Positions 1-64,000 of a DNA stretch of 64,000 nucleotides are shown here, one piece after another. Origin of the DNA: an uncultured Mollicutes bacterium (GTDB lineage Bacteria > Bacillota_I > Bacilli_A > Acholeplasmatales > Anaeroplasmataceae); assembly GCA_947174785.1 (NCBI GenBank), contig CAMWKG010000005.1, positions 1-64,000 of the forward strand. The letters run 5' to 3'. Numbering within the stretch: the stretch's first letter is position 1; each line of letters starts with the position of its first letter. The notes under the pieces are model-generated. The model had not been told where the DNA came from. It did not search any database and worked only from the letters and a program-made list of their open reading frames with translations. Made by a program: the position numbers and the translations under genes.

Positions 1-267
1 AAATTAAAAGTTTTATTACACTTATCATGTCATCTTCCAACCTAATTATCATCACAAGTCGCCCCACAAGTTGAGTTATTAGAAAATATCATCGACTACT
101 GTACTGAACCTAAATCTCTAAAAGAAATAATGGGTCATTTTGGATATAAAGATCGTAAGTCTTTTATAGAACGATATATGAAGCCATTGCTTATGGAAGA
201 AAAACTTGTTCTGACAATACCAGAAAAACCAAATTCAAGTCAGCAGAAGTATAGAAAGAAAATATAG
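1..267 (+). pseudogene. C-terminal remnant of a COG2865-type ATP-binding regulator (AlbA_2/HATPase_c_4 family)
   Basis: The frame ending at the TAG at 265-267 encodes a winged-helix tail (SSQVAPQVELLENI, then SLKEIMGHFGYKDRKSF, ending KPNSSQQKYRKKI). Family knowledge: this Q-V-x-x-Q-V linker followed by a KPxSxxQKYR end is typical of the C terminus of AAA_4/AlbA_2 ATP-binding transcriptional-regulator-like proteins. A TAA at 43-45 interrupts the same frame upstream and there is no start codon before 130. What is visible is therefore either a decayed gene or the tail of one broken by a frameshift; the upstream part lies outside the window. A second decayed copy of the family lies at 43579-44172. 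Confidence 0.6.
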
Positions 268-315
268 TAAAAAAACCAAAAATATGATATATTTTTATTA
301 TTAGGAGGATAAACT

Positions 316-765
316 ATGCATAATCCAGAAAAAGTTATTTTAAGCAACATGTGTATGATTTATCAAAATGATAAAGTGTTAGTACAAAACAGAATGAATC
401 CAAGTTGGCCAGGTTTGGCATTTCCTGGTGGTCATGTGGAATTAGGAGAATCTATTGTAGATTCTACCATTAGAGAAATCAAAGAAGAGACAGGCTTGGA
501 TATTACCAATTTAAAAATTTGTGGTATTAAGCAATGGTTTTTAGATGATATTCGTTATATTTGCTTTCTATTTAAAACAAATCAATTTAAAGGAAATCTC
601 ATCTCTACAAGAGAAGGAGAGAACTTTTGGATTGATAGAAAAAATTTATTCAACTATAAGCTTGCTTCTAATTTTGTGGATATGATAAAAGTTTTTGAAA
701 ATGAGGATTTGTCAGAACAATTTAGAACATATGTCAACGGAGAAAAAGTAAGTATATTAAAATGA
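316..765 (+). CDS. Nudix hydrolase (MutT-like)
   Basis: A 149-residue protein with a complete Nudix box at residues 39-61: G39, E45, then REIKEETGL, giving the G-x5-E-x7-REUxEExGU pattern that binds Mg2+ and cleaves nucleoside diphosphates linked to another moiety. Length is normal for a single-domain Nudix enzyme; oxidised dNTPs are a possible substrate, but the substrate cannot be read from the sequence. AGGAGG at about 303-308 places the start at 316. The gene is monocistronic, with a hairpin terminator directly after the stop. Confidence 0.9.
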   Translation: MHNPEKVILSNMCMIYQNDKVLVQNRMNPSWPGLAFPGGHVELGESIVDSTIREIKEETGLDITNLKICGIKQWFLDDIRYICFLFKTNQFKGNLISTREGENFWIDRKNLFNYKLASNFVDMIKVFENEDLSEQFRTYVNGEKVSILK

Positions 766-802
766 AAATGACTAGCATTTTTAGATGCTAGTCATTTTTT
801 TA
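765..802 (+). terminator. Rho-independent terminator after the Nudix gene
   Basis: Stem TGACTAGCAT (769-778) pairs with ATGCTAGTCA (785-794), followed by a T run. It sits between two convergent genes and may also stop the SPFH transcript coming from the right, although the T run on the minus strand is shorter. Confidence 0.85.
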
Positions 803-810
803 CTACTTGA

Positions 811-1806
811 TTATTTACTTGAAATTAATCCGCCTATCATAGATGATAAGGAATCGCTAGTCAAAACCTCTGGTAACTTGCCATCCCAAGTGTCATAGAA
901 AATGATAGACAAAACAATATCAGTACATTCCTTATAGGTCATTGTTCCTGATGTGCTTTTATAAAGATCATCAATTAAAGCTTGAACCTTATTGATGTAT
1001 GCATTTGCAGCTTCACCATTAGCTTCGCCTTCAATGCGAATAGAATATGCAGTAGCATCTGCCAAAGTCTTTTCAATCGTTGCCTGATTTTCAGCTGTAA
1101 TTAAGCTAGCAGAAGCTTCTAATTCAGCCACCTTAATTTTTTGCTCAGCCTCAGCCTTTTGAGAAAGGATTGCTTCAACCTCAGTACCACCATCGATTTC
1201 ATCAAAGCTTACATTGACTAAAGTGATATGATAGGTTTCTAATAGGGTTTTTGTTAAATCCTCTTTAAAATCAATACGTGCTGTTTCTAAACCAGTGGAC
1301 AACAACTCAAAAATATCATATTTGATTGTAGAGCTTTGTAAGCAAGCCTTTACTAGTGTGTTTAAAGCTTCTGCAGGAATATCTGTGTTATTAGTGATAC
1401 GATAAAACTTACCAGCATTTTCCTTTTCAATCTTGTAGATTAAGGATAGATTAAAGGTTGCATATTGTCCATCATTCGTTTGACCTGTAGTTGTTACACT
1501 AGCACTGCGGTTTGCTGTAGAGATTTGAGTGATATGCTCAAAGATAGATTTTGAATGTACACCCTCACCATAGGTATTATCCTGTATACCACCTTTGAGT
1601 TCATCATAAACGATACCTACTTGGTTTGCTTCCACCTTGGTAAACAATCCAAATACAAGAATAAACATACCAGCTAAACCTAAAATGCTTAAGAAGTAGA
1701 GCTTATTGTTTTTCTTTTTCTTTTTTTGTTGTAGGACATAAATAGTACCAAAGATTCCTCCTACAAAAATCAGTGATAAAACAATACTAACAATTAAAAT
1801 GATCAT
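811..1806 (-). CDS. SPFH/band-7 (prohibitin-family) membrane protein
   Basis: A 331-residue protein with two hydrophobic segments near the N terminus (about residues 1-24 and 38-60), separated by a lysine-rich stretch. An SPFH/band-7 domain follows (about 60-240), then an alanine/glutamate-rich helical region (QKAEAEQKIKVAELEASA) typical of the coiled coil in prohibitin-like proteins. Such proteins form membrane-bound ring or scaffold assemblies; the bacterial role is usually membrane organisation or protease regulation. The ATG is preceded by AGGAGG on the minus strand. It is transcribed alone from a promoter at 1982-2010 through a long structured leader, so metal or metabolite control is likely. 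Confidence 0.85.
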   Translation of the reverse strand: MIILIVSIVLSLIFVGGIFGTIYVLQQKKKKKNNKLYFLSILGLAGMFILVFGLFTKVEANQVGIVYDELKGGIQDNTYGEGVHSKSIFEHITQISTANRSASVTTTGQTNDGQYATFNLSLIYKIEKENAGKFYRITNNTDIPAEALNTLVKACLQSSTIKYDIFELLSTGLETARIDFKEDLTKTLLETYHITLVNVSFDEIDGGTEVEAILSQKAEAEQKIKVAELEASASLITAENQATIEKTLADATAYSIRIEGEANGEAANAYINKVQALIDDLYKSTSGTMTYKECTDIVLSIIFYDTWDGKLPEVLTSDSLSSMIGGLISSK

Positions 1807-1814
1807 TCTTTTTT

Positions 1815-1975
1815 CCTCCTATATTCTTTGCGATAGTCGGTTAAAAAGAAAAGACTATCGCGCATATTGTTAGCACAACAGTCTTGAAAAATCATTGGAT
1901 GATTGTTAAAACCGGAATAATTCGTCTTGACGATTTTAACTATATCTTGAGAGATATCTTTCTACTCCCTGTTAC
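1815..1975 (-). promoter_or_regulatory. Structured leader of the SPFH gene, resembling a yybP-ykoY (Mn2+) riboswitch
   Basis: The minus-strand leader is about 170 nt. In transcript order it contains GGGAGTAG (complement of 1962-1969), the palindrome CGTCAAGACG (1923-1932), a CCGG loop, a stem AAGACT...AGTCTT, and finally a 9-bp hairpin GCGATAGTC...GACTATCGC just upstream of the ribosome binding site. The last two stems share the AGTC segment, so they are mutually exclusive, as expected for a switch acting near the start codon. GGGAGTAG plus CGTCAA resembles the conserved loops of yybP-ykoY Mn2+ riboswitches from memory. The class is inference; that this is a structured regulatory leader is much more certain. 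Confidence 0.55.
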
Positions 1976-1981
1976 ACTTAT

Positions 1982-2010
1982 ACTATACCATATTTTTAGA
2001 ATAATTTCAA
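1982..2010 (-). promoter_or_regulatory. SigA-type promoter of the SPFH gene
   Basis: On the minus strand, TTGAAA (complement of 2005-2010) is followed after 17 bp by TATAGT (complement of 1982-1987). Transcription would begin near 1975, exactly where the structured leader starts. Confidence 0.7.
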
Positions 2011-2061
2011 TAAAAATCGTATGAAAATTATCAAATTTTTATGAATAATATGAGGGGTTTA

Positions 2062-2089
2062 TAGACAATTTTCTTTTTTCTTGTATAAT
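2062..2089 (+). promoter_or_regulatory. Promoter of the six-gene 2.1-11.0 kb operon
   Basis: TAGACA (2062-2067), 16 bp spacer, TATAAT (2084-2089), then a short leader and AAAGGAG before the ATG at 2135. No other credible promoter is visible inside the tightly packed cluster downstream. Confidence 0.6.
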
Positions 2090-2134
2090 AGAAGCTAAAG
2101 AATAATGTAGAGAAATGTTGAAAGGAGTACGTAT

Positions 2135-3577
2135 ATGATAAAAAAACTTGTTTTTGATTTAGATGGTACCCTTTGGAAAACAGAAGAATCTTATTTATAT
2201 GCTTATCGTAAATTACAAAATCAATTTCATTTGAAGCCTTTAACAGAAGATCAAATTCTTTCTGTTTTAGGTGTGGAATTGGCTGATGTTAGAAATATTA
2301 TATTTGGTACATATGAAAATGCAGATGAATTAACAATGCTTGCATTAGCGTATTCTATAGAATACATTAAAGAAAACCCATCTTTGTGTTCAGAGTATAT
2401 CCTTGAGATATTTGAGCAATTATATAGTAAATATGAAATCTATATTCTATCTGGATGTCCTAAAGCCTATTTGGACACATTTTTAGAAATATCAAAGCTT
2501 TCACAATTTATAAAAAAGGGATATACGATTGAAGATGGTAAAAAAACAGATATATTAAAAGAATTATCTCGCTTTGAAAAGGTGGTTTATGTTGGCGATT
2601 CACCTAAGGATTATGAGGTGATAGAAGACCATCAAAGCGTTTTTTTTTGTTATGCAAAATATGGTTATTTTAAGGTGGATACATATGATTACTTTATAGA
2701 CTGCTTAGAAGAACTTCCTGCCTTAATGTCTGAGCTAGATAAGAAAGAACAAATGCTTCAATCCCATTCTTATGAAATAATTAGCTATAAGGACTCTAAT
2801 TTAACCTTGATATATAAAGAAAATGGTTTATGCTATTTTGGTTTTTTAAATGTGGGTGAAATAGAAAATTTTAAAAAGGTATTACATAGATTAAAGAACA
2901 AATGTAATGTAGCATTTGGGCCTTTTAATGGAAATACATGGTACTCCTATCGAATCCCATTAGATTCTTTTGATTTTAAGTTATACCCAGATTGCATAGG
3001 AAATGAAGAAGTATATAATGCTTTTATTGAGTCTGGTTTTTCTGTTTATTCTACTTATAGCTCAACCCTGGCACCTATTTTCGAACGTGTTTGGAATCGT
3101 TGTAAAAAGGTTAAAGCTCCTCAAGGAATTCGCTTTAAGGTTTTACATAATCAAGAGTGCTATATGCATTTACAGGATTTATTTTCTATCGCAAGTATTG
3201 CCTTTCAAAGGGCAGACTTTTATGAGCCAATTTCTTTTGAATGCTTTAAAGATATCTATTTGAAAAATATAGAATTGGTACAACCAGATATCCTGTTGAT
3301 TTATGATGAGGAAAAACCAATCGCATTTAATTTCTGTTATGAGGATTTAGAAAAAAGGTTTTATGTCTGCAAAACTACTGCAATTCTTCCGGACTATCAA
3401 AACAAAACGATTTTAAAGCTTTTGATAGATAAATCCTACCAGATGATGGTAGATAAAGGATATAAAGAGGTATTGTATCATTTTCAAAATGACAGAACAA
3501 AGGTTCTAAATGGCATTTTTAAAAATGGCATTATACGTCAGAAAAAGTATGGAGTGCTACGATATGAGAATAAATAA
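2135..3577 (+). CDS. HAD phosphatase fused to a GNAT-like domain
   Basis: A 480-residue protein. Residues 1 to about 200 are a haloacid-dehalogenase-type phosphatase: motif I FDLDGT (nucleophile D8, general acid D10), motif II serine in ILSGCPKAY, and motif IV VGDSPKDYE. Residues about 330-480 look like a GNAT acyltransferase fold (IAFNFCYEDL, then LPDYQNKTILKLLIDK where acetyl-CoA would bind). The phosphatase-acyltransferase order recalls FkbH-like enzymes, but the motif I context differs, so no such function is assigned. It is the first gene of the operon and overlaps the next by 14 bp, arguing for a joint pathway. The substrate is unknown. Confidence 0.7.
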   Translation: MIKKLVFDLDGTLWKTEESYLYAYRKLQNQFHLKPLTEDQILSVLGVELADVRNIIFGTYENADELTMLALAYSIEYIKENPSLCSEYILEIFEQLYSKYEIYILSGCPKAYLDTFLEISKLSQFIKKGYTIEDGKKTDILKELSRFEKVVYVGDSPKDYEVIEDHQSVFFCYAKYGYFKVDTYDYFIDCLEELPALMSELDKKEQMLQSHSYEIISYKDSNLTLIYKENGLCYFGFLNVGEIENFKKVLHRLKNKCNVAFGPFNGNTWYSYRIPLDSFDFKLYPDCIGNEEVYNAFIESGFSVYSTYSSTLAPIFERVWNRCKKVKAPQGIRFKVLHNQECYMHLQDLFSIASIAFQRADFYEPISFECFKDIYLKNIELVQPDILLIYDEEKPIAFNFCYEDLEKRFYVCKTTAILPDYQNKTILKLLIDKSYQMMVDKGYKEVLYHFQNDRTKVLNGIFKNGIIRQKKYGVLRYENK

Positions 3578-4634
3578 TCAGACTTGTACACGTTGTGTTA
3601 ACGATAAAACAATTAAGCATATTCATTTTGATAAAAAAGGAGTTTGTAATTTTTGTAATTCCTATGATAAGCTTTCCTCTGTGTTAGAAAATCAAGACTA
3701 TTTAGATCGGCTATTTCAAAGTAAAATCAAGGATCATTCTCATACCTATGATGTAGCCTTAGGCTTTAGTGGTGGTAAGGATTCTACATACGTTCTTTAT
3801 CAACTGGTTCATAAATATAAACTAAAGGTTATTACCTATACCTTAGATAATGGTTTTTTATCTGACGAGGCAAAAAAGAAGATTGATAAGCTAGTAAAGG
3901 AGCTTGGGGTTCCTCATGAATATGTAGCCTGTGATATGGAGCTATTGAAGGAAATGTATAAGGTCATGGTAGAAAAGTATTTATCCCCTTGTATTGCCTG
4001 TTCCTTTTTAGGCTATGCTGTGATGTTAAACTATGCAACAAAGGTGGATGCTGCCATTGGAATACATGGAAGAAGCCGTGCCCAAATGTTTCGTAATTAT
4101 GCAGAGGATGTAGATGATGTGTTTAAACCCTTTATTGAAGAAGGATTAAAGGAAATTCCTAAGCCTATGAATGAGCTTGTATACACGATTTTAGATAAAA
4201 TAGAAAGATTAGTACATCCTTCTTTAGCTAAAATGATAAAAGAAAATCTTTTAAAGGAAGGCTTAGAACAAGGCTTTAGAGAGTTCGTTTCTTTCTTCAT
4301 CTATCATACCTATGATAAGGATGAAATCCTTCAGACCTTAATTCAAAATACTTCCTGGCGAGTGGAAAGTGAAGAAGAGCATTTTGATTGCTTAATTCAT
4401 CATGGTGCACTTTATCTAAAAGATCAAATTGCTAGAAGAAGCCATCTTATGCCTGAATATAGTTATCTTATAAGAAATGGACAAATGACCAAAGAAGAAG
4501 CTTTAAAGGCATTGGCATATGTTCACAATAAAAAACAAGCAAAACTAGAGTTAAAGGGTCTATGTCAATATGCTAAGATTTCTTATCCTAAGGTTATGCT
4601 GAAAGCATTCATTTATAAAAGGAGATGGTGGTAA
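3564..4634 (+). CDS. PP-loop ATPase, N-acetyl-sugar-amidotransferase-like (PseA/WbpG family)
   Basis: A 356-residue protein. It opens with a zinc-finger-like CxxC pair (CTRCVND and CNFC about 20 residues apart), then a PP-loop SGGKDST that adenylates a carbonyl group, and later a CIAC motif. This is the layout of the N-acetyl sugar amidotransferase family, which uses ammonia from a glutaminase partner to convert a carbonyl to an amidine. No HisH/HisF-like partner genes lie nearby, so another nucleophile or substrate is possible. GGAG at 3551-3554 supports the start at 3564 rather than an in-frame ATG at 3510, which lies well inside the previous gene. Confidence 0.7.
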   Translation: MRINNQTCTRCVNDKTIKHIHFDKKGVCNFCNSYDKLSSVLENQDYLDRLFQSKIKDHSHTYDVALGFSGGKDSTYVLYQLVHKYKLKVITYTLDNGFLSDEAKKKIDKLVKELGVPHEYVACDMELLKEMYKVMVEKYLSPCIACSFLGYAVMLNYATKVDAAIGIHGRSRAQMFRNYAEDVDDVFKPFIEEGLKEIPKPMNELVYTILDKIERLVHPSLAKMIKENLLKEGLEQGFREFVSFFIYHTYDKDEILQTLIQNTSWRVESEEEHFDCLIHHGALYLKDQIARRSHLMPEYSYLIRNGQMTKEEALKALAYVHNKKQAKLELKGLCQYAKISYPKVMLKAFIYKRRWW

Positions 4635-7438
4635 TGGTATTTTTCAAACGCTATATCGTTTTACTTTTTGAAATCCTTCTTTTATATACGGCTTGTTTAG
4701 CTAGTACTTTATTTAAAGTGCCATTTTTCACTGAAACTCTATATGTGTTTTTACCTTTTTTCTATATGATTCGTGTGTTAGATGATATTTTAGATTATGA
4801 TAATGATTTAAGAAACAATAAAGCTCCATTAGTTAAAGAGGTCCTTTATCCTTTGGCAATTTTCTTATTCTTGAGTGTGGCTGTTTTGATTAGTGTATTT
4901 CAGCTTTGGTATTTATTTTTACTCTTTGGATTAGTAATCCTTTTTGTCTTTTTCAAAAAAATTTCTATCTTTGCTAAGCTATTACTCTTACCAGCTGCCT
5001 ATAGTTTATTTATATATTATAATTTTAGATTTGAAATCGCAAATATTTGCATGCTGGTGCTATTTTTAATTTTATCTATTCTTTATGCACTTTATAAAAA
5101 ATTAAATCAGGTTTCTTTTTATGAGGAATATAAGGAAATAAATAGCATAGGTGGAAAAGCTTATCATCTAGGGTATGCGAAGGTAAAAAACACGCCAGCC
5201 TATTTCACGATTCCCACTGAATTTTTTAGAGATTTAGAAAAAGAGGAAAAAGGCTTAGAAAGCTTAAAGAAAAAAATTAATTCCTTTTGTAAAAATAATG
5301 AGCTTTATGCAGTACGTTCCTCCGCAATAGATGAGGATTCTTTGCATCATAGTTTTGCAGGAATTCATGATACAAAGCTAAATGTCAAAAAAGAAGATGT
5401 ACTAGCTTCAGTTTTAGAGGTATATAAAAGTGCCTTTACACCACTTGCTATAGAGTATAGAAAAACTTGTGGGCTTCCGATAGAACAGATTTCTATGGCT
5501 GTTGTTGTGCAGAAAATGATTGCAAGCCCAGATTATTCTGGTGTAATCTTTACAATGAATCCGAAAACGGATAATCCTGATGAGTTTATGATTAGTCTTG
5601 TAGATGGACTAGGTGAGGATTTAGTAAGTGGAAAAAAGGATTCAAAGGATTATTTTATTTCTGCAAAAGAGATAAAAGGAGATTTGTCTTTTATTTCTGT
5701 AAAAGTATTAAAGAAATTAGAAAGACTTGCTTACAAGCTACAAAAAAGATATGATGCTTTTTTGGATATCGAATTTACAATCCAAAAAAACAAAATTTAT
5801 TTTTTACAAGCTCGTCCAATTACCACTTATGCAGATATTCATCCCTCAGAAAGAACTCTTTTCATTGATAATTCCAATTTGATAGAATCCTATTATGGGA
5901 CCACATCATTCCTAACCCAAAGCTTTGCAAAAAGTATTTATCAAGGAGTCTATACTAAAACCTTAGAGGCAGGGCATATTCGAAAAAAGGTTATGCTTTC
6001 CTTAGAAGATACTTTAGAAAATATGCTTTATGCTTATGAGGGAAAGCTGTACTATAATTTAAATAGCTGGTATCATTTGACAAGTATTTTCCCTATGAAG
6101 TCTTCAGCCTCATATATGGAACAGATGATGGGCGTGGGAAGTGGAACAAAGTCATATAAGAAAGTGAAATTGAATTTACTGGATATGCTTAAAATCGGAG
6201 TTTGCTTTATCCATAGACTACATACTATGGACAAGGCATCGAATGCATTCATTGAGAAATTTAATCAAGTTGTTTTACCTTATTATGGGCATACATTAAC
6301 TGGTACAAATGAAGAACTCATTTCCTTATATCATCAAATAGAAGCAGATATATTATCTGATTTTGCAACACCAATATTAAACGACTGTGCCGTTATGTTT
6401 TATAATGGTCGTTTAACCAAGAAAATAAAAAGAAAGTATAAGGAAAGATATACAGAAATATTTGCTTCCTGTATTCATTCTAATGGCACTATGGAAAGTG
6501 CTAAGGTATGCAAGGAATATGATGATATTTTAAAGTGTATTAAAGAAGATGAAGAAATATTTAAAGACTTTAATGATTTAACCCCTGATGAGCTTTTCAG
6601 AAAATACCATTCCAAAGATTTAGAAATATCTAGGAAAATAAGGGAGTATATCCTTCATTTCGGTTCAAGAGTGATGAATGAGCTTAAATTAGAAACTGTT
6701 ACAATGATTGAAAATCCTGTGCTTCTTTATAAGCAAATTAAGGAAGGACTAGCCTTTGCTCAGGAAACAAAGGTGGAACAACCTTTTTTAGATATTCCAA
6801 AGAAGCTACGAAAGCTTGCAGATAAGACAAGATATTATATTGTGAATAGAGAACGTCTTCGATTAAAAAGAACATATATTTTTTCAGTGGTTCGAAATAT
6901 CTTTTTGGCTATAGGCAGGAATTTGGAAAACGAAGGGAAGCTTGCATCTGCGAGAGATATTTTTTATCTGACGAAGGAAGAAGTATTCTCATTACCAGAA
7001 CAGATTATAGAGCTTGTAAAATCCCGTAAGAAGGAAATGGAGTTTTATAACCAGCAACCCTATTATTATCGTATCAGTTTTTATCCTAAGCGTGTTTTAC
7101 CTGTAAAGATAAGTGCTTCAAATGAAGAGCTTAAGGGATTAAGCAATGGTAAAACTGTAATTCAGGGTACAGTATCTGTAATGAATGAAGTGACTGATCC
7201 TTTTACTCCTGGAACCATTATAGTAGCCTCAAGAACAGATCCAGGATGGATATCTTTATTTCCTTTAGCTAGTGGCTTGATTGTAGAGCATGGAAGTTTA
7301 TTATCTCATAGCTTTGTTGTTGCAAGAGAAATGGGACTTCCAGCTATAGTGGGTATCCCAAATATAACAACACTTTTGAAAACTGGGGATGTTGTAACCT
7401 TAGATAGTGTTAAAGGAGTGGTTCACATTGAAAAATAA
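4634..7438 (+). CDS. UbiA-like membrane domain fused to a PEP-synthase/rifampicin-phosphotransferase-like dikinase
   Basis: A 934-residue protein. Residues 1 to about 150 are hydrophobic with several membrane spans and an acidic RVLDDILDYDNDLR motif like the Asp-rich motif of UbiA prenyltransferases. Residues about 155-395 form a PPDK N-terminal ATP-grasp domain (YAVRSSAIDEDS, then FLQARPIT). A long middle part is followed at the C terminus by a PEP-utilising swivelling domain (SGLIVEHGSLLSH, with the presumed phosphocarrier His at about residue 892). The PEP-binding TIM barrel is absent, as in rifampicin phosphotransferase. AAAGGAG favours the start at 4634, giving a TAATG junction with the previous gene. 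A membrane-tethered dikinase of this form is unfamiliar to me. Confidence 0.7.
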   Translation: MVFFKRYIVLLFEILLLYTACLASTLFKVPFFTETLYVFLPFFYMIRVLDDILDYDNDLRNNKAPLVKEVLYPLAIFLFLSVAVLISVFQLWYLFLLFGLVILFVFFKKISIFAKLLLLPAAYSLFIYYNFRFEIANICMLVLFLILSILYALYKKLNQVSFYEEYKEINSIGGKAYHLGYAKVKNTPAYFTIPTEFFRDLEKEEKGLESLKKKINSFCKNNELYAVRSSAIDEDSLHHSFAGIHDTKLNVKKEDVLASVLEVYKSAFTPLAIEYRKTCGLPIEQISMAVVVQKMIASPDYSGVIFTMNPKTDNPDEFMISLVDGLGEDLVSGKKDSKDYFISAKEIKGDLSFISVKVLKKLERLAYKLQKRYDAFLDIEFTIQKNKIYFLQARPITTYADIHPSERTLFIDNSNLIESYYGTTSFLTQSFAKSIYQGVYTKTLEAGHIRKKVMLSLEDTLENMLYAYEGKLYYNLNSWYHLTSIFPMKSSASYMEQMMGVGSGTKSYKKVKLNLLDMLKIGVCFIHRLHTMDKASNAFIEKFNQVVLPYYGHTLTGTNEELISLYHQIEADILSDFATPILNDCAVMFYNGRLTKKIKRKYKERYTEIFASCIHSNGTMESAKVCKEYDDILKCIKEDEEIFKDFNDLTPDELFRKYHSKDLEISRKIREYILHFGSRVMNELKLETVTMIENPVLLYKQIKEGLAFAQETKVEQPFLDIPKKLRKLADKTRYYIVNRERLRLKRTYIFSVVRNIFLAIGRNLENEGKLASARDIFYLTKEEVFSLPEQIIELVKSRKKEMEFYNQQPYYYRISFYPKRVLPVKISASNEELKGLSNGKTVIQGTVSVMNEVTDPFTPGTIIVASRTDPGWISLFPLASGLIVEHGSLLSHSFVVAREMGLPAIVGIPNITTLLKTGDVVTLDSVKGVVHIEK

Positions 7439-8486
7439 GTATTTTAAAGAGCCAAACTACATCCACTACAGTAATTGTCATGAGGATGTTTTAAAGTTAA
7501 AAAAGTGTTTACCCCTTCATACAAAAAAGATTCTGTCTATTGCGAGTGCTTTAGATAACTCCTTAGCTTTTTTGGAAGATGATGAAGTAGAAGTTCTTGC
7601 GATTGATTCTAATCCAAGTCAATGCTATCTTTCTAAATTGAAAATTGCTGCCATTAAGCATTTATCTTACAATGAGTTTTTGATTTTTTTAGGCTTTAAA
7701 GAAGGAGATTCCTTAAAGCTGTATTCTACCTTGCAAGACCACATAGATGAAAAAACTAGAAAATATTTCGATGAACATTTGTATTTAATTGAAAACAAAT
7801 TAATCCATGCTGGACGCTTTGAATATTATTTTCATTTATTTCAAAACAAGATCTTACCACTGGTGGTTTCTAAAAGGAAAATAGAAAGATTTATGAATAT
7901 ATGCTCACTAGAAGAACAAAGGAAATATTATAAAAAGCATATCAATACGATTCGCTTTAAGCTTTTATTTCGCATCTTTTTTTCTAAGCATATGATGGCT
8001 AAGCTAGGTAGAGATAAAGCATATTTTAATTATGCAAAGGGCTCCTTAGCTAAGATATTAAAAGAAAGAGTTGATTTAGGTGTTTATCATAACCCGAATG
8101 CTTCTAATCCTTATCTACAGTATGCAATGCTTGGAAAATTTATGGAACTGCCCTATTATGCCAAAGAAGAGGCATTTGTTAAGATTAAGAAAAATATAGA
8201 TCATATTAAAGTACTATGTGAAACCTTTGAAACAGTTATTCAAAGTCAAGGAGATTTTGACTTTATGAATCTTTCTGATATATTTGAATATATGCCAGAG
8301 GATCTAACTCGTTATGAAAAGCTGATTCAAACCTCCTGTAACAACAATGCAAGAATTGCTTATTGGAATATGATGAATCCAAGGTATCTAAATGGATTTA
8401 AAAGAATCAATACTAAAGAAGATCTAAAAGAAGATCGTGCAATGTATTATCAAGATTTTCTTGTATACGAGGTGCATCATGATTGA
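7428..8486 (+). CDS. DUF3419 (BtaA-like) SAM-dependent 3-amino-3-carboxypropyl transferase family
   Basis: A 352-residue protein with the Rossmann-like nucleotide-binding pattern of DUF3419: NCHEDV near the N terminus, KILSIASALDNSLAFL (motif I), then EVLAIDSNPSQCYL, and a late DFDFMNLSDIFEYM segment. The family founder BtaA moves the aminocarboxypropyl group of S-adenosylmethionine onto diacylglycerol in betaine lipid synthesis. There is no BtaB-like methyltransferase here. The start is chosen as TTG 7428, nine bases after AAAGGAG; an in-frame GTG at 7407 has no ribosome binding site. It overlaps its neighbours on both sides. Confidence 0.75.
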   Translation: MKNKYFKEPNYIHYSNCHEDVLKLKKCLPLHTKKILSIASALDNSLAFLEDDEVEVLAIDSNPSQCYLSKLKIAAIKHLSYNEFLIFLGFKEGDSLKLYSTLQDHIDEKTRKYFDEHLYLIENKLIHAGRFEYYFHLFQNKILPLVVSKRKIERFMNICSLEEQRKYYKKHINTIRFKLLFRIFFSKHMMAKLGRDKAYFNYAKGSLAKILKERVDLGVYHNPNASNPYLQYAMLGKFMELPYYAKEEAFVKIKKNIDHIKVLCETFETVIQSQGDFDFMNLSDIFEYMPEDLTRYEKLIQTSCNNNARIAYWNMMNPRYLNGFKRINTKEDLKEDRAMYYQDFLVYEVHHD

Positions 8487-9762
8487 ACATTTTTTAAAAG
8501 AGATAAAGCCTGCAATAAAATATGTAAAACATCATAAAACCATATCTAGAAGCTTTAAAGAGTTTTATGTGGACATCTATAAAATGATAGGGCTATTTCA
8601 GAAAAAAGGTTTGAAACCAAAGGATAAGGTTGGATTATTTGTAATGCCTTATTCCTATGATTTTTATGTTGTTATGTTTGCCAGCTTTATATTTCAGTTA
8701 AACATAATTGTATTTGATTCTTATAGGAAGAAGCATATTCAAGAGCTAATGAATTTAGAAGAAGTTTCGTATTGCTTTGTGGATAAAAAAACGAAATGGA
8801 TCAGTCATTTTATTCTTCCAAGGTGTAAAAGAGTTGATATAACACCTTTTGCTAGATATCAGCCTCAATATGATTCAAATATAGCCACCATCTCTAATAC
8901 TATTATTTTGACAACCTTTACATCGGGATCTACAGGAACACCCAAAGCAATCCATAGAACTCTAGAGTTCTTGTTAGGTCAAGCTGAAGAAATTCAAAAT
9001 GAGATGGATTTAAATCCTATTACCTCTATTTTTGGAGGATTACCTATTTATAATATTTTATCTTTATATTTATTGAAAACCACTTGTATTTCTAAGCATA
9101 TTAAAGATATTTATAAGCTTCAGCCAGATTGCGTTTTAACAAATATACAAAAAATACTTTTAGAAAAAAGAAGCTATCCTATGATTCAAAATGTTATGCT
9201 AGGTGGTGCTATTTTATATTCTTGGGAAGTAAGTAAAATTAGAAATGTATTTCCCAATGCCAAGATAGCCTATGTTTATGGTGCAAGCGAAGGAGCTATA
9301 ATTTATAAAACGAATCTTGATTTTTATCAAGAAAATTTGTTTAGTTTTGAAAGGCCGGCAAATGAAATCAATGTATCAATTTCTAGCCCAAATAAAGAGG
9401 GAATAGGAGAAATTGTAATTGAGGGGGATCGAGTCAATACTGAAAACCACATACATTACACAGGCGACTTAGGTAAGATGAATGATGGAACGTTAATTCT
9501 TTTTGGAAGAAGGAAGTATTCCTCATTAGATCAAGGTTTTTATAATTATGCTTTTGATGAACAGATACGCAAGGAAAATCATTGTGTTGCCTTTAGTTTC
9601 TTTTATAAAAATGAAATCTATGTGTTTCATAACAAAAAGCTAAAGAATAAAAGAGAAGGTGTAAAATATATTTTTATGCGAAAGCTTCCTATGGATTTAA
9701 AACACAAAACAAAGCTGAGCTATCAGGAATGTATTGATAGAATAGAAAAAAGAATGAAATAA
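8479..9762 (+). CDS. AMP-forming acyl/aryl ligase (ANL superfamily)
   Basis: A 427-residue adenylate-forming enzyme. The P-loop-like TTFTSGSTGTPKA is at about residues 138-150, the A5-type motif VYGASEGA follows, and a YTGDLG segment with the downstream GRRKYSS hinge marks the start of the C-terminal lid. The enzyme activates a carboxylic acid as an acyl-adenylate and probably passes it to CoA or a carrier. It is shorter than typical acyl-CoA synthetases (about 500), so the lid domain is reduced. The ATG overlaps the previous gene by 8 bp. No acyl carrier protein gene is visible in the cluster. Confidence 0.75.
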   Translation: MIEHFLKEIKPAIKYVKHHKTISRSFKEFYVDIYKMIGLFQKKGLKPKDKVGLFVMPYSYDFYVVMFASFIFQLNIIVFDSYRKKHIQELMNLEEVSYCFVDKKTKWISHFILPRCKRVDITPFARYQPQYDSNIATISNTIILTTFTSGSTGTPKAIHRTLEFLLGQAEEIQNEMDLNPITSIFGGLPIYNILSLYLLKTTCISKHIKDIYKLQPDCVLTNIQKILLEKRSYPMIQNVMLGGAILYSWEVSKIRNVFPNAKIAYVYGASEGAIIYKTNLDFYQENLFSFERPANEINVSISSPNKEGIGEIVIEGDRVNTENHIHYTGDLGKMNDGTLILFGRRKYSSLDQGFYNYAFDEQIRKENHCVAFSFFYKNEIYVFHNKKLKNKREGVKYIFMRKLPMDLKHKTKLSYQECIDRIEKRMK

Positions 9763-9769
9763 AAATTTC

Positions 9770-9806
9770 AAGCATAGTATTAATAGGTGATACTATGCTT
9801 TTTTAT
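9770..9806 (+). terminator. Terminator-like hairpin enclosing the start codon of the MurC-like gene
   Basis: A perfect 10-bp inverted repeat, AAGCATAGTA (9770-9779) and TACTATGCTT (9791-9800), is followed by TTTT and further Ts. The loop holds the AGGTGA ribosome binding site and the 3' arm contains the ATG at 9795. It may terminate part of the operon transcript or limit translation of the last gene. Confidence 0.6.
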
Positions 9807-11033
9807 TTGATTGGAATCAAAGGATCAGCTTTAAGTGCTCTTGCAAAAATACTTATAAAACAAGGACATATTGTAAGAGGAGTAGATGTAGAAGAGGAAT
9901 TTTATACAATGAATTCTAAATACCCCATCCGTATAGAAAGCTTTTCTAATATGCAATTAAAAAATTGTTATTTCTATATTATAGGAAATGCATTTCTTAA
10001 ACACAGTGTTACAAAATACATTCAAAATATGGGATATAAATCTATGACATATCCTCAATTTTTGAATTATCATTTCCAGAATAAAAAATGGATTGGTATT
10101 TCTGGGACATCTGGCAAGACCACAACGACTAAGATGATTTCCACGCTGCTTCCTAATGCGACAAGTCTAATTGGTGATGGTTCGTCTACTTGCGAAAATG
10201 GACAATACTTTATTTTAGAATCTTGTGAATATAGGAATACTTTTTTGAATTATCATCCTTATATATCATTAATTTTAAATGTAAATTATGATCATATTGA
10301 TTTTTTCAAGACGAAGGAGGATTATGAAAAATCCTTTATTCAATTTGCAAAGCAAAGCAACATTTGTATCATCAACGGAGATGAATTTTCTTATCGTGCA
10401 GAAAATGTTATTACCTATGGTAGAAATGCTTTAAATGATATTGTCTTTACTTATGATAAGGGCAAGGTAACCATATTAAGAAAAATATTTGAATTACCTG
10501 TAATAGGATTAAAATATGCATATGATTTTGTTGGTGCATATCTTGCTGCAAAATTATGTAACGAAAGAGATCATATTATTCAAAGTAGAATTAAAAGCTT
10601 TGAAATGCCTAAACGAAGATTAGAAAAAACAGAAATAGGCAATCAATTGATTATCTCTGATTATGCACATCATCCTCAAGAAGTAGAAACTATTTATGAA
10701 ACCTTAGTAGAACAATATGGATCTAGGAAGAAAATCTGTATATTTGAGCCACATACGATATCCAGGTTGCAATGCTTTATCAAGGATTATAAAAAAGTGT
10801 TAAGCTTATTTGATGAATGCTATTTATACAGCTTATTTAGTAGTGCTAGAGAAACACACAACGTAGTTTTAGAAAAAGAACTTTACAAGGAATTAGGCTT
10901 TTCTTCTTATGATTATCCTACAAAGCAAAGACTAATAAATAAAGAAGATTGCATTATTTGTTTTTTAGGTGCAGGAACAATAGATAGAGCTTGTGAAGAA
11001 TACATAAAAGAATTGAATATAGCTAGGCGATAG
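9795..11033 (+). CDS. MurC-like Mur ligase family protein
   Basis: A 412-residue protein with all Mur-ligase parts. The N-terminal Rossmann region (IGIKGSALSALAKIL) resembles the GxGGxxMSGLA of MurC/Mpl, the ATP P-loop is GTSGKTTTTK (about residues 104-113), the central part has NVNYDHIDFF, and the C-terminal domain has ISDYAHHPQEV. Mur ligases form amide bonds between a carboxylate and an amino acid or peptide through an acyl phosphate. As the last gene of a non-peptidoglycan cluster it is probably a specialised ligase or recycling enzyme, not the essential MurC; this is inference. Its stop codon lies in the terminator. Confidence 0.75.
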   Translation: MLFYLIGIKGSALSALAKILIKQGHIVRGVDVEEEFYTMNSKYPIRIESFSNMQLKNCYFYIIGNAFLKHSVTKYIQNMGYKSMTYPQFLNYHFQNKKWIGISGTSGKTTTTKMISTLLPNATSLIGDGSSTCENGQYFILESCEYRNTFLNYHPYISLILNVNYDHIDFFKTKEDYEKSFIQFAKQSNICIINGDEFSYRAENVITYGRNALNDIVFTYDKGKVTILRKIFELPVIGLKYAYDFVGAYLAAKLCNERDHIIQSRIKSFEMPKRRLEKTEIGNQLIISDYAHHPQEVETIYETLVEQYGSRKKICIFEPHTISRLQCFIKDYKKVLSLFDECYLYSLFSSARETHNVVLEKELYKELGFSSYDYPTKQRLINKEDCIICFLGAGTIDRACEEYIKELNIARR

Positions 11034-11064
11034 TTTAGGAGTAGAACTATCGCTTTTCTTTTAT
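11027..11064 (+). terminator. Terminator of the six-gene operon
   Basis: GCGATAGTT (11027-11035) pairs with AACTATCGC (11045-11053), followed by a T-rich tract. The hairpin includes the stop codon of the MurC-like gene. Confidence 0.85.
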
Positions 11065-11104
11065 TCCTTTAAGTGATATAATAAAAGAAAAGGAGAAGAG
11101 GTAG

Positions 11105-12436
11105 ATGAAAAAAATCATTGGTATCTTTTGTTTTATTCTATTAGGACTTTGTTTGGTTTCTTGTATGGAAGAACCCCCTATAGATAAACCTGATCAAGGA
11201 AATACAGAACCACCAAGTGGAGGTAAGCTGCCAGACGATGGGAAGGATGATACACCAAGTGTGGATAAGCAGCCAGATGATGAAAAGGATGATTGGGAAA
11301 AGAAAATTGTCTTTTGGCACACGATGGGCGATAGTTTACAAAAAGTTTTACAAGATGCAATTGATAGCTTTGAAAAAGCAAATGAAGGTTGGGAGATTGA
11401 ATCTGTTCAGTTTGGGAGTATGGATCATATTCTAGAGGAAACCATAAGTAATTCAAACAAGCCAGATTTGGTTTATGCCTTTCCAGAACAGGTTGCCAGG
11501 TATAAGGAAAAAGGTTTAATTGTTGACATGAATCATTATATTGAGGATGAAAATGTAGGCTTTAGTAAAGATGAAGTAGATGATTTTATAAAAGCATTTT
11601 ATGAAGAAGGAAAATCTTATGGCGATGGAGCAATGTACTCTCTACCATTTTCCAAAGCTTCTGAGGTTTTGTATTATTATAAAAAAGAAGCATCAGATTA
11701 TCCTAAAACATGGGAAGAACTAGAGGCTATAGAAGATTTAAATCATATAACACTTAGAGTGGAAAGTGAAGTATTGTTGTTTACAACGCTTGCTCATCAA
11801 AGTGGTGCAAATTATACTACTTTAGAAGATAATCATTATGTTTTTGATAATGAAATCAATAGAAAAAATGTTGAAATGCTGAAACGTTTGTATAATCAAA
11901 AAAAGCTGGTTACAGCAAATACATCTGCAAGCAGCACCTATAATAATAAATACCATTTAGCTTCTTCAGGAGCAGTTTATCGTTATATAACACTTAATAC
12001 TTTTGATGAATTACAGGTGGCTCCTCTACCAACATTTCGGGGTAAGGCTCGTAGAGTGCCATTTCAAGGACCATCTCTTTGTATGGTAAAGAAGCAGAGT
12101 GAAAAGCAATTGAAGACATGGGAATTTATTAGAGATTATTTATTAGATAGTAAATTTCAAGCTAAGTTTTCTATGTACTCTCTATATAATCCTGTACGCA
12201 AATCTGCTTATGAGGATGAAGATTACCTAGAGTGGTTAAAAACAGAAGAGGCTATTGCAAGTATGATAAATATTTGTAAATCCTATGAGGATGATTATTA
12301 CTTTAATCCACCTTTTATTGGGAGTGATAACGCAAGTAAGGAAGTAGGAAATATAATTGTTCAAGTTTTACTAGGGAAAAAGACAATAGATCAAGCCTTT
12401 AAGGATGCCTTAAAAAATTGTAATTCTTATAAGTAA
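11105..12436 (+). CDS. Extracellular solute-binding lipoprotein (ABC family 1), copy 1
   Basis: A 443-residue secreted lipoprotein. It has a signal peptide with lipobox LVSC (lipidated Cys at about residue 20), then a low-complexity Pro/Asp/Lys linker with an internally repeated PSxxKxPDDxKDD unit, then a bacterial solute-binding fold (IVFWHTMGDSLQKVLQDAID, later GPSLCMVKK). Such proteins capture sugars or oligosaccharides outside the membrane for an ABC importer. No permease or ATPase gene is adjacent. A TATAAT lies at 11077-11082. It is paralogous to the next gene, with a nearly identical 5' region, indicating recent tandem duplication. Confidence 0.85.
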   Translation: MKKIIGIFCFILLGLCLVSCMEEPPIDKPDQGNTEPPSGGKLPDDGKDDTPSVDKQPDDEKDDWEKKIVFWHTMGDSLQKVLQDAIDSFEKANEGWEIESVQFGSMDHILEETISNSNKPDLVYAFPEQVARYKEKGLIVDMNHYIEDENVGFSKDEVDDFIKAFYEEGKSYGDGAMYSLPFSKASEVLYYYKKEASDYPKTWEELEAIEDLNHITLRVESEVLLFTTLAHQSGANYTTLEDNHYVFDNEINRKNVEMLKRLYNQKKLVTANTSASSTYNNKYHLASSGAVYRYITLNTFDELQVAPLPTFRGKARRVPFQGPSLCMVKKQSEKQLKTWEFIRDYLLDSKFQAKFSMYSLYNPVRKSAYEDEDYLEWLKTEEAIASMINICKSYEDDYYFNPPFIGSDNASKEVGNIIVQVLLGKKTIDQAFKDALKNCNSYK

Positions 12437-12503
12437 TTTTAAGAAAAGAGTAGAAACACGTTTTATTTAAATATGTGTTACATTAGGAAGGTAGGAGATT
12501 TAT

Positions 12504-13835
12504 ATGAAAAAAATTATCAGTTTCTTTTGTGTTCTTTTATTAGGACTTTGTTTGGTTTCTTGTAAGGATGAACCACCTGTAGATGATCCAAATCAGGGGA
12601 ATACAGAACCACCAAGTGGAGATAAGCTGCCAGATGATGGAGAATATACAGGAACTAAAAAAATTGTTTTTTGGCATAATATGAATTTGGGTAGGGATAT
12701 TCAAGAATTGCTTCAAGAGGCCATTCAGAAATTTGAACAGAATAATGATGGCTGGAAAATTGATTTAGTTTATTTTAATAATCTGGAAGAAATACTTGAA
12801 AAAACCTTAAAAGAAACCGATCAGCCGGACTATCTTGTTTCTGAAAAACCAGATTTAGTTTTTTCTACCTTGGAACATACAGCTAGGTATAAGGAAAAAG
12901 ATATCATTGTGGATATGAACGTTTTTATTAAAGACTCTGAAATTGGTTTGAGTAATGAAAAAATCAATGACTTTATTAAACCATTTTATGAAGAGGGAAT
13001 GGCCTTTGGAGATGGAGGGATGTATTGTCTTCCTTTTGCAAAGGCTGCAGATGTACTGTATTATTATCAAAATGATGGGGCTTCCTCTTATCCTAAAACA
13101 TGGGAAGAATATGACCGATTGGATCAATACCAGGATTCCCTTTTGGAAGTTGAAAGTGAAGGAAGGTTGTTTTCAAACCTAGCAAGACAAAGTGGAGCTA
13201 AATATACATCTTTGGATCAGGAGCATTATGTCTTTGATAATGAAAAAAACCGTTCTAACGTAGAGATGCTTAAACGTTGGTATGACCAGGGAAAACTTTT
13301 TACTTGGCAAAACTCAACAAAGCCAACCAAGAATTCTCAATATATTATAGCTTCCTCTGGAGCTTTTGACTTTTATAGATACACTACTGCATCTATTGGC
13401 CAATTAATGGCTGCCCCAATTCCGACATTTCAAGGGAAAAAACGTCAGGTTACTTTTTATGGACCTTCATTATGTATGTTAAAACAGCATTCTGTTAAAA
13501 TGAAACAGACATGGAAATTTATTAAGGATTATTTATTAGATGCTAAATTTCAAGCCGAATATTCTATGAGAGTGAGAGCCTTATATAATCCAGTATTAAA
13601 GTCTTCTTATGAACTTGATGCCTATAAAGAATGGTACAAGGAAGATGAACTACTTTCAAATGTGATTCAGATTTGTAAGCAGTATCTTAATGAATACATA
13701 TATAATCCCCCATTTGTTGGCAGTGATAATGCTTTAATAGAAACAGGTAGAATTATTATCAATGTATTAGATGACAAAAAGACAATTGATGAGGCATTTC
13801 AGGATGCATTAAAGAATTGTAAAGCTTATAAATAA
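12504..13835 (+). CDS. Extracellular solute-binding lipoprotein (ABC family 1), copy 2
   Basis: A 443-residue tandem paralogue of the preceding gene. It has the same signal peptide and LVSC lipobox and a shorter linker (one PSGDKLPDDG unit instead of two), then the same family-1 solute-binding fold (KIVFWHNMNLGRDIQELL, GPSLCMLKQ). Sequence divergence in the binding domain is greater than in the leader and linker, so the two may bind different ligands; alternatively gene conversion homogenised the 5' ends. It is followed by a terminator, then the glycosidase-like and MFS genes, which suggests carbohydrate scavenging. Confidence 0.85.
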   Translation: MKKIISFFCVLLLGLCLVSCKDEPPVDDPNQGNTEPPSGDKLPDDGEYTGTKKIVFWHNMNLGRDIQELLQEAIQKFEQNNDGWKIDLVYFNNLEEILEKTLKETDQPDYLVSEKPDLVFSTLEHTARYKEKDIIVDMNVFIKDSEIGLSNEKINDFIKPFYEEGMAFGDGGMYCLPFAKAADVLYYYQNDGASSYPKTWEEYDRLDQYQDSLLEVESEGRLFSNLARQSGAKYTSLDQEHYVFDNEKNRSNVEMLKRWYDQGKLFTWQNSTKPTKNSQYIIASSGAFDFYRYTTASIGQLMAAPIPTFQGKKRQVTFYGPSLCMLKQHSVKMKQTWKFIKDYLLDAKFQAEYSMRVRALYNPVLKSSYELDAYKEWYKEDELLSNVIQICKQYLNEYIYNPPFVGSDNALIETGRIIINVLDDKKTIDEAFQDALKNCKAYK

Positions 13836-13840
13836 TTTTT

Positions 13841-13876
13841 AAGGGATAAGGAGAAATACCTTATCTCTTTTCTTAT
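13841..13876 (+). terminator. Terminator after the solute-binding protein pair
   Basis: An 11-bp stem (AAGGGATAAGG at 13841-13851 with CCTTATCTCTT at 13859-13869, one G-T pair) is followed by a T-rich tract. A TATAAT at 13885-13890 begins the next unit. Confidence 0.75.
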
Positions 13877-13919
13877 ATTTATGGTATAATAGGAATACTT
13901 GCTTTTAGGAGTTGGTAGT

Positions 13920-15179
13920 ATGAAGCTAGAGGTTAAAGAAAACTATTTATATATGAACAACACCCCTTTCTTTTGGTTAGGAGATACTGCATGGCTTTTA
14001 TTTGAAAAGTTAAATTTACATGAGGCAAAGCTCTATTTAGATAATCGTAAGAATTTGGGATTTAATGTGATTCAATGTGTATTACTTCATACCTATAAGG
14101 ATGGCTTTTCTTGTGCAGGAAAATCTCCTCTTCAAAAAGGATATTGGGAAGAGGTTCAAAAGGTAGTAGAGTATGCAAAGCATTTAGGATTAGTTATGGG
14201 AATATTACCTGCTTGGGGCGCTATGGTAAAAAACGATATTTTAAATGAACAAAATATAGATTCTTATGCAGAATTTTTAAATCGTATTTTTAAGCCTTTT
14301 GATAATATAGTTTGGATTTTAGGTGGAGATATAAGAGGAGATGAGTATTTTCCTTTATATGATCATTTTGGTAAAAAATTAAAGGAATTGGATTCTACTC
14401 GTTTGATTACCTTTCATCCCTTTGGAAGGACAGGCTCTTACCAGTGGTTTAAGGATTGTAGCTGGATAGATTTCCATATGTTTCAATCTGGACATAGAAG
14501 ATATGATCAGGTAAAGCTAAATGCTTGGGATGATAAATTAAATCAAGAGGATGTATTTGGTGAAGATAATTATAAATATGTAATAAAGAATAAAAGTATC
14601 ATCCCTGTAAAGCCTTGCTTAGATGGTGAGCCTTCCTACGAGGGAATTTTGCAGGGCCTACATGATAACACCCAGCCTTATTGGCAGGATTATGATGTAA
14701 GGCGCTATGCCTACTGGTCCGTTTTAGAAGGAGCCTGTGGATTTACTTATGGAAATAATGCTATTATGCAGTTTTATAGAACAGGGGAAGAAGGCTCCTA
14801 TGGAGTTCGTGAGGATTGGCTTGAGGCACTTGATATGCCTGGTGGAAAGCAGATGCAATATTTAAAGGATGTAATGCTTTCTATAGATTTTACAAAAGGT
14901 GCTGCTTGTCCTGAAATAGTTATAAATCAAAAGTCTCATTATGAACATATCAGTGTTTTTAAAAGTAAAGATTTTATTCTTTGTTATGATTATTTAGGAA
15001 AAGAATTTTCTTTAAATTTAAACGAATATAAAAAAACAAAGCTAACTGGATTTTGGATGAATCCAGAAAATGGAAAAAGGTATGATTTTGGAAAAATAGA
15101 AGGAAAGGATAAAATTACAGTGAAGCCACAAAGAAGAGAAGCTTCCAATGACTGGCTTTTATTGTTGGTGGCTGAATGA
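13920..15179 (+). CDS. DUF4038 (apiosidase-like) glycoside hydrolase family protein
   Basis: A 419-residue cytoplasmic protein (no signal peptide). It opens with the DUF4038 signature (PFFWLGDTAWLLFEKL, then LDNRKNLGFNVIQ) of a TIM-barrel family that includes apiosidases. Acidic candidates lie in ILGGDIRGDEYF and CLDGEPSYEG, where the latter Glu fits a catalytic position. The C terminus is a small beta domain (TGFWMNPENGKRYDFG). The enzyme probably removes a sugar side chain from imported glycans. AGGAG at 13907-13911 supports ATG 13920 over an upstream in-frame TTG-type start. The stop overlaps the MFS start (ATGA), so the two are translationally coupled. Confidence 0.75.
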   Translation: MKLEVKENYLYMNNTPFFWLGDTAWLLFEKLNLHEAKLYLDNRKNLGFNVIQCVLLHTYKDGFSCAGKSPLQKGYWEEVQKVVEYAKHLGLVMGILPAWGAMVKNDILNEQNIDSYAEFLNRIFKPFDNIVWILGGDIRGDEYFPLYDHFGKKLKELDSTRLITFHPFGRTGSYQWFKDCSWIDFHMFQSGHRRYDQVKLNAWDDKLNQEDVFGEDNYKYVIKNKSIIPVKPCLDGEPSYEGILQGLHDNTQPYWQDYDVRRYAYWSVLEGACGFTYGNNAIMQFYRTGEEGSYGVREDWLEALDMPGGKQMQYLKDVMLSIDFTKGAACPEIVINQKSHYEHISVFKSKDFILCYDYLGKEFSLNLNEYKKTKLTGFWMNPENGKRYDFGKIEGKDKITVKPQRREASNDWLLLLVAE

Positions 15180-16351
15180 TGAAAAATTTAACTCTTTGTA
15201 AAATTTTAACCTTTGTACGCTATTTTGCAGAAGCGTTGTTTTTTCCCTATATTAGTCTTTATTTTCATTCGAAGGGATTAGATGTATCACAAATAGGAAT
15301 CTTAATTGCAGCTATTCCTATAACCTCTATTCTTTGTGCGCCTATCTATACTAAGCTATGTACTAATCCGAAAAAGACAAAGCTTGCCTTAATGATTATG
15401 TCTGGCATAGAAGCACTCTTTATCATTTTATTAATGCTAGCAAACAATTTTGTTTTATCCCTCATTGGAATTATATTAGTGAGCATTATTTCCTCTTCTA
15501 ATTATGGAATGATAGATTCATTATTAACCTTAATTGCAGAAGAAGAGAATAAAAGATTTACCTCTATCCGCATATATGGGTCTACATCCTATATGCTAGG
15601 TGTATTGATTTCTGGTGTGATTACTAAATATACTTCTTATGTAGTATCTTTTTCTATTGCCTGCACCTTATTTGTTTTAGTTTCTGTGTTATATTTCTTT
15701 ATTAAGGTGCCTCAGCATATAGAAGAAGAAAAAGAAAAGCCAAGACTAAAAGAAATTGGAACGAACAGGTTTTTTATTGGATATATTCTTTTCTATGTTC
15801 TTTTAATTGGTTCTATGCAGGTAGGAGATGATTTCTTTTCCTTATATATGGAGTCTAAGGGAGGAGGAGAGTATTATAATATTGTCAGCTTTGGATTTAT
15901 AGGCATTGAAATTATTACAATGCTGTTGTTAAACAAGTTTGGAGAAAAGCTTGGGCTTAAGCTATTCTTTATTTCTGCCATCCTCTTAGTATTTAGAAAT
16001 ATAGCACATGGAATAGGAGGAACCTCATTATGGTTTATTGTAGGCTTTCAAATGCTTAGAGGAATCATATGGGCGATTGCATTATATCTGTCCAGTAGCT
16101 TTGTTAGTGAAATACTAGGATACAGATTGGCTTCACAGGGCATTATTGTAGTTATGCTAGGCATCCAGATTTTTAGCGCCATTTTCAAATTTAGTGGTGG
16201 ATATATAATTGAAAGTATAGGCTACTCTAATTTTTATTTAATCTTATTAGGCTTTTCCATCTTGGCTTTTATTTATTTTTGTGGGTATTATTTTGCTTAT
16301 AAAAAATATAAAAATAAGCAAAATAATAATCAATTATCTGTCGAAAATTAA
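15176..16351 (+). CDS. MFS transporter (MFS_1-like/LacY-like)
   Basis: A 391-residue integral membrane protein with about 12 hydrophobic segments and a charged central loop (EEEKEKPRLKE, about residues 182-195). The N terminus (FAEALFFPYISLYFHSKGLD) and the loop RFTSIRIYGSTSYMLG resemble the MFS_1-like group that includes LacY and nucleoside/proton symporters. It is coupled by a 4-bp overlap to the glycosidase-like gene, so it probably imports the oligosaccharide the enzyme cleaves. Substrate unknown. Confidence 0.8.
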   Translation: MMKNLTLCKILTFVRYFAEALFFPYISLYFHSKGLDVSQIGILIAAIPITSILCAPIYTKLCTNPKKTKLALMIMSGIEALFIILLMLANNFVLSLIGIILVSIISSSNYGMIDSLLTLIAEEENKRFTSIRIYGSTSYMLGVLISGVITKYTSYVVSFSIACTLFVLVSVLYFFIKVPQHIEEEKEKPRLKEIGTNRFFIGYILFYVLLIGSMQVGDDFFSLYMESKGGGEYYNIVSFGFIGIEIITMLLLNKFGEKLGLKLFFISAILLVFRNIAHGIGGTSLWFIVGFQMLRGIIWAIALYLSSSFVSEILGYRLASQGIIVVMLGIQIFSAIFKFSGGYIIESIGYSNFYLILLGFSILAFIYFCGYYFAYKKYKNKQNNNQLSVEN

Positions 16352-16356
16352 TTTAT

Positions 16357-16407
16357 TGAAACGTTTTCATGAAAATGATTGAAAATTGATTTTCATTATG
16401 TTATAAT
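16357..16407 (+). promoter_or_regulatory. ccpA promoter with an adjacent cre-like operator
   Basis: TTGAAA (16379-16384), 17 bp, TATAAT (16402-16407). Immediately upstream is TGAAACGTTTTCA (16357-16369), one base short of the perfect CcpA palindrome TGAAAACGTTTTCA, suggesting autoregulation. Further A/T-rich dyads (GAAAAT, ATTTTC) overlap the -35 region. Confidence 0.55.
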
Positions 16408-16433
16408 TATACTGGATAGTGAGGTGGTTTTTG

Positions 16434-17432
16434 ATGGCTAATACCACAATTTATGATGTTGCTGGAGCAGCAAAGGTTTCTTTAGCAACCGTGAGTAGAG
16501 TAATGAATAACCCTGAAAAAGTAAATCCAGAAACCAGAGAAAAAGTATTAAGAGTCATAAAAGAACTAGGATATCGTCCTAATGCTATTGCGCGTGGACT
16601 GGCTAGTAGAAAAACCACGACAATTGGTATTGTTTTGGCTGATGTTTCTAGATCTGCTACAGCTCAATTATTGGGTGGAATTCAGGATATTGCCAAGAAA
16701 TATGAATATTCTATAAAAATCTTTTCTATAGGAAATGATGAAGATATTACAGAAGCAATGCGTACAGTTATTGCAGAACAAGTGGATGGTATCTTGTTCC
16801 TAAATGATGAATTAGAAAAGGAACAAATGAAGATTGCTATGGATGCAATTAAGGATGCTATGATTCCAGTAGTTTTATCTAATGTATTCTATGAGGATGA
16901 GGATATTCCTTGTGTTGCAATCAATTATGAAAATGCAACCTATGAGATAACAAAACAGATGCTAGAATATGGCAGAAAGAATGTTTATTTATTTACAACT
17001 GCTAGAAGATATTCAGTGAACATACAAAAGGAAGTCGGCTATTTAGATGCAATGGAGGAAGCAGGCCTTGAGCCTAAGATTTTTAGAACAAGTGGAGATG
17101 TATCCATTAATTCTCTCCATTTTAAAGAATTCTTCCAAAACAATAAAATTGATGGAGCTATCGCTGTACGTGACAGTATTGCCATCAGCTTTATGAATGT
17201 TGCACAGGATCATGGAGTAAAGATTCCAGATGATATTTCTGTTGTTGGCTTACAAAATACAAAATATGCAATTTTATCACGTCCAACCTTGACATGTGTG
17301 GATACTCCGGTGTATGATATAGGTGCTGTTTCTATGCGTCTTCTAACAAAATATATGAAGCAAGAAGAAGTTGCACATAACAGAGTTTTATTACCATATC
17401 GTTTTATTAGACGTAATACTACAAATTCATAG
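16434..17432 (+). CDS. ccpA: LacI-family catabolite control protein A
   Basis: A 332-residue regulator. The LacI helix-turn-helix with hinge (TIYDVAGAAKVSLATVSRVM, then RPNAIARGLASRKT) is followed by a periplasmic-binding-protein-like effector domain. The spacing and hinge match CcpA, which with HPr-Ser-P represses or activates genes at cre sites in low-GC Gram-positives. It stands alone rather than beside one sugar operon. The start at 16434 has AGGTGG upstream; a GTG at 16419 would place the ribosome binding site inside the gene. A local LacI regulator for the preceding sugar genes is the alternative. Confidence 0.75.
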   Translation: MANTTIYDVAGAAKVSLATVSRVMNNPEKVNPETREKVLRVIKELGYRPNAIARGLASRKTTTIGIVLADVSRSATAQLLGGIQDIAKKYEYSIKIFSIGNDEDITEAMRTVIAEQVDGILFLNDELEKEQMKIAMDAIKDAMIPVVLSNVFYEDEDIPCVAINYENATYEITKQMLEYGRKNVYLFTTARRYSVNIQKEVGYLDAMEEAGLEPKIFRTSGDVSINSLHFKEFFQNNKIDGAIAVRDSIAISFMNVAQDHGVKIPDDISVVGLQNTKYAILSRPTLTCVDTPVYDIGAVSMRLLTKYMKQEEVAHNRVLLPYRFIRRNTTNS

Positions 17433-17439
17433 TTTTGAT

Positions 17440-17635
17440 GATGAGACCTTAAGTAGAATAAATTGTTTTTGTTTTAGAGAGTCTGTGGTTGGTGAAAACA
17501 GATCAAGGCATTTATTTGAAATACACTCTTGGAGAAACAAGCATTGAAGTGTCATAGCTTAAAGCTATGGAACTAAGGTGGTACCGCGGAAACTTTTCGT
17601 CCTTAGGATTTTATTCTTAAGGACTTTTATTTTTG
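17440..17635 (+). promoter_or_regulatory. Tyrosine T-box riboswitch with terminator
   Basis: The canonical T-box AAGGTGGTACCGCGG is at 17575-17589. The specifier loop carries TAC (Tyr) at 17522-17524 in GAAATACACT. The terminator GTCCTTAGGA (17599-17608) with TTCTTAAGGAC (17614-17624) and a T tract competes with the antiterminator containing the T-box. Uncharged tRNA-Tyr would permit transcription of tyrS. Confidence 0.95.
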
Positions 17636-17656
17636 AAGAAGAAAGGAGAAAAAATT

Positions 17657-18877
17657 ATGGGAATTTATGAGGAATTAGAATGGAGAGGTTTGATTAAGGA
17701 TGTATCAGACCCATCTCTTAAAGAGAAATTGAATAAAGGAGGAATGACCTTTTATATTGGTACTGACCCTACAGGTGATAGTTTGCATATTGGTCATTTT
17801 TCAAGCTTTTTAATTTGTAAAAGATTAAAGGAAGCAGGGCATCACCCAATTGTACTTATTGGTGGAGCAACAGGTCTCATTGGAGATCCAAAGCCTGATA
17901 GTGAGCGTCCAATGATTACTAAGGAAACTGTTGATCATAATTTTAATTGTTTAAAGGCACAATTAACGGAGTTATTTGGCTGTGAGGTAGTCAATAATTA
18001 TGATTGGAGCAAGGATATGAATTTTATCGATTTCTTAAGAGATTTTGGTAAATTCTTTAATGTGAATTATATGCTGAATAAGGATATCGTCTCTAGAAGA
18101 TTAGATGCTGGTATTACCTATACAGAATTTTCATATATGATTATGCAGGCCTTAGATTTCTGGTGGTTGTATAAGAATAAGAATGTTACAATGCAGGTTG
18201 CAGGTCAAGACCAATGGGGAAATATTACGGCAGGTATAGAGCTTATTCGTAAAAAGGAACAAAAGGAGGCATATGCCTTTACTATGCCACTTTTAACAAA
18301 GAGCGATGGTTCTAAATTTGGTAAGACAAATGGTAAGGCTGTTTGGTTGGATGCTAATAAGACTTCTCCATATGAAATGTATCAGTTCTTTATTAATTCA
18401 GAGGATTCTAAGGTCATTGATTATTTGAAATTTTTAACTTTCCTTTCTAAAGAAGAAATTTTAGAACTAGAAAAGAAAAATAATGAGGCTCCACACTTAA
18501 GAGAAGCTCATACAGCTCTTGCAAGAGAAGTAATTACTTTCCTACATGGAAAGGAGGCATATGAGGAAGCATTGAAGATTTCTAAGGCTTTATTCAGCGG
18601 AAATATAAAAGAATTAACGGCTAAGGAAATTGAAATGGGCTTTAATGATCTACCAGCTATGGAAGGAAAAGATATATCTTTAGTAGATGGCTTAATTGAG
18701 CTTAAACTAGCTTCTTCAAAACGTGAAGCAAGAGAATTCATTAGAAATGGTGCAGTTTCAGTCAATGGAGATAAGATAACAGATGAAGGCTTTATTCTTT
18801 CTCAAGACATAGCAATTGAAGGTAAATTTATTGTAATCAGAAGAGGAAAAAAGCTTTACGCTTTAATTCGATACTAA
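17657..18877 (+). CDS. tyrS: Tyrosyl-tRNA synthetase
   Basis: A 406-residue class I aminoacyl-tRNA synthetase. The HIGH-like motif is GDSLHIGHFSS, the tyrosine-binding YTEFSYMIMQALDF and GQDQWGNITAG follow, and the KMSKS equivalent is KFGKTNGKA. A C-terminal S4 RNA-binding domain (KREAREFIRNGAVSVNG) recognises tRNA-Tyr. The AAAGGAG upstream supports ATG 17657; a TTG at 17633 lies in the T-box terminator. Expression is controlled by the preceding T-box. Confidence 0.97.
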   Translation: MGIYEELEWRGLIKDVSDPSLKEKLNKGGMTFYIGTDPTGDSLHIGHFSSFLICKRLKEAGHHPIVLIGGATGLIGDPKPDSERPMITKETVDHNFNCLKAQLTELFGCEVVNNYDWSKDMNFIDFLRDFGKFFNVNYMLNKDIVSRRLDAGITYTEFSYMIMQALDFWWLYKNKNVTMQVAGQDQWGNITAGIELIRKKEQKEAYAFTMPLLTKSDGSKFGKTNGKAVWLDANKTSPYEMYQFFINSEDSKVIDYLKFLTFLSKEEILELEKKNNEAPHLREAHTALAREVITFLHGKEAYEEALKISKALFSGNIKELTAKEIEMGFNDLPAMEGKDISLVDGLIELKLASSKREAREFIRNGAVSVNGDKITDEGFILSQDIAIEGKFIVIRRGKKLYALIRY

Positions 18878-18878
18878 T

Positions 18879-19346
18879 ATGGATTTTTTAGATGAATACA
18901 ACACGATTGAAGGAGAGCTTTTAGAATTAGCTATAATAGAAAAGAATCCAGGAAATGACAAAGAAATTCCTTTCTATTGGTATAATATTTTGCTGAAAGA
19001 AACAAAAGAGATTATTGGACAAATCAGCTTGCGTGTAGGCAAAAACTATCACTCCTATTATAATGGAAATGTAGGGTACTATATTGAAGAAGAGTTTCGA
19101 GGACATAGCTATGCCTTTATGGCAACAAAAATGCTATTTCCACTAGCTTTAGCCCACCAGCAAACAGAACTCTATTTATGCTGTAATGAGGATAATGTAC
19201 CCTCTTATAAAACAATAAAAAAATTAGGTGGTGTATTGGTAGAAACTGTACAGCCACCTAAGGATTATTTTGGATATTATGAGGGAATGCCTAAACAGGC
19301 TATCTTTGTTTTAAAGATTCAATACTATAAAGAAAAGGAGCTATAA
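18879..19346 (+). CDS. GNAT-family N-acetyltransferase
   Basis: A 155-residue single GNAT domain. The beta strands IGQISLRVG and GNVGYYIEEEFRGHSYAFMATKML cover the acetyl-CoA pyrophosphate-binding region, and CCNEDNVPSYKTIKKLGG is the typical motif B/C end. It lies one base after tyrS and is probably cotranscribed. The substrate is unknown; RimJ-like protein or small-molecule acetylation is possible. Confidence 0.8.
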   Translation: MDFLDEYNTIEGELLELAIIEKNPGNDKEIPFYWYNILLKETKEIIGQISLRVGKNYHSYYNGNVGYYIEEEFRGHSYAFMATKMLFPLALAHQQTELYLCCNEDNVPSYKTIKKLGGVLVETVQPPKDYFGYYEGMPKQAIFVLKIQYYKEKEL

Positions 19347-19371
19347 GACAAAATCTTGTAGCCCCTTTTCT
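19333..19371 (+). terminator. Terminator after the tyrS-GNAT operon
   Basis: AAGGAGCTATAAGA pairs with TCTTGTAGCCCCTT with few mismatches, followed by TTTTC. On the minus strand the same stem is followed by TTTTCTTT, so it can work in both directions. Confidence 0.7.
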
Positions 19372-19418
19372 AATTTGGGAGAGATTATTTGAAAAGTTAT
19401 TATTTATCACACACCTAT

Positions 19419-19447
19419 ATAATACCACTTATGAAAGCGCTTGTCAA
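19419..19447 (-). promoter_or_regulatory. Strong minus-strand promoter with no gene behind it
   Basis: On the minus strand TTGACA (complement of 19442-19447), 17 bp, TATTAT (complement of 19419-19424). The spacer contains AAGCGCTT, a cre-core-like palindrome. A transcript starting near 19411 would reach the bidirectional terminator at 19333-19371 after about 75 nt, without any ORF. Confidence 0.5.
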
Positions 19448-19479
19448 ATGTTTTTTTATTTTTTTGTCTTTATTAAAAA

Positions 19480-19508
19480 TTGTAAAAAAAAAGCTTTAAT
19501 GGTATAAT
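19480..19508 (+). promoter_or_regulatory. Promoter of the 19.5-20.9 kb operon
   Basis: TTGTAA (19480-19485), 17 bp, TATAAT (19503-19508), followed by AGAGGTGG and the ATG at 19530. Confidence 0.6.
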
Positions 19509-19529
19509 GAAATAGAGGTGGAAAGCTTT

Positions 19530-19937
19530 ATGAATCGTAAACAGATTATTATGCAATATAGAACAAGTAGATTACTGAAGGGACACCGTCCATGTGTAAT
19601 TTATCTCAAACAAAATAAAGGGAAAATCTATACCCAAGGTACCGCTGATTTTATTATGACTATTGGGAAAGAAAATCTTTATTTTCAAAGATTATCTATG
19701 TTTACGAAAAGGCTTCTTCCAGATAAAGATTTTTCAGTTCATTTAGATAGAATAAAGTCCTATAATCTTCGTTTGGTAAATCCTGTTGTAAAATGCTTAA
19801 CCTTATATACCTTTGAAAAATTTTACTTAGAGATTTTTTTCTATATTAAAACAGCTGATACTTATGAAACAGAAAGTAATATTGATGGTATCATAAAGAT
19901 GCTAGAAGAACGTGGCGTAAAGGAGATGGCTCTATGA
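19530..19937 (+). CDS. Conserved hypothetical protein, 135 aa
   Basis: Not recognised. The protein is basic and soluble-looking, beginning MNRKQIIMQYRTSRLLKG. The predicted pattern is mainly beta (alternating hydrophobic strands such as GTADFIMTIGKENLYFQRLS and KFYLEIFFYIKTAD), ending with a helix (GIIKMLEERG). A PH-like small barrel would fit but this is only a guess. AGAGGTGG supports ATG 19530 over GTG 19518. The next small gene begins 4 bp before its stop, so it belongs to the cvfB-like operon. Confidence 0.6.
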   Translation: MNRKQIIMQYRTSRLLKGHRPCVIYLKQNKGKIYTQGTADFIMTIGKENLYFQRLSMFTKRLLPDKDFSVHLDRIKSYNLRLVNPVVKCLTLYTFEKFYLEIFFYIKTADTYETESNIDGIIKMLEERGVKEMAL

Positions 19938-20071
19938 AACCATTGACGACTAAAGAAAAGGAATTAATCAAAAGAATAGAAAAACAATCTAAAAAAACAA
20001 GCTTTAATGATAAAAAGGAAATGTATTTAAAACAGACCGATAGAAATTATAAGGATGGGGATAGAAATTGA
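19934..20071 (+). CDS. Small basic protein, 45 aa
   Basis: A short ORF starting MKPLTTKEKELIKRIEKQSKK and ending YKDGDRN, rich in Lys and Glu and helical in appearance. It has AAAGGAG eight bases upstream. It overlaps the preceding gene by ATGA and the following gene by TTGA, which strongly suggests it is translated as part of the operon. Function unknown. Confidence 0.6.
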   Translation: MKPLTTKEKELIKRIEKQSKKTSFNDKKEMYLKQTDRNYKDGDRN

Positions 20072-20913
20072 TAAATATAGGAATGATGAATCATTTAAAG
20101 GTTCTTCGTAAAACAGATTTAGGATATATGGTTTCTGATGGAACAGAAGAGATTTTATTACATTACCGAGAAGCTATTTCAGAATTAGAAATAAACCAAA
20201 TGGTTGATGTTTATGTCTATACAGATAAAGAAAATAGAAAAACAGGAACTATGGCCACTCCTAATTTATTGATGGGGCAGCCAAATTTTGTTCGTGTAGT
20301 AAATCGTATAGAGGGAGTGGGTGTATTTATTGACAATCATACTCCAAAGGATATTTTAATTTCTAGAGATTATTTACCCTATGATGAAAGACAGTGGCCT
20401 TTAGAAGGGGATCTTATTTTTTGTGAGCTGAAGGTAAAAAAGAATGCTTTGACTGCCAAGCCAGTAAATCGATTTGATATTTTAGAGCTATACCAAAATA
20501 TCAAGTATGCAGAAAACGAACAGGTTTCTGCATATGTACTACGTATTGCAGATAAGGGGATTGGACTCATTACAAAGGATTTAGTTTATGTTTTTGTACC
20601 TCTTTCTCAGTTTAGAGGAAAATATCGTTTGGGAGAAGAGGTAATGGTCACCATTACGAAAATGCTAGATAAAGAAGCCTATGGTAGCTTAAATGAGCAT
20701 AAGGAAGTATTGATGGATACAGACAAAGAAACCATTTTAAATTATTTGGAAAGACATAACGGTGTAATGCCTTTGACAGCAAAATCTAGTAGTGAAGCAG
20801 TTGAAAAGTTTTTTCAAATGTCTAGGAAGGCTTTTAAAAGAGCTTATGGGTCTTTATACAAGGAGCATTTAATTGATTTTGATGAAGAAAAGACATATTT
20901 AAGAAAGCTATAG
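20068..20913 (+). CDS. S1-domain RNA-binding protein, CvfB/YitL-like
   Basis: A 281-residue protein matching the CvfB-like layout of several small OB-fold/S1 domains followed by a C-terminal winged helix (EAVEKFFQMSRKAFKRAYGSLYKEHLI). The segment YDERQWPLEGDLIFCEL and the recurring short beta units fit S1-like folds. CvfB proteins bind RNA and affect post-transcriptional control of virulence and metabolism genes in staphylococci. The TTG start overlaps the stop of the 45-aa gene; GGATGGGG precedes it. Length agrees with the family. Confidence 0.75.
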   Translation: MINIGMMNHLKVLRKTDLGYMVSDGTEEILLHYREAISELEINQMVDVYVYTDKENRKTGTMATPNLLMGQPNFVRVVNRIEGVGVFIDNHTPKDILISRDYLPYDERQWPLEGDLIFCELKVKKNALTAKPVNRFDILELYQNIKYAENEQVSAYVLRIADKGIGLITKDLVYVFVPLSQFRGKYRLGEEVMVTITKMLDKEAYGSLNEHKEVLMDTDKETILNYLERHNGVMPLTAKSSSEAVEKFFQMSRKAFKRAYGSLYKEHLIDFDEEKTYLRKL

Positions 20914-20987
20914 AAATATAGCTTTTTTCCAAATTATACATAAATGATGTTGGTTTACATGATAGAATATGAAGTGAGGTGAGAATA

Positions 20988-23327
20988 ATGGAATTAGCAG
21001 AGGGCTTTATAATATGTAATCCTTCTATGAAGGAAAAAATACTGAAGGAAGAAAATGTCATAAAGAATTATATTTTTTTGACACAAGAAGAATTAGAGAA
21101 GCGTTTGACTTTTTCTTTAAGACCAAATGCTATTTTTCAATTGATGAAGCATTATGGCTTTTCCTATTCTTTGGCTTTAGAATATGCAAATGCTGTTTCT
21201 AAACTAGAAGATAAAAGCTATTCTAATCCAAAGCTAGATAGTATTGTTTCTGTTTTTCGTTATTTAAAGGAGAATCATCTCGTGGAAGAGGATGCATTAT
21301 TTTTGTTTCGCTTAAAGCAATTTCCAGTCACCTTTATTGATCCTCAACCTACTTTGGAATATCAGAGCTTAAAAAAATTGACAGAACAATATACAAAGGT
21401 ATATGAAGTTTATCCGCAGGATAAAAATTATACACCGTTAGTTTATGAGTTTAAAACAATTTTAGAGGAATCTCTTTTTGTGATGAATCAAATTAAAGAG
21501 CTTTTAAGAAAAGGGATTTCCTTAAAGGATATTTATATTGTGAATGTGGATGAGGAATATAGCTTTTTATTGAAGCGTCTTTCTAAAAGCTATGGAATTC
21601 CACTAGAATTTGAAGGATATAGGAATCTTTTATCTGCTTCCTTTATCAAGCAATTTTTAGATAAATGTATGACAAATCATAGCTTTCAAAGTATTTTGGA
21701 TCAGCTGGATTCTAAAAATATTTTATATCCTGTTCTTGTTGATGTTTTAAATGAAAACGAGCTTTTGAATGAAAGACCTTTAGATTGTATAGAGTTTTTA
21801 AAAGCAGTTTTAAAAAATAAGAAATATCCTCAAAAGAAATATATGGAAGCCGTTCGATTTGAAAAAGAAGCAGTTTTATTTGATGAAACGGATTATGTTT
21901 TTTATGTTGGTTTCAATTTGGTTAGTGCACCAAAAATCAGAAAAGAAGAGGGCTTCTTAAATGATAAGGAATTATCTCTTTTAAAAAAGTCTACTTCATA
22001 TGATAAGAATGAAATAGAATATAAGCGTTTAAAGAATTGGATTTTATCCACGCCTCATTTAACCTTGACCTATAAGAGATTTGTGAAAACAGAAAGCTAT
22101 TTTCCTTCTTTATTGATTGAGGATTTAAGGCTTGAGGTAATCAAAAACCCTAAGCTTCCTTTTGGGTATGCGAAATTAGAAGATGAGCTTAGACTGGTTG
22201 GTCTTTATGATTTATATTTGAAATATGGACAGTGGCACGAGGATTTAGAAGAATATGGCATTGCTGAAGCACAGTATAAGAGCTATGACCATAGCTATAA
22301 GCCTCTTTCTTTAGAAACTATGCAGAAGCATTTTGAAGACAAGCCGTTACGTCTTGCCTATTCTAATGTGAAGCTTTATTTTGCTTGCCCTTTTTCCTAT
22401 TATGCGGATCGTATTTTAGGTTTAAATGAGTTCAAGCCACAAATGGCTGCAAGAATGGGAACATTTTCTCATGCAGTATTAGAGGATAGCTACACAACGG
22501 ATTTCAATTTTTTAGAATCGGTAGCTAAGCATAAAGCAGAAAATGCTATAGAAAGCAAGGATGAATTCTTTTTTGAACAAATGACATCCGTTTTACGAAA
22601 TCTTTTAGACTTTAATCAAAAGCATGAGCAGATGAGTCAATTAAAAACAATTGAGCGAGAGGCTCATATTGAAGTCATTAAAGATACATATACCTTTGAG
22701 GGCTATATAGATAAGCTTATGTATATGATACAAAATGATGAGGTTTTTGCAGCAATTGTTGATTATAAAACTGGGGCAGACATCGTCAGCTTAGATAACA
22801 TTGAGGATGGCTTTCATCTTCAATTACCATCCTACATGTATCTTTTATCTAAATACCCTCCTTTTGCAGGACTAAAGCTTCACATCATAGGATTATATTT
22901 ACAAAAGGTAAATATCGTTATTTTTGACCATAAATCAGATGTAGAAGCACAGATGGCAAAAAAGTTTATGCTGGAAGGCTATAGTGTTGCTAATCCAAGA
23001 CTTTTATCTATGCTAGATCCAACCTATGAGAAAAGTACCTACATTAAGTCATTAGGAATAGGAAAGGATGGTTTCTTAAGATACTCCAAGGTTTTTTTAG
23101 AATCTCAACAAGAAGAAATCATCTCAATGGTAGAGGGACTTCTAGACCAAGCATCCGCCTCTATTCATGATGGAGTATTTCCGATTGAACCAAAGAAAAT
23201 CAATGGCAAAAATGTTTCCTGTACCTTTTGTAAATATAAGGATATCTGTTTTTATGAGTATGAGGATTTAAAGGAATTATCTCATAAACCATTCGGAAAG
23301 GGAGGCGATGCAAATGGCATGGACTGA
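20988..23327 (+). CDS. addB: ATP-dependent helicase/nuclease subunit B-like (AddB)
   Basis: A 779-residue protein, shorter than B. subtilis AddB (about 1,160). The C-terminal third is a PD-(D/E)XK nuclease of the RecB/AddB type (IVDYKTG, with LQLPSYMYLLSKY). It carries the four cysteines of the AddB iron-sulfur cluster: one in YFACPFSYYADRI and three in CTFCKYKDIC. The N-terminal part is a degenerate helicase-like scaffold. It is directly followed by addA with overlapping reading frames. AddAB processes double-strand breaks to 3' overhangs for RecA. GAGGTGAG supports the start at 20988. Confidence 0.85.
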   Translation: MELAEGFIICNPSMKEKILKEENVIKNYIFLTQEELEKRLTFSLRPNAIFQLMKHYGFSYSLALEYANAVSKLEDKSYSNPKLDSIVSVFRYLKENHLVEEDALFLFRLKQFPVTFIDPQPTLEYQSLKKLTEQYTKVYEVYPQDKNYTPLVYEFKTILEESLFVMNQIKELLRKGISLKDIYIVNVDEEYSFLLKRLSKSYGIPLEFEGYRNLLSASFIKQFLDKCMTNHSFQSILDQLDSKNILYPVLVDVLNENELLNERPLDCIEFLKAVLKNKKYPQKKYMEAVRFEKEAVLFDETDYVFYVGFNLVSAPKIRKEEGFLNDKELSLLKKSTSYDKNEIEYKRLKNWILSTPHLTLTYKRFVKTESYFPSLLIEDLRLEVIKNPKLPFGYAKLEDELRLVGLYDLYLKYGQWHEDLEEYGIAEAQYKSYDHSYKPLSLETMQKHFEDKPLRLAYSNVKLYFACPFSYYADRILGLNEFKPQMAARMGTFSHAVLEDSYTTDFNFLESVAKHKAENAIESKDEFFFEQMTSVLRNLLDFNQKHEQMSQLKTIEREAHIEVIKDTYTFEGYIDKLMYMIQNDEVFAAIVDYKTGADIVSLDNIEDGFHLQLPSYMYLLSKYPPFAGLKLHIIGLYLQKVNIVIFDHKSDVEAQMAKKFMLEGYSVANPRLLSMLDPTYEKSTYIKSLGIGKDGFLRYSKVFLESQQEEIISMVEGLLDQASASIHDGVFPIEPKKINGKNVSCTFCKYKDICFYEYEDLKELSHKPFGKGGDANGMD

Positions 23328-26300
23328 GATGCAAAATCAAGCCATACATAAACGAGGCGGAAACTGTATTGTTTCAGCAGGCGCTGGTTCTGGTAAGACT
23401 GCAGTATTATCTGAGCGTATATTAACCTACTGTCTAGATGGAAAGGATATTTGTAGTTTTCTTGTATTAACCTTTACGAATGCTGCAGCAGCAGAGATGA
23501 AGGAACGTATTAGAAAGAAGCTCAATGATCATAATTTAAAGGAACAGGCTAGCAGAATTGATAGTGCCTTTATCACAACCTTTGATGCGTATAGTTTGGC
23601 TTTGGTAAAGAAATACTATTTCTATTTAAATGTAGATAAAGATATCACAATTATGGATCAGGCTTTATTAGAGGTCAAGAAAAAGGAAATTGTAGATGCT
23701 TTATTTGAAGAGCTTTATACAAATAAGAATCCAAGGTTCTTTAGTCTTTTAAGTAAGTACACAAAACAAAATGATGAAACAGTCAAAAAGATGATTTTAT
23801 CCATATTGGCTAAGCTAGAGCTCATTGTAGAGGAGGAAGAGTTTTGTAAGCAGTATGAAGAAAACTATTACAATGATTCCTTTATTGAAGCTTTAGTTGC
23901 TCAATATGAAAAGCTTGCTTTAGAGAAATGCAATGAACTTTATCAAGCTCTTTTGAAGCTGGCAAGTGATGCAGGCACTGATTCTGCAAGTGATAAGCTT
24001 TTTGAAGAGGTAAATCGTATTCTATCAACAACTCATTTGAAATCCTATGATGAGGCTGCCTCTTGGTTAAACACTGTTTCTTTACCTAGAATTCATCCTA
24101 AGGCTATGGATTATGTGAAATCTCAAAAAGCATATTGTGGTGAGCTCTTAAAAGAAATTAAATTAAAGTATTTTTCTAAATATGTTTTTTTAGAGGAGGC
24201 TAAAAGAGAACTATATGCAATAAAAGATGATGTGCTTTATCTTTTAGAGCTGGCTTTGGAAATCAAGCATAGATTAGATGACTATAAATGTGAGCTCATG
24301 GCTTTTGATTATATGGATATTGCTAAGATGGCCATTCGTCTTGTTAAAACAAATCCAACAGTATTAGAAGAAATTAAGAATAGTTTTACAGAAATACTGA
24401 TTGATGAGTATCAGGACACATCAGATATACAAGAGGCATTTATAGCCTGTATTTCCAATCATAATTGTTATATGGTGGGAGATATCAAGCAATCTATCTA
24501 TCGTTTTAGAAATGCGAATCCCTATATCTTTAAAGAAAAATATAGCAGATATTCTAACCTTGAGGATGGAATTAAAATTGATTTGACGCACAATTTTAGA
24601 TCACGTAAAGAGGTTGTTGAGGATATCAATTTAATTTTTTCGAATTTAATGACTCTTGCATTCGGTGATGCAAATTATGCCTATGAGCATATGATGCGAT
24701 TTGGACAGAAGGAGTATGAAAAGTCCTTGAATAAAGAGGATTATCATATGAATATTTTAACCTATGATGCACAAGAGGGTTTTAGTGATGAGGAGGTAGA
24801 AGCCTTCATTTGTGGAAGCAAAATTAAAGAGCTAATGAGTCAAAATCATTTGTGCTTAAAGAAGGATAAGTTTGAACCTCTAAAGTATTCTGATATAGCG
24901 ATTCTAATGGATAAAACCAAAAGCTTTATTACCTTTAAGAAGGTATTTGAATATTTAGGGATACCCTTAGCTATTGAGGCAGATGTAGATTTGAATGATT
25001 CCATTTTACCAAAGCTATTTTCTAATATCTTTTTGTGTATTGTAAGCAAATATGAAAATATTGTGGATAAGCCTTATGAACACGCACTAGTGAGTGTAGG
25101 AAGAAGCTTCTTATTTGGCTTTGATGATTCAACACTTTACGCAATGATTAAAGAGCATCAGCAAAATGAACTTACAGCTTTAGTAGAGACATTGTCCAAA
25201 GAGATAAAGGATCTTGCGTTAGAAGAAATCTATTATAGAATTGTTGAAGATTTTAGGATTTATGAGAAGTTGTCTTTGATTGGTGAGGTCAATAGTTCTT
25301 GTTTAGTTTTAGAATATATTCATAATTTGTTTATGACTATGGCTTCAGCAGGTATGGGCATAAAGGAAGCATGTTCTTATTTTGCTAGCATCTTTGAAAA
25401 TCAGATTGCTTTAAAATATAAAATGTCTGAGGATTCAAAAAATTGTGTTCATATGATGACTATTCATAAATCAAAGGGATTAGAGTTTCCCTATTGTATT
25501 TTTCCAATGCTGGGGAGTAAATTTAATCAAGCGGATATTAAGGAAAACTTTGGACTATCCAGCACCTATGGTCTTTATATTCCTTTTTCAGATGAGGCCA
25601 ATAGTAATACTATAATTAAGTCTTTAGTAGATGAGGAAACGAAAAAGGCAGATCTTTCAGAAAAGATTCGTTTGTTTTATGTTGCCTTGACAAGAGCAAG
25701 AGAAAAGATCATTTTAATTTCTAAAAATCTTGATGTAGAAGAACCTATCTCATTAGAATGTGTTGCCTCCTTTAATCAGCTTTTATACACGAAACAGTTT
25801 TTTAAAGAATATCATTGTCCAGTAGATGCTTCAAAGCTGGGTTTAACCTTGAAATATCGTATGGTAAAGCATTCTTTAAAGGGACTTGTAGGAAAGCCTA
25901 TCGCATACCAAGAGGACAGTTTCTTAAGTGAAATAAAGGAGAAGAAAGCTATATCCAAGGAATTAGTTGAACTTACAGATTCTAATTTGAAACGCGCTAT
26001 TGAGCTTGGTAAGAGGTTCCATGAATGCTTAGAGGTTTTAGATTTTCAAAATATTCAGATTGATGCCTTACCCGTTGATGATTTTATGAAGCAGTCCCTA
26101 CACAAGGTTTTAGCTACTCCTGTTTTTAAAAATATTAAAAATGCAAAAACTTATCATGAGCATGAATTCTATTTCGATTCCTATCATGGTATCATTGACT
26201 TATTATGTATTTATTCTGATCATATCGATATTATTGATTATAAGCTTTCTGGAACAGAAAGCGAAGAATACCTAAGACAGTTAAGCGTGTATAAGACATA

Positions 26301-26379
26301 TGTAGAGGCTCATAGTTCTTTACCTGTTTCCTGTTATCTTTTATCTATATTAAAACAAGAAGTAAAGAAGGTTTTATAA
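23314..26379 (+). CDS. addA: ATP-dependent helicase/nuclease subunit A (AddA)
   Basis: A 1,021-residue UvrD-family helicase with a C-terminal nuclease. Walker A is SAGAGSGKTAVL (residues about 20-31), motif Ia LTFTNAAAAEMKERI, motif II LIDEYQDTS, motif III GDIKQSIYRFRNA, motif V MTIHKSKGLEFP and motif VI FYVALTRAREK. The C-terminal nuclease has GIIDLLC and IIDYKLSG. It forms the AddAB recombination complex with the upstream gene. GGGAGGCG supports the ATG at 23314 (MAWTEMQNQAI, the usual AddA start) over the ATG 6 bp earlier. Confidence 0.95.
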   Translation: MAWTEMQNQAIHKRGGNCIVSAGAGSGKTAVLSERILTYCLDGKDICSFLVLTFTNAAAAEMKERIRKKLNDHNLKEQASRIDSAFITTFDAYSLALVKKYYFYLNVDKDITIMDQALLEVKKKEIVDALFEELYTNKNPRFFSLLSKYTKQNDETVKKMILSILAKLELIVEEEEFCKQYEENYYNDSFIEALVAQYEKLALEKCNELYQALLKLASDAGTDSASDKLFEEVNRILSTTHLKSYDEAASWLNTVSLPRIHPKAMDYVKSQKAYCGELLKEIKLKYFSKYVFLEEAKRELYAIKDDVLYLLELALEIKHRLDDYKCELMAFDYMDIAKMAIRLVKTNPTVLEEIKNSFTEILIDEYQDTSDIQEAFIACISNHNCYMVGDIKQSIYRFRNANPYIFKEKYSRYSNLEDGIKIDLTHNFRSRKEVVEDINLIFSNLMTLAFGDANYAYEHMMRFGQKEYEKSLNKEDYHMNILTYDAQEGFSDEEVEAFICGSKIKELMSQNHLCLKKDKFEPLKYSDIAILMDKTKSFITFKKVFEYLGIPLAIEADVDLNDSILPKLFSNIFLCIVSKYENIVDKPYEHALVSVGRSFLFGFDDSTLYAMIKEHQQNELTALVETLSKEIKDLALEEIYYRIVEDFRIYEKLSLIGEVNSSCLVLEYIHNLFMTMASAGMGIKEACSYFASIFENQIALKYKMSEDSKNCVHMMTIHKSKGLEFPYCIFPMLGSKFNQADIKENFGLSSTYGLYIPFSDEANSNTIIKSLVDEETKKADLSEKIRLFYVALTRAREKIILISKNLDVEEPISLECVASFNQLLYTKQFFKEYHCPVDASKLGLTLKYRMVKHSLKGLVGKPIAYQEDSFLSEIKEKKAISKELVELTDSNLKRAIELGKRFHECLEVLDFQNIQIDALPVDDFMKQSLHKVLATPVFKNIKNAKTYHEHEFYFDSYHGIIDLLCIYSDHIDIIDYKLSGTESEEYLRQLSVYKTYVEAHSSLPVSCYLLSILKQEVKKVL

Positions 26380-26877
26380 TTGAAAAAAATTCATCCTTTT
26401 TCTCCAGTGTATGATGGTAAGTCTGAGGTTTTAATTTTAGGATCCTTACCTTCTATAGTTTCTGTGGAACGTGGATTTTATTATATGCATCCTCAAAATA
26501 GGTTTTGGAAAGTACTATCTAAAATATTTGAAGAGGATATTTATAGTAAGGATATTGAAGCCAAGACAAGCTTCATTTTAAAGCATCATCTAGCACTCTA
26601 TGATGTGGTTGCATCCTGTGATATCAAGAATTCTAGTGATGCAAGTATTGAAAATGTTACATGTACGGATATCAGAGAGATTTTATTACAGGCCCCTATC
26701 AAGAAAATTATCTTAAATGGGAATAAGGCCTACACTCTGTTTTGTAAGGCTTATCCTAATTTAAAGGATATGGCAATTTGTCTTCCCTCTACAAGCTCTG
26801 CCAACGCAAGAATTTCTTTAGAGGAGCTTACAAGAGTTTGGGAAGAGGCTTTACGCAATTCAAATATTTTGATATAA
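26380..26877 (+). CDS. DNA-deoxyinosine/mismatch-type glycosylase (uracil-DNA glycosylase superfamily)
   Basis: A 165-residue protein of the UDG/Mug superfamily. Near the N terminus it has LILGSLPSIVSVERGFYYMH and then PQNRFWKVLSKIF, matching the DNA-deoxyinosine glycosylase group of G/U-type enzymes, with LPSTSSANA near the C terminus as the substrate-binding loop. It would remove deaminated bases from DNA, consistent with its position directly after addA (start TTG one base after the addA stop). Exact base specificity cannot be told from the sequence. Confidence 0.8.
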   Translation: MKKIHPFSPVYDGKSEVLILGSLPSIVSVERGFYYMHPQNRFWKVLSKIFEEDIYSKDIEAKTSFILKHHLALYDVVASCDIKNSSDASIENVTCTDIREILLQAPIKKIILNGNKAYTLFCKAYPNLKDMAICLPSTSSANARISLEELTRVWEEALRNSNILI

Positions 26878-26902
26878 TACCAAATAGTTTAGGAGGAGTA
26901 TT

Positions 26903-27400
26903 ATGGAGTACTATCGCTGTGGAAAGATTATGACAACTCATGGAATTAAAGGAGATCTTAAAGTTAAGGTTACCTCTGATTTTAATCGCTTTTTTAAGGG
27001 CAGTAAGCTTTATATCTATCATAATGAGGAATATATTCCTGTAGAAGTAGAAAAAGCTTCAGACTTTGGGAAATATCTATTAGTCAGCTTTAAGGGGCTT
27101 CAGGATATCAATCTTGTTTCTAAATATCATTTAGATGAAATATATGTGAGTGAAGAGGATAGAGAAGCGCTTGAAGAGGATGAATACTATTATAGTGATT
27201 TGGTTGGCTGTGAGGTCTATAATCAGGAGAATCTTTTCCGTGGGGTCGTAGAAGAAATCAAGGAAATGCCTCAATGCGATTACTTATATATTTCTTATAA
27301 TAATATGCATTATTATGTTCCCTTTATCAATGAATTTGTTTTAGAGGTTACAGATAAAATTATCATTCAGGAAATTGAGGGCTTGATTCGTGAAAATTAA
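26903..27400 (+). CDS. rimM: Ribosome maturation factor RimM
   Basis: A 165-residue protein with the N-terminal RimM beta-barrel (YRCGKIMTTHGIKGDLKVKV) and a C-terminal PRC-barrel (YYYSDLVGCEVY). RimM assists 30S head assembly by binding S19. The next gene, trmD, starts 11 bp before its stop in the usual rimM-trmD arrangement. AGGAGG precedes the start. Confidence 0.95.
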   Translation: MEYYRCGKIMTTHGIKGDLKVKVTSDFNRFFKGSKLYIYHNEEYIPVEVEKASDFGKYLLVSFKGLQDINLVSKYHLDEIYVSEEDREALEEDEYYYSDLVGCEVYNQENLFRGVVEEIKEMPQCDYLYISYNNMHYYVPFINEFVLEVTDKIIIQEIEGLIREN

Positions 27401-28112
27401 GATTCTAACATTATTTCCTAATATGCTTGAAGGCATACTAGGAGAATCCATTTTAAAAAGGGCAATTGAATCTGGTGTCTGTTCTGTTGAACTAATCGAT
27501 ATGAGAGACTATTCCTTAGATAAGCATCACCATGTAGATGATACACCTTATGGCGGTGGAGCAGGTATGGTTTTAGCCTGTGATGTTGTCGATCGTGCAA
27601 TTCTAGCAAATACTACAGATATTTCCTATAAGGTTTTAATGACTCCTCAAGGCAGACCCTATAAGCAAGATATAGCCAAAGAGCTTGCCTCTAAAGAAGA
27701 ATTAGTTCTTATTTGTGGACATTATGAAGGCTTTGATGAAAGAATCAGAGATTATGTGGATGATGAGATATCCATTGGCGATTATGTTCTTACAGGTGGA
27801 GAACTGGCTGCAGGAGTGGTTTGTGATAGTGTCATCCGTTTATTAGACCATGCCATCCGTAAGGAGAGCAGCGAGGATGATTCCTTTTCTGATGGATTGT
27901 TAGAATACCCACAATATACCCGTCCAGTCGAGTATAAGGGCAAATCTGTTCCAGAGGTATTGGTGAATGGGAATCACAAGCTTATCAGAGAGTACAGATT
28001 AAAGGAGTCTCTCAGAAAAACGTATTTAAGAAGACCAGACCTTTTAGAAGGAAGAGAACTTACTAAAGAAGAAGAAAAGCTATTAAAAGAAATTAAGGAA
28101 GAATCCAATTAG
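27390..28112 (+). CDS. trmD: tRNA (guanine-N1)-methyltransferase
   Basis: A 240-residue SPOUT methyltransferase. Key features are VDDTPYGGGAGMVL, the knot segment LICGHYEGFDERI, SIGDYVLTGGELAA and a C-terminal NGNHKLIREYRLKESL. It methylates G37 of tRNAs to keep the reading frame. The GTG start overlaps rimM. A terminator follows. Confidence 0.97.
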   Translation: MKIKILTLFPNMLEGILGESILKRAIESGVCSVELIDMRDYSLDKHHHVDDTPYGGGAGMVLACDVVDRAILANTTDISYKVLMTPQGRPYKQDIAKELASKEELVLICGHYEGFDERIRDYVDDEISIGDYVLTGGELAAGVVCDSVIRLLDHAIRKESSEDDSFSDGLLEYPQYTRPVEYKGKSVPEVLVNGNHKLIREYRLKESLRKTYLRRPDLLEGRELTKEEEKLLKEIKEESN

Positions 28113-28126
28113 GGATTCTTTTTTTC
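28099..28126 (+). terminator. Terminator after trmD
   Basis: AAGAATCC (28099-28106) pairs with GGATTCTT (28113-28120), followed by a T run. Confidence 0.85.
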
Positions 28127-28154
28127 ATATAGCATATAAAAGTAACCCATACTA
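28126..28154 (+). promoter_or_regulatory. Candidate forespore (sigma G/F-type) promoter for yihY-pdaA
   Basis: CATATA (28126-28131), 16 bp, CATACTA (28148-28154). CATACTA matches the sigma F/G -10 pattern CATnnTA. PdaA is sigma-G dependent in B. subtilis, which fits. The identical CATACTATAG occurs before gerAB. Confidence 0.45.
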
Positions 28155-28173
28155 TAGATGGGTGATTTAGAAA

Positions 28174-28944
28174 ATGATTCAAAGAATTTATCATTTTATT
28201 ATGGATAAAAAAATACCAACTCTTGCGAGTGCAATTGCCTTTACATTAATTATGAATGGAGGCTCTTTCCTGTTTTTATTTGTTATTATTTCGGGCTTTT
28301 TTTCTAATTCGTTTCAAGAGCTCATTTTAAATACAATAGAAGATGGAAGACTGAAGGATTTGATTTCCTATTTTTTTAACTATCAAAATAATATATCTTA
28401 CTCCATATTGCTTGTTATAACAAGTATCTATTCTGCATCATCTCTATATTACCATTTAATAGGAATTGTTGAATTCATTACAGATACAAGCTATAAGATA
28501 AGTATCTCTAAAAGAGTTTTAGCCATAGGAGTTACTATTCTTTATCTTTTAGGTTTAAATATAATTACGCTTTTGGCAAGTGAAATTATTATGTATTTAA
28601 ATTACTTTTATATGTTCTTATCCCTGGTATTATTGTTACTGATTTTTATTTTAACGGTATATGTGGTACAGGTGGTTAGCTTGAAAACCTATAATATAAA
28701 ACGTCTATATAAAGGGATAATCTTTACAACGATTTATTTTATTGTTTTTACCTTTGGCTTTGTAATCTATTTAAAATTATTTTCTAATTTTAAGATAGTG
28801 TATGGGATTTTATCTTTCTTTATTATCGTATTTTTCTATATTTATATGCTGTCTATAGGGATACTCTTAGGAATTAATTTTAACCATTTAAACATAAATA
28901 TTCGTTTTTTGTCGAAAAATAAGATAGAGGAGGTGAGAGAATGA
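28174..28944 (+). CDS. YihY/BrkB-family membrane protein
   Basis: A 256-residue polytopic membrane protein with about six hydrophobic segments. It begins with the typical YihY N terminus (DKKIPTLASAIAFTLIMNGG). The family was once called ribonuclease BN but has no established enzymatic activity. It overlaps pdaA by 4 bp, so the pair is translated together. The spore-type promoter upstream and the pdaA partner suggest a sporulation role here; this is inference. Confidence 0.8.
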   Translation: MIQRIYHFIMDKKIPTLASAIAFTLIMNGGSFLFLFVIISGFFSNSFQELILNTIEDGRLKDLISYFFNYQNNISYSILLVITSIYSASSLYYHLIGIVEFITDTSYKISISKRVLAIGVTILYLLGLNIITLLASEIIMYLNYFYMFLSLVLLLLIFILTVYVVQVVSLKTYNIKRLYKGIIFTTIYFIVFTFGFVIYLKLFSNFKIVYGILSFFIIVFFYIYMLSIGILLGINFNHLNINIRFLSKNKIEEVRE

Positions 28945-29675
28945 AAAAAACATTTTTATGGATTCTTTTAGGTTTGTTCCTCTTTGTTGGCATAAAAGGA
29001 AATGCTTATGGCTTTGGTTTAGTGAATAAAGGAAATACAAGACCAGGGGCAGGAAAATATGCTACTATTTTAGAAGAAAATGGTGGAGTCTATCTAGGAC
29101 CTGATACGAAAGAGATTTATTTGACCTTTGACTGTGGATATGAAAACGGGCATACAAAAATGATTCTAGAGGCGTTAAGAAAAACAGATACTAAGGCAAT
29201 TTTCTTTATTACTGGACATTATTTGAATTCTGCCACGGATTTAGTTATGGAAATGATAAGAGATGGGCATATTATTGGAAATCATACGTATTCCCATAAG
29301 GATTTTACAAAATCCTCGAATGAAGAAATTCTTAAGGATATCGAAAAGCTAGAAGCTGCTTTTAAGGAAAAGACAGGCTATGAGATGTCTAAATATGTGC
29401 GTCCGCCTAGAGGAGAATTCGATGAGAGAAGTCTAAAGCTTTTAAAGGATCATGGGTATGCCTCTGTCTTTTGGTCTTTAGCCTATGTAGACTGGCATCA
29501 GGATGCATTCCATGGAGATCACTACAGCTATAAGCAGGTAATGAAGCGAATTCATAATGGTGCAATTTTACTTATGCATACCGTATCTAAGGATAATGCT
29601 GTGGATTTAGAGGATATCATTATTCAATTAAAAAATGATGGTTATATTTTCAAATCGATTGATAGTGTGATATAA
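28941..29675 (+). CDS. pdaA: Spore-cortex polysaccharide deacetylase PdaA (muramic delta-lactam synthesis)
   Basis: A 244-residue protein with an N-terminal signal or anchor segment (FLWILLGLFLFVGIKG) and a NodB deacetylase domain. Motif 1 is LTFDCGYENG (catalytic Asp), motif 2 GNHTYSHKD (metal-binding His pair), motif 3 RPPRGEF, and the late motif is ILLMHTVSKD. The pre-domain segment (TILEENGGVYLGPDTKEI) is typical of the delta-lactam-biosynthetic PdaA group. The enzyme deacetylates muramic acid in spore cortex peptidoglycan, needed for germination. Confidence 0.88.
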   Translation: MKKTFLWILLGLFLFVGIKGNAYGFGLVNKGNTRPGAGKYATILEENGGVYLGPDTKEIYLTFDCGYENGHTKMILEALRKTDTKAIFFITGHYLNSATDLVMEMIRDGHIIGNHTYSHKDFTKSSNEEILKDIEKLEAAFKEKTGYEMSKYVRPPRGEFDERSLKLLKDHGYASVFWSLAYVDWHQDAFHGDHYSYKQVMKRIHNGAILLMHTVSKDNAVDLEDIIIQLKNDGYIFKSIDSVI

Positions 29676-29707
29676 TAGTCTTATGAAGGCTTGAGGTGAT
29701 TTGGAAA

Positions 29708-30640
29708 ATGGCTGTGAATTTTATTATCCTTGCTGATGATTATTTGGCGGTAGAAAGTAAAATTGAAGAAATAAAAAAAGGCTTTGACCTTGAGGTTGAA
29801 CCTACTGTATATAATGCAGAGGAGGAAGGAGCCTACGCAATTGTTGATGAGCTTACAACGGTTTCTTTATTCGATGAGATCAAATTTGTTATTGTAAGAA
29901 ATGCAGAAAGCTTACTTTCAAAAAGTGACCGTGCTTTCTTAGAACTTTTAAAGGCTATGAATGATCAAAATAGTTCTAATATTTTAATCCTAGTTTTTAT
30001 GGGTATAGTTGATATGGCAAATGAACAGTATCAAAAGCTGAAACGTTTTTCTTCTGTTTTTGAGGCCAAAACGAAAAATATCAATTTAGAAGAATATGCC
30101 ATTCATCGATTTAAAGAAGAAGGATATCTTGTTGATGTGGATACAATCAAGCTTTTAGTCAGCTATGCAGATAGCTTTTCTAAGCTAAGAGGCTATATGG
30201 ATCAGCTAGAGTGCTATAAGGCTTCTGAAAAGAAAATTACCAATGCTGATGTTACACTTTTAATTCCAGAGCCTTTAGATGATAATGTATATGCATTAAT
30301 TGATGCGGTACTAACAAATAATAAAAGATTGATGCTGAAAGGCTACAAGGATATGAAGCTTAGAAGTATGCAAGCATCCAATTTGATTAGTCTGTTAATT
30401 AATAAATTTCAAGAGCTCTATAATGTAAATATATTAATTAAGGCAGGAATGAATCAGGCTTCTTTAGCTGAACTCTTTCATATTTCATCAGGAAGAGCCT
30501 ATTATATGGTTAAGAATGCTAAAGAGCATTCCTTAGAAACTATAGAAAAGCATTTAGAACAGTTAAATACACTAGATTACCAGATTAAAACGGGGAAAAT
30601 AGATGGGAATATAGGATTAGAATTATATTTCTTAAGATAA
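29708..30640 (+). CDS. holA: DNA polymerase III delta subunit
   Basis: A 310-residue clamp-loader subunit. The N-terminal domain has EIKFVIVRNAESLL and the AAA-like fold without a Walker A. The C-terminal collar domain includes DDNVYALIDAVLTNNKRLML and a final LEQLNTLDYQIKTGKIDGN, the usual HolA ending. It opens the beta clamp. GAGGTGA supports ATG 29708 over GTG 29696. It is commonly found just before rpsT; here the ABC operon lies in between. Confidence 0.9.
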   Translation: MAVNFIILADDYLAVESKIEEIKKGFDLEVEPTVYNAEEEGAYAIVDELTTVSLFDEIKFVIVRNAESLLSKSDRAFLELLKAMNDQNSSNILILVFMGIVDMANEQYQKLKRFSSVFEAKTKNINLEEYAIHRFKEEGYLVDVDTIKLLVSYADSFSKLRGYMDQLECYKASEKKITNADVTLLIPEPLDDNVYALIDAVLTNNKRLMLKGYKDMKLRSMQASNLISLLINKFQELYNVNILIKAGMNQASLAELFHISSGRAYYMVKNAKEHSLETIEKHLEQLNTLDYQIKTGKIDGNIGLELYFLR

Positions 30641-30665
30641 TGGAGACAATTTGTCTCCTTTTTCT
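30641..30665 (+). terminator. Terminator after holA
   Basis: GGAGAC (30642-30647) and GTCTCC (30653-30658) form a stem with an AATTT loop, followed by a T run. Confidence 0.85.
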
Positions 30666-30666
30666 A

Positions 30667-30706
30667 TTGACAAATCTATGCATTCGTTGTACTATTTAAG
30701 TAGAAC
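30667..30706 (+). promoter_or_regulatory. Promoter and likely GntR/YtrA operator
   Basis: TTGACA (30667-30672), 17 bp, TACTAT (30690-30695). An inverted repeat GTTGTACT...AGTAGAAC (about 30687-30706, one mismatch) covers the -10, as expected for autorepression by the YtrA-type regulator encoded next. Confidence 0.65.
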
Positions 30707-30721
30707 AGAGGAGGCGATATT

Positions 30722-31075
30722 GTGGAATGGCGAAATGACAAGGCCATTTATTTACAGGTAATAGAGCTTTTTAAAAGAGAAATTATTTTGGGAAGGTATA
30801 AGCCAAAGGATAAAATTGCTTCAGTTAGGGAATATGCGATAAAGCTTGGGGTTAATCCTAATACGATAGTGAAGGTCTATGATTTTTTGGCTGAAGAAGG
30901 CTTAATCGAAGCACAAAGCACCAATGGGTATTTTATTACGGATAAAGAAGAAATACTGAATCAATTAAAGCCGGAGTTTGCAAAAGCCTATTGTCAGGAA
31001 TTTTTGTCCCAGATGAAAAGTATTGGATATTTGAAGAAGGAAGCAATAGAGCTTTTAAAAAAGGAGGAAGAGTGA
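30722..31075 (+). CDS. GntR-family (YtrA subfamily) transcriptional regulator
   Basis: A 117-residue protein: a GntR winged helix (IYLQVIELFKREIILGRY, SVREYAIKLGVNPNTIVKVY) with only a short C-terminal helix, the YtrA layout. YtrA regulators repress the ABC operon they head and respond to cell-wall antibiotics or membrane stress. The GTG start has AGGAGG upstream. The stop is one base before the ABC ATPase start. Confidence 0.88.
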   Translation: MEWRNDKAIYLQVIELFKREIILGRYKPKDKIASVREYAIKLGVNPNTIVKVYDFLAEEGLIEAQSTNGYFITDKEEILNQLKPEFAKAYCQEFLSQMKSIGYLKKEAIELLKKEEE

Positions 31076-31076
31076 A

Positions 31077-31772
31077 ATGGTTTTAGAATGTGTTGACGTA
31101 GTGAAGCGCTATGGTCAAAAGGAAGCCTTAAGTGGTGTTACACTAGAACTTGAGGCAGGTAAGATTGTTGGGCTTTTAGGACCTAATGGAAGTGGTAAAA
31201 CCACTTTGATTAAAATAATCAATGGGATATTACAAAAAAATTCAGGTACAGTTAAGGTCTGTGGATATCCTGTTGGAGTAGAATCTAAGAAGCATATATC
31301 CTTTTTGCCTGAACGTACCTATTTGAATTTAGATATGAAAGTGAAAGAATGTATAAAAATGTTTGAGGAGTTCTATGAGGATTTTGATACTGCTAAGGCG
31401 CTTAGTCTTGTAGAAAAGCTTCATATTGACCCAAATGAAAAGATGAAGCATCTTTCAAAGGGGACAAAGGAAAAGGTCCAGTTGATTTTAGTGATGAGTA
31501 GAAATACAGATTTATATATTTTGGATGAGCCTATTGCTGGCGTAGATCCAGCAGCTAGAGATTTAATTTTAAATTTGATTGTGACAAATTTAAATCCAAA
31601 TGCTTGCTTACTAATCTGTACACACTTGATTCATGATATTGAATCTATCTTAGATGATGTAATTTTTATCAATGAAGGAAAAGTAGTCTTACATCGTAAT
31701 GCAGATGAGCTTAGAGCTGAAAATAACGGAAGTATAAATGATGCATTCAGGGAGGTATTTAAATGTTTTTAA
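31077..31772 (+). CDS. ABC transporter ATP-binding protein
   Basis: A 231-residue ATPase. Walker A is GPNGSGKTT, the signature is LSKGTKEK (variant of LSGGQ), Walker B LYILDEP, and the H-loop is CTHLIHD. The signature variant matches YtrB-like exporters of the ABC-2 type. It pairs with the membrane protein that overlaps it by 10 bp and is controlled by the upstream YtrA-type repressor. Substrate unknown. Confidence 0.9.
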   Translation: MVLECVDVVKRYGQKEALSGVTLELEAGKIVGLLGPNGSGKTTLIKIINGILQKNSGTVKVCGYPVGVESKKHISFLPERTYLNLDMKVKECIKMFEEFYEDFDTAKALSLVEKLHIDPNEKMKHLSKGTKEKVQLILVMSRNTDLYILDEPIAGVDPAARDLILNLIVTNLNPNACLLICTHLIHDIESILDDVIFINEGKVVLHRNADELRAENNGSINDAFREVFKCF

Positions 31773-32563
31773 AGGTTTTTAAATATGATTTTAAAGCAAT
31801 CTTCTTTAAATTCTTACCAATACTTGCAATCTTTCCTGTGATAGCGGTTATCATTAGGATTATGAGCTTGATGAACATAGATGGTGTATTTGTTGGAATG
31901 ATTTGGGGAGCACTCAATGGTTTATTTATTTTAGGCTTTGTATTGATTTCGTTTTATACCTTGGTGATTTGTATTATGCGTTATACAAAATCATTATTTA
32001 GAGATCAAGGCTATTTGACGCATACACTTCCAGTAAATAAGCATCAGCTTTTACTTTCACAGATTCTTGCAGATGTGCTTATGGAATTCATTTCTGTGCT
32101 TGTTGTGGTTTTGTGCTTCTTTATCGCTTACTATAGGCCATCTCTTCTTGCAAGTATTTTGACTTTCATTAATGAAATATTAGAAATATTTATTCCAGTA
32201 GAAAAATTCTATAATATTTTTGGTGGAACGATTGTATTGTTTGTTTTCTCTATTATTTTTTCTTTCCTTCAAAACTTATTTGTTATTTATACAGGAATAG
32301 CGATTGGACACTCTTTTCCTAAAAATAAGGGAATCCTTTCTGTAGTATTCTGTATTGCAATAAATTATGGACTTGGCTTTTTCACTGGTATTGCTAGCCT
32401 TATTGTTGGTGTGCTTGGCGATTTTGTAGTATTAAATCCTTCGGATTTTGCAAGACTGGCAAATCATTATTTATTGATAAATATTATTGAAAGTATATTG
32501 ATTTGTGTAGGAGCATATTTCTTCGATATCTATTTAATGAAGAATAAGCTCAACTTAGAATAA
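31763..32563 (+). CDS. ABC-2 type transporter permease
   Basis: A 266-residue membrane protein with about six hydrophobic segments and a short cytoplasmic N terminus. After the second segment lies the polar stretch SLFRDQGYLTHTLPVNKHQLLLSQ, typical of ABC-2 permeases. It completes the YtrA-regulated exporter. Its ribosome binding site (GGGAGG) lies within the end of the ATPase gene. Confidence 0.85.
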   Translation: MFLKVFKYDFKAIFFKFLPILAIFPVIAVIIRIMSLMNIDGVFVGMIWGALNGLFILGFVLISFYTLVICIMRYTKSLFRDQGYLTHTLPVNKHQLLLSQILADVLMEFISVLVVVLCFFIAYYRPSLLASILTFINEILEIFIPVEKFYNIFGGTIVLFVFSIIFSFLQNLFVIYTGIAIGHSFPKNKGILSVVFCIAINYGLGFFTGIASLIVGVLGDFVVLNPSDFARLANHYLLINIIESILICVGAYFFDIYLMKNKLNLE

Positions 32564-32567
32564 AACA

Positions 32568-32596
32568 AAAAAAGACACTGCGGTGTCTTTTTTGTT
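32568..32596. terminator. Bidirectional terminator between the ABC operon and rpsT
   Basis: AAAAAAAGACACTGCGGTGT forms a stem with its complementary half, flanked by an A run and a T run, so it can stop transcription from both convergent genes. Confidence 0.85.
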
Positions 32597-32617
32597 TTTA
32601 GTATTTAGAAAAATTTA

Positions 32618-32881
32618 TTACTTTAATGTATTTACTGCAGTAGCTAATTCTGACTTATGTCTAGCAACATAGTTCTTATGAACGATATGCTTAGCTTGAG
32701 CCTTATCTAATTTCTTATAAGCATAGGCTAATGCAGTTGTAGCCTTTTCTAAATCCTTAGCTTGAACAGCAGCTAGTACAGATTTCATAGCAGTTTTTAA
32801 TGATGATTTGAAAGCCATATTTGCTTGTCTTGCTTTTTCATTTGTCTTTACACGTTTGATTTGTTGTTTAATGTTTGCCAT
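32618..32881 (-). CDS. rpsT: 30S ribosomal protein S20
   Basis: An 87-residue basic helical protein beginning MANIKQQIKRVKTNEKARQ, the standard S20 start, and ending HKSELATAVNTLK. GGAGGTG upstream on the minus strand supports this start over an in-frame ATG 27 bp earlier. S20 binds 16S rRNA near helix 44 in the 30S body. It is transcribed alone. Confidence 0.96.
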   Translation of the reverse strand: MANIKQQIKRVKTNEKARQANMAFKSSLKTAMKSVLAAVQAKDLEKATTALAYAYKKLDKAQAKHIVHKNYVARHKSELATAVNTLK

Positions 32882-32958
32882 ACTTTCACCTCCGACAACC
32901 AAATGCATTAAACATTATACCATTTCAATTTATTGAATGCAAGAAAAAAATAAAAATA

Positions 32959-32989
32959 TGCATAGTTAAATTTAAAAAAATAGATAATA
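32959..32989 (+). promoter_or_regulatory. Candidate sigma-G-type promoter for gpr
   Basis: TGCATA (32959-32964), 18 bp, GATAATA (32983-32989), close to the sigma G consensus (GHATR; CATnnTA). No good SigA promoter is visible. gpr is a classical forespore gene. Confidence 0.4.
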
Positions 32990-33004
32990 TGTATAGGTGA
33001 AAGT

Positions 33005-33766
33005 ATGAAAAATAGAACAGATATGGCAGTAGAACAGATGCAAACGGATTTTAAATATGATGTGGACCGGATTATCCATGGAATGCATTTTAAGAAAATC
33101 AAGGTTGATGAGGCTTTAGCTAAAAGAATAAAAAAGAAGGAAGGAATCTATTATACTATTGATCATTTGGATTACCATTTTAAAGCAAAGGAAATCGTAA
33201 AGCTTTTAGAAACAACCTTATACGATTATTTGTTACAGTTAAACCTAAAGGAAAAAAGTGATATTTTAGTTGTGGGACTGGGAAATGATTTTGTTACCCC
33301 AGATGCCTTAGGCCCATTAGTCATCAATAAAATTGAAGTGAATAGGCATTTAGAGGATCATCCAGATCAGTATAATATTAGTGCGATATGCCCATCTGTT
33401 ATGGGGAAGACAGGGATGGAAAGTAAGGATATTATTCAAGCTATAGTGGATGATTTTCATCCGAGTCTAGTTATTGTTATAGATGCCTTAGCTTGTAGGG
33501 ATGCCAGTAGAATGTGTAATAGCATTCAAATCAGTACAGCAGGGATTAATCCTGGTTCTGGAATATATAATTTTAGAAGAGAAATCTCTAAAGAGACCTT
33601 AGGGGTAGATGTACTGGCCATTGGAATTCCAACAGTGAGTGATATTGATTCCTTTATTGATATGGAGGATAATTATTTTGTTACGCCTAAGGACATAGAT
33701 CTGGCCATGGACATATTGTCTGGCATAGTTGCAGAAGGAATCAATAGGGCTTTAAGAAAAAAGTAA
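33005..33766 (+). CDS. gpr: Spore germination protease GPR
   Basis: A 253-residue member of peptidase family M63, which degrades small acid-soluble spore proteins at germination. Visible are the prosequence-like NRTDMAVEQ, VVGLGNDFVTPDALGP, CPSVMGKTGMESKDII, VIVIDALACRDASRM, TAGINPGSGIYNFR and VLAIGIPTVSDID. These match the conserved core including the catalytic Asp region (DALACR). It is shorter than Bacillus GPR (about 370) because the segment between the core and the final helix is nearly absent. A forespore-type promoter precedes it. Confidence 0.88.
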   Translation: MKNRTDMAVEQMQTDFKYDVDRIIHGMHFKKIKVDEALAKRIKKKEGIYYTIDHLDYHFKAKEIVKLLETTLYDYLLQLNLKEKSDILVVGLGNDFVTPDALGPLVINKIEVNRHLEDHPDQYNISAICPSVMGKTGMESKDIIQAIVDDFHPSLVIVIDALACRDASRMCNSIQISTAGINPGSGIYNFRREISKETLGVDVLAIGIPTVSDIDSFIDMEDNYFVTPKDIDLAMDILSGIVAEGINRALRKK

Positions 33767-33919
33767 TCCTTATTCGACACGTTTCATCAATCTTTTTATA
33801 TACGGATTTATTATAATGTTTTAAAATTGTATAATTCTTTTGTGGAAAAATATTTCCTAATATGGTAAAATATTTCTATACACAAGTAGCAAAACAACAA
33901 TATAGAGAGGTATAGTGAA

Positions 33920-34336
33920 ATGAGTAAAGATATATGTTGTCCTTTATGTGGGAGTAGAGTACTTACTAAAAGTGAAGTTTCTATAAATGAAAAATATTTC
34001 TTATTTGATTTTGATAATAAATGGATTTGTAAAAACTGTGGATGTTTTTTTTCAGAGACAGAAGAATATTATGGTAAGCTTGCAGCAACTAAGATTTCTC
34101 AAAAAGAATTTTTTGGGATAATTTTTGAAGCGATTAAAGAAATTTTGGGTAGAAAATATTTAACCAAGGATAAACAAAAAGAAGTAATGGATCTTTATAA
34201 ACTAAATATTAAGACCTACTATAAAGAGGTAGCAGAATTGCAGGCAAATCTTTTTTATGAAACGGACTGTAGACGTAAGGAGTATTGGCTGATGCAGCAG
34301 GTTCATCCGGTCCAAGAAAAAGGTTTTTTAAAGTAG
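33920..34336 (+). CDS. Zinc-ribbon hypothetical protein, 138 aa
   Basis: Not recognised beyond a rubredoxin-like zinc ribbon at the N terminus: CPLCG at about residues 7-11 and CKNCGC at about 37-42. A helical C-terminal part follows (KEFFGIIFEAIKEILGRKY). Such small proteins often bind nucleic acid or protein partners. AGAGG lies upstream of the ATG. No obvious functional link with neighbours. Confidence 0.6.
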   Translation: MSKDICCPLCGSRVLTKSEVSINEKYFLFDFDNKWICKNCGCFFSETEEYYGKLAATKISQKEFFGIIFEAIKEILGRKYLTKDKQKEVMDLYKLNIKTYYKEVAELQANLFYETDCRRKEYWLMQQVHPVQEKGFLK

Positions 34337-34394
34337 ACCTGAAACATTGTGCTTTTTCGACAGAAGAATAAGATATGATAGTAGTGGTGATTCT

Positions 34395-34640
34395 ATGAAG
34401 AAAAAAAGAGTATTCTTATTTCTTGCGGTTGGATTATTAGCTATCATAGTATTAGGAAGCACACTAACTCAAGGGTCTACTGAGGTGAGTGGTGATGACT
34501 ACGATACAGCCTTTTATGTGGATGGCAGTAAGAATGTTTTTATTATGACAGCTAAAATGTTGGATAAGTTTTGTTTTTATGTAATAGATGTTGTAATCTC
34601 TAGTGTGGGAAGTGTCTTTAGTTCTATTTTAAATAATTAG
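34395..34640 (+). CDS. Small secreted or membrane-anchored protein, 81 aa
   Basis: It has a basic start followed by one hydrophobic segment (VFLFLAVGLLAIIVLGSTL), then a polar part and a hydrophobic amphipathic C terminus (VIDVVISSVGSVFSSIL). The start at 34395 has GTGGTGA upstream. It is possibly a signal-peptide-bearing short protein; function unknown. Confidence 0.55.
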   Translation: MKKKRVFLFLAVGLLAIIVLGSTLTQGSTEVSGDDYDTAFYVDGSKNVFIMTAKMLDKFCFYVIDVVISSVGSVFSSILNN

Positions 34641-34679
34641 AGCATTTTAGAAAAAAGGTAAATTTCCTATTGGTATAAA

Positions 34680-34714
34680 GAAAAAAATGCCTAAAATCTA
34701 GGCTTTTTTTCTTT
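34680..34714 (+). terminator. Terminator upstream of pgsA
   Basis: GCCTA (34689-34693) with TAGGC (34699-34703), extended by A/T pairing and ending in a T run. The pgsA -10 TATAAT follows at 34771-34776. Confidence 0.8.
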
Positions 34715-34798
34715 ATACACTTTTTTTTGATACTTTTTTCTTTTTTCTTAAAAAGTTTATTGTTTTATGGTATAATAACAAATAGAGGTGTTTAGAAA

Positions 34799-35395
34799 AT
34801 GAATTTACCAAACAAACTAACCATGGGTAGAATCCTTGCTATTCCTATTATGGTTGTTATTGCATATATACCTTATTTAAAAAATCCGTTTTTTCTTGAG
34901 GTAAGCTATGCTAATTTTATTAATTTTATATTATTTGCTTTAGCATCTTTTACAGATTTTTTGGATGGTTATATTGCTAGAAAAAAGAACCTAGTGACAA
35001 CCTTCGGAAAATTTGCGGATCCTTTGGCTGACAAGATATTAGTTATGGTTACCTTCCTACTATTATGTATGCAAGGAAAAATGGTAACCATCGGAAATGT
35101 AAAGCTTGAGCTTATTCCTGTATGGGGATTAAGTATTATTGTATTTAGAGAATTTACTGTATCAGGTGTAAGATTAGTCGCTGCCCAAAAGGGCGAGGTG
35201 ATTGCTGCTGGCTGGTCTGGGAAGGTAAAGACCTTTGAGACGATGATAGCAATTTGTGTATTATTCTTTTCTGGAATACATGCTGCAGTAGCAATTATTG
35301 GATTGGTACTTATGTATATATCTGTTACGTTGACATTATATTCTGGAATAGAATATTTGTGGAAAAATCGAAAAATTATTTTTGAATCAATTTAG
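34799..35395 (+). CDS. pgsA: CDP-diacylglycerol--glycerol-3-phosphate 3-phosphatidyltransferase
   Basis: A 198-residue membrane enzyme with the CDP-alcohol phosphotransferase motif in [20 protein letters not shown] and KFADPLADK (D-x2-DG-x2-AR-x8-G-x3-D-x3-D). It makes phosphatidylglycerol phosphate, the first committed step of anionic phospholipid synthesis. Several hydrophobic segments flank the motif. The pgsA-recA order is common in Firmicutes. Confidence 0.93.
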
Positions 35396-35403
35396 GAGGA
35401 AAT

Positions 35404-36387
35404 ATGGCAGAATTAAGTCGTGAGCAAGCTTTAGAGGAAGCTTTAAAGAAAATAGAAAAAGAGTTTGGTAAGGGCTCTATAATGCGTTTGGGAGATGAAG
35501 CAGATCATAAAATAGAGGCTATTCCTAGTGGATCTATTGCCCTAGATAAGGCTTTAGGTGTTGGTGGTTATCCAAAAGGAAGAATCATTGAAATTTATGG
35601 TCCTGAATCTTCAGGTAAAACAACGTTTGCTTTACACGCCATTGCAAATGCACAAAAGAACGGTGGCTTTGCAGCATTTATTGATGCAGAGCACGCACTA
35701 GATCCTGTTTATGCAAAGGCACTTGGTGTAGACATTGAGAATTTAATTTTATCTCAGCCAGATAATGGAGAACAGGCACTAGATATTGCAGAGGCTTTAA
35801 TTAAATCTGGAAGTGTTGATATTTTGGTTGTGGACTCTGTCGCAGCGTTAGTTCCAGAAGCTGAATTAAATGGAGATATGGGAGATTCTCATGTTGGTCT
35901 TCATGCAAGATTAATGTCACAGGCAATGCGTAAGCTTGCAGGTATTATTAATAAAACAAATTGTGTTGCAATCTTTATTAACCAAATTCGTGAAAAGGTT
36001 GGTGTAATGTTCGGAAATCCAGAAACAACAACAGGAGGACGTGCACTTAAGTTCTACGCTTCAGTTCGTTTAGATATTAGAAGAGGAGAAGCAATCAAGG
36101 ATGGTACAAATGTATTAGGAAATAGAACAAATGTAAAGGTTGTAAAGAATAAGGTAGCACCTCCATTCAAATCAGCTGAGGTTGAAATTATTTATGGTCA
36201 AGGTATTTCTAGATTAGGTGAAATTGTAGATTTGGCTGTAAAGTATGAGATCATCAACAAAGCAGGTGCATGGTTTTCCTATAATGGTACAAAAATTGCC
36301 CAAGGTCGTGAAAATACGAAAGAGTATTTAAAGAATAATCCAGAAATTCTAAAAGAAGTAGAAGAGCAAGTTATTGCTGCAGAATAA
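35404..36387 (+). CDS. recA: Recombinase RecA
   Basis: A 327-residue RecA with Walker [10 protein letters not shown], Walker [13 protein letters not shown], the L1/L2 DNA-binding loops ([20 protein letters not shown]) and a short C-terminal tail ending in VEEQVIAAE. It catalyses strand exchange and stimulates LexA cleavage. AGGAGG precedes the ATG, eight bases after pgsA. No LexA-like box is evident upstream of the pgsA-recA unit. Confidence 0.97.
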
Positions 36388-36397
36388 CAAAAATAAA

Positions 36398-36438
36398 TTG
36401 ACAAGCGCTTTATTTTACGATATAATGAAAAAGCGCTT
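36398..36438 (+). promoter_or_regulatory. Promoter of tRNA-Ser with two AAGCGCTT palindromes
   Basis: TTGACA (36398-36403), 17 bp, TATAAT (36421-36426), close to consensus. AAGCGCTT occurs at 36403-36410, overlapping the -35 end, and again at 36431-36438 just downstream of the -10. Both resemble the core of CcpA cre sites. Confidence 0.75.
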
Positions 36439-36445
36439 GGTAGTT

Positions 36446-36536
36446 GGAGTAGTACTCAAGAGGCTCAAGAGGCTTCCCTGCTAAGGAAGTAGACCGGGTA
36501 ACTGGTGCAAGGGTTCGAATCCCTTCTGCTCCGCCA
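36446..36536 (+). tRNA. tRNA-Ser(GCT)
   Basis: A 91-nt type II tRNA. The acceptor stem GGAGTAG pairs with CTGCTCC, followed by a discriminator G and encoded CCA (36534-36536). The anticodon stem CTTCC/GGAAG encloses loop CTGCTAA with anticodon GCT at 36480-36482. The T loop is TTCGAAT and the long variable arm fits serine identity. Its 3' side marks the left edge of the accessory region. Confidence 0.96.
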
Positions 36537-36549
36537 TCTTAAGAGTACA

Positions 36550-36580
36550 CAGATAATACGTCGGTATTATCTGTTTTTTT
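36550..36580 (+). terminator. Terminator after tRNA-Ser
   Basis: CAGATAATAC (36550-36559) and GTATTATCTG (36564-36573) form a 10-bp stem with a 4-nt loop, followed by seven Ts. Direct repeat A begins within this T run. Confidence 0.9.
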
Positions 36581-36632
36581 ATACCTAATTTCACTCAGAT
36601 TTACCAAATCAAACCGAATTACGCAGAATTAC
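36577..36632 (+). repeat. Direct repeat A (left flank of the Thg1/helicase/RNase III cassette)
   Basis: About 56 bp beginning TTTTATACCTAATTTCAC and containing CGAATTACGCAGAATTA. It matches 40963-41018 with about six mismatches, in the same orientation. It may be an attachment-site or integration footprint. Confidence 0.8.
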
Positions 36633-36780
36633 ACAAAAATATAATTCTAATAAAACTGGAGAAAAAGTGCATTTTATTGATATTTATGAAATTTTTTTTA
36701 TCAACTTATATCACTGAGTGAAACTTCAAACCACTCCTTGAGTCAAGTAGGGGGTTCGAGCTTTCACTTGGTAAAAGAAA

Positions 36781-36812
36781 AGAGGTCGTTTAAGACCTCT
36801 TAATTTTTTTCT
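36781..36812. terminator. Terminator of the first Thg1-like gene
   Basis: AGAGGTC (36781-36787) pairs with GACCTCT (36794-36800). There is TTTTCTTTT on the minus-strand side and a T run on the plus side, so it can act in both directions. It immediately follows the minus-strand gene. Confidence 0.8.
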
Positions 36813-36818
36813 TATAGA

Positions 36819-37535
36819 TTAATTTAAAAGTTTTTTAAGTTTTAATGGTTGTGCTTGAAATTCAAAAGATTCTAGTTTTTCTTTAGAATTATAAATTAAT
36901 CCATATCGATATTCAGCAGGAAATTCGTTATATTTTATACCTTTCTTTTCTAATTCTTTTAATACTTTATTTGAAGTATGCAATTTATAATCTATGTTAA
37001 ATTTTCCTTTTAATTGCATTATGAATTTATCAATTGCAAAAGCTTGTCTAGAAATAAAATATTCATAAATAGATGATGTTTGAATTATTCTAGCATCAAA
37101 GACATTATTTTTTGTTGTATTCAATCTATTGTTCTGTGCATTTTTAAAAAATAGAATAGACAACTCACCAGCATATAGAGATAGTATTTTTTCAATTCTA
37201 GCTTCTTCAATTGTACTATTTTTGGGACCTTTTATCAGAATTGATATTTCATCACTAAATGAATAAGCAAATATAATATTCTTTTTAGAAGAACAAAATG
37301 AGTAAAAAGTCTCTTTCATTGTTTTAAAGAATTCCTCATTTATTGGCTCTTTATTTATTTTATAATCCTTGGTCATATCTTTTCCATCGAATCGAACAAT
37401 ATAATATACATCTTTTTCAAGTTTTAAATTAAATTTTTCCTCCTCATATTTAAATGGCTTATACATTTCTAAGGCATAACCATAGCTATATTTTTCTTTT
37501 ATTTTTGATTTTTGCTTTGTAGTGATTTTGGTCAT
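36819..37535 (-). CDS. Thg1-like 3'-5' nucleotidyltransferase (cassette copy)
   Basis: A 238-residue protein related to tRNA-His guanylyltransferase Thg1. It has the two metal-binding carboxylate motifs of the palm domain, VRFDGKDMTK (D50) and SFSDEISIL (D95-E96), and the FDARI motif. Where eukaryotic Thg1 has a WRQ...HINNLYN helix this protein has SRQAFAIDKFI, so the canonical HINNLYN is missing, as in Thg1-like proteins (TLPs) that repair truncated tRNA 5' ends. It is divergent from the helicase-RNase III pair. A paralogue with the same key residue numbers lies at 49699-50448. Function in this setting is inferred. Confidence 0.75.
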   Translation of the reverse strand: MTKITTKQKSKIKEKYSYGYALEMYKPFKYEEEKFNLKLEKDVYYIVRFDGKDMTKDYKINKEPINEEFFKTMKETFYSFCSSKKNIIFAYSFSDEISILIKGPKNSTIEEARIEKILSLYAGELSILFFKNAQNNRLNTTKNNVFDARIIQTSSIYEYFISRQAFAIDKFIMQLKGKFNIDYKLHTSNKVLKELEKKGIKYNEFPAEYRYGLIYNSKEKLESFEFQAQPLKLKKLLN

Positions 37536-37710
37536 ATTTAATCTCCCTTATTATAATGAAACTAAATTAAGTATATATCATTTTTTGATAAATGAAAAGA
37601 ACTTTTATTGACAAAGTTTTACAAGATAAAATTATTTAGTTGTTTAATGCTGTCATTTTTTTAATAATTATGTTAAAATAATATAAATAACTTAAAGAGA
37701 TGATATATTA

Positions 37711-40449
37711 ATGAAAGATTTTTTAGTTGATTTTAGAAAAGATAAAATTTTTATATACACTAATAATGGTAGCTGGAAGGATTCAACAAATGACATACGT
37801 TATTTTGATGATGTTGGCAATTGTTATAGAGTTACATTCAAGTCAGGGAAGAGATATCATTTTTCTTATTCAAATGTAAGAATATTGAGAAATGCTAGAC
37901 AGGAAAATGTAGATCCTTTTTTACTTGGGAAATATATTGAAGTTAAAGAGGCTTATCTCTATTCTTCAGAAAACAATTATTATATTTTTGAAAAAAATTA
38001 TGGAATAGAAAAAATATCAAAAGATAGAATTGAAGAATTTAATAAATATGCAATATCTCAACAATCTTTATATAATTATTTTTTATCTCTTGCTAGATTT
38101 TATGATAAACATACTAAAAATGTGAGTCAAAATGATAAAGATAGTCAAAATGACTTTCTTGGAAGTCAATATGAAAAAGTGAAGGAGTTATGGAATTTAG
38201 ATAATGTATTAAATGATGTTTTAAATAAAAAAGTTAAAACGTATAATTGCAATAAAATTATTTATCCATTTTCTCATAATTTAAGTCAGATGAAAGCAAT
38301 TTCTAATGGTATGTCAAAGAATATATCTGTTATTCAAGGCCCACCTGGCACAGGTAAAACGCAAACAATTTTAAATTTAATTTCCAATATTTTAATTCAA
38401 GATAAAACAGTGGCAATTATTTCAAATAATAATGGCGCGGTTTATAATGTTTACGAAAAAATGGAAGAGGCAGGCTATGGATTTTTATGTGCTAACTTAG
38501 GCAGTTTAAAAAATAGAAAAGAATTTTTTTCTAAAGAACATAATATTGAAAAATCAAATTTAAATAGAATATCTGGAAATTTAGCAGAGTTGATCCAAAA
38601 AGAAAAGAAAGTATTTGAATTTGAATCCACTCTGAGTTCTTTATATAACAAAAAAGAAGAATTAGAATTTGAGTACAAGAAGTATGCAAATAAAAATGAT
38701 GTTTCGACTATCAATACTAAAAAAATTCTATCTTCAAAAGAAATGATGAATTTATCTGCAATTTTAGAATCTAAAGGGAAAGAAAGATTAGGTTTTTTTG
38801 CTCGTTTAAAATATAAACTCAAATATGGAATTTCTTCAGAATACACTAAGAATAACATTCCATATTTGACAGAATTATTAAAAAATACATCTGTAAAGAA
38901 AAGGATAGATGAATTAAGTTGTGATATTAAAAAAATGGAGAACTATATTGTAGAGTATAAGAAAGATGATGTGTCTAATCAAATAATAAATATTTCAAAG
39001 TATTTTTTAAATAAATATCTTTTTGAAAAAATGGAACAAGTTGCTGATATTGAATTTGATGCTGAAAATTTTAAATCATATTTTGATATATTTATTCAAA
39101 GATATCCTGTCATTCTTTCTTCAACATATAGTCTACCAACGACAGTTCCTAAAAGATTTGTATTTGACTATATTATTATTGATGAAGCAAGTCAAAGTAC
39201 TATAACTACTGTTTTGCCATCTCTAGCAAAAGGAACAAACCTTATAGTTATTGGAGATGATAAACAGTTACCTCCTGTTATTTCTGAGGAAATACTTGAT
39301 TTTGAAAAAAAGATATTCTTATCAAATAAAGTAAAAGAAGTTATGAGGGATAATGGGAAAAGTTTTTTATGTTTTATTCAAACATATTTTGATAAAAAAG
39401 TTCCAGTTACTTTACTTAAAGAACACTATAGATGTCCAAAACAAATTATCGGGTTCAGCAATACAAGAATTTATTCGAATCAGTTAGAAATTAAAAAGAA
39501 TGAAGATGGAGATAAGCATCTTGAAATTATTAAGACTCTTCCAGGGAACCACGCTAGAAAAAATGATTTAGGTGAAGGTGGGCAATATAACCAACGAGAA
39601 ATTGATGAGATTGTTGAATTACTTAAGGATTTACCTACAGATAAAACTATAGGGATTGTAACTCCATATAGAAGACAAGCAGAATTGCTAAAAGAGACTT
39701 TGCCTGAGAATATTGAAGTTGGTACAATTCATACTTTCCAAGGAAGAGAACAACAAATCATTATTTTTTCAACAGTTGCTAATAGTGCTGAAGATTATAT
39801 AAAAGATGATGAAATCATTAAATCTTTTATTAATAACGAACAATTAATCAATGTAGCTATTACAAGAGCAAAAGAAAAATTCATTCTTGTAACAAGTGAT
39901 AAAATAGCTCATTCAAACTATGGAATATTAGCAGACCTTGTAAAATATATTTGCTATCAAACCGATAACGACATAGTTGAAGGAAAGGTAAGTTCGGTTT
40001 TTGATATTCTTTATGATGAATATGCAGAAACAAGAAAAAGTATTTTAAAAACAAACGAAATTGCAACAGAAGAGATAATGGAAAATCTAATCAAAAAGAT
40101 TCTTGAACAGCCAGAATACTCTTCAATATCCTATTCAATGCATGTTAGTTTAAAGACTATAATAGAACTCGATAAAGCCAATTATAGTATTGAAGAATAT
40201 CAATACCTTAATCATCCTTGGACACATTTAGATTTTGTGTTGTTCAATAAGTATGATAAGAAACCGCTTCTTGCCATAGAAGTCGATGGGGTTTCTTATC
40301 ATGAACAAAATAGTAAACAAGCAATGCATGATAGAATTAAGGATAAATGTTTAAATGATTCTATACTTCCTTTACTTCGACTAAAAACAAATGGATCTAA
40401 TGAAAAACATATTATTACAGACAAATTGAACATAATATTGAAAATATAA
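37711..40449 (+). CDS. SF1 (Upf1-like, AAA_11/AAA_12) helicase with C-terminal DUF2726-like nuclease domain
   Basis: A 912-residue protein. Walker A is GPPGTGKTQT (about residues 210-219), Walker B IIIDEASQ (D491-E492), motif III GDDKQLPPV, then LKEHYRCP, GIVTPYRRQ, TFQGREQ and VAITRAKEKF, the full SF1B set. A long charged helical insert lies at about residues 270-400. The C-terminal 100 residues (HPWTHLDFVLFN, then LLAIEVDGVSYH with D859) look like the DUF2726/PD-(D/E)XK-type endonuclease fold. Helicase-nuclease fusions of this kind are frequent in defence islands. It is followed after 21 bp by the RNase III-like gene. Confidence 0.8.
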   Translation: MKDFLVDFRKDKIFIYTNNGSWKDSTNDIRYFDDVGNCYRVTFKSGKRYHFSYSNVRILRNARQENVDPFLLGKYIEVKEAYLYSSENNYYIFEKNYGIEKISKDRIEEFNKYAISQQSLYNYFLSLARFYDKHTKNVSQNDKDSQNDFLGSQYEKVKELWNLDNVLNDVLNKKVKTYNCNKIIYPFSHNLSQMKAISNGMSKNISVIQGPPGTGKTQTILNLISNILIQDKTVAIISNNNGAVYNVYEKMEEAGYGFLCANLGSLKNRKEFFSKEHNIEKSNLNRISGNLAELIQKEKKVFEFESTLSSLYNKKEELEFEYKKYANKNDVSTINTKKILSSKEMMNLSAILESKGKERLGFFARLKYKLKYGISSEYTKNNIPYLTELLKNTSVKKRIDELSCDIKKMENYIVEYKKDDVSNQIINISKYFLNKYLFEKMEQVADIEFDAENFKSYFDIFIQRYPVILSSTYSLPTTVPKRFVFDYIIIDEASQSTITTVLPSLAKGTNLIVIGDDKQLPPVISEEILDFEKKIFLSNKVKEVMRDNGKSFLCFIQTYFDKKVPVTLLKEHYRCPKQIIGFSNTRIYSNQLEIKKNEDGDKHLEIIKTLPGNHARKNDLGEGGQYNQREIDEIVELLKDLPTDKTIGIVTPYRRQAELLKETLPENIEVGTIHTFQGREQQIIIFSTVANSAEDYIKDDEIIKSFINNEQLINVAITRAKEKFILVTSDKIAHSNYGILADLVKYICYQTDNDIVEGKVSSVFDILYDEYAETRKSILKTNEIATEEIMENLIKKILEQPEYSSISYSMHVSLKTIIELDKANYSIEEYQYLNHPWTHLDFVLFNKYDKKPLLAIEVDGVSYHEQNSKQAMHDRIKDKCLNDSILPLLRLKTNGSNEKHIITDKLNIILKI

Positions 40450-40470
40450 AAAGGAATGGAAGAATGATTC

Positions 40471-40950
40471 ATGAATCAAGATTTATTTGCAAAATATTTG
40501 GAACAAAGAGATAATGTATATATAAAGAGAGCGTTAACCGATACTTCATATAAGAATTATTTTTCACGTTTTGAAAAGAAAGAATTTGTTGGTGAAACTA
40601 ATAAAGAACTTGCAACTTTAGGGGATGCCATATTAAAATCTATTTTGTGCATACTATTTTTAGATAAGGAAACACCATTATCAAACTATGTTCAAAACTT
40701 TTTAACAGATCAGGTGCTAGTAGAAGTTATTGCTAAAGAATATAAATTAATTGACATTATAAATTTTGATAGAGAGGATGATAAGATTCCTAAGGATTAT
40801 AAATATAGTGAAAATAAAGAAACGCATAAATTTATAGCTACTGCTGTAGAGGCCCTTATTGGAGCAATATATTTTAGTACTAATTCACTAGTTGAATTAC
40901 AAGAAATAATTAAAAAATGGATTAGCATTATTAATGTGGAAAAGATATAA
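40471..40950 (+). CDS. Stand-alone RNase III-domain protein with a degenerate active site
   Basis: A 159-residue protein consisting of one RNase III domain and no double-stranded RNA-binding domain. ALTDTSY at the N terminus, the signature region NKELATLGDAIL (44-55) and ATAVEALIGAIYF (123-135) align with the family. The family's NERLEFLGD becomes NKELATLGD, so two of three acidic residues there are changed (K45, A48), while D52 is kept. The later Asp is T124, while E127 is kept. It shares the small size with Mini-III. It may be an inactive RNA-binding dimer or a cleaving enzyme with altered geometry. It probably forms an operon with the helicase. Confidence 0.7.
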   Translation: MNQDLFAKYLEQRDNVYIKRALTDTSYKNYFSRFEKKEFVGETNKELATLGDAILKSILCILFLDKETPLSNYVQNFLTDQVLVEVIAKEYKLIDIINFDREDDKIPKDYKYSENKETHKFIATAVEALIGAIYFSTNSLVELQEIIKKWISIINVEKI

Positions 40951-40962
40951 ATTTCTCTTCAA

Positions 40963-41018
40963 TTTTATACCTAATTTCACTTGGATTTACCAAATTAAAT
41001 CGAATTACGCAGAATTAT
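40963..41018 (+). repeat. Direct repeat B (right flank of the cassette)
   Basis: TTTTATACCTAATTTCAC followed by GATTTACCAAAT and CGAATTACGCAGAATTA, same orientation as repeat A at 36577-36632. The two copies delimit about 4.4 kb. Confidence 0.8.
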
Positions 41019-41173
41019 GTAAATATAAATCTAAAAAAAGATTAAGAAAAAATGTGGTAAAATGTCAAAAAAAATGATATACTATTTGTATCGTCGCAAA
41101 TTAAGATTTTAATTAAAGGATTGTAAAGTTTTATATTTTCTTATGAAAAAATTTATAAAAGGGAGATATGGTT

Positions 41174-43576
41174 ATGAAGAATTCAAAAAAAATATTGCAA
41201 GATATATTTGATAAAAAACTAAATTATGAAAATGAGAAAATAGATTATAAAGAGATTTTTAATTTTACATCAGAAAGAGAAAAATTAGAAATTATCAAGG
41301 ATATTGTTAGTTTTGCTAATACTAAAGGTGGTTATATTGTATACGGTGTAACTAATAATTTTGATTGGGTTGGCTTAGATGAAAGATCTTCTAAAATAAA
41401 TGATATACAAATATTGGATTATGCCAAAAAATACATTAGCAAATTATTTGAAATAAAATGTGGTGAATATGAAATAAACGACAACATCTTTTATTTGTTA
41501 TCTGTAGAGCAGAATAAAGGCTCATTAATAAGTTTTGTAAATGATGGTTTTTATTTGAAAAAGAAAATAAACGGACAAGAAGAAAGAAAAATAGTATTTA
41601 GAAAAAATGATCAATATGGTAGAATAGGCAGCAGTTCACGTCCCATAAACAATGATTTTCTTTTTATTAAAAGAAGAAATAATAATTATGGGATTGTGTC
41701 AAATTTGTCTAATATTGAGAGGCCATATGTAAGATATATTGAGAGACCAAATGATGAAGCTAGATTGACAGAAAAAATGAATATGCAAAATATACGTAAC
41801 ATTCAAATCAATGGCTTAGGTGGAATTGGAAAAACATCCTTTGTACGAGACTTTTGTGATAAAATATTAGATAATCGAGTAGTATTAAATGATAAAATTG
41901 ATTTTATTGTTTGGATAACTGGTAAGATGACTTTGTTTTTACCATCAGGAGAAACAAAAATAATTCGCGATGTTGAAATATCTTATGAGGAGATTCTGCA
42001 AAAAATTGCAGAAGTGTTTGAAATTTCAGACTATGATTATTCAGAATTGGAAAATAAAATTATTGAAATTATGTCAATTTATGAAACCCTTATCGTTTTT
42101 GATAATATGGAAACTATTAATGACAAAAAGATTATTGACTTTTTAATAAAGGTTCCCCACAAATCTCGCTTGATTTTTACAACTAGAGAAAATATGGTGG
42201 ATTTACAATATGCAAGAATTGATTTAGACGGATTTAGGAAAGAGCAATTTGTTGAATATTTTTCAATGCAAATTAAATACTTTGATTCAAAAAATATTTT
42301 TGATTTAAAAATGATTGATCCTTATATTAATACATTTTATTCTTTAGTGCAAGGATCGCCTATTATGACGAATATGATTGCCTATAAAATAGGTCAAGGA
42401 AGTGACATTAATTATTTAATAAGGCAATTAAGTAAAAAATGCAATGATAGTAGTCCTTATGATCATGCAATGGAATTTTGCTTTGAAGAAGTATTCAATA
42501 CGTTGGATACCTTAGAAAAAAGAATACTTTTTATATTGTCTATTTCGGACTCAAACGAAGATACTTTTTCTATACCTGATTTAATCCATTGTACTGATTC
42601 AGATGAGAATGTAATCGCAGAAAAAATGCAAAAATTATATGGTTTATCTTTTTGTAACATGAAAAACGGGCAGTATTCAAGTCCTAATTTAGTGAAATTA
42701 TTTGCAAATAAAAAACTAAGTGGTGATACTAATGTTGACATTAAAGAATTAAGAAATAAATATTATGAATTAGCAAAAGAAAAAGAGAGACTAGGAGTGA
42801 TGTCCAATACTTTTTATTCTAAAGCAAAAGCCTATACTTATGAAGAAAAAAGTGCAGCGTTGCAAATAAAAGCTATAATTGATGATTTTTTTATAACTAA
42901 TGATTTAGATGTAGCTTACAAAAAAATTGAAAAGTTAGAAAAAGATAATCCAACTTTTGCATACATATTTTTTAGACGTGCCTTATTTGAAAAGGATATC
43001 ACTAGTCCTGCAGAAATTGTCAAAGAATATTTTTTGAAGGCTATTGAGTTAGACTCTAGTAATGATCATTATTGGACAGAATATGCATTTTATATTGAGA
43101 AAATAAACAAAGCGGAAGCTATTAAACTTTTTGAAAATGCCATTGCAATAAATGATGGTAATAGAAGTGCACATCATGGTCTAGCAGTATGTTTGACTAA
43201 ATTATATAATCAAAAAGAAGAATATTTTCTTGAAAAGGATAAGATTATAGAAGAGTTTAGTAAAGGATATTCTGAAATTAATGATTTTTATTGGACAAAA
43301 CATAATATCAATAATTTTCATGCACATGCTACATATTTAAAAAATATTAAATGTTTAGAAGAAGCTTTAAATGTGTGCCATTTGGGACTAGCTAAATATC
43401 CTAATGCAAAACAATTGTTATCTTTAGAAGGTAACATTAAATTAGCTATTGATCCCAATTATGTCAATCCTTTAAGAATAGAGGATATGAAGATGGGAAT
43501 TTTTAAAAATGCTGATTCTGAAATTATAAAAAGCATAATTAAAACATCAGGTTATCGAAAGAAAATAAAATATTAA
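41174..43576 (+). CDS. AlbA_2 (Schlafen-like)-STAND NTPase-TPR protein
   Basis: An 800-residue protein. The N-terminal AlbA_2/Schlafen-like domain (about 1-130: DYKEIFNFTSEREKLEIIKD, ANTKGGYIVYGVTNN) precedes an NB-ARC/NACHT-like STAND ATPase with Walker A NGLGGIGKTSF (K220), LIVFDNMET as Walker B and SRLIFTTRE as sensor. A C-terminal helical repeat region follows (about 550-750: KAIELDSSNDHYWTEYAFYI, AIAINDGNRSAHHGLAVCL). Effector-STAND-TPR is the architecture of bacterial NLR-like antiphage proteins (Avs type). GGGAG supports ATG 41174 over 41168. It lies just after repeat B; whether it belongs to the cassette is unclear. Confidence 0.75.
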   Translation: MKNSKKILQDIFDKKLNYENEKIDYKEIFNFTSEREKLEIIKDIVSFANTKGGYIVYGVTNNFDWVGLDERSSKINDIQILDYAKKYISKLFEIKCGEYEINDNIFYLLSVEQNKGSLISFVNDGFYLKKKINGQEERKIVFRKNDQYGRIGSSSRPINNDFLFIKRRNNNYGIVSNLSNIERPYVRYIERPNDEARLTEKMNMQNIRNIQINGLGGIGKTSFVRDFCDKILDNRVVLNDKIDFIVWITGKMTLFLPSGETKIIRDVEISYEEILQKIAEVFEISDYDYSELENKIIEIMSIYETLIVFDNMETINDKKIIDFLIKVPHKSRLIFTTRENMVDLQYARIDLDGFRKEQFVEYFSMQIKYFDSKNIFDLKMIDPYINTFYSLVQGSPIMTNMIAYKIGQGSDINYLIRQLSKKCNDSSPYDHAMEFCFEEVFNTLDTLEKRILFILSISDSNEDTFSIPDLIHCTDSDENVIAEKMQKLYGLSFCNMKNGQYSSPNLVKLFANKKLSGDTNVDIKELRNKYYELAKEKERLGVMSNTFYSKAKAYTYEEKSAALQIKAIIDDFFITNDLDVAYKKIEKLEKDNPTFAYIFFRRALFEKDITSPAEIVKEYFLKAIELDSSNDHYWTEYAFYIEKINKAEAIKLFENAIAINDGNRSAHHGLAVCLTKLYNQKEEYFLEKDKIIEEFSKGYSEINDFYWTKHNINNFHAHATYLKNIKCLEEALNVCHLGLAKYPNAKQLLSLEGNIKLAIDPNYVNPLRIEDMKMGIFKNADSEIIKSIIKTSGYRKKIKY

Positions 43577-43578
43577 AC

Positions 43579-44172
43579 TTGAGTAAAATAGAAGTAAAAC
43601 TGGCAAGATAAGATGAAGTAATAAGATATTCTGAAACACTAAATGAAAGATATATCTAGCCCTAGAAGAGAGAAGAAACTGTTCAACTTTGAAGCTTTTA
43701 AAGAAGCTTGGGTTAATGCATGCGTTCATAATAAATGGACAGATGGACTCCCACCTGCTGTTTATTGGTTTGCAGCACTTACAGCGGCATTCCTAAAGAA
43801 ATGACAAAGGAGGAATTCTTGACAGGAAAAATCAAACCAGTAAACGAAGAATTAATGAAGATTTTTTTACAGTGCAGTATTGTGGAGCATTTAGGACATG
43901 GCGTACCCATCATTGTAAGAGAATATGATGAGAAGGCTTATGAATTTTCTGAAAGCTTTATAACAGTTACCATTCCTTTCGATAGAACTGGCTTTGGAAG
44001 TCAAAATGTCGCTCAAAAAGACGAACAAATAAAAGCATTAATTCGAGCAAATAAATGAATTACTCGAAAGGAAATTGCAGCTAATTTGGGTGTTTCTGTT
44101 AAAACGATAGAAAGATTCTTAAAAGATATATTCATTATGTTGGATCATCAAAATCTGGTCACTGGGAAATAG
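43579..44172 (+). pseudogene. Decayed COG2865-type ATP-binding regulator
   Basis: Three frames together give one recognisable protein. There is an N-terminal piece (EVKLAR, stop, DEVIRYSETLNERYI, stop), then SPRREKKLFNFEAFKEAWVN ending after VYWFA. After a frameshift with loss of about 15 bases comes GIPKEMTKEEFLTGKIKPVN through VTIPF (the HATPase_c_4-like part). Finally, past a TGA at 44056, a winged-helix end begins TRKEIAANLGVSVKTIERFL. The intact family has this region as one frame, so the gene has at least three inactivating lesions. Confidence 0.75.
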
Positions 44173-44500
44173 AGGAGTAGAATCTAATTTTATATAAAAT
44201 ATGGGATGAATAATGTTTATTTTTATCCCATTTTTTAATGCTTCTAATTTATTGTGCATATTTTTACATAGTTTTTAAATGCATTTTTGCATATTTTTCG
44301 GCATGTTTCTATATTAAAATTGCATATTTTATATATATGTAGCAGAGTTCTTTTATTTGTGATATGCTTTTAAAACAACTAAGCTATTGACTGTGAAATG
44401 AAAACTTTTGAATTTTTTATAAAACTTTTCATTATTACTGAAAACTTTTGTTGACTTTTATAAAACTTTTCAGTATGATTATATTGGCAGGTGATTTCTA
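44173..44500 (+). promoter_or_regulatory. Intergenic region with terminator, tandem 33/34-bp operators and promoter
   Basis: A hairpin GGGAT...ATCCC with a T run (about 44202-44237) ends the pseudogene region. Two near-identical units, each of the form TGAAAACTTTTG...TATAAAACTTTTCA, lie at 44399-44431 and 44439-44472. The second overlaps TTGACT (44451-44456), which with TATGAT (44474-44479; 17 bp) forms the promoter of the downstream ATPase. Each unit contains a pair of AAAACTTTT boxes, a likely repressor target. The rest is A/T-rich with repeated TGCATATTTT. Confidence 0.65.
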
Positions 44501-45682
44501 ATGATAAAACGAGAACATTATATCAAGGAAGTAAGAGAGTTTTATGATTCAAATTTAATTAAAATTATAACTGGTATTCGTAGAAGTGGTAAATCTGTTA
44601 TTTTGGGACAAATTAAGGCAGAGATTCAGCAAAAGAGTGATAATGTGATTTATTTGAATTTTGAGAATAAATCTACACAGTTAAGTATACCAAATGCAAA
44701 TTCTATTATTGAATATGTGCGCCAAGAAAGAAAAGAAGGGCCTTGCTATGTATTTTTGGATGAATTACAAGTGATAGATGATTGGGCTGAGGCTTGTAAG
44801 ACACTTCGATTAGAAAATTGTTCTTTATTTATAACTGGATCAAATTCAAAATTGTTATCAAGCGAATTTGCCAAGCAATTAAGTGGAAGATTTGTTGCAT
44901 TCAGAGTTCGACCTTTTGTTTATAAAGAAATTATAGAGTATTCAAAAGAGTTGGGTATTGAGACGACTATAATGGACTATTTAATATATGGTGGGTTTCC
45001 CAACAGATTTGAATTTGGAACAAAAGAGGCACAGATTAAGTATTTAAATGATTTAGATGAAACAATTGTAATTAATGATTTAATCACAAGATACAAAATT
45101 AAGAAAACAGAATTATTTAAGCGATTGGTAAACTTTGTTTTGAAATCCAACAGTAGAATTTTCTCTGCTAAGTCTATTTATGATTATGTGAATAAGAATA
45201 TTATGAATTGCTCAATTAACACAATTATGAAATATTTAGATCATTTAAAAGAAGCATATGTGATTGATACAATCAATCAATATTCAACGAAAGTAAAAAG
45301 AGAGTTAGAGTTTTATGTGAAAATTTATAATGCAGACGTTGCATTAAACTCTATACGTTGTTTAGATAATCGATTTGATTTAACACATAATCTAGAAAAT
45401 ATCATTTATAATGAGCTTCTTTATATGGGTTACAAGGTTAATGTCTTCGATAATAATGGCAAAGAAATCGACTTCATAGCTAGTAAAGGAAATATGAAAT
45501 ATTTGGTGCAGGTGGCATATAGTGTTGCTGAAGAAAAAGCATATAATAGAGAATTTGAGGCATTCCATAATTTAGATAATTCAATGCAAAAAATTCTCAT
45601 AACAAATGATGAAATTGATTATTCTACAAGTATAGTAAGACATATCAAGTTAAAAGACTTTCTTTTAATGAATAGTTTATAA
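44501..45682 (+). CDS. AAA_14/DUF4143-family ATPase
   Basis: A 393-residue protein. The P-loop TGIRRSGKSVIL (K31), Walker B CYVFLDELQVI and a conserved arginine-containing sensor (GSNSKLLSSEFAKQLSGR) form an AAA_14 domain. A DUF4143 domain follows (about 190-390), ending with a possible nuclease-like core (GYKVNVFDNNGKEIDFIA). These ATPases are widespread, variably inherited and of unknown function; the DUF4143 core resembles archaeal HJC-like PD-(D/E)XK folds. The start is a clean ATG after AGGTGA. Transcription is from the promoter within the tandem operator repeats. Confidence 0.85.
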   Translation: MIKREHYIKEVREFYDSNLIKIITGIRRSGKSVILGQIKAEIQQKSDNVIYLNFENKSTQLSIPNANSIIEYVRQERKEGPCYVFLDELQVIDDWAEACKTLRLENCSLFITGSNSKLLSSEFAKQLSGRFVAFRVRPFVYKEIIEYSKELGIETTIMDYLIYGGFPNRFEFGTKEAQIKYLNDLDETIVINDLITRYKIKKTELFKRLVNFVLKSNSRIFSAKSIYDYVNKNIMNCSINTIMKYLDHLKEAYVIDTINQYSTKVKRELEFYVKIYNADVALNSIRCLDNRFDLTHNLENIIYNELLYMGYKVNVFDNNGKEIDFIASKGNMKYLVQVAYSVAEEKAYNREFEAFHNLDNSMQKILITNDEIDYSTSIVRHIKLKDFLLMNSL

Positions 45683-45705
45683 TATTAATATATTCCTTTT
45701 TTGAA

Positions 45706-45738
45706 AATCATCGGTTGTTTGATCGGTGATTTTTTTAT
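45706..45738 (+). terminator. Terminator after the AAA_14 ATPase
   Basis: AATCATCGG...CGGTGATT stem around a short loop, followed by seven Ts. Confidence 0.75.
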
Positions 45739-45819
45739 TCATTAAAGTATCTTTTCCTTACTTAATAACAATAAGTGGTCAATTCAAAATTAATACACAT
45801 TTTATCAGCAGGCTAGTAG

Positions 45820-45993
45820 AATAGTAGGTTGTTCCTCTATGGAGGCTTAAAAGGATTTCTATATGGTGGTGTATCTGAAGATGCCAAAAGTCTAATTTAT
45901 TACGTGTATGACTCCTCACAGGAAGTCTATATAAAGAAGCAAGCACTCATCAATTTTGATGGAATGCAGGACAATGTGATTGTCTTATTTTAG
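45820..45993 (+). pseudogene. Prophage-derived ORF fragment without a start codon
   Basis: A frame open from after the stop at 45817 to the TAG at 45991. It reads NSRLFLYGGLKGFLYGGVSE and ends QDNVIVLF. It has no plausible start and no upstream coding sequence. The short FLYGG repeat and its position before lysis genes suggest the tail of a phage structural or baseplate gene. The remainder of 45683-46004 shows no other signal besides the terminator. Confidence 0.45.
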
Positions 45994-46004
45994 GAGGTTA
46001 GAAA

Positions 46005-46328
46005 ATGGAAGCAACTATCGTATTATCTATTATCAGCGTTCTTGGAACAGTATCATCCATTGTCTTTGCATTCCTAGCTTATAAGAGAAATGCAAAGACA
46101 GACAACAAGCAGGAAGGCAAGAACGAAGGAGTCTTAATTAGTGATGTAGGATATATCAAATCTTCTATTGACCGTATTGAAAAGAATATGGACAAGCTGG
46201 AAGATAGATATAATCAATTATCAATGCAGCTGTCTAAGACAGAAGAAAGTGTGGCACAAGCTCACAAACGTATTACAGAACATATCAACGATAAAACAAA
46301 GCATAAAGGAGGCAACAATCGTGAATGA
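46005..46328 (+). CDS. Phage-type membrane/coiled-coil protein (XhlA-like)
   Basis: A 107-residue protein with one N-terminal membrane segment (IVLSIISVLGTVSSIVFAFLAY) and a coiled coil (SSIDRIEKNMDKLEDRYNQL). The pattern resembles haemolysin XhlA-type proteins of prophage lysis modules, although such proteins usually have the coiled coil first. AGGAGG precedes it. It overlaps the holin gene by 8 bp. Confidence 0.6.
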   Translation: MEATIVLSIISVLGTVSSIVFAFLAYKRNAKTDNKQEGKNEGVLISDVGYIKSSIDRIEKNMDKLEDRYNQLSMQLSKTEESVAQAHKRITEHINDKTKHKGGNNRE

Positions 46329-46698
46329 TATTTTATTAAACGTGCTTAGTGTGGTATTTACGGTTTTCATTATTCCGTTAATCACTATGCTTGGAACAAA
46401 GGTAATTTCTTGGATAAATTCCAAGATTAAAAATGAGAAGATGGCAGGTCTTTTGACACAGGCCACAGAGGCGGTCATAAACGCCGTACGTTCGGTTTTT
46501 CAGACCTATGTTGAACAGTTAAAGGCTGATGGAACATTCGGCGAAGAAAAGCAAAGAAACGCCCTTTTAAAAGCTAAGGACTTAGCTTTAAGCCAAATGA
46601 CAGATGAGGTCAAAACATTTATTCAAATCAATTATGGTGACCTACAGCAATGGCTTACCACCTCAATAGAAGCAACAATAAATAAACTTAAAAACTAG
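46321..46698 (+). CDS. Phage holin, LLH-type
   Basis: A 125-residue protein: one membrane segment (LNVLSVVFTVFIIPLITMLG) followed by a basic and alanine-rich helical part (LLTQATEAVINAVRSVFQ, LKAKDLALSQM), matching the LLH family of phage holins. GTG 46321 has AAAGGAGG upstream. Holins open the membrane for endolysin; no endolysin gene follows, so this is a leftover lysis module. Confidence 0.75.
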   Translation: MNDILLNVLSVVFTVFIIPLITMLGTKVISWINSKIKNEKMAGLLTQATEAVINAVRSVFQTYVEQLKADGTFGEEKQRNALLKAKDLALSQMTDEVKTFIQINYGDLQQWLTTSIEATINKLKN

Positions 46699-46700
46699 TA

Positions 46701-46746
46701 AAAACTCCACTTGTTAGAAATGATCTAATGAGTGGAGTTTTTTTTG
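46701..46746 (+). terminator. Terminator after the holin gene
   Basis: AAAACTCCACT (46701-46711) and AGTGGAGTTTT (46731-46741), an 11-bp stem with a T run. Confidence 0.85.
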
Positions 46747-47065
46747 TTTTTTGCCTCGATTTTATATTTAAAATGGTATCCTTTTACTAGGGCAGAGGGG
46801 ATTTGAACTGCCCATTTTCAGTCGATTTTCATTATAATTGGTATTACTTCAGTACGCCTAACCTTTTTTGAAGGTATTATTTCAGTACGCTTAAGACATT
46901 AGGCAAGAGGGGATTTTGATTTACCTTCTTGTATTTTTTTGATACTCTAAATTAGTGCTATTTACTTGTAAATTTAATGTCATTTTTATTCCAAAAAAAT
47001 TGTAATCCTTGACATTACAACGAGATTAGATTTATAATAATGCTAAAGTTAGGGTAGGTGATATT
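46747..47065. repeat. Non-coding stretch with short tandem-like repeats and the Rrf2 promoter
   Basis: A 22-bp unit GGTATTACTTCAGTACGCCT(AA) occurs at 46840-46861 and, with two mismatches, at 46873-46894. A second element, GGCAGAGGGGATTTGAA (46791-46807), recurs as a variant at 46902-46919. The second resembles the complement of a tRNA 3' end and could be a former attachment site. No ORF was found. The end of the region holds the Rrf2 promoter and operator (separate entry). Confidence 0.5.
47000..47038 (+). promoter_or_regulatory. rrf2 promoter with operator TTGTAAT-N7-ATTACAA
   Basis: TTGACA (47009-47014), 18 bp, TATAAT (47033-47038). The perfect inverted repeat TTGTAAT (47000-47006) and ATTACAA (47014-47020) straddles the -35. 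The same repeat occurs twice upstream of the cupin gene, so it is very likely the Rrf2 binding site. Confidence 0.8.
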
Positions 47066-47491
47066 ATGCAAATTACATCTAAATTTACAGTGGCCATTCA
47101 CACTTTACTTGCAATACATACTTTTGGAAAAGAGTTCAAGACGACATCAGAATTTATCGCTTCGAGTGTAAACGTAAACCCTGTAGTAATCAGAAGAACG
47201 CTTCAAAGTTTAAAAAAAGCTGGATTAGTAGAAGTAAAATCAGGTAGTGGTGGGGCTATCATCACAAGAGACATAAAAGGTATTACACTATATGACATAT
47301 ATGTGGCTATGGAATGCTTAGAAGGTGGACTGTTCCATTTCCATGAAAATCCAAATCCTAAATGTCCTGTAGGGAAAAATATTCATTCTGTTTTAGATGT
47401 ACATCTATTGAATGCCCAAACTGCTATGGAAAAGGAACTTGAGAAAGTAACACTTGCAGATATAGTAGATCATTTGAATGATTTAATATAA
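47066..47491 (+). CDS. Rrf2-family transcriptional regulator
   Basis: A 141-residue winged-helix protein. It begins with the Rrf2 opening (FTVAIHTLLAIHTFGKEFKT), then the recognition region VNPVVIRRTLQSLKKAGLV and wing VKSGSGGAIITRDI. The effector loop has HENPNPKCPVGKNIH with one cysteine and another in MECLEGG, not the three-Cys FeS set of IscR. It is closer to YwnA-type redox or thiol sensors. It is likely autoregulated through the operator over its own -35 and also regulates the cupin gene. Confidence 0.85.
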   Translation: MQITSKFTVAIHTLLAIHTFGKEFKTTSEFIASSVNVNPVVIRRTLQSLKKAGLVEVKSGSGGAIITRDIKGITLYDIYVAMECLEGGLFHFHENPNPKCPVGKNIHSVLDVHLLNAQTAMEKELEKVTLADIVDHLNDLI

Positions 47492-47493
47492 AT

Positions 47494-47523
47494 TGCTCAG
47501 AAATGAGCATTTTTGTTTTTTTA
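47494..47523 (+). terminator. Terminator after rrf2
   Basis: TGCTCA (47494-47499), GAAA tetraloop, TGAGCA (47504-47509), followed by T-rich sequence. Confidence 0.8.
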
Positions 47524-47533
47524 AAAAAATACG

Positions 47534-47596
47534 TTGTAACTATTGACATTACAACTTGTTTGGTGTATATTATGGTTGTAATGATAAAGATTACAA
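47534..47596 (+). promoter_or_regulatory. Cupin promoter with two Rrf2 operators
   Basis: TTGACA (47543-47548), 17 bp, TATATT (47566-47571). Operator 1, TTGTAAC-N7-ATTACAA (47534-47554), overlaps the -35; operator 2, a perfect TTGTAAT-N7-ATTACAA (47576-47596), covers the transcription start. Double occupancy would block initiation. Confidence 0.8.
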
Positions 47597-47621
47597 CAAA
47601 AAAGAAAAGAGAGGATTTTAT

Positions 47622-47975
47622 ATGACAAATTTTAGTAAATGTAATGTAAGCTTTGAAGGAAGAGTTGAACTTCATGACAAATTATCACTAACAGGAGCAG
47701 AGGTAAGCTTTAATGTGCTACCAGCAGGAACGAGTGTTCCATTCGTTCATGCACATAAGGAGAATGAGGAAATTTATATTGTTTTAGAAGGAAATGGCAC
47801 TGCTGTAATTGATAATCAGTCTATCCTTCTAACTAAAGGAGATTGTTTACGTATATCTCCTTCAGCAAAGCGTCAATTTTTTGCTGGAAAAGAAAGTGCT
47901 ATTACTTATATCTGTATCCAGGTAAAAGAGAATTCTTTAACTCAATTTACAATGACTGATGGTATTGTAGAATAA
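47622..47975 (+). CDS. Cupin-domain protein
   Basis: A 117-residue single cupin. Motif 1 is PFVHAHKENEEIYIVLEG (two His and one Glu as metal ligands) and motif 2 is GDCLRISPSAKRQF, where the usual final His is replaced by Lys/Arg. It is probably a metal-binding sensor or isomerase-like protein. It is controlled by two Rrf2 operators and is followed by the macrodomain-sirtuin pair without a clear terminator, so the three may be one transcription unit. Confidence 0.8.
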   Translation: MTNFSKCNVSFEGRVELHDKLSLTGAEVSFNVLPAGTSVPFVHAHKENEEIYIVLEGNGTAVIDNQSILLTKGDCLRISPSAKRQFFAGKESAITYICIQVKENSLTQFTMTDGIVE

Positions 47976-48029
47976 TAGAAATACTGAAATAGTCAATTTT
48001 GAAGTGAAGGAGTAAAGGGGTGGTAAGAG

Positions 48030-48797
48030 ATGAATCAAGAGGAAAGAAGAATAAAGCTAATAGAAGATTTATTATTTGAACAAAACCAAAAAGTGAATAT
48101 TCCAAAAGATAAATCATCCCAAGAATTGCTTCTAAGAGGCTTAATGAATATTCGCATGCCTAGAAAGTTTAGCGAAATATTTATAAATACTCAAAACACC
48201 TATTTACAAGAACGCTTACAAGAAAAGGGAATTACGGATATAAACTGCTTAAATCCTATAAAGGATGATTTATATCTGTGGAGAGGCGATATCACAACTT
48301 TAAAATGTGATGCTATTGTGAATGCGGCAAACTCCCAAATGCTAGGATGTTTCATTCCAAATCATAGATGTATTGATAATGCTATACATACCTATGCTGG
48401 TATAGAATTAAGGGAAGAATGCTTCCAAATGATGAAGAAGCTAGGAAGAGAAGCTGAGGTAGGAGAAGCCTTTTTGACAAAGGCTTATAACTTACCTTCA
48501 AGGTATGTAATTCATACTGTAGGTCCTTTCGTATCATCATACCTAACAGAAGAGGACAAAAAGAATTTACAAAAATGCTATTTATCCTGTTTAAAGTTGG
48601 CAGAAGAGCATAGCTTAGATAGTATAGCATTTTGCTGCATCTCTACAGGAGAATTTCATTTTCCAAATGATGCTGCAGGTCAAATTGCAGTAGAAACGGT
48701 AAAGCAATACAAAGAAAAAACACAAAGCAAAATAAAAGTGATTTTTAATGTGTTTAAGGAGCTAGACTATGACATTTATAAAAGACTACTCAGCTGA
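48030..48797 (+). CDS. Zinc-dependent macrodomain protein (ADP-ribosyl hydrolase, SirTM-associated type)
   Basis: A 255-residue protein. The N-terminal helical extension (MNQEERRIKLIEDLLFEQNQ) precedes a macrodomain with LWRGDITTLKCDAIVNAANS, then GCFIPNHRCIDNAIHTYAG (Cys/His residues that bind Zn in this class), and later HTVGP and CISTGEFHFP for the phosphate loop. Members linked to class M sirtuins remove ADP-ribose from the sirtuin's target. It overlaps the sirtuin gene by 29 bp. Confidence 0.85.
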   Translation: MNQEERRIKLIEDLLFEQNQKVNIPKDKSSQELLLRGLMNIRMPRKFSEIFINTQNTYLQERLQEKGITDINCLNPIKDDLYLWRGDITTLKCDAIVNAANSQMLGCFIPNHRCIDNAIHTYAGIELREECFQMMKKLGREAEVGEAFLTKAYNLPSRYVIHTVGPFVSSYLTEEDKKNLQKCYLSCLKLAEEHSLDSIAFCCISTGEFHFPNDAAGQIAVETVKQYKEKTQSKIKVIFNVFKELDYDIYKRLLS

Positions 48798-49620
48798 GCT
48801 TGAAAAATTAAAAAAATCTATAGAGGAAGCAGAAGCCATCCTCATAGGTGCAGGGGCAGGACTTTCCACTTCTGCAGGCTTTACCTATTCAGGAAAGCGA
48901 TTTGAGGAGAACTTTAAGGATTTTATCGATAAGTACCACTTTACAGATATGTATAGTGGAGGATTTTATCCCTTTCCCTCTTTAGAGGAATTGTGGGCAT
49001 ATTGGTCTAGATATATTTATATTAATCGATATCAAGACCCTTTATATCCTGTTTATGAAGACTTATATCAGCTTATAAAGGATAAAAATTATTTTGTTAT
49101 TACTACGAATGTGGATCATTGTTTCCAAAAGGCAGGCTTTTCAAAAGAGCGTTTGTTTTATACACAAGGAGATTATGGCCTGTTCCAGTGTTCTACTCCA
49201 TGTCATAATAAAACCTATGATAATGAAGCTATAATAAAAGAAATGGTAGAACAACAATCCTTTTTAAGAATCCCTACTCGTCTTATTCCAAAGTGTCCAA
49301 TTTGTGGAAAGCCTATGACAACAAATTTACGCAAAGATGATGCATTTGTTCAGGATGATGGTTGGTATAAAGCACAGGAAAGATATCAATCCTTTTTAAA
49401 ACAAAATAAAAATAAAAAAGTATTGTTTTTGGAATTAGGTGTTGGAGGCAATACCCCTATAATCATCAAATATCCATTCTGGAAATATACTATGGATAAT
49501 CCAAAGGCAACCTATGCTTGTCTTAACCTAAATGAGGCAATAGCTCCCGATATGCTAAAAAGTCAATCTATTTGTATTAATGAAGATATAAAAAATGTAT
49601 TATCTCAATTAAAAAAGTAG
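48769..49620 (+). CDS. Class M sirtuin (SirTM), protein ADP-ribosyltransferase type
   Basis: A 283-residue sirtuin. The NAD loop GAGAGLSTSAGFTYSG is followed by TTNVDHCFQKAGF and FYTQGDYGLFQC, where canonical sirtuins have the catalytic His but this has Gln, a mark of the SirTM class. Zinc cysteines are in CSTPCH and CPICG, and the last part has ELGVGGNTP. In streptococci and staphylococci SirTM ADP-ribosylates lipoylated GcvH-L and works with a macrodomain partner in an oxidative-stress operon. No GcvH-L or LplA2 gene is in this window. The ATG lies inside the macrodomain gene after AAGGAG. Confidence 0.88.
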   Translation: MTFIKDYSAELEKLKKSIEEAEAILIGAGAGLSTSAGFTYSGKRFEENFKDFIDKYHFTDMYSGGFYPFPSLEELWAYWSRYIYINRYQDPLYPVYEDLYQLIKDKNYFVITTNVDHCFQKAGFSKERLFYTQGDYGLFQCSTPCHNKTYDNEAIIKEMVEQQSFLRIPTRLIPKCPICGKPMTTNLRKDDAFVQDDGWYKAQERYQSFLKQNKNKKVLFLELGVGGNTPIIIKYPFWKYTMDNPKATYACLNLNEAIAPDMLKSQSICINEDIKNVLSQLKK

Positions 49621-49654
49621 AATCAGCAGTTTATAAATTTATATTCTAAAAATA

Positions 49655-49698
49655 AAATCCCAGTGATTTTTCTTTATGAAAAAACTGGGATTTCTTTT
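49655..49698. terminator. Bidirectional terminator between the sirtuin and Thg1-like genes
   Basis: AAATCCCAGT (49655-49664) with ACTGGGATTT (49684-49693), followed by TCTTTTTT; it serves the convergent genes on both sides. Confidence 0.8.
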
Positions 49699-50448
49699 TT
49701 AGTGACTATTTACTTTTTCAAGCTGATTTGTGATTAAGCTTTCTAAAATAGGAAGATTATTAACGAATTCAAAGGATGGAATTTTCTTTTTTGGAGAATA
49801 AATCAAGCCGAAGCGATATTCTGGTGGCTGTTTATAATAAAAGACATTTTTCTTTTCTAATTCACTAATAATTTCAAAGGATTGAATGATATTTCTATCA
49901 ATATTATATTTATCGCGTAAAAGCTGTAAAAAATTACAGATTGCATAAGCTTGTCTTGAACAAAAATATTTGACAATTTTATCTTTTTCCACCTTCAATA
50001 TTCTTGCATCAAATAAGCTATCTCGCTTTAATTCTAGATTATTTTCTTTTGCTGTTTTATAAAACAAAACAGATAACTCACTAGCGTAAAGAGATAAAAT
50101 CTTTTCCACTCTTGCAGTAATCGAATTTTTACTTGAGGTTCCTTTAATGAGGATGGAGATTTCATCACTAAATGAATAAGCAAATATAATGTTGGGTTTC
50201 GTAGAACAAAAAGCTTTAAATATTGCCTTCATCGTTTTAAAAAAGATAGTATTGATAGAATGGTTTTCTTTTCTATAATCCTTTGTCATTCCTTTTCCAT
50301 CAAAACGTACAATATAATAGGACTCTTCTTCGAGTAATAAATTGAATTCTTTTTCTAGTTTTTTATAGGTAGCATAACGCTTATCAGCAGAAGGATATGT
50401 ATAATTGCTTATTTTTGGATACTTAATTTTTGACCTGAGCTTATTCAT
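49699..50448 (-). CDS. Thg1-like 3'-5' nucleotidyltransferase (second copy)
   Basis: A 249-residue paralogue of the cassette gene at 36819-37535. It has VRFDGKGMTK (D50), SFSDEISIL (D95-E96), LFDARI, SRQAYAI and PPEYRFGLIY, with the same residue numbers for the catalytic carboxylates. Long stretches are nearly identical to the other copy (NIIFAYSFSDEISILIKG). It also lacks the HINNLYN motif of eukaryotic Thg1. It stands alone between a bidirectional terminator and the XRE operon. It may be the chromosomal form from which the cassette copy derived, or the reverse. Confidence 0.75.
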   Translation of the reverse strand: MNKLRSKIKYPKISNYTYPSADKRYATYKKLEKEFNLLLEEESYYIVRFDGKGMTKDYRKENHSINTIFFKTMKAIFKAFCSTKPNIIFAYSFSDEISILIKGTSSKNSITARVEKILSLYASELSVLFYKTAKENNLELKRDSLFDARILKVEKDKIVKYFCSRQAYAICNFLQLLRDKYNIDRNIIQSFEIISELEKKNVFYYKQPPEYRFGLIYSPKKKIPSFEFVNNLPILESLITNQLEKVNSH

Positions 50449-50675
50449 CTTTTATTCTCCCTTGAATAAATGTAGTGATACTAGAAGTATATACCATATT
50501 GAGTTAAAAGAAAATAAAATTCATACAAATAATTACAAAAAAATGCACAAAATGCATATCCATTCAACCTATAGTTGTAAAAAAAACAACCAATACTCTA
50601 TAAAAACAACTTATAGTCGCTGTAAAATATGGTAAAATAGTTTTAGAATTAAAACAAAGAAGGAGGAAAACATAT

Positions 50676-51167
50676 ATGCAAGAAACATTTGGTACAAGAT
50701 TTCAAAGACTTAGAAAGAAATATAATATGACTCAGGAGGAAGTTGCTCAAAAGGTTAACATCAGCGCCCAGGCAGTATCCAAATGGGAAAATGATTTATC
50801 CGCACCAGATATTTCCATTTTGCCTGATTTGGCAGATTTGTTCCATATCAGCTTAGATGAATTATTAGGTAGAGAAATAACAAAAACAGAGATATTACCA
50901 AAGGAACAAAGAAAAAACATTGATGATATGCTATTTAAAATTAATGTGGATTCAGCTGAGGGAGATAGAGTTAGAGTTAAGCTACCTGTGTCTATTATAA
51001 AAATATGTCTTGAAAGTGGAGTAGCTATGCCAAGCATCAATGGGAAAGACATTTTAAATCAAATTGATTTTGAAAAGATCTTTGTTTTAGTTGAACAGGG
51101 TGTAATAGGAGAACTTATATCTGTTGATTCTGCTGATGGAGATAAGATAAGAGTTGTTGTAGAATAA
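50676..51167 (+). CDS. XRE-family regulator with a YvlB/LiaX-like C-terminal region
   Basis: A 163-residue protein. An N-terminal HTH (FQRLRKKYNMTQEEVAQKVN, SAQAVSKWENDLSAPD) is followed by a linker and a C-terminal part with the repeated phrase VDSAEGDRVRVKLP and VDSADGDKIRV. The same phrase occurs in the next small gene. The units resemble the short repeats of YvlB/LiaX-type envelope-stress proteins. AAGGAGG lies upstream. Direct repeats of the form CAACnTATAGT in the promoter region (around 50563 and 50608) may be its operators. Confidence 0.7.
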   Translation: MQETFGTRFQRLRKKYNMTQEEVAQKVNISAQAVSKWENDLSAPDISILPDLADLFHISLDELLGREITKTEILPKEQRKNIDDMLFKINVDSAEGDRVRVKLPVSIIKICLESGVAMPSINGKDILNQIDFEKIFVLVEQGVIGELISVDSADGDKIRVVVE

Positions 51168-51168
51168 T

Positions 51169-51411
51169 ATGAAGGTATCTATTTCAAGACCGCACTTAAA
51201 ATTATTTTTTTGGGTGCCGACATCAATGCTTCGTTGGAAATGGCTATGGAAAAAGATAGTCAGTTGTGCTGATTATATGGAATATGATGAAATTGTAGAG
51301 CTTTTACCATTTCTTTTGAAAGGATTGAAAGGCTATACGAGAAAACATGGACATTTTAATTTGGTTCAAGTAGAAGCAGCAGATGGAACAAAAGTGAAGA
51401 TTAAAGTGTAA
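51169..51411 (+). CDS. Small protein sharing the C-terminal repeat of the XRE regulator, 80 aa
   Basis: Not recognised in detail. The N terminus has a tryptophan-rich amphipathic stretch (LFFWVPTSMLRWKWLWKKI) that may touch the membrane. The C terminus (VQVEAADGTKVKIKV) has the same DSADGDKIRV-like unit as the upstream regulator. It starts one base after the regulator's stop, so the two are cotranslated. A terminator follows. Confidence 0.6.
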   Translation: MKVSISRPHLKLFFWVPTSMLRWKWLWKKIVSCADYMEYDEIVELLPFLLKGLKGYTRKHGHFNLVQVEAADGTKVKIKV

Positions 51412-51444
51412 TGGCTATGGATTATTTCTATAGCCATTTTCTCA
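51410..51444 (+). terminator. Terminator after the XRE operon
   Basis: AATGGCTAT (51410-51418) with ATAGCCATT (51430-51438), then a T-rich tract; the stem includes the stop codon. Confidence 0.8.
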
Positions 51445-51568
51445 TTTTAAAAACCATTCTTTAAAAGTTGTGTTTTTTTCTTTATATTTTGTAGAAAAAA
51501 TTGACTTGTTGACAATAATAATGATAAAATATCATTATATGAGTTTATTTTGTTTAGGAGGTTTTAAC

Positions 51569-54187
51569 ATGCCTAAAAGAGAATTAAAAAAATGGTGGAA
51601 AAGTAAAGCACTTAAATTTATGCTTGCAAGTATCATTTTAGGTGTGGCAACATCTATAGCTATGTTTACCATATTAGGTATTTATATGGGAAATAGTAGT
51701 GGAAACACAGTAGATAAAGTTGCTCAAATGTATATGCAAGGCATGGGAAAACAGGTTGCTAAACGATATGAAACAGCTATTCAGTTGCGTTTGGATATGG
51801 TTGAGGCTTTGGCAGAATCAGAACAACCTAATGGAAATTCACATTTATCTATAGAGGATAGAAAAAAAATAAATGAAGAATTAAAAAAAGATGCATTAGC
51901 TCGTGGCTTTGAATATTTAGCTTATTTAGATGCTGATGGCAATGTGGATATGGTATTAGGTCAATCTACTCAGCTAATTGACCCAGAGCCTTTTAAGGAC
52001 TCTCTTATTTCAGGAGAAAAGAAGGTTGCTGCTGGCATTGGTATAGATATCAATGGGGTTGAGGATAATAATATTATATTTATGGGTATTCCTATAAAGG
52101 GCTATATTATGAATGATGGAGTCACTCCTTGTATAGCTTTAATCGCAGGTATGTCTAATGAAGACATAATAACGATGCTTGATATGGACCGTGATGATGC
52201 TACGATGGTATATTCACATATTATCCGAAAGGATGGAACATTCGTTATTCAGGGTGAAAAGGAAGTTCATGAATATGCTGACTATTTTGAACAAATTCGT
52301 GCAGTAAGTAAAGATGGAGAACGTCATATAAAAGAATTATCCGAAAAGATGGAGAAGCATGAAATTTATTCTAGCACGATCGTAACAAAAGACCAACATA
52401 TTCATTTATATTGCGAAAAGCTTGCAATGTCCGAATGGTATTTGGTAACCATAATGGATTATGATACTTTAGATTCAGTAATCAGTAATTTAAACAGTCA
52501 GTGGATAGGCATTGTTGTAACTGCAAGTCTTTTAATGACAGTAGTACTGCTTTGTATTTTCTTAATTTATGTCTGGTTTAGTCGTCAAAATATTAAACAG
52601 CTTGCTGCTGCTCGTGAAGCTGCAATTAAAGCAAATAAAACAAAGAGTGAGTTTTTGTCGAATATGAGTCATGATATTCGTACCCCTATGAATGCTATAG
52701 TAGGTATGACAGCCATTGCTAGATCCAATATAGATAATCCAGAACAGGTACAGGATTGCTTAAAAAAGATTAGTCTATCTAGTAAGCATTTATTAGGTTT
52801 GATTAATGATGTTCTTGATATGTCAAAAATTGAAAGCGGTAAGATGAAGCTCAATATGGAACAGCTCTCCTTGCGTGAGGCTTTAAATGGTATTGCTACA
52901 ATTGTTCAGCCTCAGCTTAAAATGAAACAGCAGAACTTTGATATCTATATTTCGGATATTATTACCGAAGAGGTTTATTGTGACAGTGTCAGATTGAATC
53001 AAGTATTTTTAAATCTTTTGTCTAATGCAATCAAATTTACTCCTGAGGCAGGTATGATTGAGGTATTCTTGAATCAAGAAGCTTCTCCTTTAGGAGACAA
53101 CTTTGTGAGAAATCATATTCGTGTAAAGGATAACGGTATCGGAATGACGAAAGAATTTAAGGAGAAAATATTTGAATCCTTTACTCGTGAGGATAATGCT
53201 CGTGTAAATAAAACTGAGGGAACTGGTCTTGGTATGGCAATAACCAAGTATATTGTTGATGCTATGAATGGTAGTATTGAGGTAGATAGCGAAGTTGGCA
53301 AGGGCACATTATTCCACATTACCTTGGATTTGGAGAAGGCAGTAGAAAGAGAAGAGGAAATGAATCTTCCAAATTGGAAAATGCTTGTAGTAGATGATGA
53401 TGAGATTTTATGTCAAACGACAATTGCCTCCTTAAATGAAATTGGTATTCAAGCGGATTGGACCTTATCTGGAGAAGCAGCTATTTCCAAAGTTATTAAT
53501 GCATTTAAACAGGGGAATAAATATGATATCATTCTTATGGATTGGAAGCTTCCGGGAATAGATGGACTTGAAGCTTCTAAGCAGTTACGTAAAGAATTAG
53601 GTGATGCAATTCCTATAATGCTTATTTCAGCATATGACTGGAGTGAATTGGAGAATAAGGCACAAGAGTCTGGTATTACAGGCTTTATCAGTAAGCCTCT
53701 ATTCAAATCTACTTTATATTATGGCTTAAGAGAATTTGCACATCAAATGCAGCAGGAAGCAACGCCTCAAATAGAAGACAAGCCTCCTGTAGAGCCTTTA
53801 AAGGATGTACATATTTTACTAGCAGAGGATAATGATTTAAACTGGGAAATTGCGCAGATGCTTTTATCAGGCTTGGGTGCAAGCTTAGACCATGCAGAAA
53901 ATGGACAGATATGTGTAGATATGTTCTCTTCTTCAAAGCCAGGTACATATGATATAATTTTAATGGATATTCGTATGCCTTTAATGTCAGGACTTGAAGC
54001 TACAGAGGCCATAAGGAAGCTTGACCATCCAAATAAAGATATCCCTATTATTGCGATGACAGCTGATGCCTTTTCAGATGATATTAAAAAATGTTTAGAT
54101 TGTGGTATGAATGCTCACATTTCTAAGCCTATTGATATTGATGCCGTACAGACAACAATTTTGAAATTTTTGAAAAAAAATAAATAA
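51569..54187 (+). CDS. Hybrid sensor histidine kinase with two receiver domains
   Basis: An 872-residue protein. TM1 (about 15-38) and TM2 (about 310-332) flank an extracytoplasmic Cache-like sensor. HisKA follows with SEFLSNMSHDIRTPMN (phospho-His H368), then HATPase_c (NGIGMTKEFKEKIFESF, GTGLGMAI). Two receiver domains come next: REC1 with LVVDDDEI and phospho-Asp D658 in LMDWKLPG, and REC2 with LLAEDNDLN and D800 in LMDIRMP. AGGAGG at about 51556 supports the start at 51569. The HPt gene three positions downstream can accept the phosphate. The ligand is unknown. Confidence 0.9.
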   Translation: MPKRELKKWWKSKALKFMLASIILGVATSIAMFTILGIYMGNSSGNTVDKVAQMYMQGMGKQVAKRYETAIQLRLDMVEALAESEQPNGNSHLSIEDRKKINEELKKDALARGFEYLAYLDADGNVDMVLGQSTQLIDPEPFKDSLISGEKKVAAGIGIDINGVEDNNIIFMGIPIKGYIMNDGVTPCIALIAGMSNEDIITMLDMDRDDATMVYSHIIRKDGTFVIQGEKEVHEYADYFEQIRAVSKDGERHIKELSEKMEKHEIYSSTIVTKDQHIHLYCEKLAMSEWYLVTIMDYDTLDSVISNLNSQWIGIVVTASLLMTVVLLCIFLIYVWFSRQNIKQLAAAREAAIKANKTKSEFLSNMSHDIRTPMNAIVGMTAIARSNIDNPEQVQDCLKKISLSSKHLLGLINDVLDMSKIESGKMKLNMEQLSLREALNGIATIVQPQLKMKQQNFDIYISDIITEEVYCDSVRLNQVFLNLLSNAIKFTPEAGMIEVFLNQEASPLGDNFVRNHIRVKDNGIGMTKEFKEKIFESFTREDNARVNKTEGTGLGMAITKYIVDAMNGSIEVDSEVGKGTLFHITLDLEKAVEREEEMNLPNWKMLVVDDDEILCQTTIASLNEIGIQADWTLSGEAAISKVINAFKQGNKYDIILMDWKLPGIDGLEASKQLRKELGDAIPIMLISAYDWSELENKAQESGITGFISKPLFKSTLYYGLREFAHQMQQEATPQIEDKPPVEPLKDVHILLAEDNDLNWEIAQMLLSGLGASLDHAENGQICVDMFSSSKPGTYDIILMDIRMPLMSGLEATEAIRKLDHPNKDIPIIAMTADAFSDDIKKCLDCGMNAHISKPIDIDAVQTTILKFLKKNK

Positions 54188-54205
54188 GAAAGGAAAAGTT
54201 GAATT

Positions 54206-57073
54206 ATGAGTAAAACAGAAAAGTTAGAACATACCATACTGATTGCAGATGATTCTGAAATGAACCGTTCCTTGCTTACAGATATGCTTGGTAATGAATA
54301 TAAAATTATAGAAGCAGAAGATGGAAGACAAGCTCTTGCTCATTTACAAAACGATGGAGTTAAAATAGATTTAGTTCTTTTAGATATTGTCATGCCAAAT
54401 ATGGATGGCTTTGAGGTTTTGGCCTATATGAATCGTAATGGTTGGATTAAGGATATTCCTGTTATAGTAATTTCTTCAGAAACCTCTCCATCCTGTATGG
54501 AACGTGCATATGAGCTTGGTGTTACAGATTTTATCAACCGTCCTTTTGATGTTTGGATTGTAAGACGTCGTGTTATGAATACACTTATGCTTGCAAGTAA
54601 ACAGAAAATGCTCGTAGGTATGGTTACAGATCAAATCTATAAGCGTGAAAAAATGAGTAATATGATGATTACTATTCTAAGTCATATTGTTGAATTTAGA
54701 AATGGAGAGAGTGGATTACATGTATTACATATTCGTACCATTTCAGAAATACTATTAAAAAATCTTGTCATTATGACTAGTGAATATGGATTGACTCCTA
54801 CGGATATATCCTTAATTAGTACTGCTTCCGCATTGCACGATATTGGTAAAATTGGTATTCCAGATGAAATCCTAAATAAACCTGGAAAATTTACCAACGA
54901 AGAATACGAAATAATGAAAAAGCATTCTGAGTTTGGTGCTGCAATGCTAGATGATTTGGATTTCTTACAGGATGAAAAGCTAGTGCAATATGCTAGACAA
55001 ATTTGTCGCTGGCATCATGAAAGATATGATGGTAGAGGTTACCCAGATGGATTAAAGGGAAACGAAATTCCTATCGCAGCACAAATTGTATCCTTAGCAG
55101 ATGTGTATGATGCATTAACTAGTCCTAGAGTTTATAAGGCAGCCTTTTCACATGAAACTGCAATTCAGATGATTGTTAACGGAGAATGTGGTGCGTTTAA
55201 TCCCGTATTGATTCAATGCTTACTTGAAGTTGAAGAGACCTTAGCCAAGGAGCTAAAAGTAAACTCATTAACTCGTGATGACTATGATAAAATGAATCAT
55301 GTGGCAGATGAGCTTTTACAGGATGAAGAATTGTCTACCTCAGCTAGAACTTTAACTTTACTAGAAAATGAACGAGTAAAGACTAGATTCTTTGCCGAGC
55401 TTTCTCACGAAATTCAGTTTGAATATGTTATGGAATCTTCCCTTTTAATGATTTATGATTTTGGAGTTAAGAAGCTTGGTCTTGATGAGCTTATTATGAA
55501 TCCGCTAAAGGATGAAAACCTCAAGAAGATTTTTGGAGAAGAAAAATTAGATGAGTTTGTAAAGCTGGTTGAGAATACTACTCCAAAAAATTATGCCTTC
55601 AGTATGGAAATGATGATGCTGTTTGGCACAGAACCTCGTTGGGTACGCGTATCAGGGCGTTCCTTATTCAAGGGCGAGCCAGCAGTACGAACAGGTATAA
55701 TCGGAAAGATTATTGACATAAATAATGAGCGAAAGGCATTAAAGGAATTACAGCATAAAGCAACGCATGACTCTTTAACACTTCTATATAATGCTGGTAC
55801 ATCAAAGGAAAAAATAATAGAAGCGTTAAGAGAGGATAAGGATTATGTAATGCTTATCATTGACTTAGATTATTTTAAGACACTTAATGATACCTATGGT
55901 CATAATTTTGGAAATCAAGCATTACAGCATATTTCCGAAAAATTAACTCATGCATTAAGAAAAAGCGATATTATTGCTCGTATTGGTGGAGATGAATTCT
56001 TAGCATTTTTCGAAGAACATCCAACACAGGATGCAACGATAAAACGAATTTTCTCATCTCTAACAGAGCCTTTTAATAACCTCCAATTATCTGTTAGTAT
56101 AGGTGTTGCTAGAACAAAGGATTGTGGCAAGGTATATGATGATTTGTTTAATTGTGCAGATAGAGCCTTATATAATGCGAAGAATTGTGGAAAGCATTGC
56201 ATTCGCTACTATGATGCAACCTTGACAGAAAATTCTTCAACGATGACAATCATTGATCATCCAGATACTTTGGAAGCTTCATTTATATCTTTACATTCCG
56301 AAACAGACCTTAAAGAATTTTTGAAAAATTTATATAGTGTACATGACCGTGTAAGGATATTTAATTTAGAAAACTCTAAGGTTTACCATACCGATACAGA
56401 GGGTAATCTTATTGAGACATCAAAGGTGGATAAATTTATTCATGCTGGTAGAGTAGGTGCCTATGATAGAGCATTAATGACTAGAGGTAGAGCGAGTGAG
56501 ATAGCTTATTGCGGAAATCAATTATTCTGCCTTAATGCCATTTATCTTGAATGTGGAGTTGTTTCTTATATTCTAGAAATTGCAATGCCACTTAAAGATG
56601 AAGCGATTATAGACAGCCATTACACGAAAGCAGAAATCATTGCGAAAATTGATAGCTATGGTGAAAGAAAATATATAGATCCTTCTTTAAATATTTTTAA
56701 CAAAGCATTCTTTGAGGAGCAATTGATGGGAACAACAGGATTATATTCGATTGCCAAATTTGAGGTTGAAGCGGATGAGAAGGATCTTTTACAGGTGGTT
56801 TCAGCCTTTAGAAGACATATTCGTTCAACAGATGTTTTAATGTGTTTTGGTAAAAATGAATTCTTCATTTTACTTGAAAAGATGAAAGAAGAGCATTTTC
56901 AGGCTTTAGTAAAATCTACCTATGAGGATATTTCTAAAACGAATAAGATTCATGTTGGTGCGTGCCATACCTTAGGTAGAATTGAGGATCTGGTAAAGCT
57001 TGCAAATCAGAATTTGATTCAAGCGAAAAAACAGAAGTGCGGATATGTATTTAATAATGGAATAAAGGAGTAA
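54206..57073 (+). CDS. Response regulator with HD-GYP, PAS-like and GGDEF domains (cyclic-di-GMP turnover)
   Basis: A 955-residue protein. REC (1-125) has LIADDSEMN and phospho-Asp D60. HD-GYP (about 170-330) has LHDIGKIGIPDEIL and HHERYDGRGYPDGLKG, the residues for c-di-GMP hydrolysis. A PAS-like region precedes GGDEF, whose ARIGGDEFLAF (GGDEF at 594-598) is intact, so it can make c-di-GMP. A final degenerate GGDEF-like domain (about 780-950) has FGKNEFF in place of the signature. One protein thus holds both synthesis and breakdown, controlled by phosphorylation. It is cotranscribed with the kinase and HPt. Confidence 0.9.
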   Translation: MSKTEKLEHTILIADDSEMNRSLLTDMLGNEYKIIEAEDGRQALAHLQNDGVKIDLVLLDIVMPNMDGFEVLAYMNRNGWIKDIPVIVISSETSPSCMERAYELGVTDFINRPFDVWIVRRRVMNTLMLASKQKMLVGMVTDQIYKREKMSNMMITILSHIVEFRNGESGLHVLHIRTISEILLKNLVIMTSEYGLTPTDISLISTASALHDIGKIGIPDEILNKPGKFTNEEYEIMKKHSEFGAAMLDDLDFLQDEKLVQYARQICRWHHERYDGRGYPDGLKGNEIPIAAQIVSLADVYDALTSPRVYKAAFSHETAIQMIVNGECGAFNPVLIQCLLEVEETLAKELKVNSLTRDDYDKMNHVADELLQDEELSTSARTLTLLENERVKTRFFAELSHEIQFEYVMESSLLMIYDFGVKKLGLDELIMNPLKDENLKKIFGEEKLDEFVKLVENTTPKNYAFSMEMMMLFGTEPRWVRVSGRSLFKGEPAVRTGIIGKIIDINNERKALKELQHKATHDSLTLLYNAGTSKEKIIEALREDKDYVMLIIDLDYFKTLNDTYGHNFGNQALQHISEKLTHALRKSDIIARIGGDEFLAFFEEHPTQDATIKRIFSSLTEPFNNLQLSVSIGVARTKDCGKVYDDLFNCADRALYNAKNCGKHCIRYYDATLTENSSTMTIIDHPDTLEASFISLHSETDLKEFLKNLYSVHDRVRIFNLENSKVYHTDTEGNLIETSKVDKFIHAGRVGAYDRALMTRGRASEIAYCGNQLFCLNAIYLECGVVSYILEIAMPLKDEAIIDSHYTKAEIIAKIDSYGERKYIDPSLNIFNKAFFEEQLMGTTGLYSIAKFEVEADEKDLLQVVSAFRRHIRSTDVLMCFGKNEFFILLEKMKEEHFQALVKSTYEDISKTNKIHVGACHTLGRIEDLVKLANQNLIQAKKQKCGYVFNNGIKE

Positions 57074-57079
57074 AAGATT

Positions 57080-57433
57080 ATGAATTTAAAAGAGTTTTAT
57101 AATAGTATAAATGTTAATCCAGAGGAAGTATTTCATCGTTTTGCCAATAATGAGGCAATGCTAGCTAAATTCTTGAAAAAGTTTTTAGAGGATCAAACCT
57201 ATTTAGAATTAACACAGGCTGTAGAAAATAAGGATTGGGAAGCTACATTTCGTGCAGCACATACTTTAAAGGGATTATCTGGGAACTTTGGATTTCAGGA
57301 ATTATTTGACTTATCTTCTAAAATCGTTGAAAGATACAGAGCAGGAGATTATGAAGTGATCCCAGATTGGTTTGAAAAATTGGCGATTTGTTATCATATA
57401 ACTGTTGACAATCTTGTAATGTATTTGGAGTAA
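57080..57433 (+). CDS. HPt phosphotransfer protein
   Basis: A 117-residue four-helix HPt domain with phospho-acceptor H61 in FRAAHTLKGLSGNFGF. It shuttles phosphate from the hybrid kinase receivers to the REC-HD-GYP-GGDEF regulator or back. It starts six bases after the regulator's stop, completing the phosphorelay operon. Confidence 0.92.
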   Translation: MNLKEFYNSINVNPEEVFHRFANNEAMLAKFLKKFLEDQTYLELTQAVENKDWEATFRAAHTLKGLSGNFGFQELFDLSSKIVERYRAGDYEVIPDWFEKLAICYHITVDNLVMYLE

Positions 57434-57440
57434 GAAATAT

Positions 57441-57743
57441 ATGGCAACCTCCAAAGAGTTTAGAGATTTTGTTTTGGAACAATTGAGTGGCTTAAAAGAA
57501 ATTACTTGCCGTCCAATGATGGGAGAATATTTGTTATATTATAATGGTCTTTTGTTTGGCGGAATTTATGATGACAGACTTTTAATCAAGAAGACACCTA
57601 CTAATCAAAAATTTGAATTAGAAGATCAAATTCCTTATAACGGAGCTAAGCCTATGGCTTGTGTCCAGAATTTGGATCATCAAGAATATTTGCAAGAGGT
57701 AATACTTGAGACCTGCCAAGGATTACCAACAAAAAAGAAATAA
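57441..57743 (+). CDS. TfoX N-terminal-domain protein
   Basis: A 100-residue protein consisting of the TfoX N-terminal domain (CRPMMGEYLLYYNGLLFGGI, DDRLLIKKT). In gamma-proteobacteria TfoX controls competence; in Firmicutes such short proteins have no established function. It begins seven bases after the HPt gene, so it may be cotranscribed with the phosphorelay. No clear terminator follows before degV. Confidence 0.8.
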   Translation: MATSKEFRDFVLEQLSGLKEITCRPMMGEYLLYYNGLLFGGIYDDRLLIKKTPTNQKFELEDQIPYNGAKPMACVQNLDHQEYLQEVILETCQGLPTKKK

Positions 57744-57873
57744 GTTCATTTTGTAAACATTTTCTTTTAAAGAACGTAAAACATAGTTGACATTTATGTA
57801 ATAATTTGATATAAATTGTAGGAAAGGTTTAAATTTTAACCTAATATAAAAACTACAATGTGAGGGATTGAAA

Positions 57874-58758
57874 ATGAAAGTAGCAATCGTATCAGATAGT
57901 AATAGTGGTATAACGCAAAAGGAAGCAAAAGAAATAGGAATTAAAATTGTACCTATGCCCTTTACTATTGAAGGAGAAGAATACTTTGAAGATATTAATT
58001 TAACACAAGAAGAATTTTACGAAAAGCTTTTAGGAGATGTTTTAGTATCTACATCTCAACCATCTATCGGCTTTGTTATGTCCATTTGGGATGAGCTTTT
58101 AAAAGAAAATGATCAGATTGTTTATATTCCAATGTCTAGTGGATTATCTGAATCCTGTGCTAGTGCGTTACGTGTTGCAGAGGCAGAATATAAGGGACGT
58201 GTCTTTGTAGTTGATAATCAAAGAATATCTGTTACACAAAGACAATCTGTAATGGATGCCATAGAGCTTGCAAAGAAGGGCTATAGCGGTCAGGAAATTC
58301 ATGATATTTTAATGAAGGTTAAGATGCATTCAGACATTTATATTATGGTAGATACATTAAAATACTTACGTAAGGGTGGAAGAATCACTCCTGCAGCTGC
58401 AGCAGTAGGTAATTTATTAAAAATCAAACCCGTTTTAAGAATTTTTGGTGAGAAGCTAGATAAGCATCGTATGATGAATCGTACTTTAGAAAATGCTAAA
58501 CGTATTATGATAGATTCAGCAAAAGCTAGTATAGAAGGCTTTTTGAAGGAGATAGATGGTAGAACAGATAATGTTCACTTATCTGTGGCTTATAGCGGAA
58601 CAGATAGAACTAATGCAGAAGAATTTGTAGAAATTGTAAAAAAAGAATTTGGTGTTAAGGATGTTGTTTGTAACCCATTATCCTTATCTGTTTCCTGTCA
58701 TATTGGAGATGGAGCCTTAGCGATTGCCGTATCTAAAGCTTTACCAGAAGAATTATAG
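57874..58758 (+). CDS. DegV-family fatty-acid-binding protein
   Basis: A 294-residue DegV protein. The N-terminal lobe has VAIVSDSNSGI, then STSQPSIGF and IPMSSGLSESCASA (fatty-acid carboxylate loop). The C-terminal lobe has YLRKGGRITPAAAAVGNLL and ends NPLSLSVSCHIGDGALAIAV. DegV/FakB proteins bind fatty acids for phosphorylation by FakA. ATG 57874 follows GTGAGGG by eight bases. A clear terminator follows. Confidence 0.88.
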   Translation: MKVAIVSDSNSGITQKEAKEIGIKIVPMPFTIEGEEYFEDINLTQEEFYEKLLGDVLVSTSQPSIGFVMSIWDELLKENDQIVYIPMSSGLSESCASALRVAEAEYKGRVFVVDNQRISVTQRQSVMDAIELAKKGYSGQEIHDILMKVKMHSDIYIMVDTLKYLRKGGRITPAAAAVGNLLKIKPVLRIFGEKLDKHRMMNRTLENAKRIMIDSAKASIEGFLKEIDGRTDNVHLSVAYSGTDRTNAEEFVEIVKKEFGVKDVVCNPLSLSVSCHIGDGALAIAVSKALPEEL

Positions 58759-58783
58759 AGCCGAAAAATTCGGCTTTTTTCTT
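58759..58783 (+). terminator. Terminator after degV-like gene
   Basis: AGCCGAA (58759-58765) with TTCGGCT (58769-58775) and a T run. Confidence 0.9.
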
Positions 58784-58800
58784 TTCTCTATTTGTTTTTA

Positions 58801-58829
58801 TTGTTAAAATTACCAAAATATAGTATAAT
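58801..58829 (+). promoter_or_regulatory. Promoter of ktrB-ktrA-dagK
   Basis: TTGTTA (58801-58806), 17 bp, TATAAT (58824-58829), followed by GAGGG and the ATG at 58849. No c-di-AMP riboswitch-sized leader is present. Confidence 0.7.
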
Positions 58830-58848
58830 TAGTCAAGTGAGGGATTAT

Positions 58849-60165
58849 ATGATAAAGAAAAGAAAAATTAAGATACATCCATATGTATTTATCATTTTAA
58901 CATTTTTATCGGTAATTTTGCTTGGTACTATCTGTTTTATGCTTCCGTGGGCAGTACGTGGAGATCGCTTAAGCTTTATTGATGCTTTATTTATGTCCAC
59001 CTCTAGTGTATGTGTAACAGGTTTATCTGTTGTTTCTCCAGCAACAAAATTCAGTTTGTTTGGCAAGATTGTTATGGCTATCCTAATGGAGGTCGGAGGA
59101 CTTTCCTTTTTGACGATTGCGGTATGCTTTTTTGCCATATTGGGTGGAAAGATTGGTATCAGCAACAGATATCTTTTAAGAGAAGCCTTAAATCAAAATT
59201 CCATTGCAGGAATTGTACAGCTTGTTAAAAGAATTATATTAATTTCTTTAATTATTCAGGTGATTGGTGTTCTTTTGAATTATATCGCATTGATGTCTTA
59301 CTATCATTATGACTTTTTGAAAACTTTAGGAGCTGCTATATTTCATTCTGTTGCCTCCTTTAATAACGCAGGTTTTGATATTTTTGGAGAACAAAGCTTA
59401 ATTCCTTTTAAGGATAATATTCTTTTAAATATTTCAACGATATTTTTAATTTTATGTGGTGGCCTAGGTTTTATTGTAATAGAGGAAATCGTTTCTAAGC
59501 ATAGCTTAAAGAAATTATCTATCCATAGTAAAATAGTATTGCTGATGACATTTATCTTAACTATAGTAGGAATGCTTATTCTTAAGCTGTCTATGTTTGA
59601 TCAGATAAGCTGGCTTCAGGCCCTGTTTACTGCAGTAACCTGTAGAACAGCTGGATTTACTGTAATGCCACTAGATCAAATTCCTCCTAGTGCTTATGTT
59701 ACATGCATTGTATTAATGTTTATCGGAGCTTCCTCCTGTTCAACAGGTGGAGGTATTAAAACAACCACAATATTTGTTATATTTTTAACATTATTCTATT
59801 ATGCGCAAGGGAAGAAGCCAAGAATATTTCACAGAAGAATTTCAGATGGGTCTATATTTAAGGCATTCGTATTATTTGGAATTGCAGTAATGATGATTAT
59901 GCTTGGTACTTTAATGATTGGATTTAGCCAGCCTTCCTTAGGATTGGAGAAGATATTGTTTGAGGTAATCTCTGGTTTTTCTACAACTGGATTAACTATG
60001 GGAATCACAACTTCGCTTAATGTCTTTAGTAAGGTTGTTTTATGTTTTATGATGTTCTTTGGTAGACTAGGACCACTTACAATTATTGGAGTGGTAAACC
60101 ATAACTGGATGACAGAGTCTAAAGAGAAGATTCAATATGTAGAAGAAAGGATAATTGTAGGATGA
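58849..60165 (+). CDS. ktrB: Potassium uptake membrane subunit KtrB/TrkH
   Basis: A 438-residue K+/Na+ symporter pore with repeated M1-P-M2 units. Selectivity-filter regions carry the conserved glycines (TSSVCVTGLSVV, SFNNAGFDIFG, CRTAGFTVMPLD, GFSTTGLTMGI). The loop SCSTGGGIKTTT is typical for KtrB. It partners with the RCK protein encoded next (4-bp overlap). GAGGG supports ATG 58849 over a start 57 bp upstream that would lie in the promoter. Confidence 0.93.
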   Translation: MIKKRKIKIHPYVFIILTFLSVILLGTICFMLPWAVRGDRLSFIDALFMSTSSVCVTGLSVVSPATKFSLFGKIVMAILMEVGGLSFLTIAVCFFAILGGKIGISNRYLLREALNQNSIAGIVQLVKRIILISLIIQVIGVLLNYIALMSYYHYDFLKTLGAAIFHSVASFNNAGFDIFGEQSLIPFKDNILLNISTIFLILCGGLGFIVIEEIVSKHSLKKLSIHSKIVLLMTFILTIVGMLILKLSMFDQISWLQALFTAVTCRTAGFTVMPLDQIPPSAYVTCIVLMFIGASSCSTGGGIKTTTIFVIFLTLFYYAQGKKPRIFHRRISDGSIFKAFVLFGIAVMMIMLGTLMIGFSQPSLGLEKILFEVISGFSTTGLTMGITTSLNVFSKVVLCFMMFFGRLGPLTIIGVVNHNWMTESKEKIQYVEERIIVG

Positions 60166-60827
60166 AAAAGAGTTTTATTGTTATTGGTTTAGGACGTTTT
60201 GGTTCCTTTGTTGCAAAATCCTTAGCGAATTTAAATTGTGATATATTGGCTATGGATATATCAGAGGATTGTGTTACTGAGATTGCAAGAGACATTGAGC
60301 ATTGTGTCATTGCCGACTCAACAAAAATCTCAACTCTGAAGGAGTTGGGAGTTGCCTCTATAGATCATGCAGTAGTAGCCATAGGAAATAATTTAGAGGC
60401 TTCTATATTGACTACAATGAATTTAAAGGCTTTAGGTGTAAAGAATATAACTGTAAGAAGTGATTCAGAAGGATACCGTGAAATTTATGAACGCTTAGGG
60501 GCTACAGAAGTCATTATACCAGAAGAAGCATCTGCCACTTCCTTGGCAAACCAGATTGCAAGTGATGCAATTCTAGATTATTATGCAATTGATAGAGATT
60601 ATGCGATTGTACAAATTCAGGTAGGACCAAAGTTCCCTTCTCAAACCTTAATCGACTTGAATTTGCGTAATAAGTTTGATGTAAATATCGTAGGTATTAT
60701 TCATGAGGATAAGTTCTACATTCCTCGTGGTACAGACTATTTAGTTCCATCCGATATTATGGTGCTTGTAGGTACTAAACAAAAGATTAGAAAAGTAGAT
60801 GCGTTTATCAATCAAGAAACAAAATAG
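60162..60827 (+). CDS. ktrA: Potassium uptake regulatory subunit KtrA/TrkA
   Basis: A 221-residue RCK protein. The RCK_N Rossmann domain has VIGLGRFGSFVAKSL and ends near VIIPEEASATSLA; the RCK_C domain (about 140-221) is the usual c-di-AMP-binding part in Firmicutes. It gates KtrB with ATP/ADP binding. It overlaps ktrB by 4 bp and is followed at once by dagK. Confidence 0.93.
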   Translation: MKKSFIVIGLGRFGSFVAKSLANLNCDILAMDISEDCVTEIARDIEHCVIADSTKISTLKELGVASIDHAVVAIGNNLEASILTTMNLKALGVKNITVRSDSEGYREIYERLGATEVIIPEEASATSLANQIASDAILDYYAIDRDYAIVQIQVGPKFPSQTLIDLNLRNKFDVNIVGIIHEDKFYIPRGTDYLVPSDIMVLVGTKQKIRKVDAFINQETK

Positions 60828-60836
60828 GTGATTATT

Positions 60837-61745
60837 ATGCAGGCTTTAGTTGTTTACAACATATATTCAGGCAAAAGTAAAATTGTTAAAAATATTGATT
60901 ACATTTGCCAAAAACTAAAAAGTAAATATGAAATTGTAGAAACTTTTGCCTCTACTGGTCCAAATTCCATTCGTGATTATGTACTGCAAAATGCTGGCAA
61001 TTATGATTTGGTGGTTGCTGCTGGTGGCGATGGTTCTATCAATGAAGTGGTAAATGGGCTAATGATGATTAAAAATCGTCCTACTTTAGCTTACGTTCCA
61101 ACTGGGACCTGTAATGATACAGGAAAGACATTGGGACTTAAAAAAAGCTTACGCAAGACAATGAAAATCATTTTAAATGAGAACAAGACCTTTTTAGATG
61201 TAAACCAAATTAATGGTCAGTATTTCATTTATGGACTAGCAGCCGGAAATTTAACTGATGTCAGCTATGCAGCAAACTATAAGGTTAAAAAGAGATTTGG
61301 AAAGTTTGCATATTATTTTGAAACTGTAAAATCCTTTAGTAAGGATAGAACAATTCATATTGATATCCAAACCAATGGAAAAACTATTTCAGGTAAATTC
61401 TTTTTATTTCTTGCTACAAACTCAAGATATTTAGCTTCCTTCAAGCTTCATCGTAAGAAAAGAATTTATCTGAATGAAGGAAAACTTTATGTGACATTAA
61501 TACGAAAAACAAATCGATTTATTAATGCCATTGATTTTGCATTGTTTATGCTGTTAGGTGAACGCTACAAGCATAACATTGAGCATTTTGAAACAAGTAA
61601 TATGATTATAACCTCTAAAAATGCAATCCCATATAATACGGATGGAGAAAGCTTACCTAAGCTTAGTCGTATAGAAGTTACAGTTTTATCTGAGCAAATT
61701 GAAATGATTGTTTCAAAAAGAGTATTAAAAAGACATTTTAATTAA
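60837..61745 (+). CDS. Diacylglycerol/lipid kinase (DagK/YegS/BmrU family)
   Basis: A 302-residue kinase. Near the N terminus is VVYNIYSGKSKIVKN, then the nucleotide loop VVAAGGDGSINEVVNGLM, the conserved PTGTCNDTGKTLG, and a C-terminal region with DGESLP. Such enzymes recycle diacylglycerol to phosphatidic acid in lipoteichoic-acid-making bacteria. ATG 60837 has AGGTGA upstream; GTG 60828 has none. It is the last gene of the ktrBA operon and ends at a terminator that overlaps gerAB. Confidence 0.88.
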   Translation: MQALVVYNIYSGKSKIVKNIDYICQKLKSKYEIVETFASTGPNSIRDYVLQNAGNYDLVVAAGGDGSINEVVNGLMMIKNRPTLAYVPTGTCNDTGKTLGLKKSLRKTMKIILNENKTFLDVNQINGQYFIYGLAAGNLTDVSYAANYKVKKRFGKFAYYFETVKSFSKDRTIHIDIQTNGKTISGKFFLFLATNSRYLASFKLHRKKRIYLNEGKLYVTLIRKTNRFINAIDFALFMLLGERYKHNIEHFETSNMIITSKNAIPYNTDGESLPKLSRIEVTVLSEQIEMIVSKRVLKRHFN

Positions 61746-61753
61746 ATAAATTC

Positions 61754-61822
61754 AGCTTATTTTAGACATACTATAGTTGGTGATGCATATGACCAAGCTG
61801 TCTAGAATAAGCTTTTTTTTAT
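61754..61822 (+). terminator. Terminator of ktrBA-dagK, folded around the gerAB start
   Basis: AGCTTATTTTAGACA (61754-61768) pairs with TGTCTAGAATAAGCT (61799-61813; one G-T pair), followed by a run of Ts. The RBS and ATG of gerAB lie in the loop and the 3' arm is coding sequence of gerAB. Confidence 0.75.
61767..61773 (+). promoter_or_regulatory. Candidate sigma-F/G -10 element for the gerA operon
   Basis: CATACTA (61767-61773) matches the forespore -10 pattern CATnnTA and is identical in context (CATACTATAG) to the element before yihY-pdaA. No clear -35 was seen. Transcripts starting near 61780 would lack the 5' arm of the terminator. Confidence 0.4.
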
Positions 61823-62799
61823 TTGTAAGTGTCTATAATTATCTTTGGTTAAGGATTATAATGTTTCCTTATTTTTATAATACCTATGGAAATATGGGAA
61901 TTTATTATACTGCTATTGTAGCGATAGCGATTGTATTAGGAATTGCATTTCTTCCTAAGAAGCTTGTCCTCTATCAGTATGATGATGCCTTTAAAAATTC
62001 CAATTTCAAATATTTTTATAGTGTTATACTCCTGTTAGAGAATATATTTGGAGTATCTTTTTGTATATATTTATTATCTAAGATATTTATTCCTACAGGA
62101 AACTTTTACATTATGCTCGGATTTATAGCAGTTGTATTAGTGGCTTTATCTTATTATCAACCAAAAGATATTATGGAAATCTCTACGTTGTTTATTATAC
62201 TGGGATATTCTATACTGGCCTTAACATTGTTTTTTTATCCGAATTTAGATATCTCCTTACTTTTCCCAATAAAAGAGATGAGCTTAATTTCATTGCCTAT
62301 TTTTGCAGTAATGTTTTTTGGGAATAATCTAACGTTTCTCATCAATAAGAAGGATATAAAGTTTTCTAAAGCAAACTTTATTATAGCTATATTTAGTTCC
62401 TTTTTCTTATTTGGAATAGAATATTTTATTTTAATTACGAATGCAGGAGATACATTATTTAAAGGATTAAATGGAGTAGGCTTTATAAGCTGGTCCATTG
62501 AGCCTATTACAAAGTACATCGGAAATTTTGAATTTGCTTATGTCTTTTATATATTAATAAGCTGCATTTTTAAATACTCCTATAATATGAGTATAGTAAG
62601 AAGCTCAATAGGGATTCATAAGCATTTGATGAGTGGAACATTATTTTTGATGTTCGTTATCTTATGTTCTGTATGCTATATGTTTATTCCTATGGAAGGA
62701 TTATTTATGAAGGTAGTTGCAGGAATTTTGCTATGTAATGTTTTGATTTTGTTTTGGTTTATAAAGGAGTGCTACCATGCTAGAAAAACTGAAGAATAA
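61789..62799 (+). CDS. Spore germinant receptor subunit B (GerAB/GerBB permease)
   Basis: A 336-residue polytopic membrane protein with about ten hydrophobic segments, of the endospore germination permease family (APC-like fold). Conserved-looking parts include the first segment (ISFFLFVSVYNYLW) and SISWSIEP-like loop GVGFISWSIEPITKYIG. It binds the germinant together with the A subunit. It overlaps the A-subunit gene by 23 bp. Of the in-frame starts, the ATG at 61789 has the better spacing from GGTGAT. Confidence 0.85.
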   Translation: MTKLSRISFFLFVSVYNYLWLRIIMFPYFYNTYGNMGIYYTAIVAIAIVLGIAFLPKKLVLYQYDDAFKNSNFKYFYSVILLLENIFGVSFCIYLLSKIFIPTGNFYIMLGFIAVVLVALSYYQPKDIMEISTLFIILGYSILALTLFFYPNLDISLLFPIKEMSLISLPIFAVMFFGNNLTFLINKKDIKFSKANFIIAIFSSFFLFGIEYFILITNAGDTLFKGLNGVGFISWSIEPITKYIGNFEFAYVFYILISCIFKYSYNMSIVRSSIGIHKHLMSGTLFLMFVILCSVCYMFIPMEGLFMKVVAGILLCNVLILFWFIKECYHARKTEE

Positions 62800-64000
62800 T
62801 AAAGATGTAATCTATAAGGAGACAAAGGCAAATTGTACAATTATATATCAAGAGCATCTTTGTAATATCATTGAATTTATGAAGGATTTATATCCTAGAT
62901 TACTAGAGGATAGATATAGTGAGCTAGATGAAATCATACCAGGAATCTGTAAGAAGCTAGATGGCGATGAGGATGAAATCATACAGCTTATTTTCTGCGG
63001 GCTTCTAATTTGTGAAAGAAATAAGCAATATTATGTTTTGGATTTATCTAAGGCTCCTTCAAGGCAAACAGGAGATTCCATTGCCGAGCCTGATAATGTA
63101 TTTGGCCCAAGAGATGGATTTGTTGAAAATTTCAAGGAAAACATTGCTCTTATTAGAACTCGCGTTAAGGATGATAAACTCAATATTGATACGGTTACTG
63201 TAGGAAGAAGAAGCAAGACGATACTTTCTTTACTATCCATTCAGGATATTCATAATGATGAGATGCGTCAAAGCATTCTTAAGCAGCTACAGGAAATTGA
63301 TATAGATGCTATCATATGTATTGAAGACATTATGTCTTATTTCCAGAAGCACCATCTTTTCCCAACCTTTCACTATGTAGGAACGCCAGATACAGCCTGT
63401 AGACGTTTATACAATGGAGAATTTGTATTAGTGATTGAAAGAAACTGTATTGTTATTTGTCTTCCAACTACACTTGCCTATTCTTCAAGATTAAAAATTG
63501 ATGCCTTAAACATTCCATTATTTTCTTTTTTTGAACGATGGTTTGTGATTCTTTCTGCTATATTTTCTATCTTTTTTTGTGGAATACTATCTGCCTTTAG
63601 TGGAATACAAATGGACAGCCTATCTCTTACGGTACTGTCTACCTTAAAGGTATCGCAAACAGGGATATATCTTCCCATTTTTGTCGAGATATTGATTGTA
63701 CTGGGAATGTTTGAACTGTATTATTTGATTGGCTTTAGGCAGAATAAAGTCACAGTTTCCTCTACAATTGTTCTTATTGGTGGTATCATTGTTGGTCAAA
63801 ACCTAATCTCCTCAGGAATTGCCGGTGTGTTTATAATGACTGCAACAGCGATTTGCTTTATGTTATCCTTTGTGGTTAGCTCTAATGTTACAAACATTAT
63901 AGCGATAAGCTTAGCAAGATTATGTATTTTATTTTCTTCTTTAATCTATGGTCTTTTTGGTGTTGTTATAGCTAGTATTTTCTTAGCCTGTTTCTTATAT
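62777..64000 (+). CDS. Spore germinant receptor subunit A (GerAA/GerKA family), 3' truncated by the window
   Basis: An open frame of 408 codons running off the right edge. The N-terminal soluble domain has VGRRSKTILSLLSIQDIHND and the family hallmark EPDNVFGPRDGFVENFKENI with RTRVKDDKL. The first membrane segments follow at about 250-275 (FFERWFVILSAIFSIFFCG) and beyond (LPIFVEILIVLGMFELYYLI). AAGGAG lies upstream of ATG 62777. GerA-type receptors sit in the inner spore membrane and start germination upon nutrient binding. The C-subunit lipoprotein is expected to the right. Confidence 0.9.
   Translation, partial: MLEKLKNNKDVIYKETKANCTIIYQEHLCNIIEFMKDLYPRLLEDRYSELDEIIPGICKKLDGDEDEIIQLIFCGLLICERNKQYYVLDLSKAPSRQTGDSIAEPDNVFGPRDGFVENFKENIALIRTRVKDDKLNIDTVTVGRRSKTILSLLSIQDIHNDEMRQSILKQLQEIDIDAIICIEDIMSYFQKHHLFPTFHYVGTPDTACRRLYNGEFVLVIERNCIVICLPTTLAYSSRLKIDALNIPLFSFFERWFVILSAIFSIFFCGILSAFSGIQMDSLSLTVLSTLKVSQTGIYLPIFVEILIVLGMFELYYLIGFRQNKVTVSSTIVLIGGIIVGQNLISSGIAGVFIMTATAICFMLSFVVSSNVTNIIAISLARLCILFSSLIYGLFGVVIASIFLACFLY

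Follow-up and report, generated by a model that had tools for sequence, protein, structure and literature searches.

Genes 1-5, at positions 2135-9762 of the window (the 64,000-nucleotide stretch of DNA analysed here, from a gut bacterium of the Anaeroplasmataceae), constitute one translationally coupled biosynthetic operon, a conclusion that is well supported, as is the placing of this operon, under the name 'type A', in a larger family of clusters not described before. The core of the family, on equally well-supported grounds, comprises a UbiA protein, an RPH-like dikinase, a GNAT enzyme and an AMP-forming ligase, usually accompanied by a DUF3419 aminocarboxypropyl transferase. As the operon is inherited as a unit and its core recurs in unrelated bacteria, it probably makes a lipid-like molecule. 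The unassigned biosynthetic operon put forward in the original prediction is thus retained as a set of five co-inherited genes, and literature lying largely outside the subscription journals contained neither a description nor a characterised example of such a cluster. We give an even chance to the explanation as a whole, in which the five-gene type A operon encodes the membrane pathway set out below and the adjacent murC is excluded.

All six same-strand open reading frames (ORFs) that had been proposed are present on the forward strand, and Pfam and NCBIfam agree with most of the six enzyme families assigned to them; the UbiA part was recovered only by homology, as a half-size domain, and the BtaA-like assignment only at the level of the domain. 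Gene 1 (2135-3577) encodes a 480-residue fusion of a HAD phosphatase domain and a GNAT domain. Gene 2, a WbuX/PseA-like PP-loop enzyme, lies in an ORF spanning 3510-4634 and probably starts at the ATG at 3564, which has the better ribosome-binding site. The ORF of gene 3 (4625-7438) specifies a half-size UbiA-like membrane domain joined to an RPH/PEP-synthase-like dikinase, the presumed start being the ATG at 4634, soon after AAAGGAG. For gene 4, a DUF3419 protein predicted to be a SAM 3-amino-3-carboxypropyl transferase (ORF 7407-8486), the likelier start is the TTG at 7428 behind a further AAAGGAG, and for gene 5, a short AMP-forming (ANL) ligase (ORF 8437-9762), it is the ATG at 8479. With these starts neighbouring genes overlap by 1-14 nt. 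A candidate sigma-70-like promoter, TAGACA-16-TATAAT at 2062-2089, agrees with the consensus at 11 of 12 positions and is the top match of the region, in which promoter-like sites are not enriched (65 vs 66.7 +/- 8.8 in shuffled sequences). Composition gave no sign of a foreign island, GC being ~28-33% in the operon and ~30-34% around it.

With DUF3419 as the marker, the gene order is found in 7 of 55 genomes of the family Anaeroplasmataceae, mostly fragmented MAGs, and is kept from gene 1 to gene 5 in every DUF3419 carrier of the family as far as the contigs reach. An eighth genome (G043) has genes 1 and 2 and, where its contig ends, the start of gene 3. Gene 1 itself, full-length or cut by a contig end, occurs in those eight genomes and, beyond them, only in G017, as a piece of 82 residues at the end of a contig (9/55 in total). 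The same genes are found in G527 and G600, from another family of the same class. This recurrence, within the family and beyond it, indicates that the operon is not a chance assembly, and co-inheritance, the test by which the original prediction was to stand or fall, shows genes 1-5 travelling together. In 10/10 Bacilli genomes with strong DUF3419 matches a UbiA or half-UbiA is fused to, or lies directly 5' of, the dikinase; the cluster counts do not include weak matches (30-51 bits) from family f13. A scan of genome contigs returned close relatives only, at two loci.

The membrane domain of gene 3 (4625-5119) requires particular attention. None of the five half-UbiA proteins tested matches Pfam PF01040, whereas the three full-length UbiA proteins tested all do. 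Profile-profile alignment (hhalign) of the half-UbiA with the full-length UbiA of sister clusters, however, gave a probability of 90 and an E value of 1.5e-6 over 60 columns, with a score of 47.6; the controls, one reversed and 15 with shuffled columns, scored 8.0-14.5. Within the conserved stretch R50-xx-D53-D54-xx-D57-xxx-D61 (numbered from 4625), R50, D53, D57 and D61 are invariant in 9/9 half-UbiA rows, and their spacing is that of all four full-length rows. The sister clusters' full-length proteins match models of UbiA prenyltransferases (EboC, archaeal GGGP geranylgeranyltransferase and PRK13592), with which the half-UbiA shares the R-xx-D-xxx-D-xxx-D spacing; the latter, however, is half as long, has a single Asp-rich motif and lacks both the second motif and the C-terminal half. 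A UbiA prenyltransferase has about nine transmembrane helices; by the same simple method 4-6 are predicted in the half-UbiA, compared with nine in two of the full-length rows and six in the other two. The term UbiA, as originally applied, thus holds by homology, although not in the sense of a full UbiA, and the half-UbiA, being without the second motif, may not be a prenyl-transfer catalyst. In G035, G527 and G600 it is encoded by a separate gene.

The remainder of gene 3 contains an ATP-grasp domain (PPDK_N, PF01326) and a swivel domain (PEP-utilizers, PF00391), and the swivel motif GS[ML]LSH is present in 12/12 dikinases. The best match of the dikinase profile to solved structures was to PDB chains 5hv1-5hv3 (E 2.5e-84), which we take to be RPH-type. 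Like RPH and the small-molecule dikinases (phenylphosphate synthase, HpeHI and PigC), gene 3 combines the ATP-grasp, a variable middle and a swivel domain with a catalytic His, H895 when counted from 4625; it differs from them in that, in all clusters examined, the dikinase either directly follows a UbiA-like membrane protein or is fused to it, and in scoring far under the RPH and PigC cut-offs. Its score of 180.7 bits against the RPH model NF041857 (cut-off 999) places it outside the drug-inactivating RPH subfamily. The AlphaFold model of gene 3, built on an alignment of three rows only, had a mean pLDDT of 30.4. The constant pairing of a half-length UbiA with a phospho-His dikinase would bear on the origin of UbiA enzymes as well as on the role of the large, mostly unassigned family of RPH-like dikinases.

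Gene 1 matches HAD_2 and, weakly, GNAT in Pfam; its GNAT motif GPFNGNTWYSYR is common to the stand-alone GNATs of sister clusters, and the HAD motif is lost in G035. Identification as an FkbH-type HAD-GNAT was rejected (17.5 bits with the HAD-IIIC model TIGR01681, cut-off 35.75). Gene 2 is a WbuX-type protein scoring 140.4 bits with TIGR03573, below the cut-off of 203.2, and the PP-loop SGGKDS and two pairs of CxxC occur in 9/9 gene 2 proteins. These features it shares with the WbuX/PseA N-acetyl sugar amidotransferases, from which it is set apart by the NCBIfam score and by the lack, in the window operon, of a HisH/HisF-type partner and of sugar genes. In gene 5 the AMP-binding domain retains the phosphate-binding, YGASE, TGD and C-terminal Lys motifs.

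As a hypothesis read from the sequences, the chemistry may proceed as follows. The dikinase would charge its swivel-domain His from ATP, releasing AMP and Pi, and phosphorylate the hydroxyl of what is presumed to be a membrane-borne substrate, presented to it by the adjacent UbiA-like domain. The DUF3419 enzyme, by analogy with BtaA chemistry, would move a 3-amino-3-carboxypropyl group from SAM onto that substrate, a lipid or prenyl acceptor, creating a homoserine-type amino-acid head group. The AMP ligase could activate a carboxylic acid, with the GNAT domain and the PP-loop enzyme acylating or amidating the head group, while the HAD domain might take off a phosphate. The expected product would be an aminocarboxypropyl-bearing amino-lipid or a prenylated amino-acid metabolite. 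The modified lipid or amino-acid-lipid suggested earlier is thus plausible, and it draws some support from the full UbiA and polyprenol-kinase-like protein of sister clusters and, in one instance, from an HMG-CoA reductase.

The original prediction had counted six genes in a single unit, the sixth (9795-11033) being a MurC-like enzyme. In a six-gene pathway this Mur ligase would join an amino acid to the product. It could be argued in favour of this view that gene 6 starts 32 nt 3' of gene 5 on the same strand and also follows gene 5 closely in G045 and G046. Its score with the MurC model TIGR01082 (206.7 bits, cut-off 335.1) is below threshold and it is thus a diverged MurC. However, among the six Mur_ligase_M matches of the genome (gene 6, two MurE, MurF, MurD and FolC) it is the sole MurC-type ligase, and MurD, two MurE, MurF, MraY and Ddl, the remaining peptidoglycan set, are encoded there as well. 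Orthologs of gene 6 are retained by G044, G049, G050 and G051, all of which lack the operon, whereas the operon carrier G035 has none; in G042 ~3.6 kb of other genes separate the ortholog from gene 5, and in G048 the two are on different contigs. Gene 6 is thus inherited separately as a bystander; judged on sequence, it is a housekeeping murC with no part in the pathway, and the six-gene reading, to which we attach hardly any probability, is largely refuted. Nor was a single final terminator confirmed: in addition to the terminator-like hairpin 3' of murC (11025-11055), there is one of 13 pairs with a T-run at the junction of genes 5 and 6 (9770-9800). The gene 6 ATG lies within the 3' arm of this hairpin, the T-run codes for Leu-Phe-Tyr, and a comparable hairpin precedes murC in the operon-less G049 and G050. 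Without murC the pathway hypothesis becomes simpler, and five genes suffice to test it.

Three further explanations concern the five genes themselves. If gene 4 were BtaA, converting diacylglycerol into diacylglyceryl-homoserine in a betaine or homoserine lipid pathway, with the other genes supplying or tailoring the lipid, its full-length DUF3419 domain (174.4 bits, cut-off 28.2) and membrane-anchored neighbour would be accounted for. The N-methyltransferase gene BtaB, however, adjoins BtaA at the rhizobial loci L117, L118 and L120 and is missing beside gene 4 in the window operon and in all clusters examined; gene 4 is only 22-25% identical to these rhizobial BtaA; and in a tree of 14 DUF3419 rows it groups with the Roseinatronobacter and G522 proteins (89/95), outside the BtaA clade (100/100). 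Thus gene 4 is not an ordinary BtaA, the earlier label 'BtaA-like' holding for the domain but not for the lineage, and a betaine lipid pathway is unlikely. (Comparison of DUF3419 with solved structures gave no meaningful match, and the AlphaFold model of gene 4, from an alignment of two rows only, had a mean pLDDT of 33.9.) Drug inactivation, in which the dikinase would phosphorylate a drug, with more inactivating groups coming from the other enzymes, is within reach of GNAT enzymes, and among solved structures the presumed RPH-type chains are those closest to the dikinase in sequence. The RPH model score noted above argues against such a resistance operon, as do the constant partners UbiA and DUF3419, which are not resistance genes, and we regard it as improbable. 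About as improbable is a catabolic operon for phenolics that begins with phosphorylation, on the pattern of phenylphosphate synthase or HpeHI. In the available text of PMC12167813, two-component dikinases of the same superfamily initiate phenol and hydroxyphenylethanone catabolism, and the AMP ligase could provide a CoA ester; the operon, however, has no carboxylase, dehydrogenase or ring-cleaving gene, aminocarboxypropyl transfer from SAM is anabolic, and the UbiA partner also counts against catabolism.

In the wider cluster family, the order UbiA, dikinase, DUF3419, kinase, GNAT and AMP ligase is identical in G522 (Bacilli) and on an alphaproteobacterial Roseinatronobacter plasmid, that is in different phyla; the kinase, which has no Pfam or NCBIfam match in the sister clusters, we take from its motifs to be polyprenol-kinase-like. 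That the same enzymes occur in the same order in both points to a common product, one that has apparently never been isolated. The Roseinatronobacter cluster alone includes an HMG-CoA reductase (PF00368, 3.8e-108), an enzyme absent from the genome of the window; together with the polyprenol-kinase-like motifs, this suggests that type B clusters carry an isoprenoid link. In G246 and G310 the cluster consists of UbiA, dikinase, GNAT and AMP ligase, with no PF11899 match in either, so aminocarboxypropyl transfer is not universal in the family. Matches to both PF11899 and NF010118 occur in Deinobacterium chartae. Outside the Bacilli, plasmid records and viral contigs were searched, and the spread over other phyla is thus a lower bound; no viral contig matched with A1 or A3, and five weak dikinase matches were obtained with A2. 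Several candidates were rejected: Bacteroidota plasmids with weak GNAT matches and a Roseovarius NRPS containing a WbuX-like stretch share no cluster in their neighbourhoods, and Rhizobium L035 (KAS III, oxidoreductase, CoF synthetase and DUF3419) is a different cluster whose DUF3419 sits on a very long branch. The ebo cluster (EboA-F) resembles the window operon in being a small operon around a UbiA-like protein, with cross-phylum spread and a product that is not known (PMC9235831, available text). It differs in that its other genes are absent from the window operon, and the same text does not mention a dikinase, DUF3419, GNAT or AMP ligase for ebo. More tentatively, and with a probability we consider rather low, the clusters may represent a conserved membrane biosynthetic system that is present in Bacilli and Alphaproteobacteria, centres on an obligate UbiA/RPH-like dikinase pair and makes aminocarboxypropyl (homoserine-type) isoprenoids or lipids of a new class. 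On this view the type A UbiA, joined to the dikinase, would have shrunk to a half-repeat carrying only one Asp-rich motif, and would act as a homodimer or as a prenyl-substrate presenter instead of a transferase.

Genes 1-5, which encode a HAD-GNAT protein, a WbuX-like PP-loop protein, a half-UbiA/dikinase fusion, a DUF3419 (PF11899) protein and an AMP ligase, form one unit, and gene 6, murC, lies outside it. The window was taken from contig 5 of a MAG (1.84 Mb, 96% complete), and the six same-strand ORFs of the original prediction were present where it had placed them, with Pfam and NCBIfam profiles recovering the enzyme families it had named other than UbiA. With the likely start sites, chosen from ribosome-binding sites (2135, 3564, 4634, 7428, 8479 and 9795), genes 1-5 overlap successively by 14, 1, 11 and 8 nt, and gene 6 follows gene 5 at a distance of 32 nt. 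DUF3419 was carried by 7 of the 55 genomes of the family Anaeroplasmataceae, 7 of 160 of the order and 8 of 392 of the phylum sample, in which only three own-genus matches exceeded 150 bits. The five-gene order was the same in all seven family carriers as far as their contigs extend, that of G047 stopping inside gene 4 and that of G045 beginning inside gene 1. A further genome, G043, retains genes 1 and 2 and the beginning of gene 3 next to the end of a contig, and thus at least a partial operon is present in 8 of the 55. Gene 1 was found in these eight genomes and as an 82-residue contig-end piece in G017, a member of another genus, where the gene-1-like HAD start (L147:7529-7777) is possibly an operon cut by assembly. 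An alignment search with gene 4 matched 17 of 395 genomes in the class sample, eight above 300 bits; three of these eight are outside the family (G527 and G600 of f22, G522 of f14), and all three contain a cluster.

The inclusion of gene 6 in the operon, as first proposed, did not hold, its presence being uncoupled from that of genes 1-5 among family genomes. An ortholog search (E <= 0.001) found gene 6 in 22 of the 55, a count that includes at least one genome (G043) whose sole match is weak and to another Mur ligase. It is present in four operon-less members of the genus (G044, G049, G050 and G051), where its neighbours are neither the operon nor the flanking genes seen in the window, and the same search did not find it in the operon carrier G035. 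The two are on different contigs in G048 and are separated in G042 by ~3.6 kb of genes, which we read as sugar metabolism. The six Mur_ligase_M matches in the window genome are gene 6, two MurE, MurF, MurD and FolC, with no second MurC-like ligase among them; MraY and Ddl are also encoded. A terminator-like hairpin upstream of gene 6 (9770-9800) is conserved in G045 and G046, and a similar element precedes murC in the operon-less G049 and G050. The murC start codon is within the 3' arm and a ribosome-binding-like stretch, AGGTGAT, is at the loop. As the T-run also encodes Leu-Phe-Tyr of MurC, the hairpin may control murC translation and not act as a terminator.

Three cluster architectures were evident. 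Type A (Anaeroplasmataceae, G527 and G600) comprises HAD-GNAT, PP-loop, half-UbiA, dikinase, DUF3419 and AMP ligase. In genus g1 the half-UbiA and the dikinase are a single fused protein; G035, G527 and G600 encode the half-UbiA separately, as a gene of 156-157 aa. Type B (G522 and the Roseinatronobacter sp. S2 plasmid NZ_CP121116.1, whose proteins share 30-40% identity) contains full-length UbiA, dikinase, DUF3419, a membrane protein, GNAT and AMP ligase. The membrane protein (439-443 aa) had no Pfam or NCBIfam match, and carries RKxVHxGxG, DxxxAxxGxxYG and KSxEG, which we take to be dolichol/phytol-kinase signatures. An HMG-CoA reductase gene is immediately upstream of the Roseinatronobacter cluster. 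Immediately after the AMP ligase of G522, and overlapping it, are genes for an ABC transporter ATPase and permease (L138:1-2003), a possible exporter of the cluster product. Type C (G246, and G310, where it is split across two contigs) has UbiA, dikinase, GNAT and AMP ligase; PF11899 was unmatched in both genomes in the phylum-sample search. Window and Roseinatronobacter proteins share 29% (dikinase, 8e-90), 30% (DUF3419, 1e-49), 22% (GNAT, 1.6e-11) and 22% (AMP ligase, 1.8e-12) identity.

As UbiA consists of two pseudo-repeats, each contributing one Asp-rich loop, it could be envisaged that the half-UbiA acts as a homodimer. Residues R50, D53, D54, D57 and D61 are invariant in the nine aligned half-UbiA sequences and correspond to R63, D66, D70 and D74 of full-length UbiA; the second half, bearing the E-GRK-AP-E motif, is missing. 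Comparison of the two by hhalign gave a probability of 90 (E 1.5e-6) and a score of 47.6, against 8.0-14.5 for 16 controls. The Pfam UbiA profile matched no operon-bearing family genome and two of the 55 overall, both non-carriers.

Judged from its sequence, gene 4 is not BtaA proper. The rhizobial BtaA loci (L117, L118 and L120) have BtaB alongside and their DUF3419 proteins form their own clade (support 100/100), L119 resembling them in sequence. The window, G522 and Roseinatronobacter proteins cluster together with support (89/95) below the tree program's star mark. A Rhizobium DUF3419 from a KAS III cluster is a long branch of unsure placement; this plasmid locus (L035:3808-10146), which encodes KAS III, an oxidoreductase, a metallo-hydrolase, a CoF synthetase and a highly divergent DUF3419 protein, is a further unassigned DUF3419 context.

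The swivel motif GS[ML]LSH was present in 12 of 12 dikinases. All nine PP-loop proteins carry SGGKDS and paired CxxC, 10 of 11 AMP ligases carry TSG-xx-G-PK (strict pattern), G246 differing, and seven of the eight type A gene-1 proteins read carry DxDGT. For the GNAT motif the count was nine of 11, the pattern missing G527 and G600. The G035 gene-1 homolog (L011:13943-15121) has lost the HAD catalytic motif and kept the GNAT part. Type A ligases are short and, by eye, lack the usual A8 K-x-x-G stretch, and thus may stop at the acyl adenylate.

BtaA uses SAM as the donor for aminocarboxypropyl transfer, ANL enzymes activate carboxylates and GNATs acylate amines. Dikinases of the RPH-like superfamily phosphorylate hydroxyls via a swivel His (PMC12167813; PMC4844700). 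From such family chemistry we infer a pathway order of phosphorylation, aminocarboxypropyl transfer and acylation/amidation. The predicted lipid or prenyl character is based on UbiA, on the kinase-like protein and on a single HMG-CoA reductase; the window organism's genome had no HMG-CoA reductase match. The gene set is clearly conserved and odd. Its enzyme families are already known. No published description of the combination was found in the part of the literature covered.

A second recurrent pair, an RPH-like dikinase behind a ~340-aa protein, occurs in the Bacilli loci L048, L075 and L077, with a YYFSAHD-like stretch in the neighbour in L048 and L077. Elsewhere in the window, 11105-12436 and 12504-13835 encode neighbouring, alike extracellular solute-binding proteins of 443 aa apiece, and a T-box leader (RF00230, 102 bits) is at 17429-17607.

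Follow-up and report, generated by a model that had tools for sequence, protein, structure and literature searches.

We consider it likely that positions 36537-46896 of the window (the whole 64,000-nucleotide stretch of DNA that was analysed) hold an integrated element at the CCA of tRNA-Ser(GCU), that this element belongs to a genus-specific and probably phage-derived family, and that its Thg1-like, helicase and RNase III-like genes are independent cargo. In the mechanism that we propose, family members have a common left end, made up of terminal repeat, tRNA-terminator hairpin, and left arm, together with an inverted right end, and their insertion point is the CA of CCA in several tRNA genes. 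Successive insertions would produce stacked islands, DR2 being the presumptive left arm of an older one, and the recombinase would act in trans or would have been lost. The features of the locus are as follows:

36446-36536, forward strand: tRNA-Ser(GCU) (ARAGORN, Rfam)
36537-36560, forward strand: left terminal inverted repeat, TCTTAAGAGTACACAGATAATACG (best-match search, both strands of the window)
36577-36631, forward strand: DR1, left arm of the island (blastn; sister-species comparison)
36819-37535, reverse strand: Thg1-like protein (3'-5' nucleotidyl polymerase family), 238 aa (PF04446, E = 4e-17)
37711-40449, forward strand: SF1 Upf1/IGHMBP2-type helicase with C-terminal DUF2726 nuclease-fold domain, 912 aa (AAA_11/AAA_12 and DUF2726 profiles; DUF2726 E = 1e-10)
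40471-40950, forward strand: orphan RNase III-like protein, 159 aa, no dsRBD (PF14622, E = 4e-11)
40963-41017, forward strand: DR2, second left-arm copy, without terminal repeat (blastn)
41168-43576, forward strand: Schlafen AlbA_2, NB-ARC and TPR (STAND-type) protein, 802 aa (domain profiles)
43612-44097, forward strand: AlbA_2/HATPase_c_4 gene remnant, C-terminal part only (47% to L105:10603-11910)
44501-45682, forward strand: AAA_14 and DUF4143 ATPase (97% identical across 308 aa with a protein from G044, a sister species)
45752-46695, forward strand: prophage late-gene remnants, namely the C-terminus of a tail-region protein, a 107-aa protein and an LLH-like holin (comparison and profile)
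46788-46896, forward strand: right end of the island, closing with the 24-bp right terminal inverted repeat (46873-46896)

Junction comparison places the insertion at the 3' CCA of tRNA-Ser(GCU) (36534-36536), and the 10,360-bp island starts with the base directly after it. The inner half of the left terminal repeat forms the hairpin terminator 3' of the tRNA gene. Its best other match on either strand of the window is the inverted copy at 46873-46896 (19/24), and this 24-bp pair is the best match among all 24-mers on both strands of the window. A CA core lies just outside the right terminal repeat (46897-46898), and the right junction has only CA(T) in common with the tRNA end; in the right junction sequence, a direct-orientation duplicate of the tRNA 3' segment was absent. 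GC content is 25.6% in the first half of the island and 28.6% in the second, vs. 32.3% outside.

The genus has both occupied and unoccupied sites; the initial annotation had proposed to look for an empty site with a single repeat copy at the tRNA-Ser locus of related strains. The tRNA-Ser of G046 reads ...GCCA|TTTAGAC, whereas the right flank in G051 reads ...CTTAAGATA|TTTAGAC; likewise, tRNA-Leu(CAA) reads ...ACCATAAATTGCTTG in G044 and ...AAGACAAAAATTGCTTG in G051. These pairs of occupied and empty sites locate the insertion at the CA of CCA, precisely where the tRNA ends, and show that the insert is missing from sister genomes. In G045, tRNA-Ser leads straight to the Rrf2 gene, which is the gene beyond the island in the window genome; because a 45-bp stretch resembling the island's left end, with terminal repeat and hairpin, persists there, the site is either a scar or a native terminator and not a pristine empty one. 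Right ends were found at island borders in sister genomes, and similar hairpins also occur 3' of tRNA genes that have no island.

The two direct repeats reported by the initial annotation are real (92.7% identity over 55 bp, blastn E = 1e-17). No further copy exists in the 1.84-Mb genome (next match E = 0.07), which rules out a dispersed genomic repeat. The same sequence recurs in sister species directly after tRNA-Leu(GAG), Leu(CAA), Ser(GGA), Glu(CUC), and Ser(GCU), and the DR1-type repeat is the left arm of a genus-specific island family and not a cassette terminus. DR2 resembles the left arm of an older, underlying island; since this copy is without the terminal repeat, the stacking is a presumption.

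Two other accounts of what moved have to be weighed against an integrated, phage-derived element. The 55-bp repeats could bound a 4.4-kb unit that moves independently, or could be sites of cassette exchange by homologous recombination between left arms. They do enclose exactly three genes, and the first half of the island is the more AT-rich one, but in sister species the repeat sequence is a single left arm beside a tRNA gene with a different right end, no genome among those compared misses this unit alone, and DR2 has no terminal repeat of its own. We therefore regard this account as quite unlikely, and the 4.4-kb mobile unit of the initial annotation gives way to an island that runs on to 46896. 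Alternatively, the ends could belong to a DDE-type transposon or a phage satellite with a preference for tRNA CCA ends, the phage genes being captured cargo. The 24-bp terminal inverted repeats and the 2-3 bp junction are transposon-like, and insertion at several tRNA genes, unusual for a single phage integrase, also speaks for this account. It is nevertheless unlikely, since no transposase is common to the islands; those that occur belong to IS3, IS200/IS605-like, and ISL3 insertions located within the islands or next to them.

The window island is probably what remains of one or more integrated phages. Its late-gene remnants are 47-94% identical to contig 59 of G046, and the LLH-like holin matches its holin family just under the cut-off (E = 4e-4). 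Contig 59 carries portal and terminase genes and the same right end, with about 6 kb of nonphage genes between holin and right end; the left end lies beyond the contig edge, and a complete prophage with both ends was not seen. Exact patterns of the island end motifs returned no IMG/VR contigs, and no paper on this island type was found in the literature searched. Searches with PF00589 and PF07508, together with reading of the neighbourhoods, found no recombinase beside island ends across the genus, and neither a tyrosine nor a large serine recombinase was found within the island or beside the sister ends. The family resembles tRNA-gene-integrated defence islands and prophage cargo regions in its insertion at the tRNA 3' end, AT-richness, variability among species, defence cargo, and phage remnants. 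It differs from them in that the copies seen have no recombinase gene, in that the shared core is only about CA/CAT with no direct duplicate of a tRNA 3' fragment, and in that a single end type recurs at five tRNA genes. One trans-acting recombinase might recognise the CCA end common to many tRNA genes, dock defence cargo there, and stack insertions repeatedly at one site, a scheme that we put forward tentatively and with more doubt than confidence. If one recombinase does serve many tRNA genes through CCA, the docking rule would be unlike the usual pattern of one integrase and one tRNA, and the search for the enzyme would become concrete.

The identities that the initial annotation gave to the three genes between the repeats were all confirmed. 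The Thg1-like protein scores above the cut-off of PF04446, matches PDB entries 4kgk and 5axk, and has the Thg1 catalytic domain with both metal-binding motifs (RFDG and SDEIS), as bacterial and phage Thg1-like proteins do. Its relatives include forms in large phages, although the window protein is only about 25-28% identical to these, and a second Thg1 gene lies in the chromosomal backbone of the genome. By its family, the protein would most likely repair tRNA 5' ends; no paper on Thg1-like proteins in defence was found in the literature searched.

The best PADLOC matches of the helicase are MkoA (E = 6e-54) and MkoC (E = 2e-51). It has the SF1 helicase core in common with Mokosh (MkoA/MkoC), Hhe, and ProA, the matches being mainly limited to that core, and it falls far under the NCBIfam cut-offs of Hhe and ProA. 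Mokosh consists of the MkoA helicase with the MkoB kinase, or of MkoC, a helicase fused to a phospholipase-D (PLD) nuclease, which differs in type from the C-terminal nuclease of the window helicase as judged by the DUF2726 match. With DUF2726 at its C-terminus, no PLD domain, and no MkoB-type kinase partner at the locus, the helicase was not assigned to Mokosh. Its orthologues are found in many bacteria of several phyla and have no RNase III-like or Thg1 neighbour there. One paper (PMC3710099) describes DUF2726 as a DNase of the restriction-endonuclease fold that is joined to Abi domains. The helicase-nuclease most likely works alone, presumably unwinding and cutting invading nucleic acid as its families suggest.

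The RNase III-like protein is not a class I RNase III (rnc): the EDDE carboxylates are changed (A or G in place of E, T in place of D, in the seven family members aligned, with 1o0w as reference), there is no dsRBD, and the score against TIGR02191 is 35 bits (cut-off 166). A single RNase III domain without dsRBD and with a reduced carboxylate pair is what defines Mini-III (2gsl, FN1578; 4oun, B. subtilis), and the active-site positions are of this type (LGDA/TAVEA), with Ala and Thr replacing the Glu and Asp of RNase III and with Asp (LGDA) and Glu (xEA) kept. However, the sequence match to Mini-III is weak (E = 0.78, 2gsl) and that to RNase III is better (E = 2.5e-6), the N-terminus is RNase III-like (ALTxxSY), and occurrence is sporadic (9/160 genomes of the order), so that the protein was not taken as an orthologue of housekeeping Mini-III. 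The predicted structure is poor (mean pLDDT 55.8), and its best fold match, to Mini-III, is weak and carries little weight. A contig scan for the family gave mostly low-identity matches resembling housekeeping RNase III (most not inspected singly), and a search of phages and plasmids found no member of the family. The protein would most likely cut double-stranded RNA in the manner of Mini-III. In L019 and L020 its gene adjoins the right end, and in the window it adjoins DR2, but the gene is missing from other islands that have this right end, and a role as the element's own mobility gene is unsupported.

The tempting reading, here corrected as unsupported, is a single defence system made up of all three genes and directed at RNA ends, in which the helicase-nuclease and the RNase III-like protein would cleave tRNA or other RNA and the Thg1-like protein would repair it. 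The genes do adjoin in a tRNA-linked island between two repeat copies, and every one of the three families acts on nucleic acid. The initial annotation had named absence of co-occurrence elsewhere as grounds for abandoning this idea, and the trio was not found together elsewhere in family, order, and class searches with their neighbourhoods. In a class sample of 395 genomes, the helicase (19 genomes) and RNase III-like (10 genomes) families were found apart except in the window's genome, an overlap no greater than chance (0.48 expected, P = 0.39). Moreover, no second genome has any two of the three genes adjacent in the neighbourhoods examined, the helicase orthologues are solitary across several phyla, and the Thg1 gene is on the opposite strand, which leaves the three-gene system highly improbable. 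The helicase and RNase III-like genes could instead be a two-gene operon whose helicase exposes duplex RNA, or loads it, for a Mini-III-like nuclease. The two are co-directional with a 21-bp gap, and the RNase III-like gene is also close behind another gene (Fic) in two relatives. Yet the gene upstream of it is a different one in nearly all genomes (Fic, PDC-S05/type III restriction, Schlafen-type helicase, membrane protein, or none) and orthologous helicases occur without it, and we think such an operon improbable. We read the helicase, RNase III-like, and Thg1-like genes as independent, interchangeable cargo.

The mobile, tRNA-linked defence context thus stands without the single three-gene system. 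Known defence families occur in sister islands that have the ends of the window island (AbiTii, AbiD, Mrr, YhcG, type I/III restriction, and Schlafen-type genes), which suggests that the cargo of the family is mostly defence, and the unrelated genes of the window island are probably defensive too. The island ends are a usable marker pointing to defence cargo in a poorly studied group of Bacilli, and this cargo includes genes absent from defence catalogues, namely the orphan RNase III-like family, DUF6680, and the helicase-DUF2726 protein.

The element at tRNA-Ser is mobile and probably defensive, and we regard it as of an ordinary kind: a tRNA-associated island, likely derived from phage, whose cargo genes are interchangeable. 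Its unusual features are the recurrence of the same ends, with a core as small as CA, at five tRNA genes, and an orphan RNase III-like family. Gene, domain, motif and repeat searches confirmed that the three genes and the flanking repeat described by the initial annotation are real in the sequence:

36446-36536, tRNA-Ser(GCU)
36537-36560, left terminal inverted repeat, whose inner half forms the terminator hairpin
36577-36631, left arm, first copy of a 55-bp repeat
Between the repeat copies, minus strand, Thg1-family gene
Between the repeat copies, SF1 helicase gene (912 aa; AAA_11/AAA_12 and C-terminal DUF2726)
Between the repeat copies, 21 bp downstream of the helicase gene, RNase III-like gene (159 aa)
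40963-41017, second copy of the 55-bp repeat
46788-46896, right end, its outermost 24 bp (46873-46896) being the right terminal inverted repeat

The repeat copies starting at 36577 and 40963 are 92.7% identical, and a whole-genome search (1.84 Mb) found no third copy. The helicase motifs look intact (GPPGTGKT, DEAS, GDDKQLPPV, HTFQGRE, ITRAKEKF) and are accompanied by a nuclease-type pattern, D...EVDG..H; the Thg1 motifs RFDG and SDEIS are also present.

The proposal that the three genes form one mobile system acting on RNA ends was not supported, because the neighbours of the RNase III-like gene vary per genome, helicase loci occur without RNase III-like or Thg1 genes, and the overlap of the helicase and RNase III-like families is near chance. 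Members of the RNase III-like family are present in 8 of 55 genomes in the taxonomic family, 9 of 160 in the order and 10 of 395 in the class sample, in each case with a different neighbourhood (a Fic gene; type III restriction with PDC-S05; a Schlafen-type helicase; membrane proteins; nothing evident). Full-length helicase orthologues (32-39% identity) were found in at least 18 other genomes of the class, and helicase and RNase III-like genes together in 1 of 395 (0.48 expected, P = 0.39), helicase counts being lower bounds since the class search scored two candidates per genome. In the class loci read, helicase orthologues had other variable or defence-like genes nearby (TIR, N-6 methylase) and no RNase III-like or Thg1 match; E. 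coli and Parabacteroides plasmids encode relatives of the helicase core and nuclease part. The Thg1 family (7 of 55 genomes) co-occurs with the RNase III-like family in three genomes of the taxonomic family (1.0 expected, P = 0.055, uncorrected), and among these the two are neighbours nowhere outside the window. A second Thg1-like gene in the window (49699-50448, minus strand), 52% identical to the first, lies beside macrodomain and sirtuin-like genes (48030-49620), and this cluster is conserved at the recA locus of the sister genome G045, where its Thg1 is 74% identical. In two sister genomes a Fic-domain gene is immediately upstream of the RNase III-like gene (L022:17906-19358; L025:9855-11310), and the copy in the sister genome G051 is broken, reading as two pieces.

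A family-wide search found the hairpin and repeat confined to this genus, in seven genomes. By ARAGORN, the left end directly follows tRNA-Ser(GCU) in the window and sister genomes, and in other species lies directly 3′ of tRNA-Leu(GAG), tRNA-Ser(GGA), tRNA-Leu(CAA) and tRNA-Glu(CUC). In several sisters the contig ends 150-300 bp past the left end, which fits strain-variable sequence beyond it. A second common sequence marks the opposite side (46788-46896) and borders the islands in sister loci; when inverted, the outermost 24 bp of this sequence agree with the left end at 19 of 24 positions, and no other 24-mer on either strand of the whole window matches better. The right end (46788-46812) and sister right ends also contain an inverted tRNA 3′-end-like stretch (reverse complement GTTCAAATCCCCTCTGCC) that several islands conserve. 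Three sister loci carry IS200/IS605-like end remnants between a tRNA terminator and a left arm (CCACCAGCTAGGCTGGTGGATAATTATT; L069 1574-1603, L072 224-253, L108 575-595), that in L072 close to a TnpA-like gene. Two islands that follow tRNA-Ser(GGA) are very short, their end sequences enclosing little cargo or none (L201:14040-14146; L274:15759-17574), and look like internally deleted elements.

The junction was placed by three comparisons among the window and sister genomes: G051 with G046 at tRNA-Ser, G051 with G044 at tRNA-Leu(CAA), and the window with G045. At tRNA-Ser, the G051 sequence past the right end (...CTTAAGATA/TTTAGACTC) continues the post-CCA sequence of G046 (GCCA/TTTAGACCC); at tRNA-Leu(CAA), the G051 right flank (...AAGACAAAAATTGCTTGATATTTCGCG) continues that of G044 (ACCATAAATTGCTTGATATTTCGCG). 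The core common to tRNA end and junction is CA or CAT. In G045, recA and tRNA-Ser run into the Rrf2, macrodomain and sirtuin genes, which in the window are located past 47066, so that 36577-46900 is wholly absent there. The terminal repeat and hairpin are kept at this site, which is thus a scar or else a native terminator with such a form; since similar hairpins follow tRNA-Glu in genomes with no island there, the precise position of the left boundary depends chiefly on the comparisons with G046 and G044. Two elements abut in G044, where a right end is followed immediately by a left end that has both hairpin and arm. The second repeat copy in the window has no terminal repeat and starts 13 bp past the end of the RNase III-like gene; we infer that it was the left arm of an older element and that the junction of that element has been lost.

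Phage origin is likely: just inside the right end (45752-46695) lie remnants with 47-94% identity to three proteins encoded on G046 contig 59, one from the tail region, one of 107 aa and one resembling a holin. Terminase and portal genes are found on that contig together with the same right end, although other genes intervene and the left end falls outside the contig. The two halves of the island have 25.6% and 28.6% GC, against 32.3% outside. Over 308 aa, the AAA_14/DUF4143 protein shares 97% identity with a G044 protein, more than RecA does between these species (93-94%), which suggests recent transfer. Tyrosine and serine recombinases are numerous in the genus; a genus-wide search for them found none beside these ends, and the enzyme that moves the islands may act in trans or may have disappeared along with the phage part. 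A second family of mobile elements in this genus has large serine recombinases (50-57% mutual identity; L297:7252-9237, L298:4973-6928, L299:7471-9420) and varied cargo.

Sister islands with the same ends carry the following cargo:

G051 tRNA-Leu island: AbiTii, DUF6680, AlbA_2
G051 contig 3 island: type I HsdR, AbiD, Mrr
G051 tRNA-Ser island: YhcG-type nuclease
G044 island: Schlafen-group-3 helicase and RNase III-like gene
G045 island: type III restriction, PDC-S05 and RNase III-like gene

Judging by these associations, the genes carried in the window most likely serve defence. Aligned with T. maritima RNase III, members of the RNase III-like family have Ala/Gly in place of Glu and Thr in place of Asp, and keep Asp (LGDA) and Glu (VEA). 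The window protein is not an orthologue of Mini-III and its structure model has low confidence, but Mini-III 2gsl has the same residue pattern (ELAFLGDA and ATALEA), and from this common active-site pattern the protein may have Mini-III-type activity. A related orphan RNase III-like protein (L299:14944-15423, LATLGDS motif) directly follows an HTH gene inside a G045 element with a large serine recombinase, which supports the RNase III-like gene as mobile cargo.
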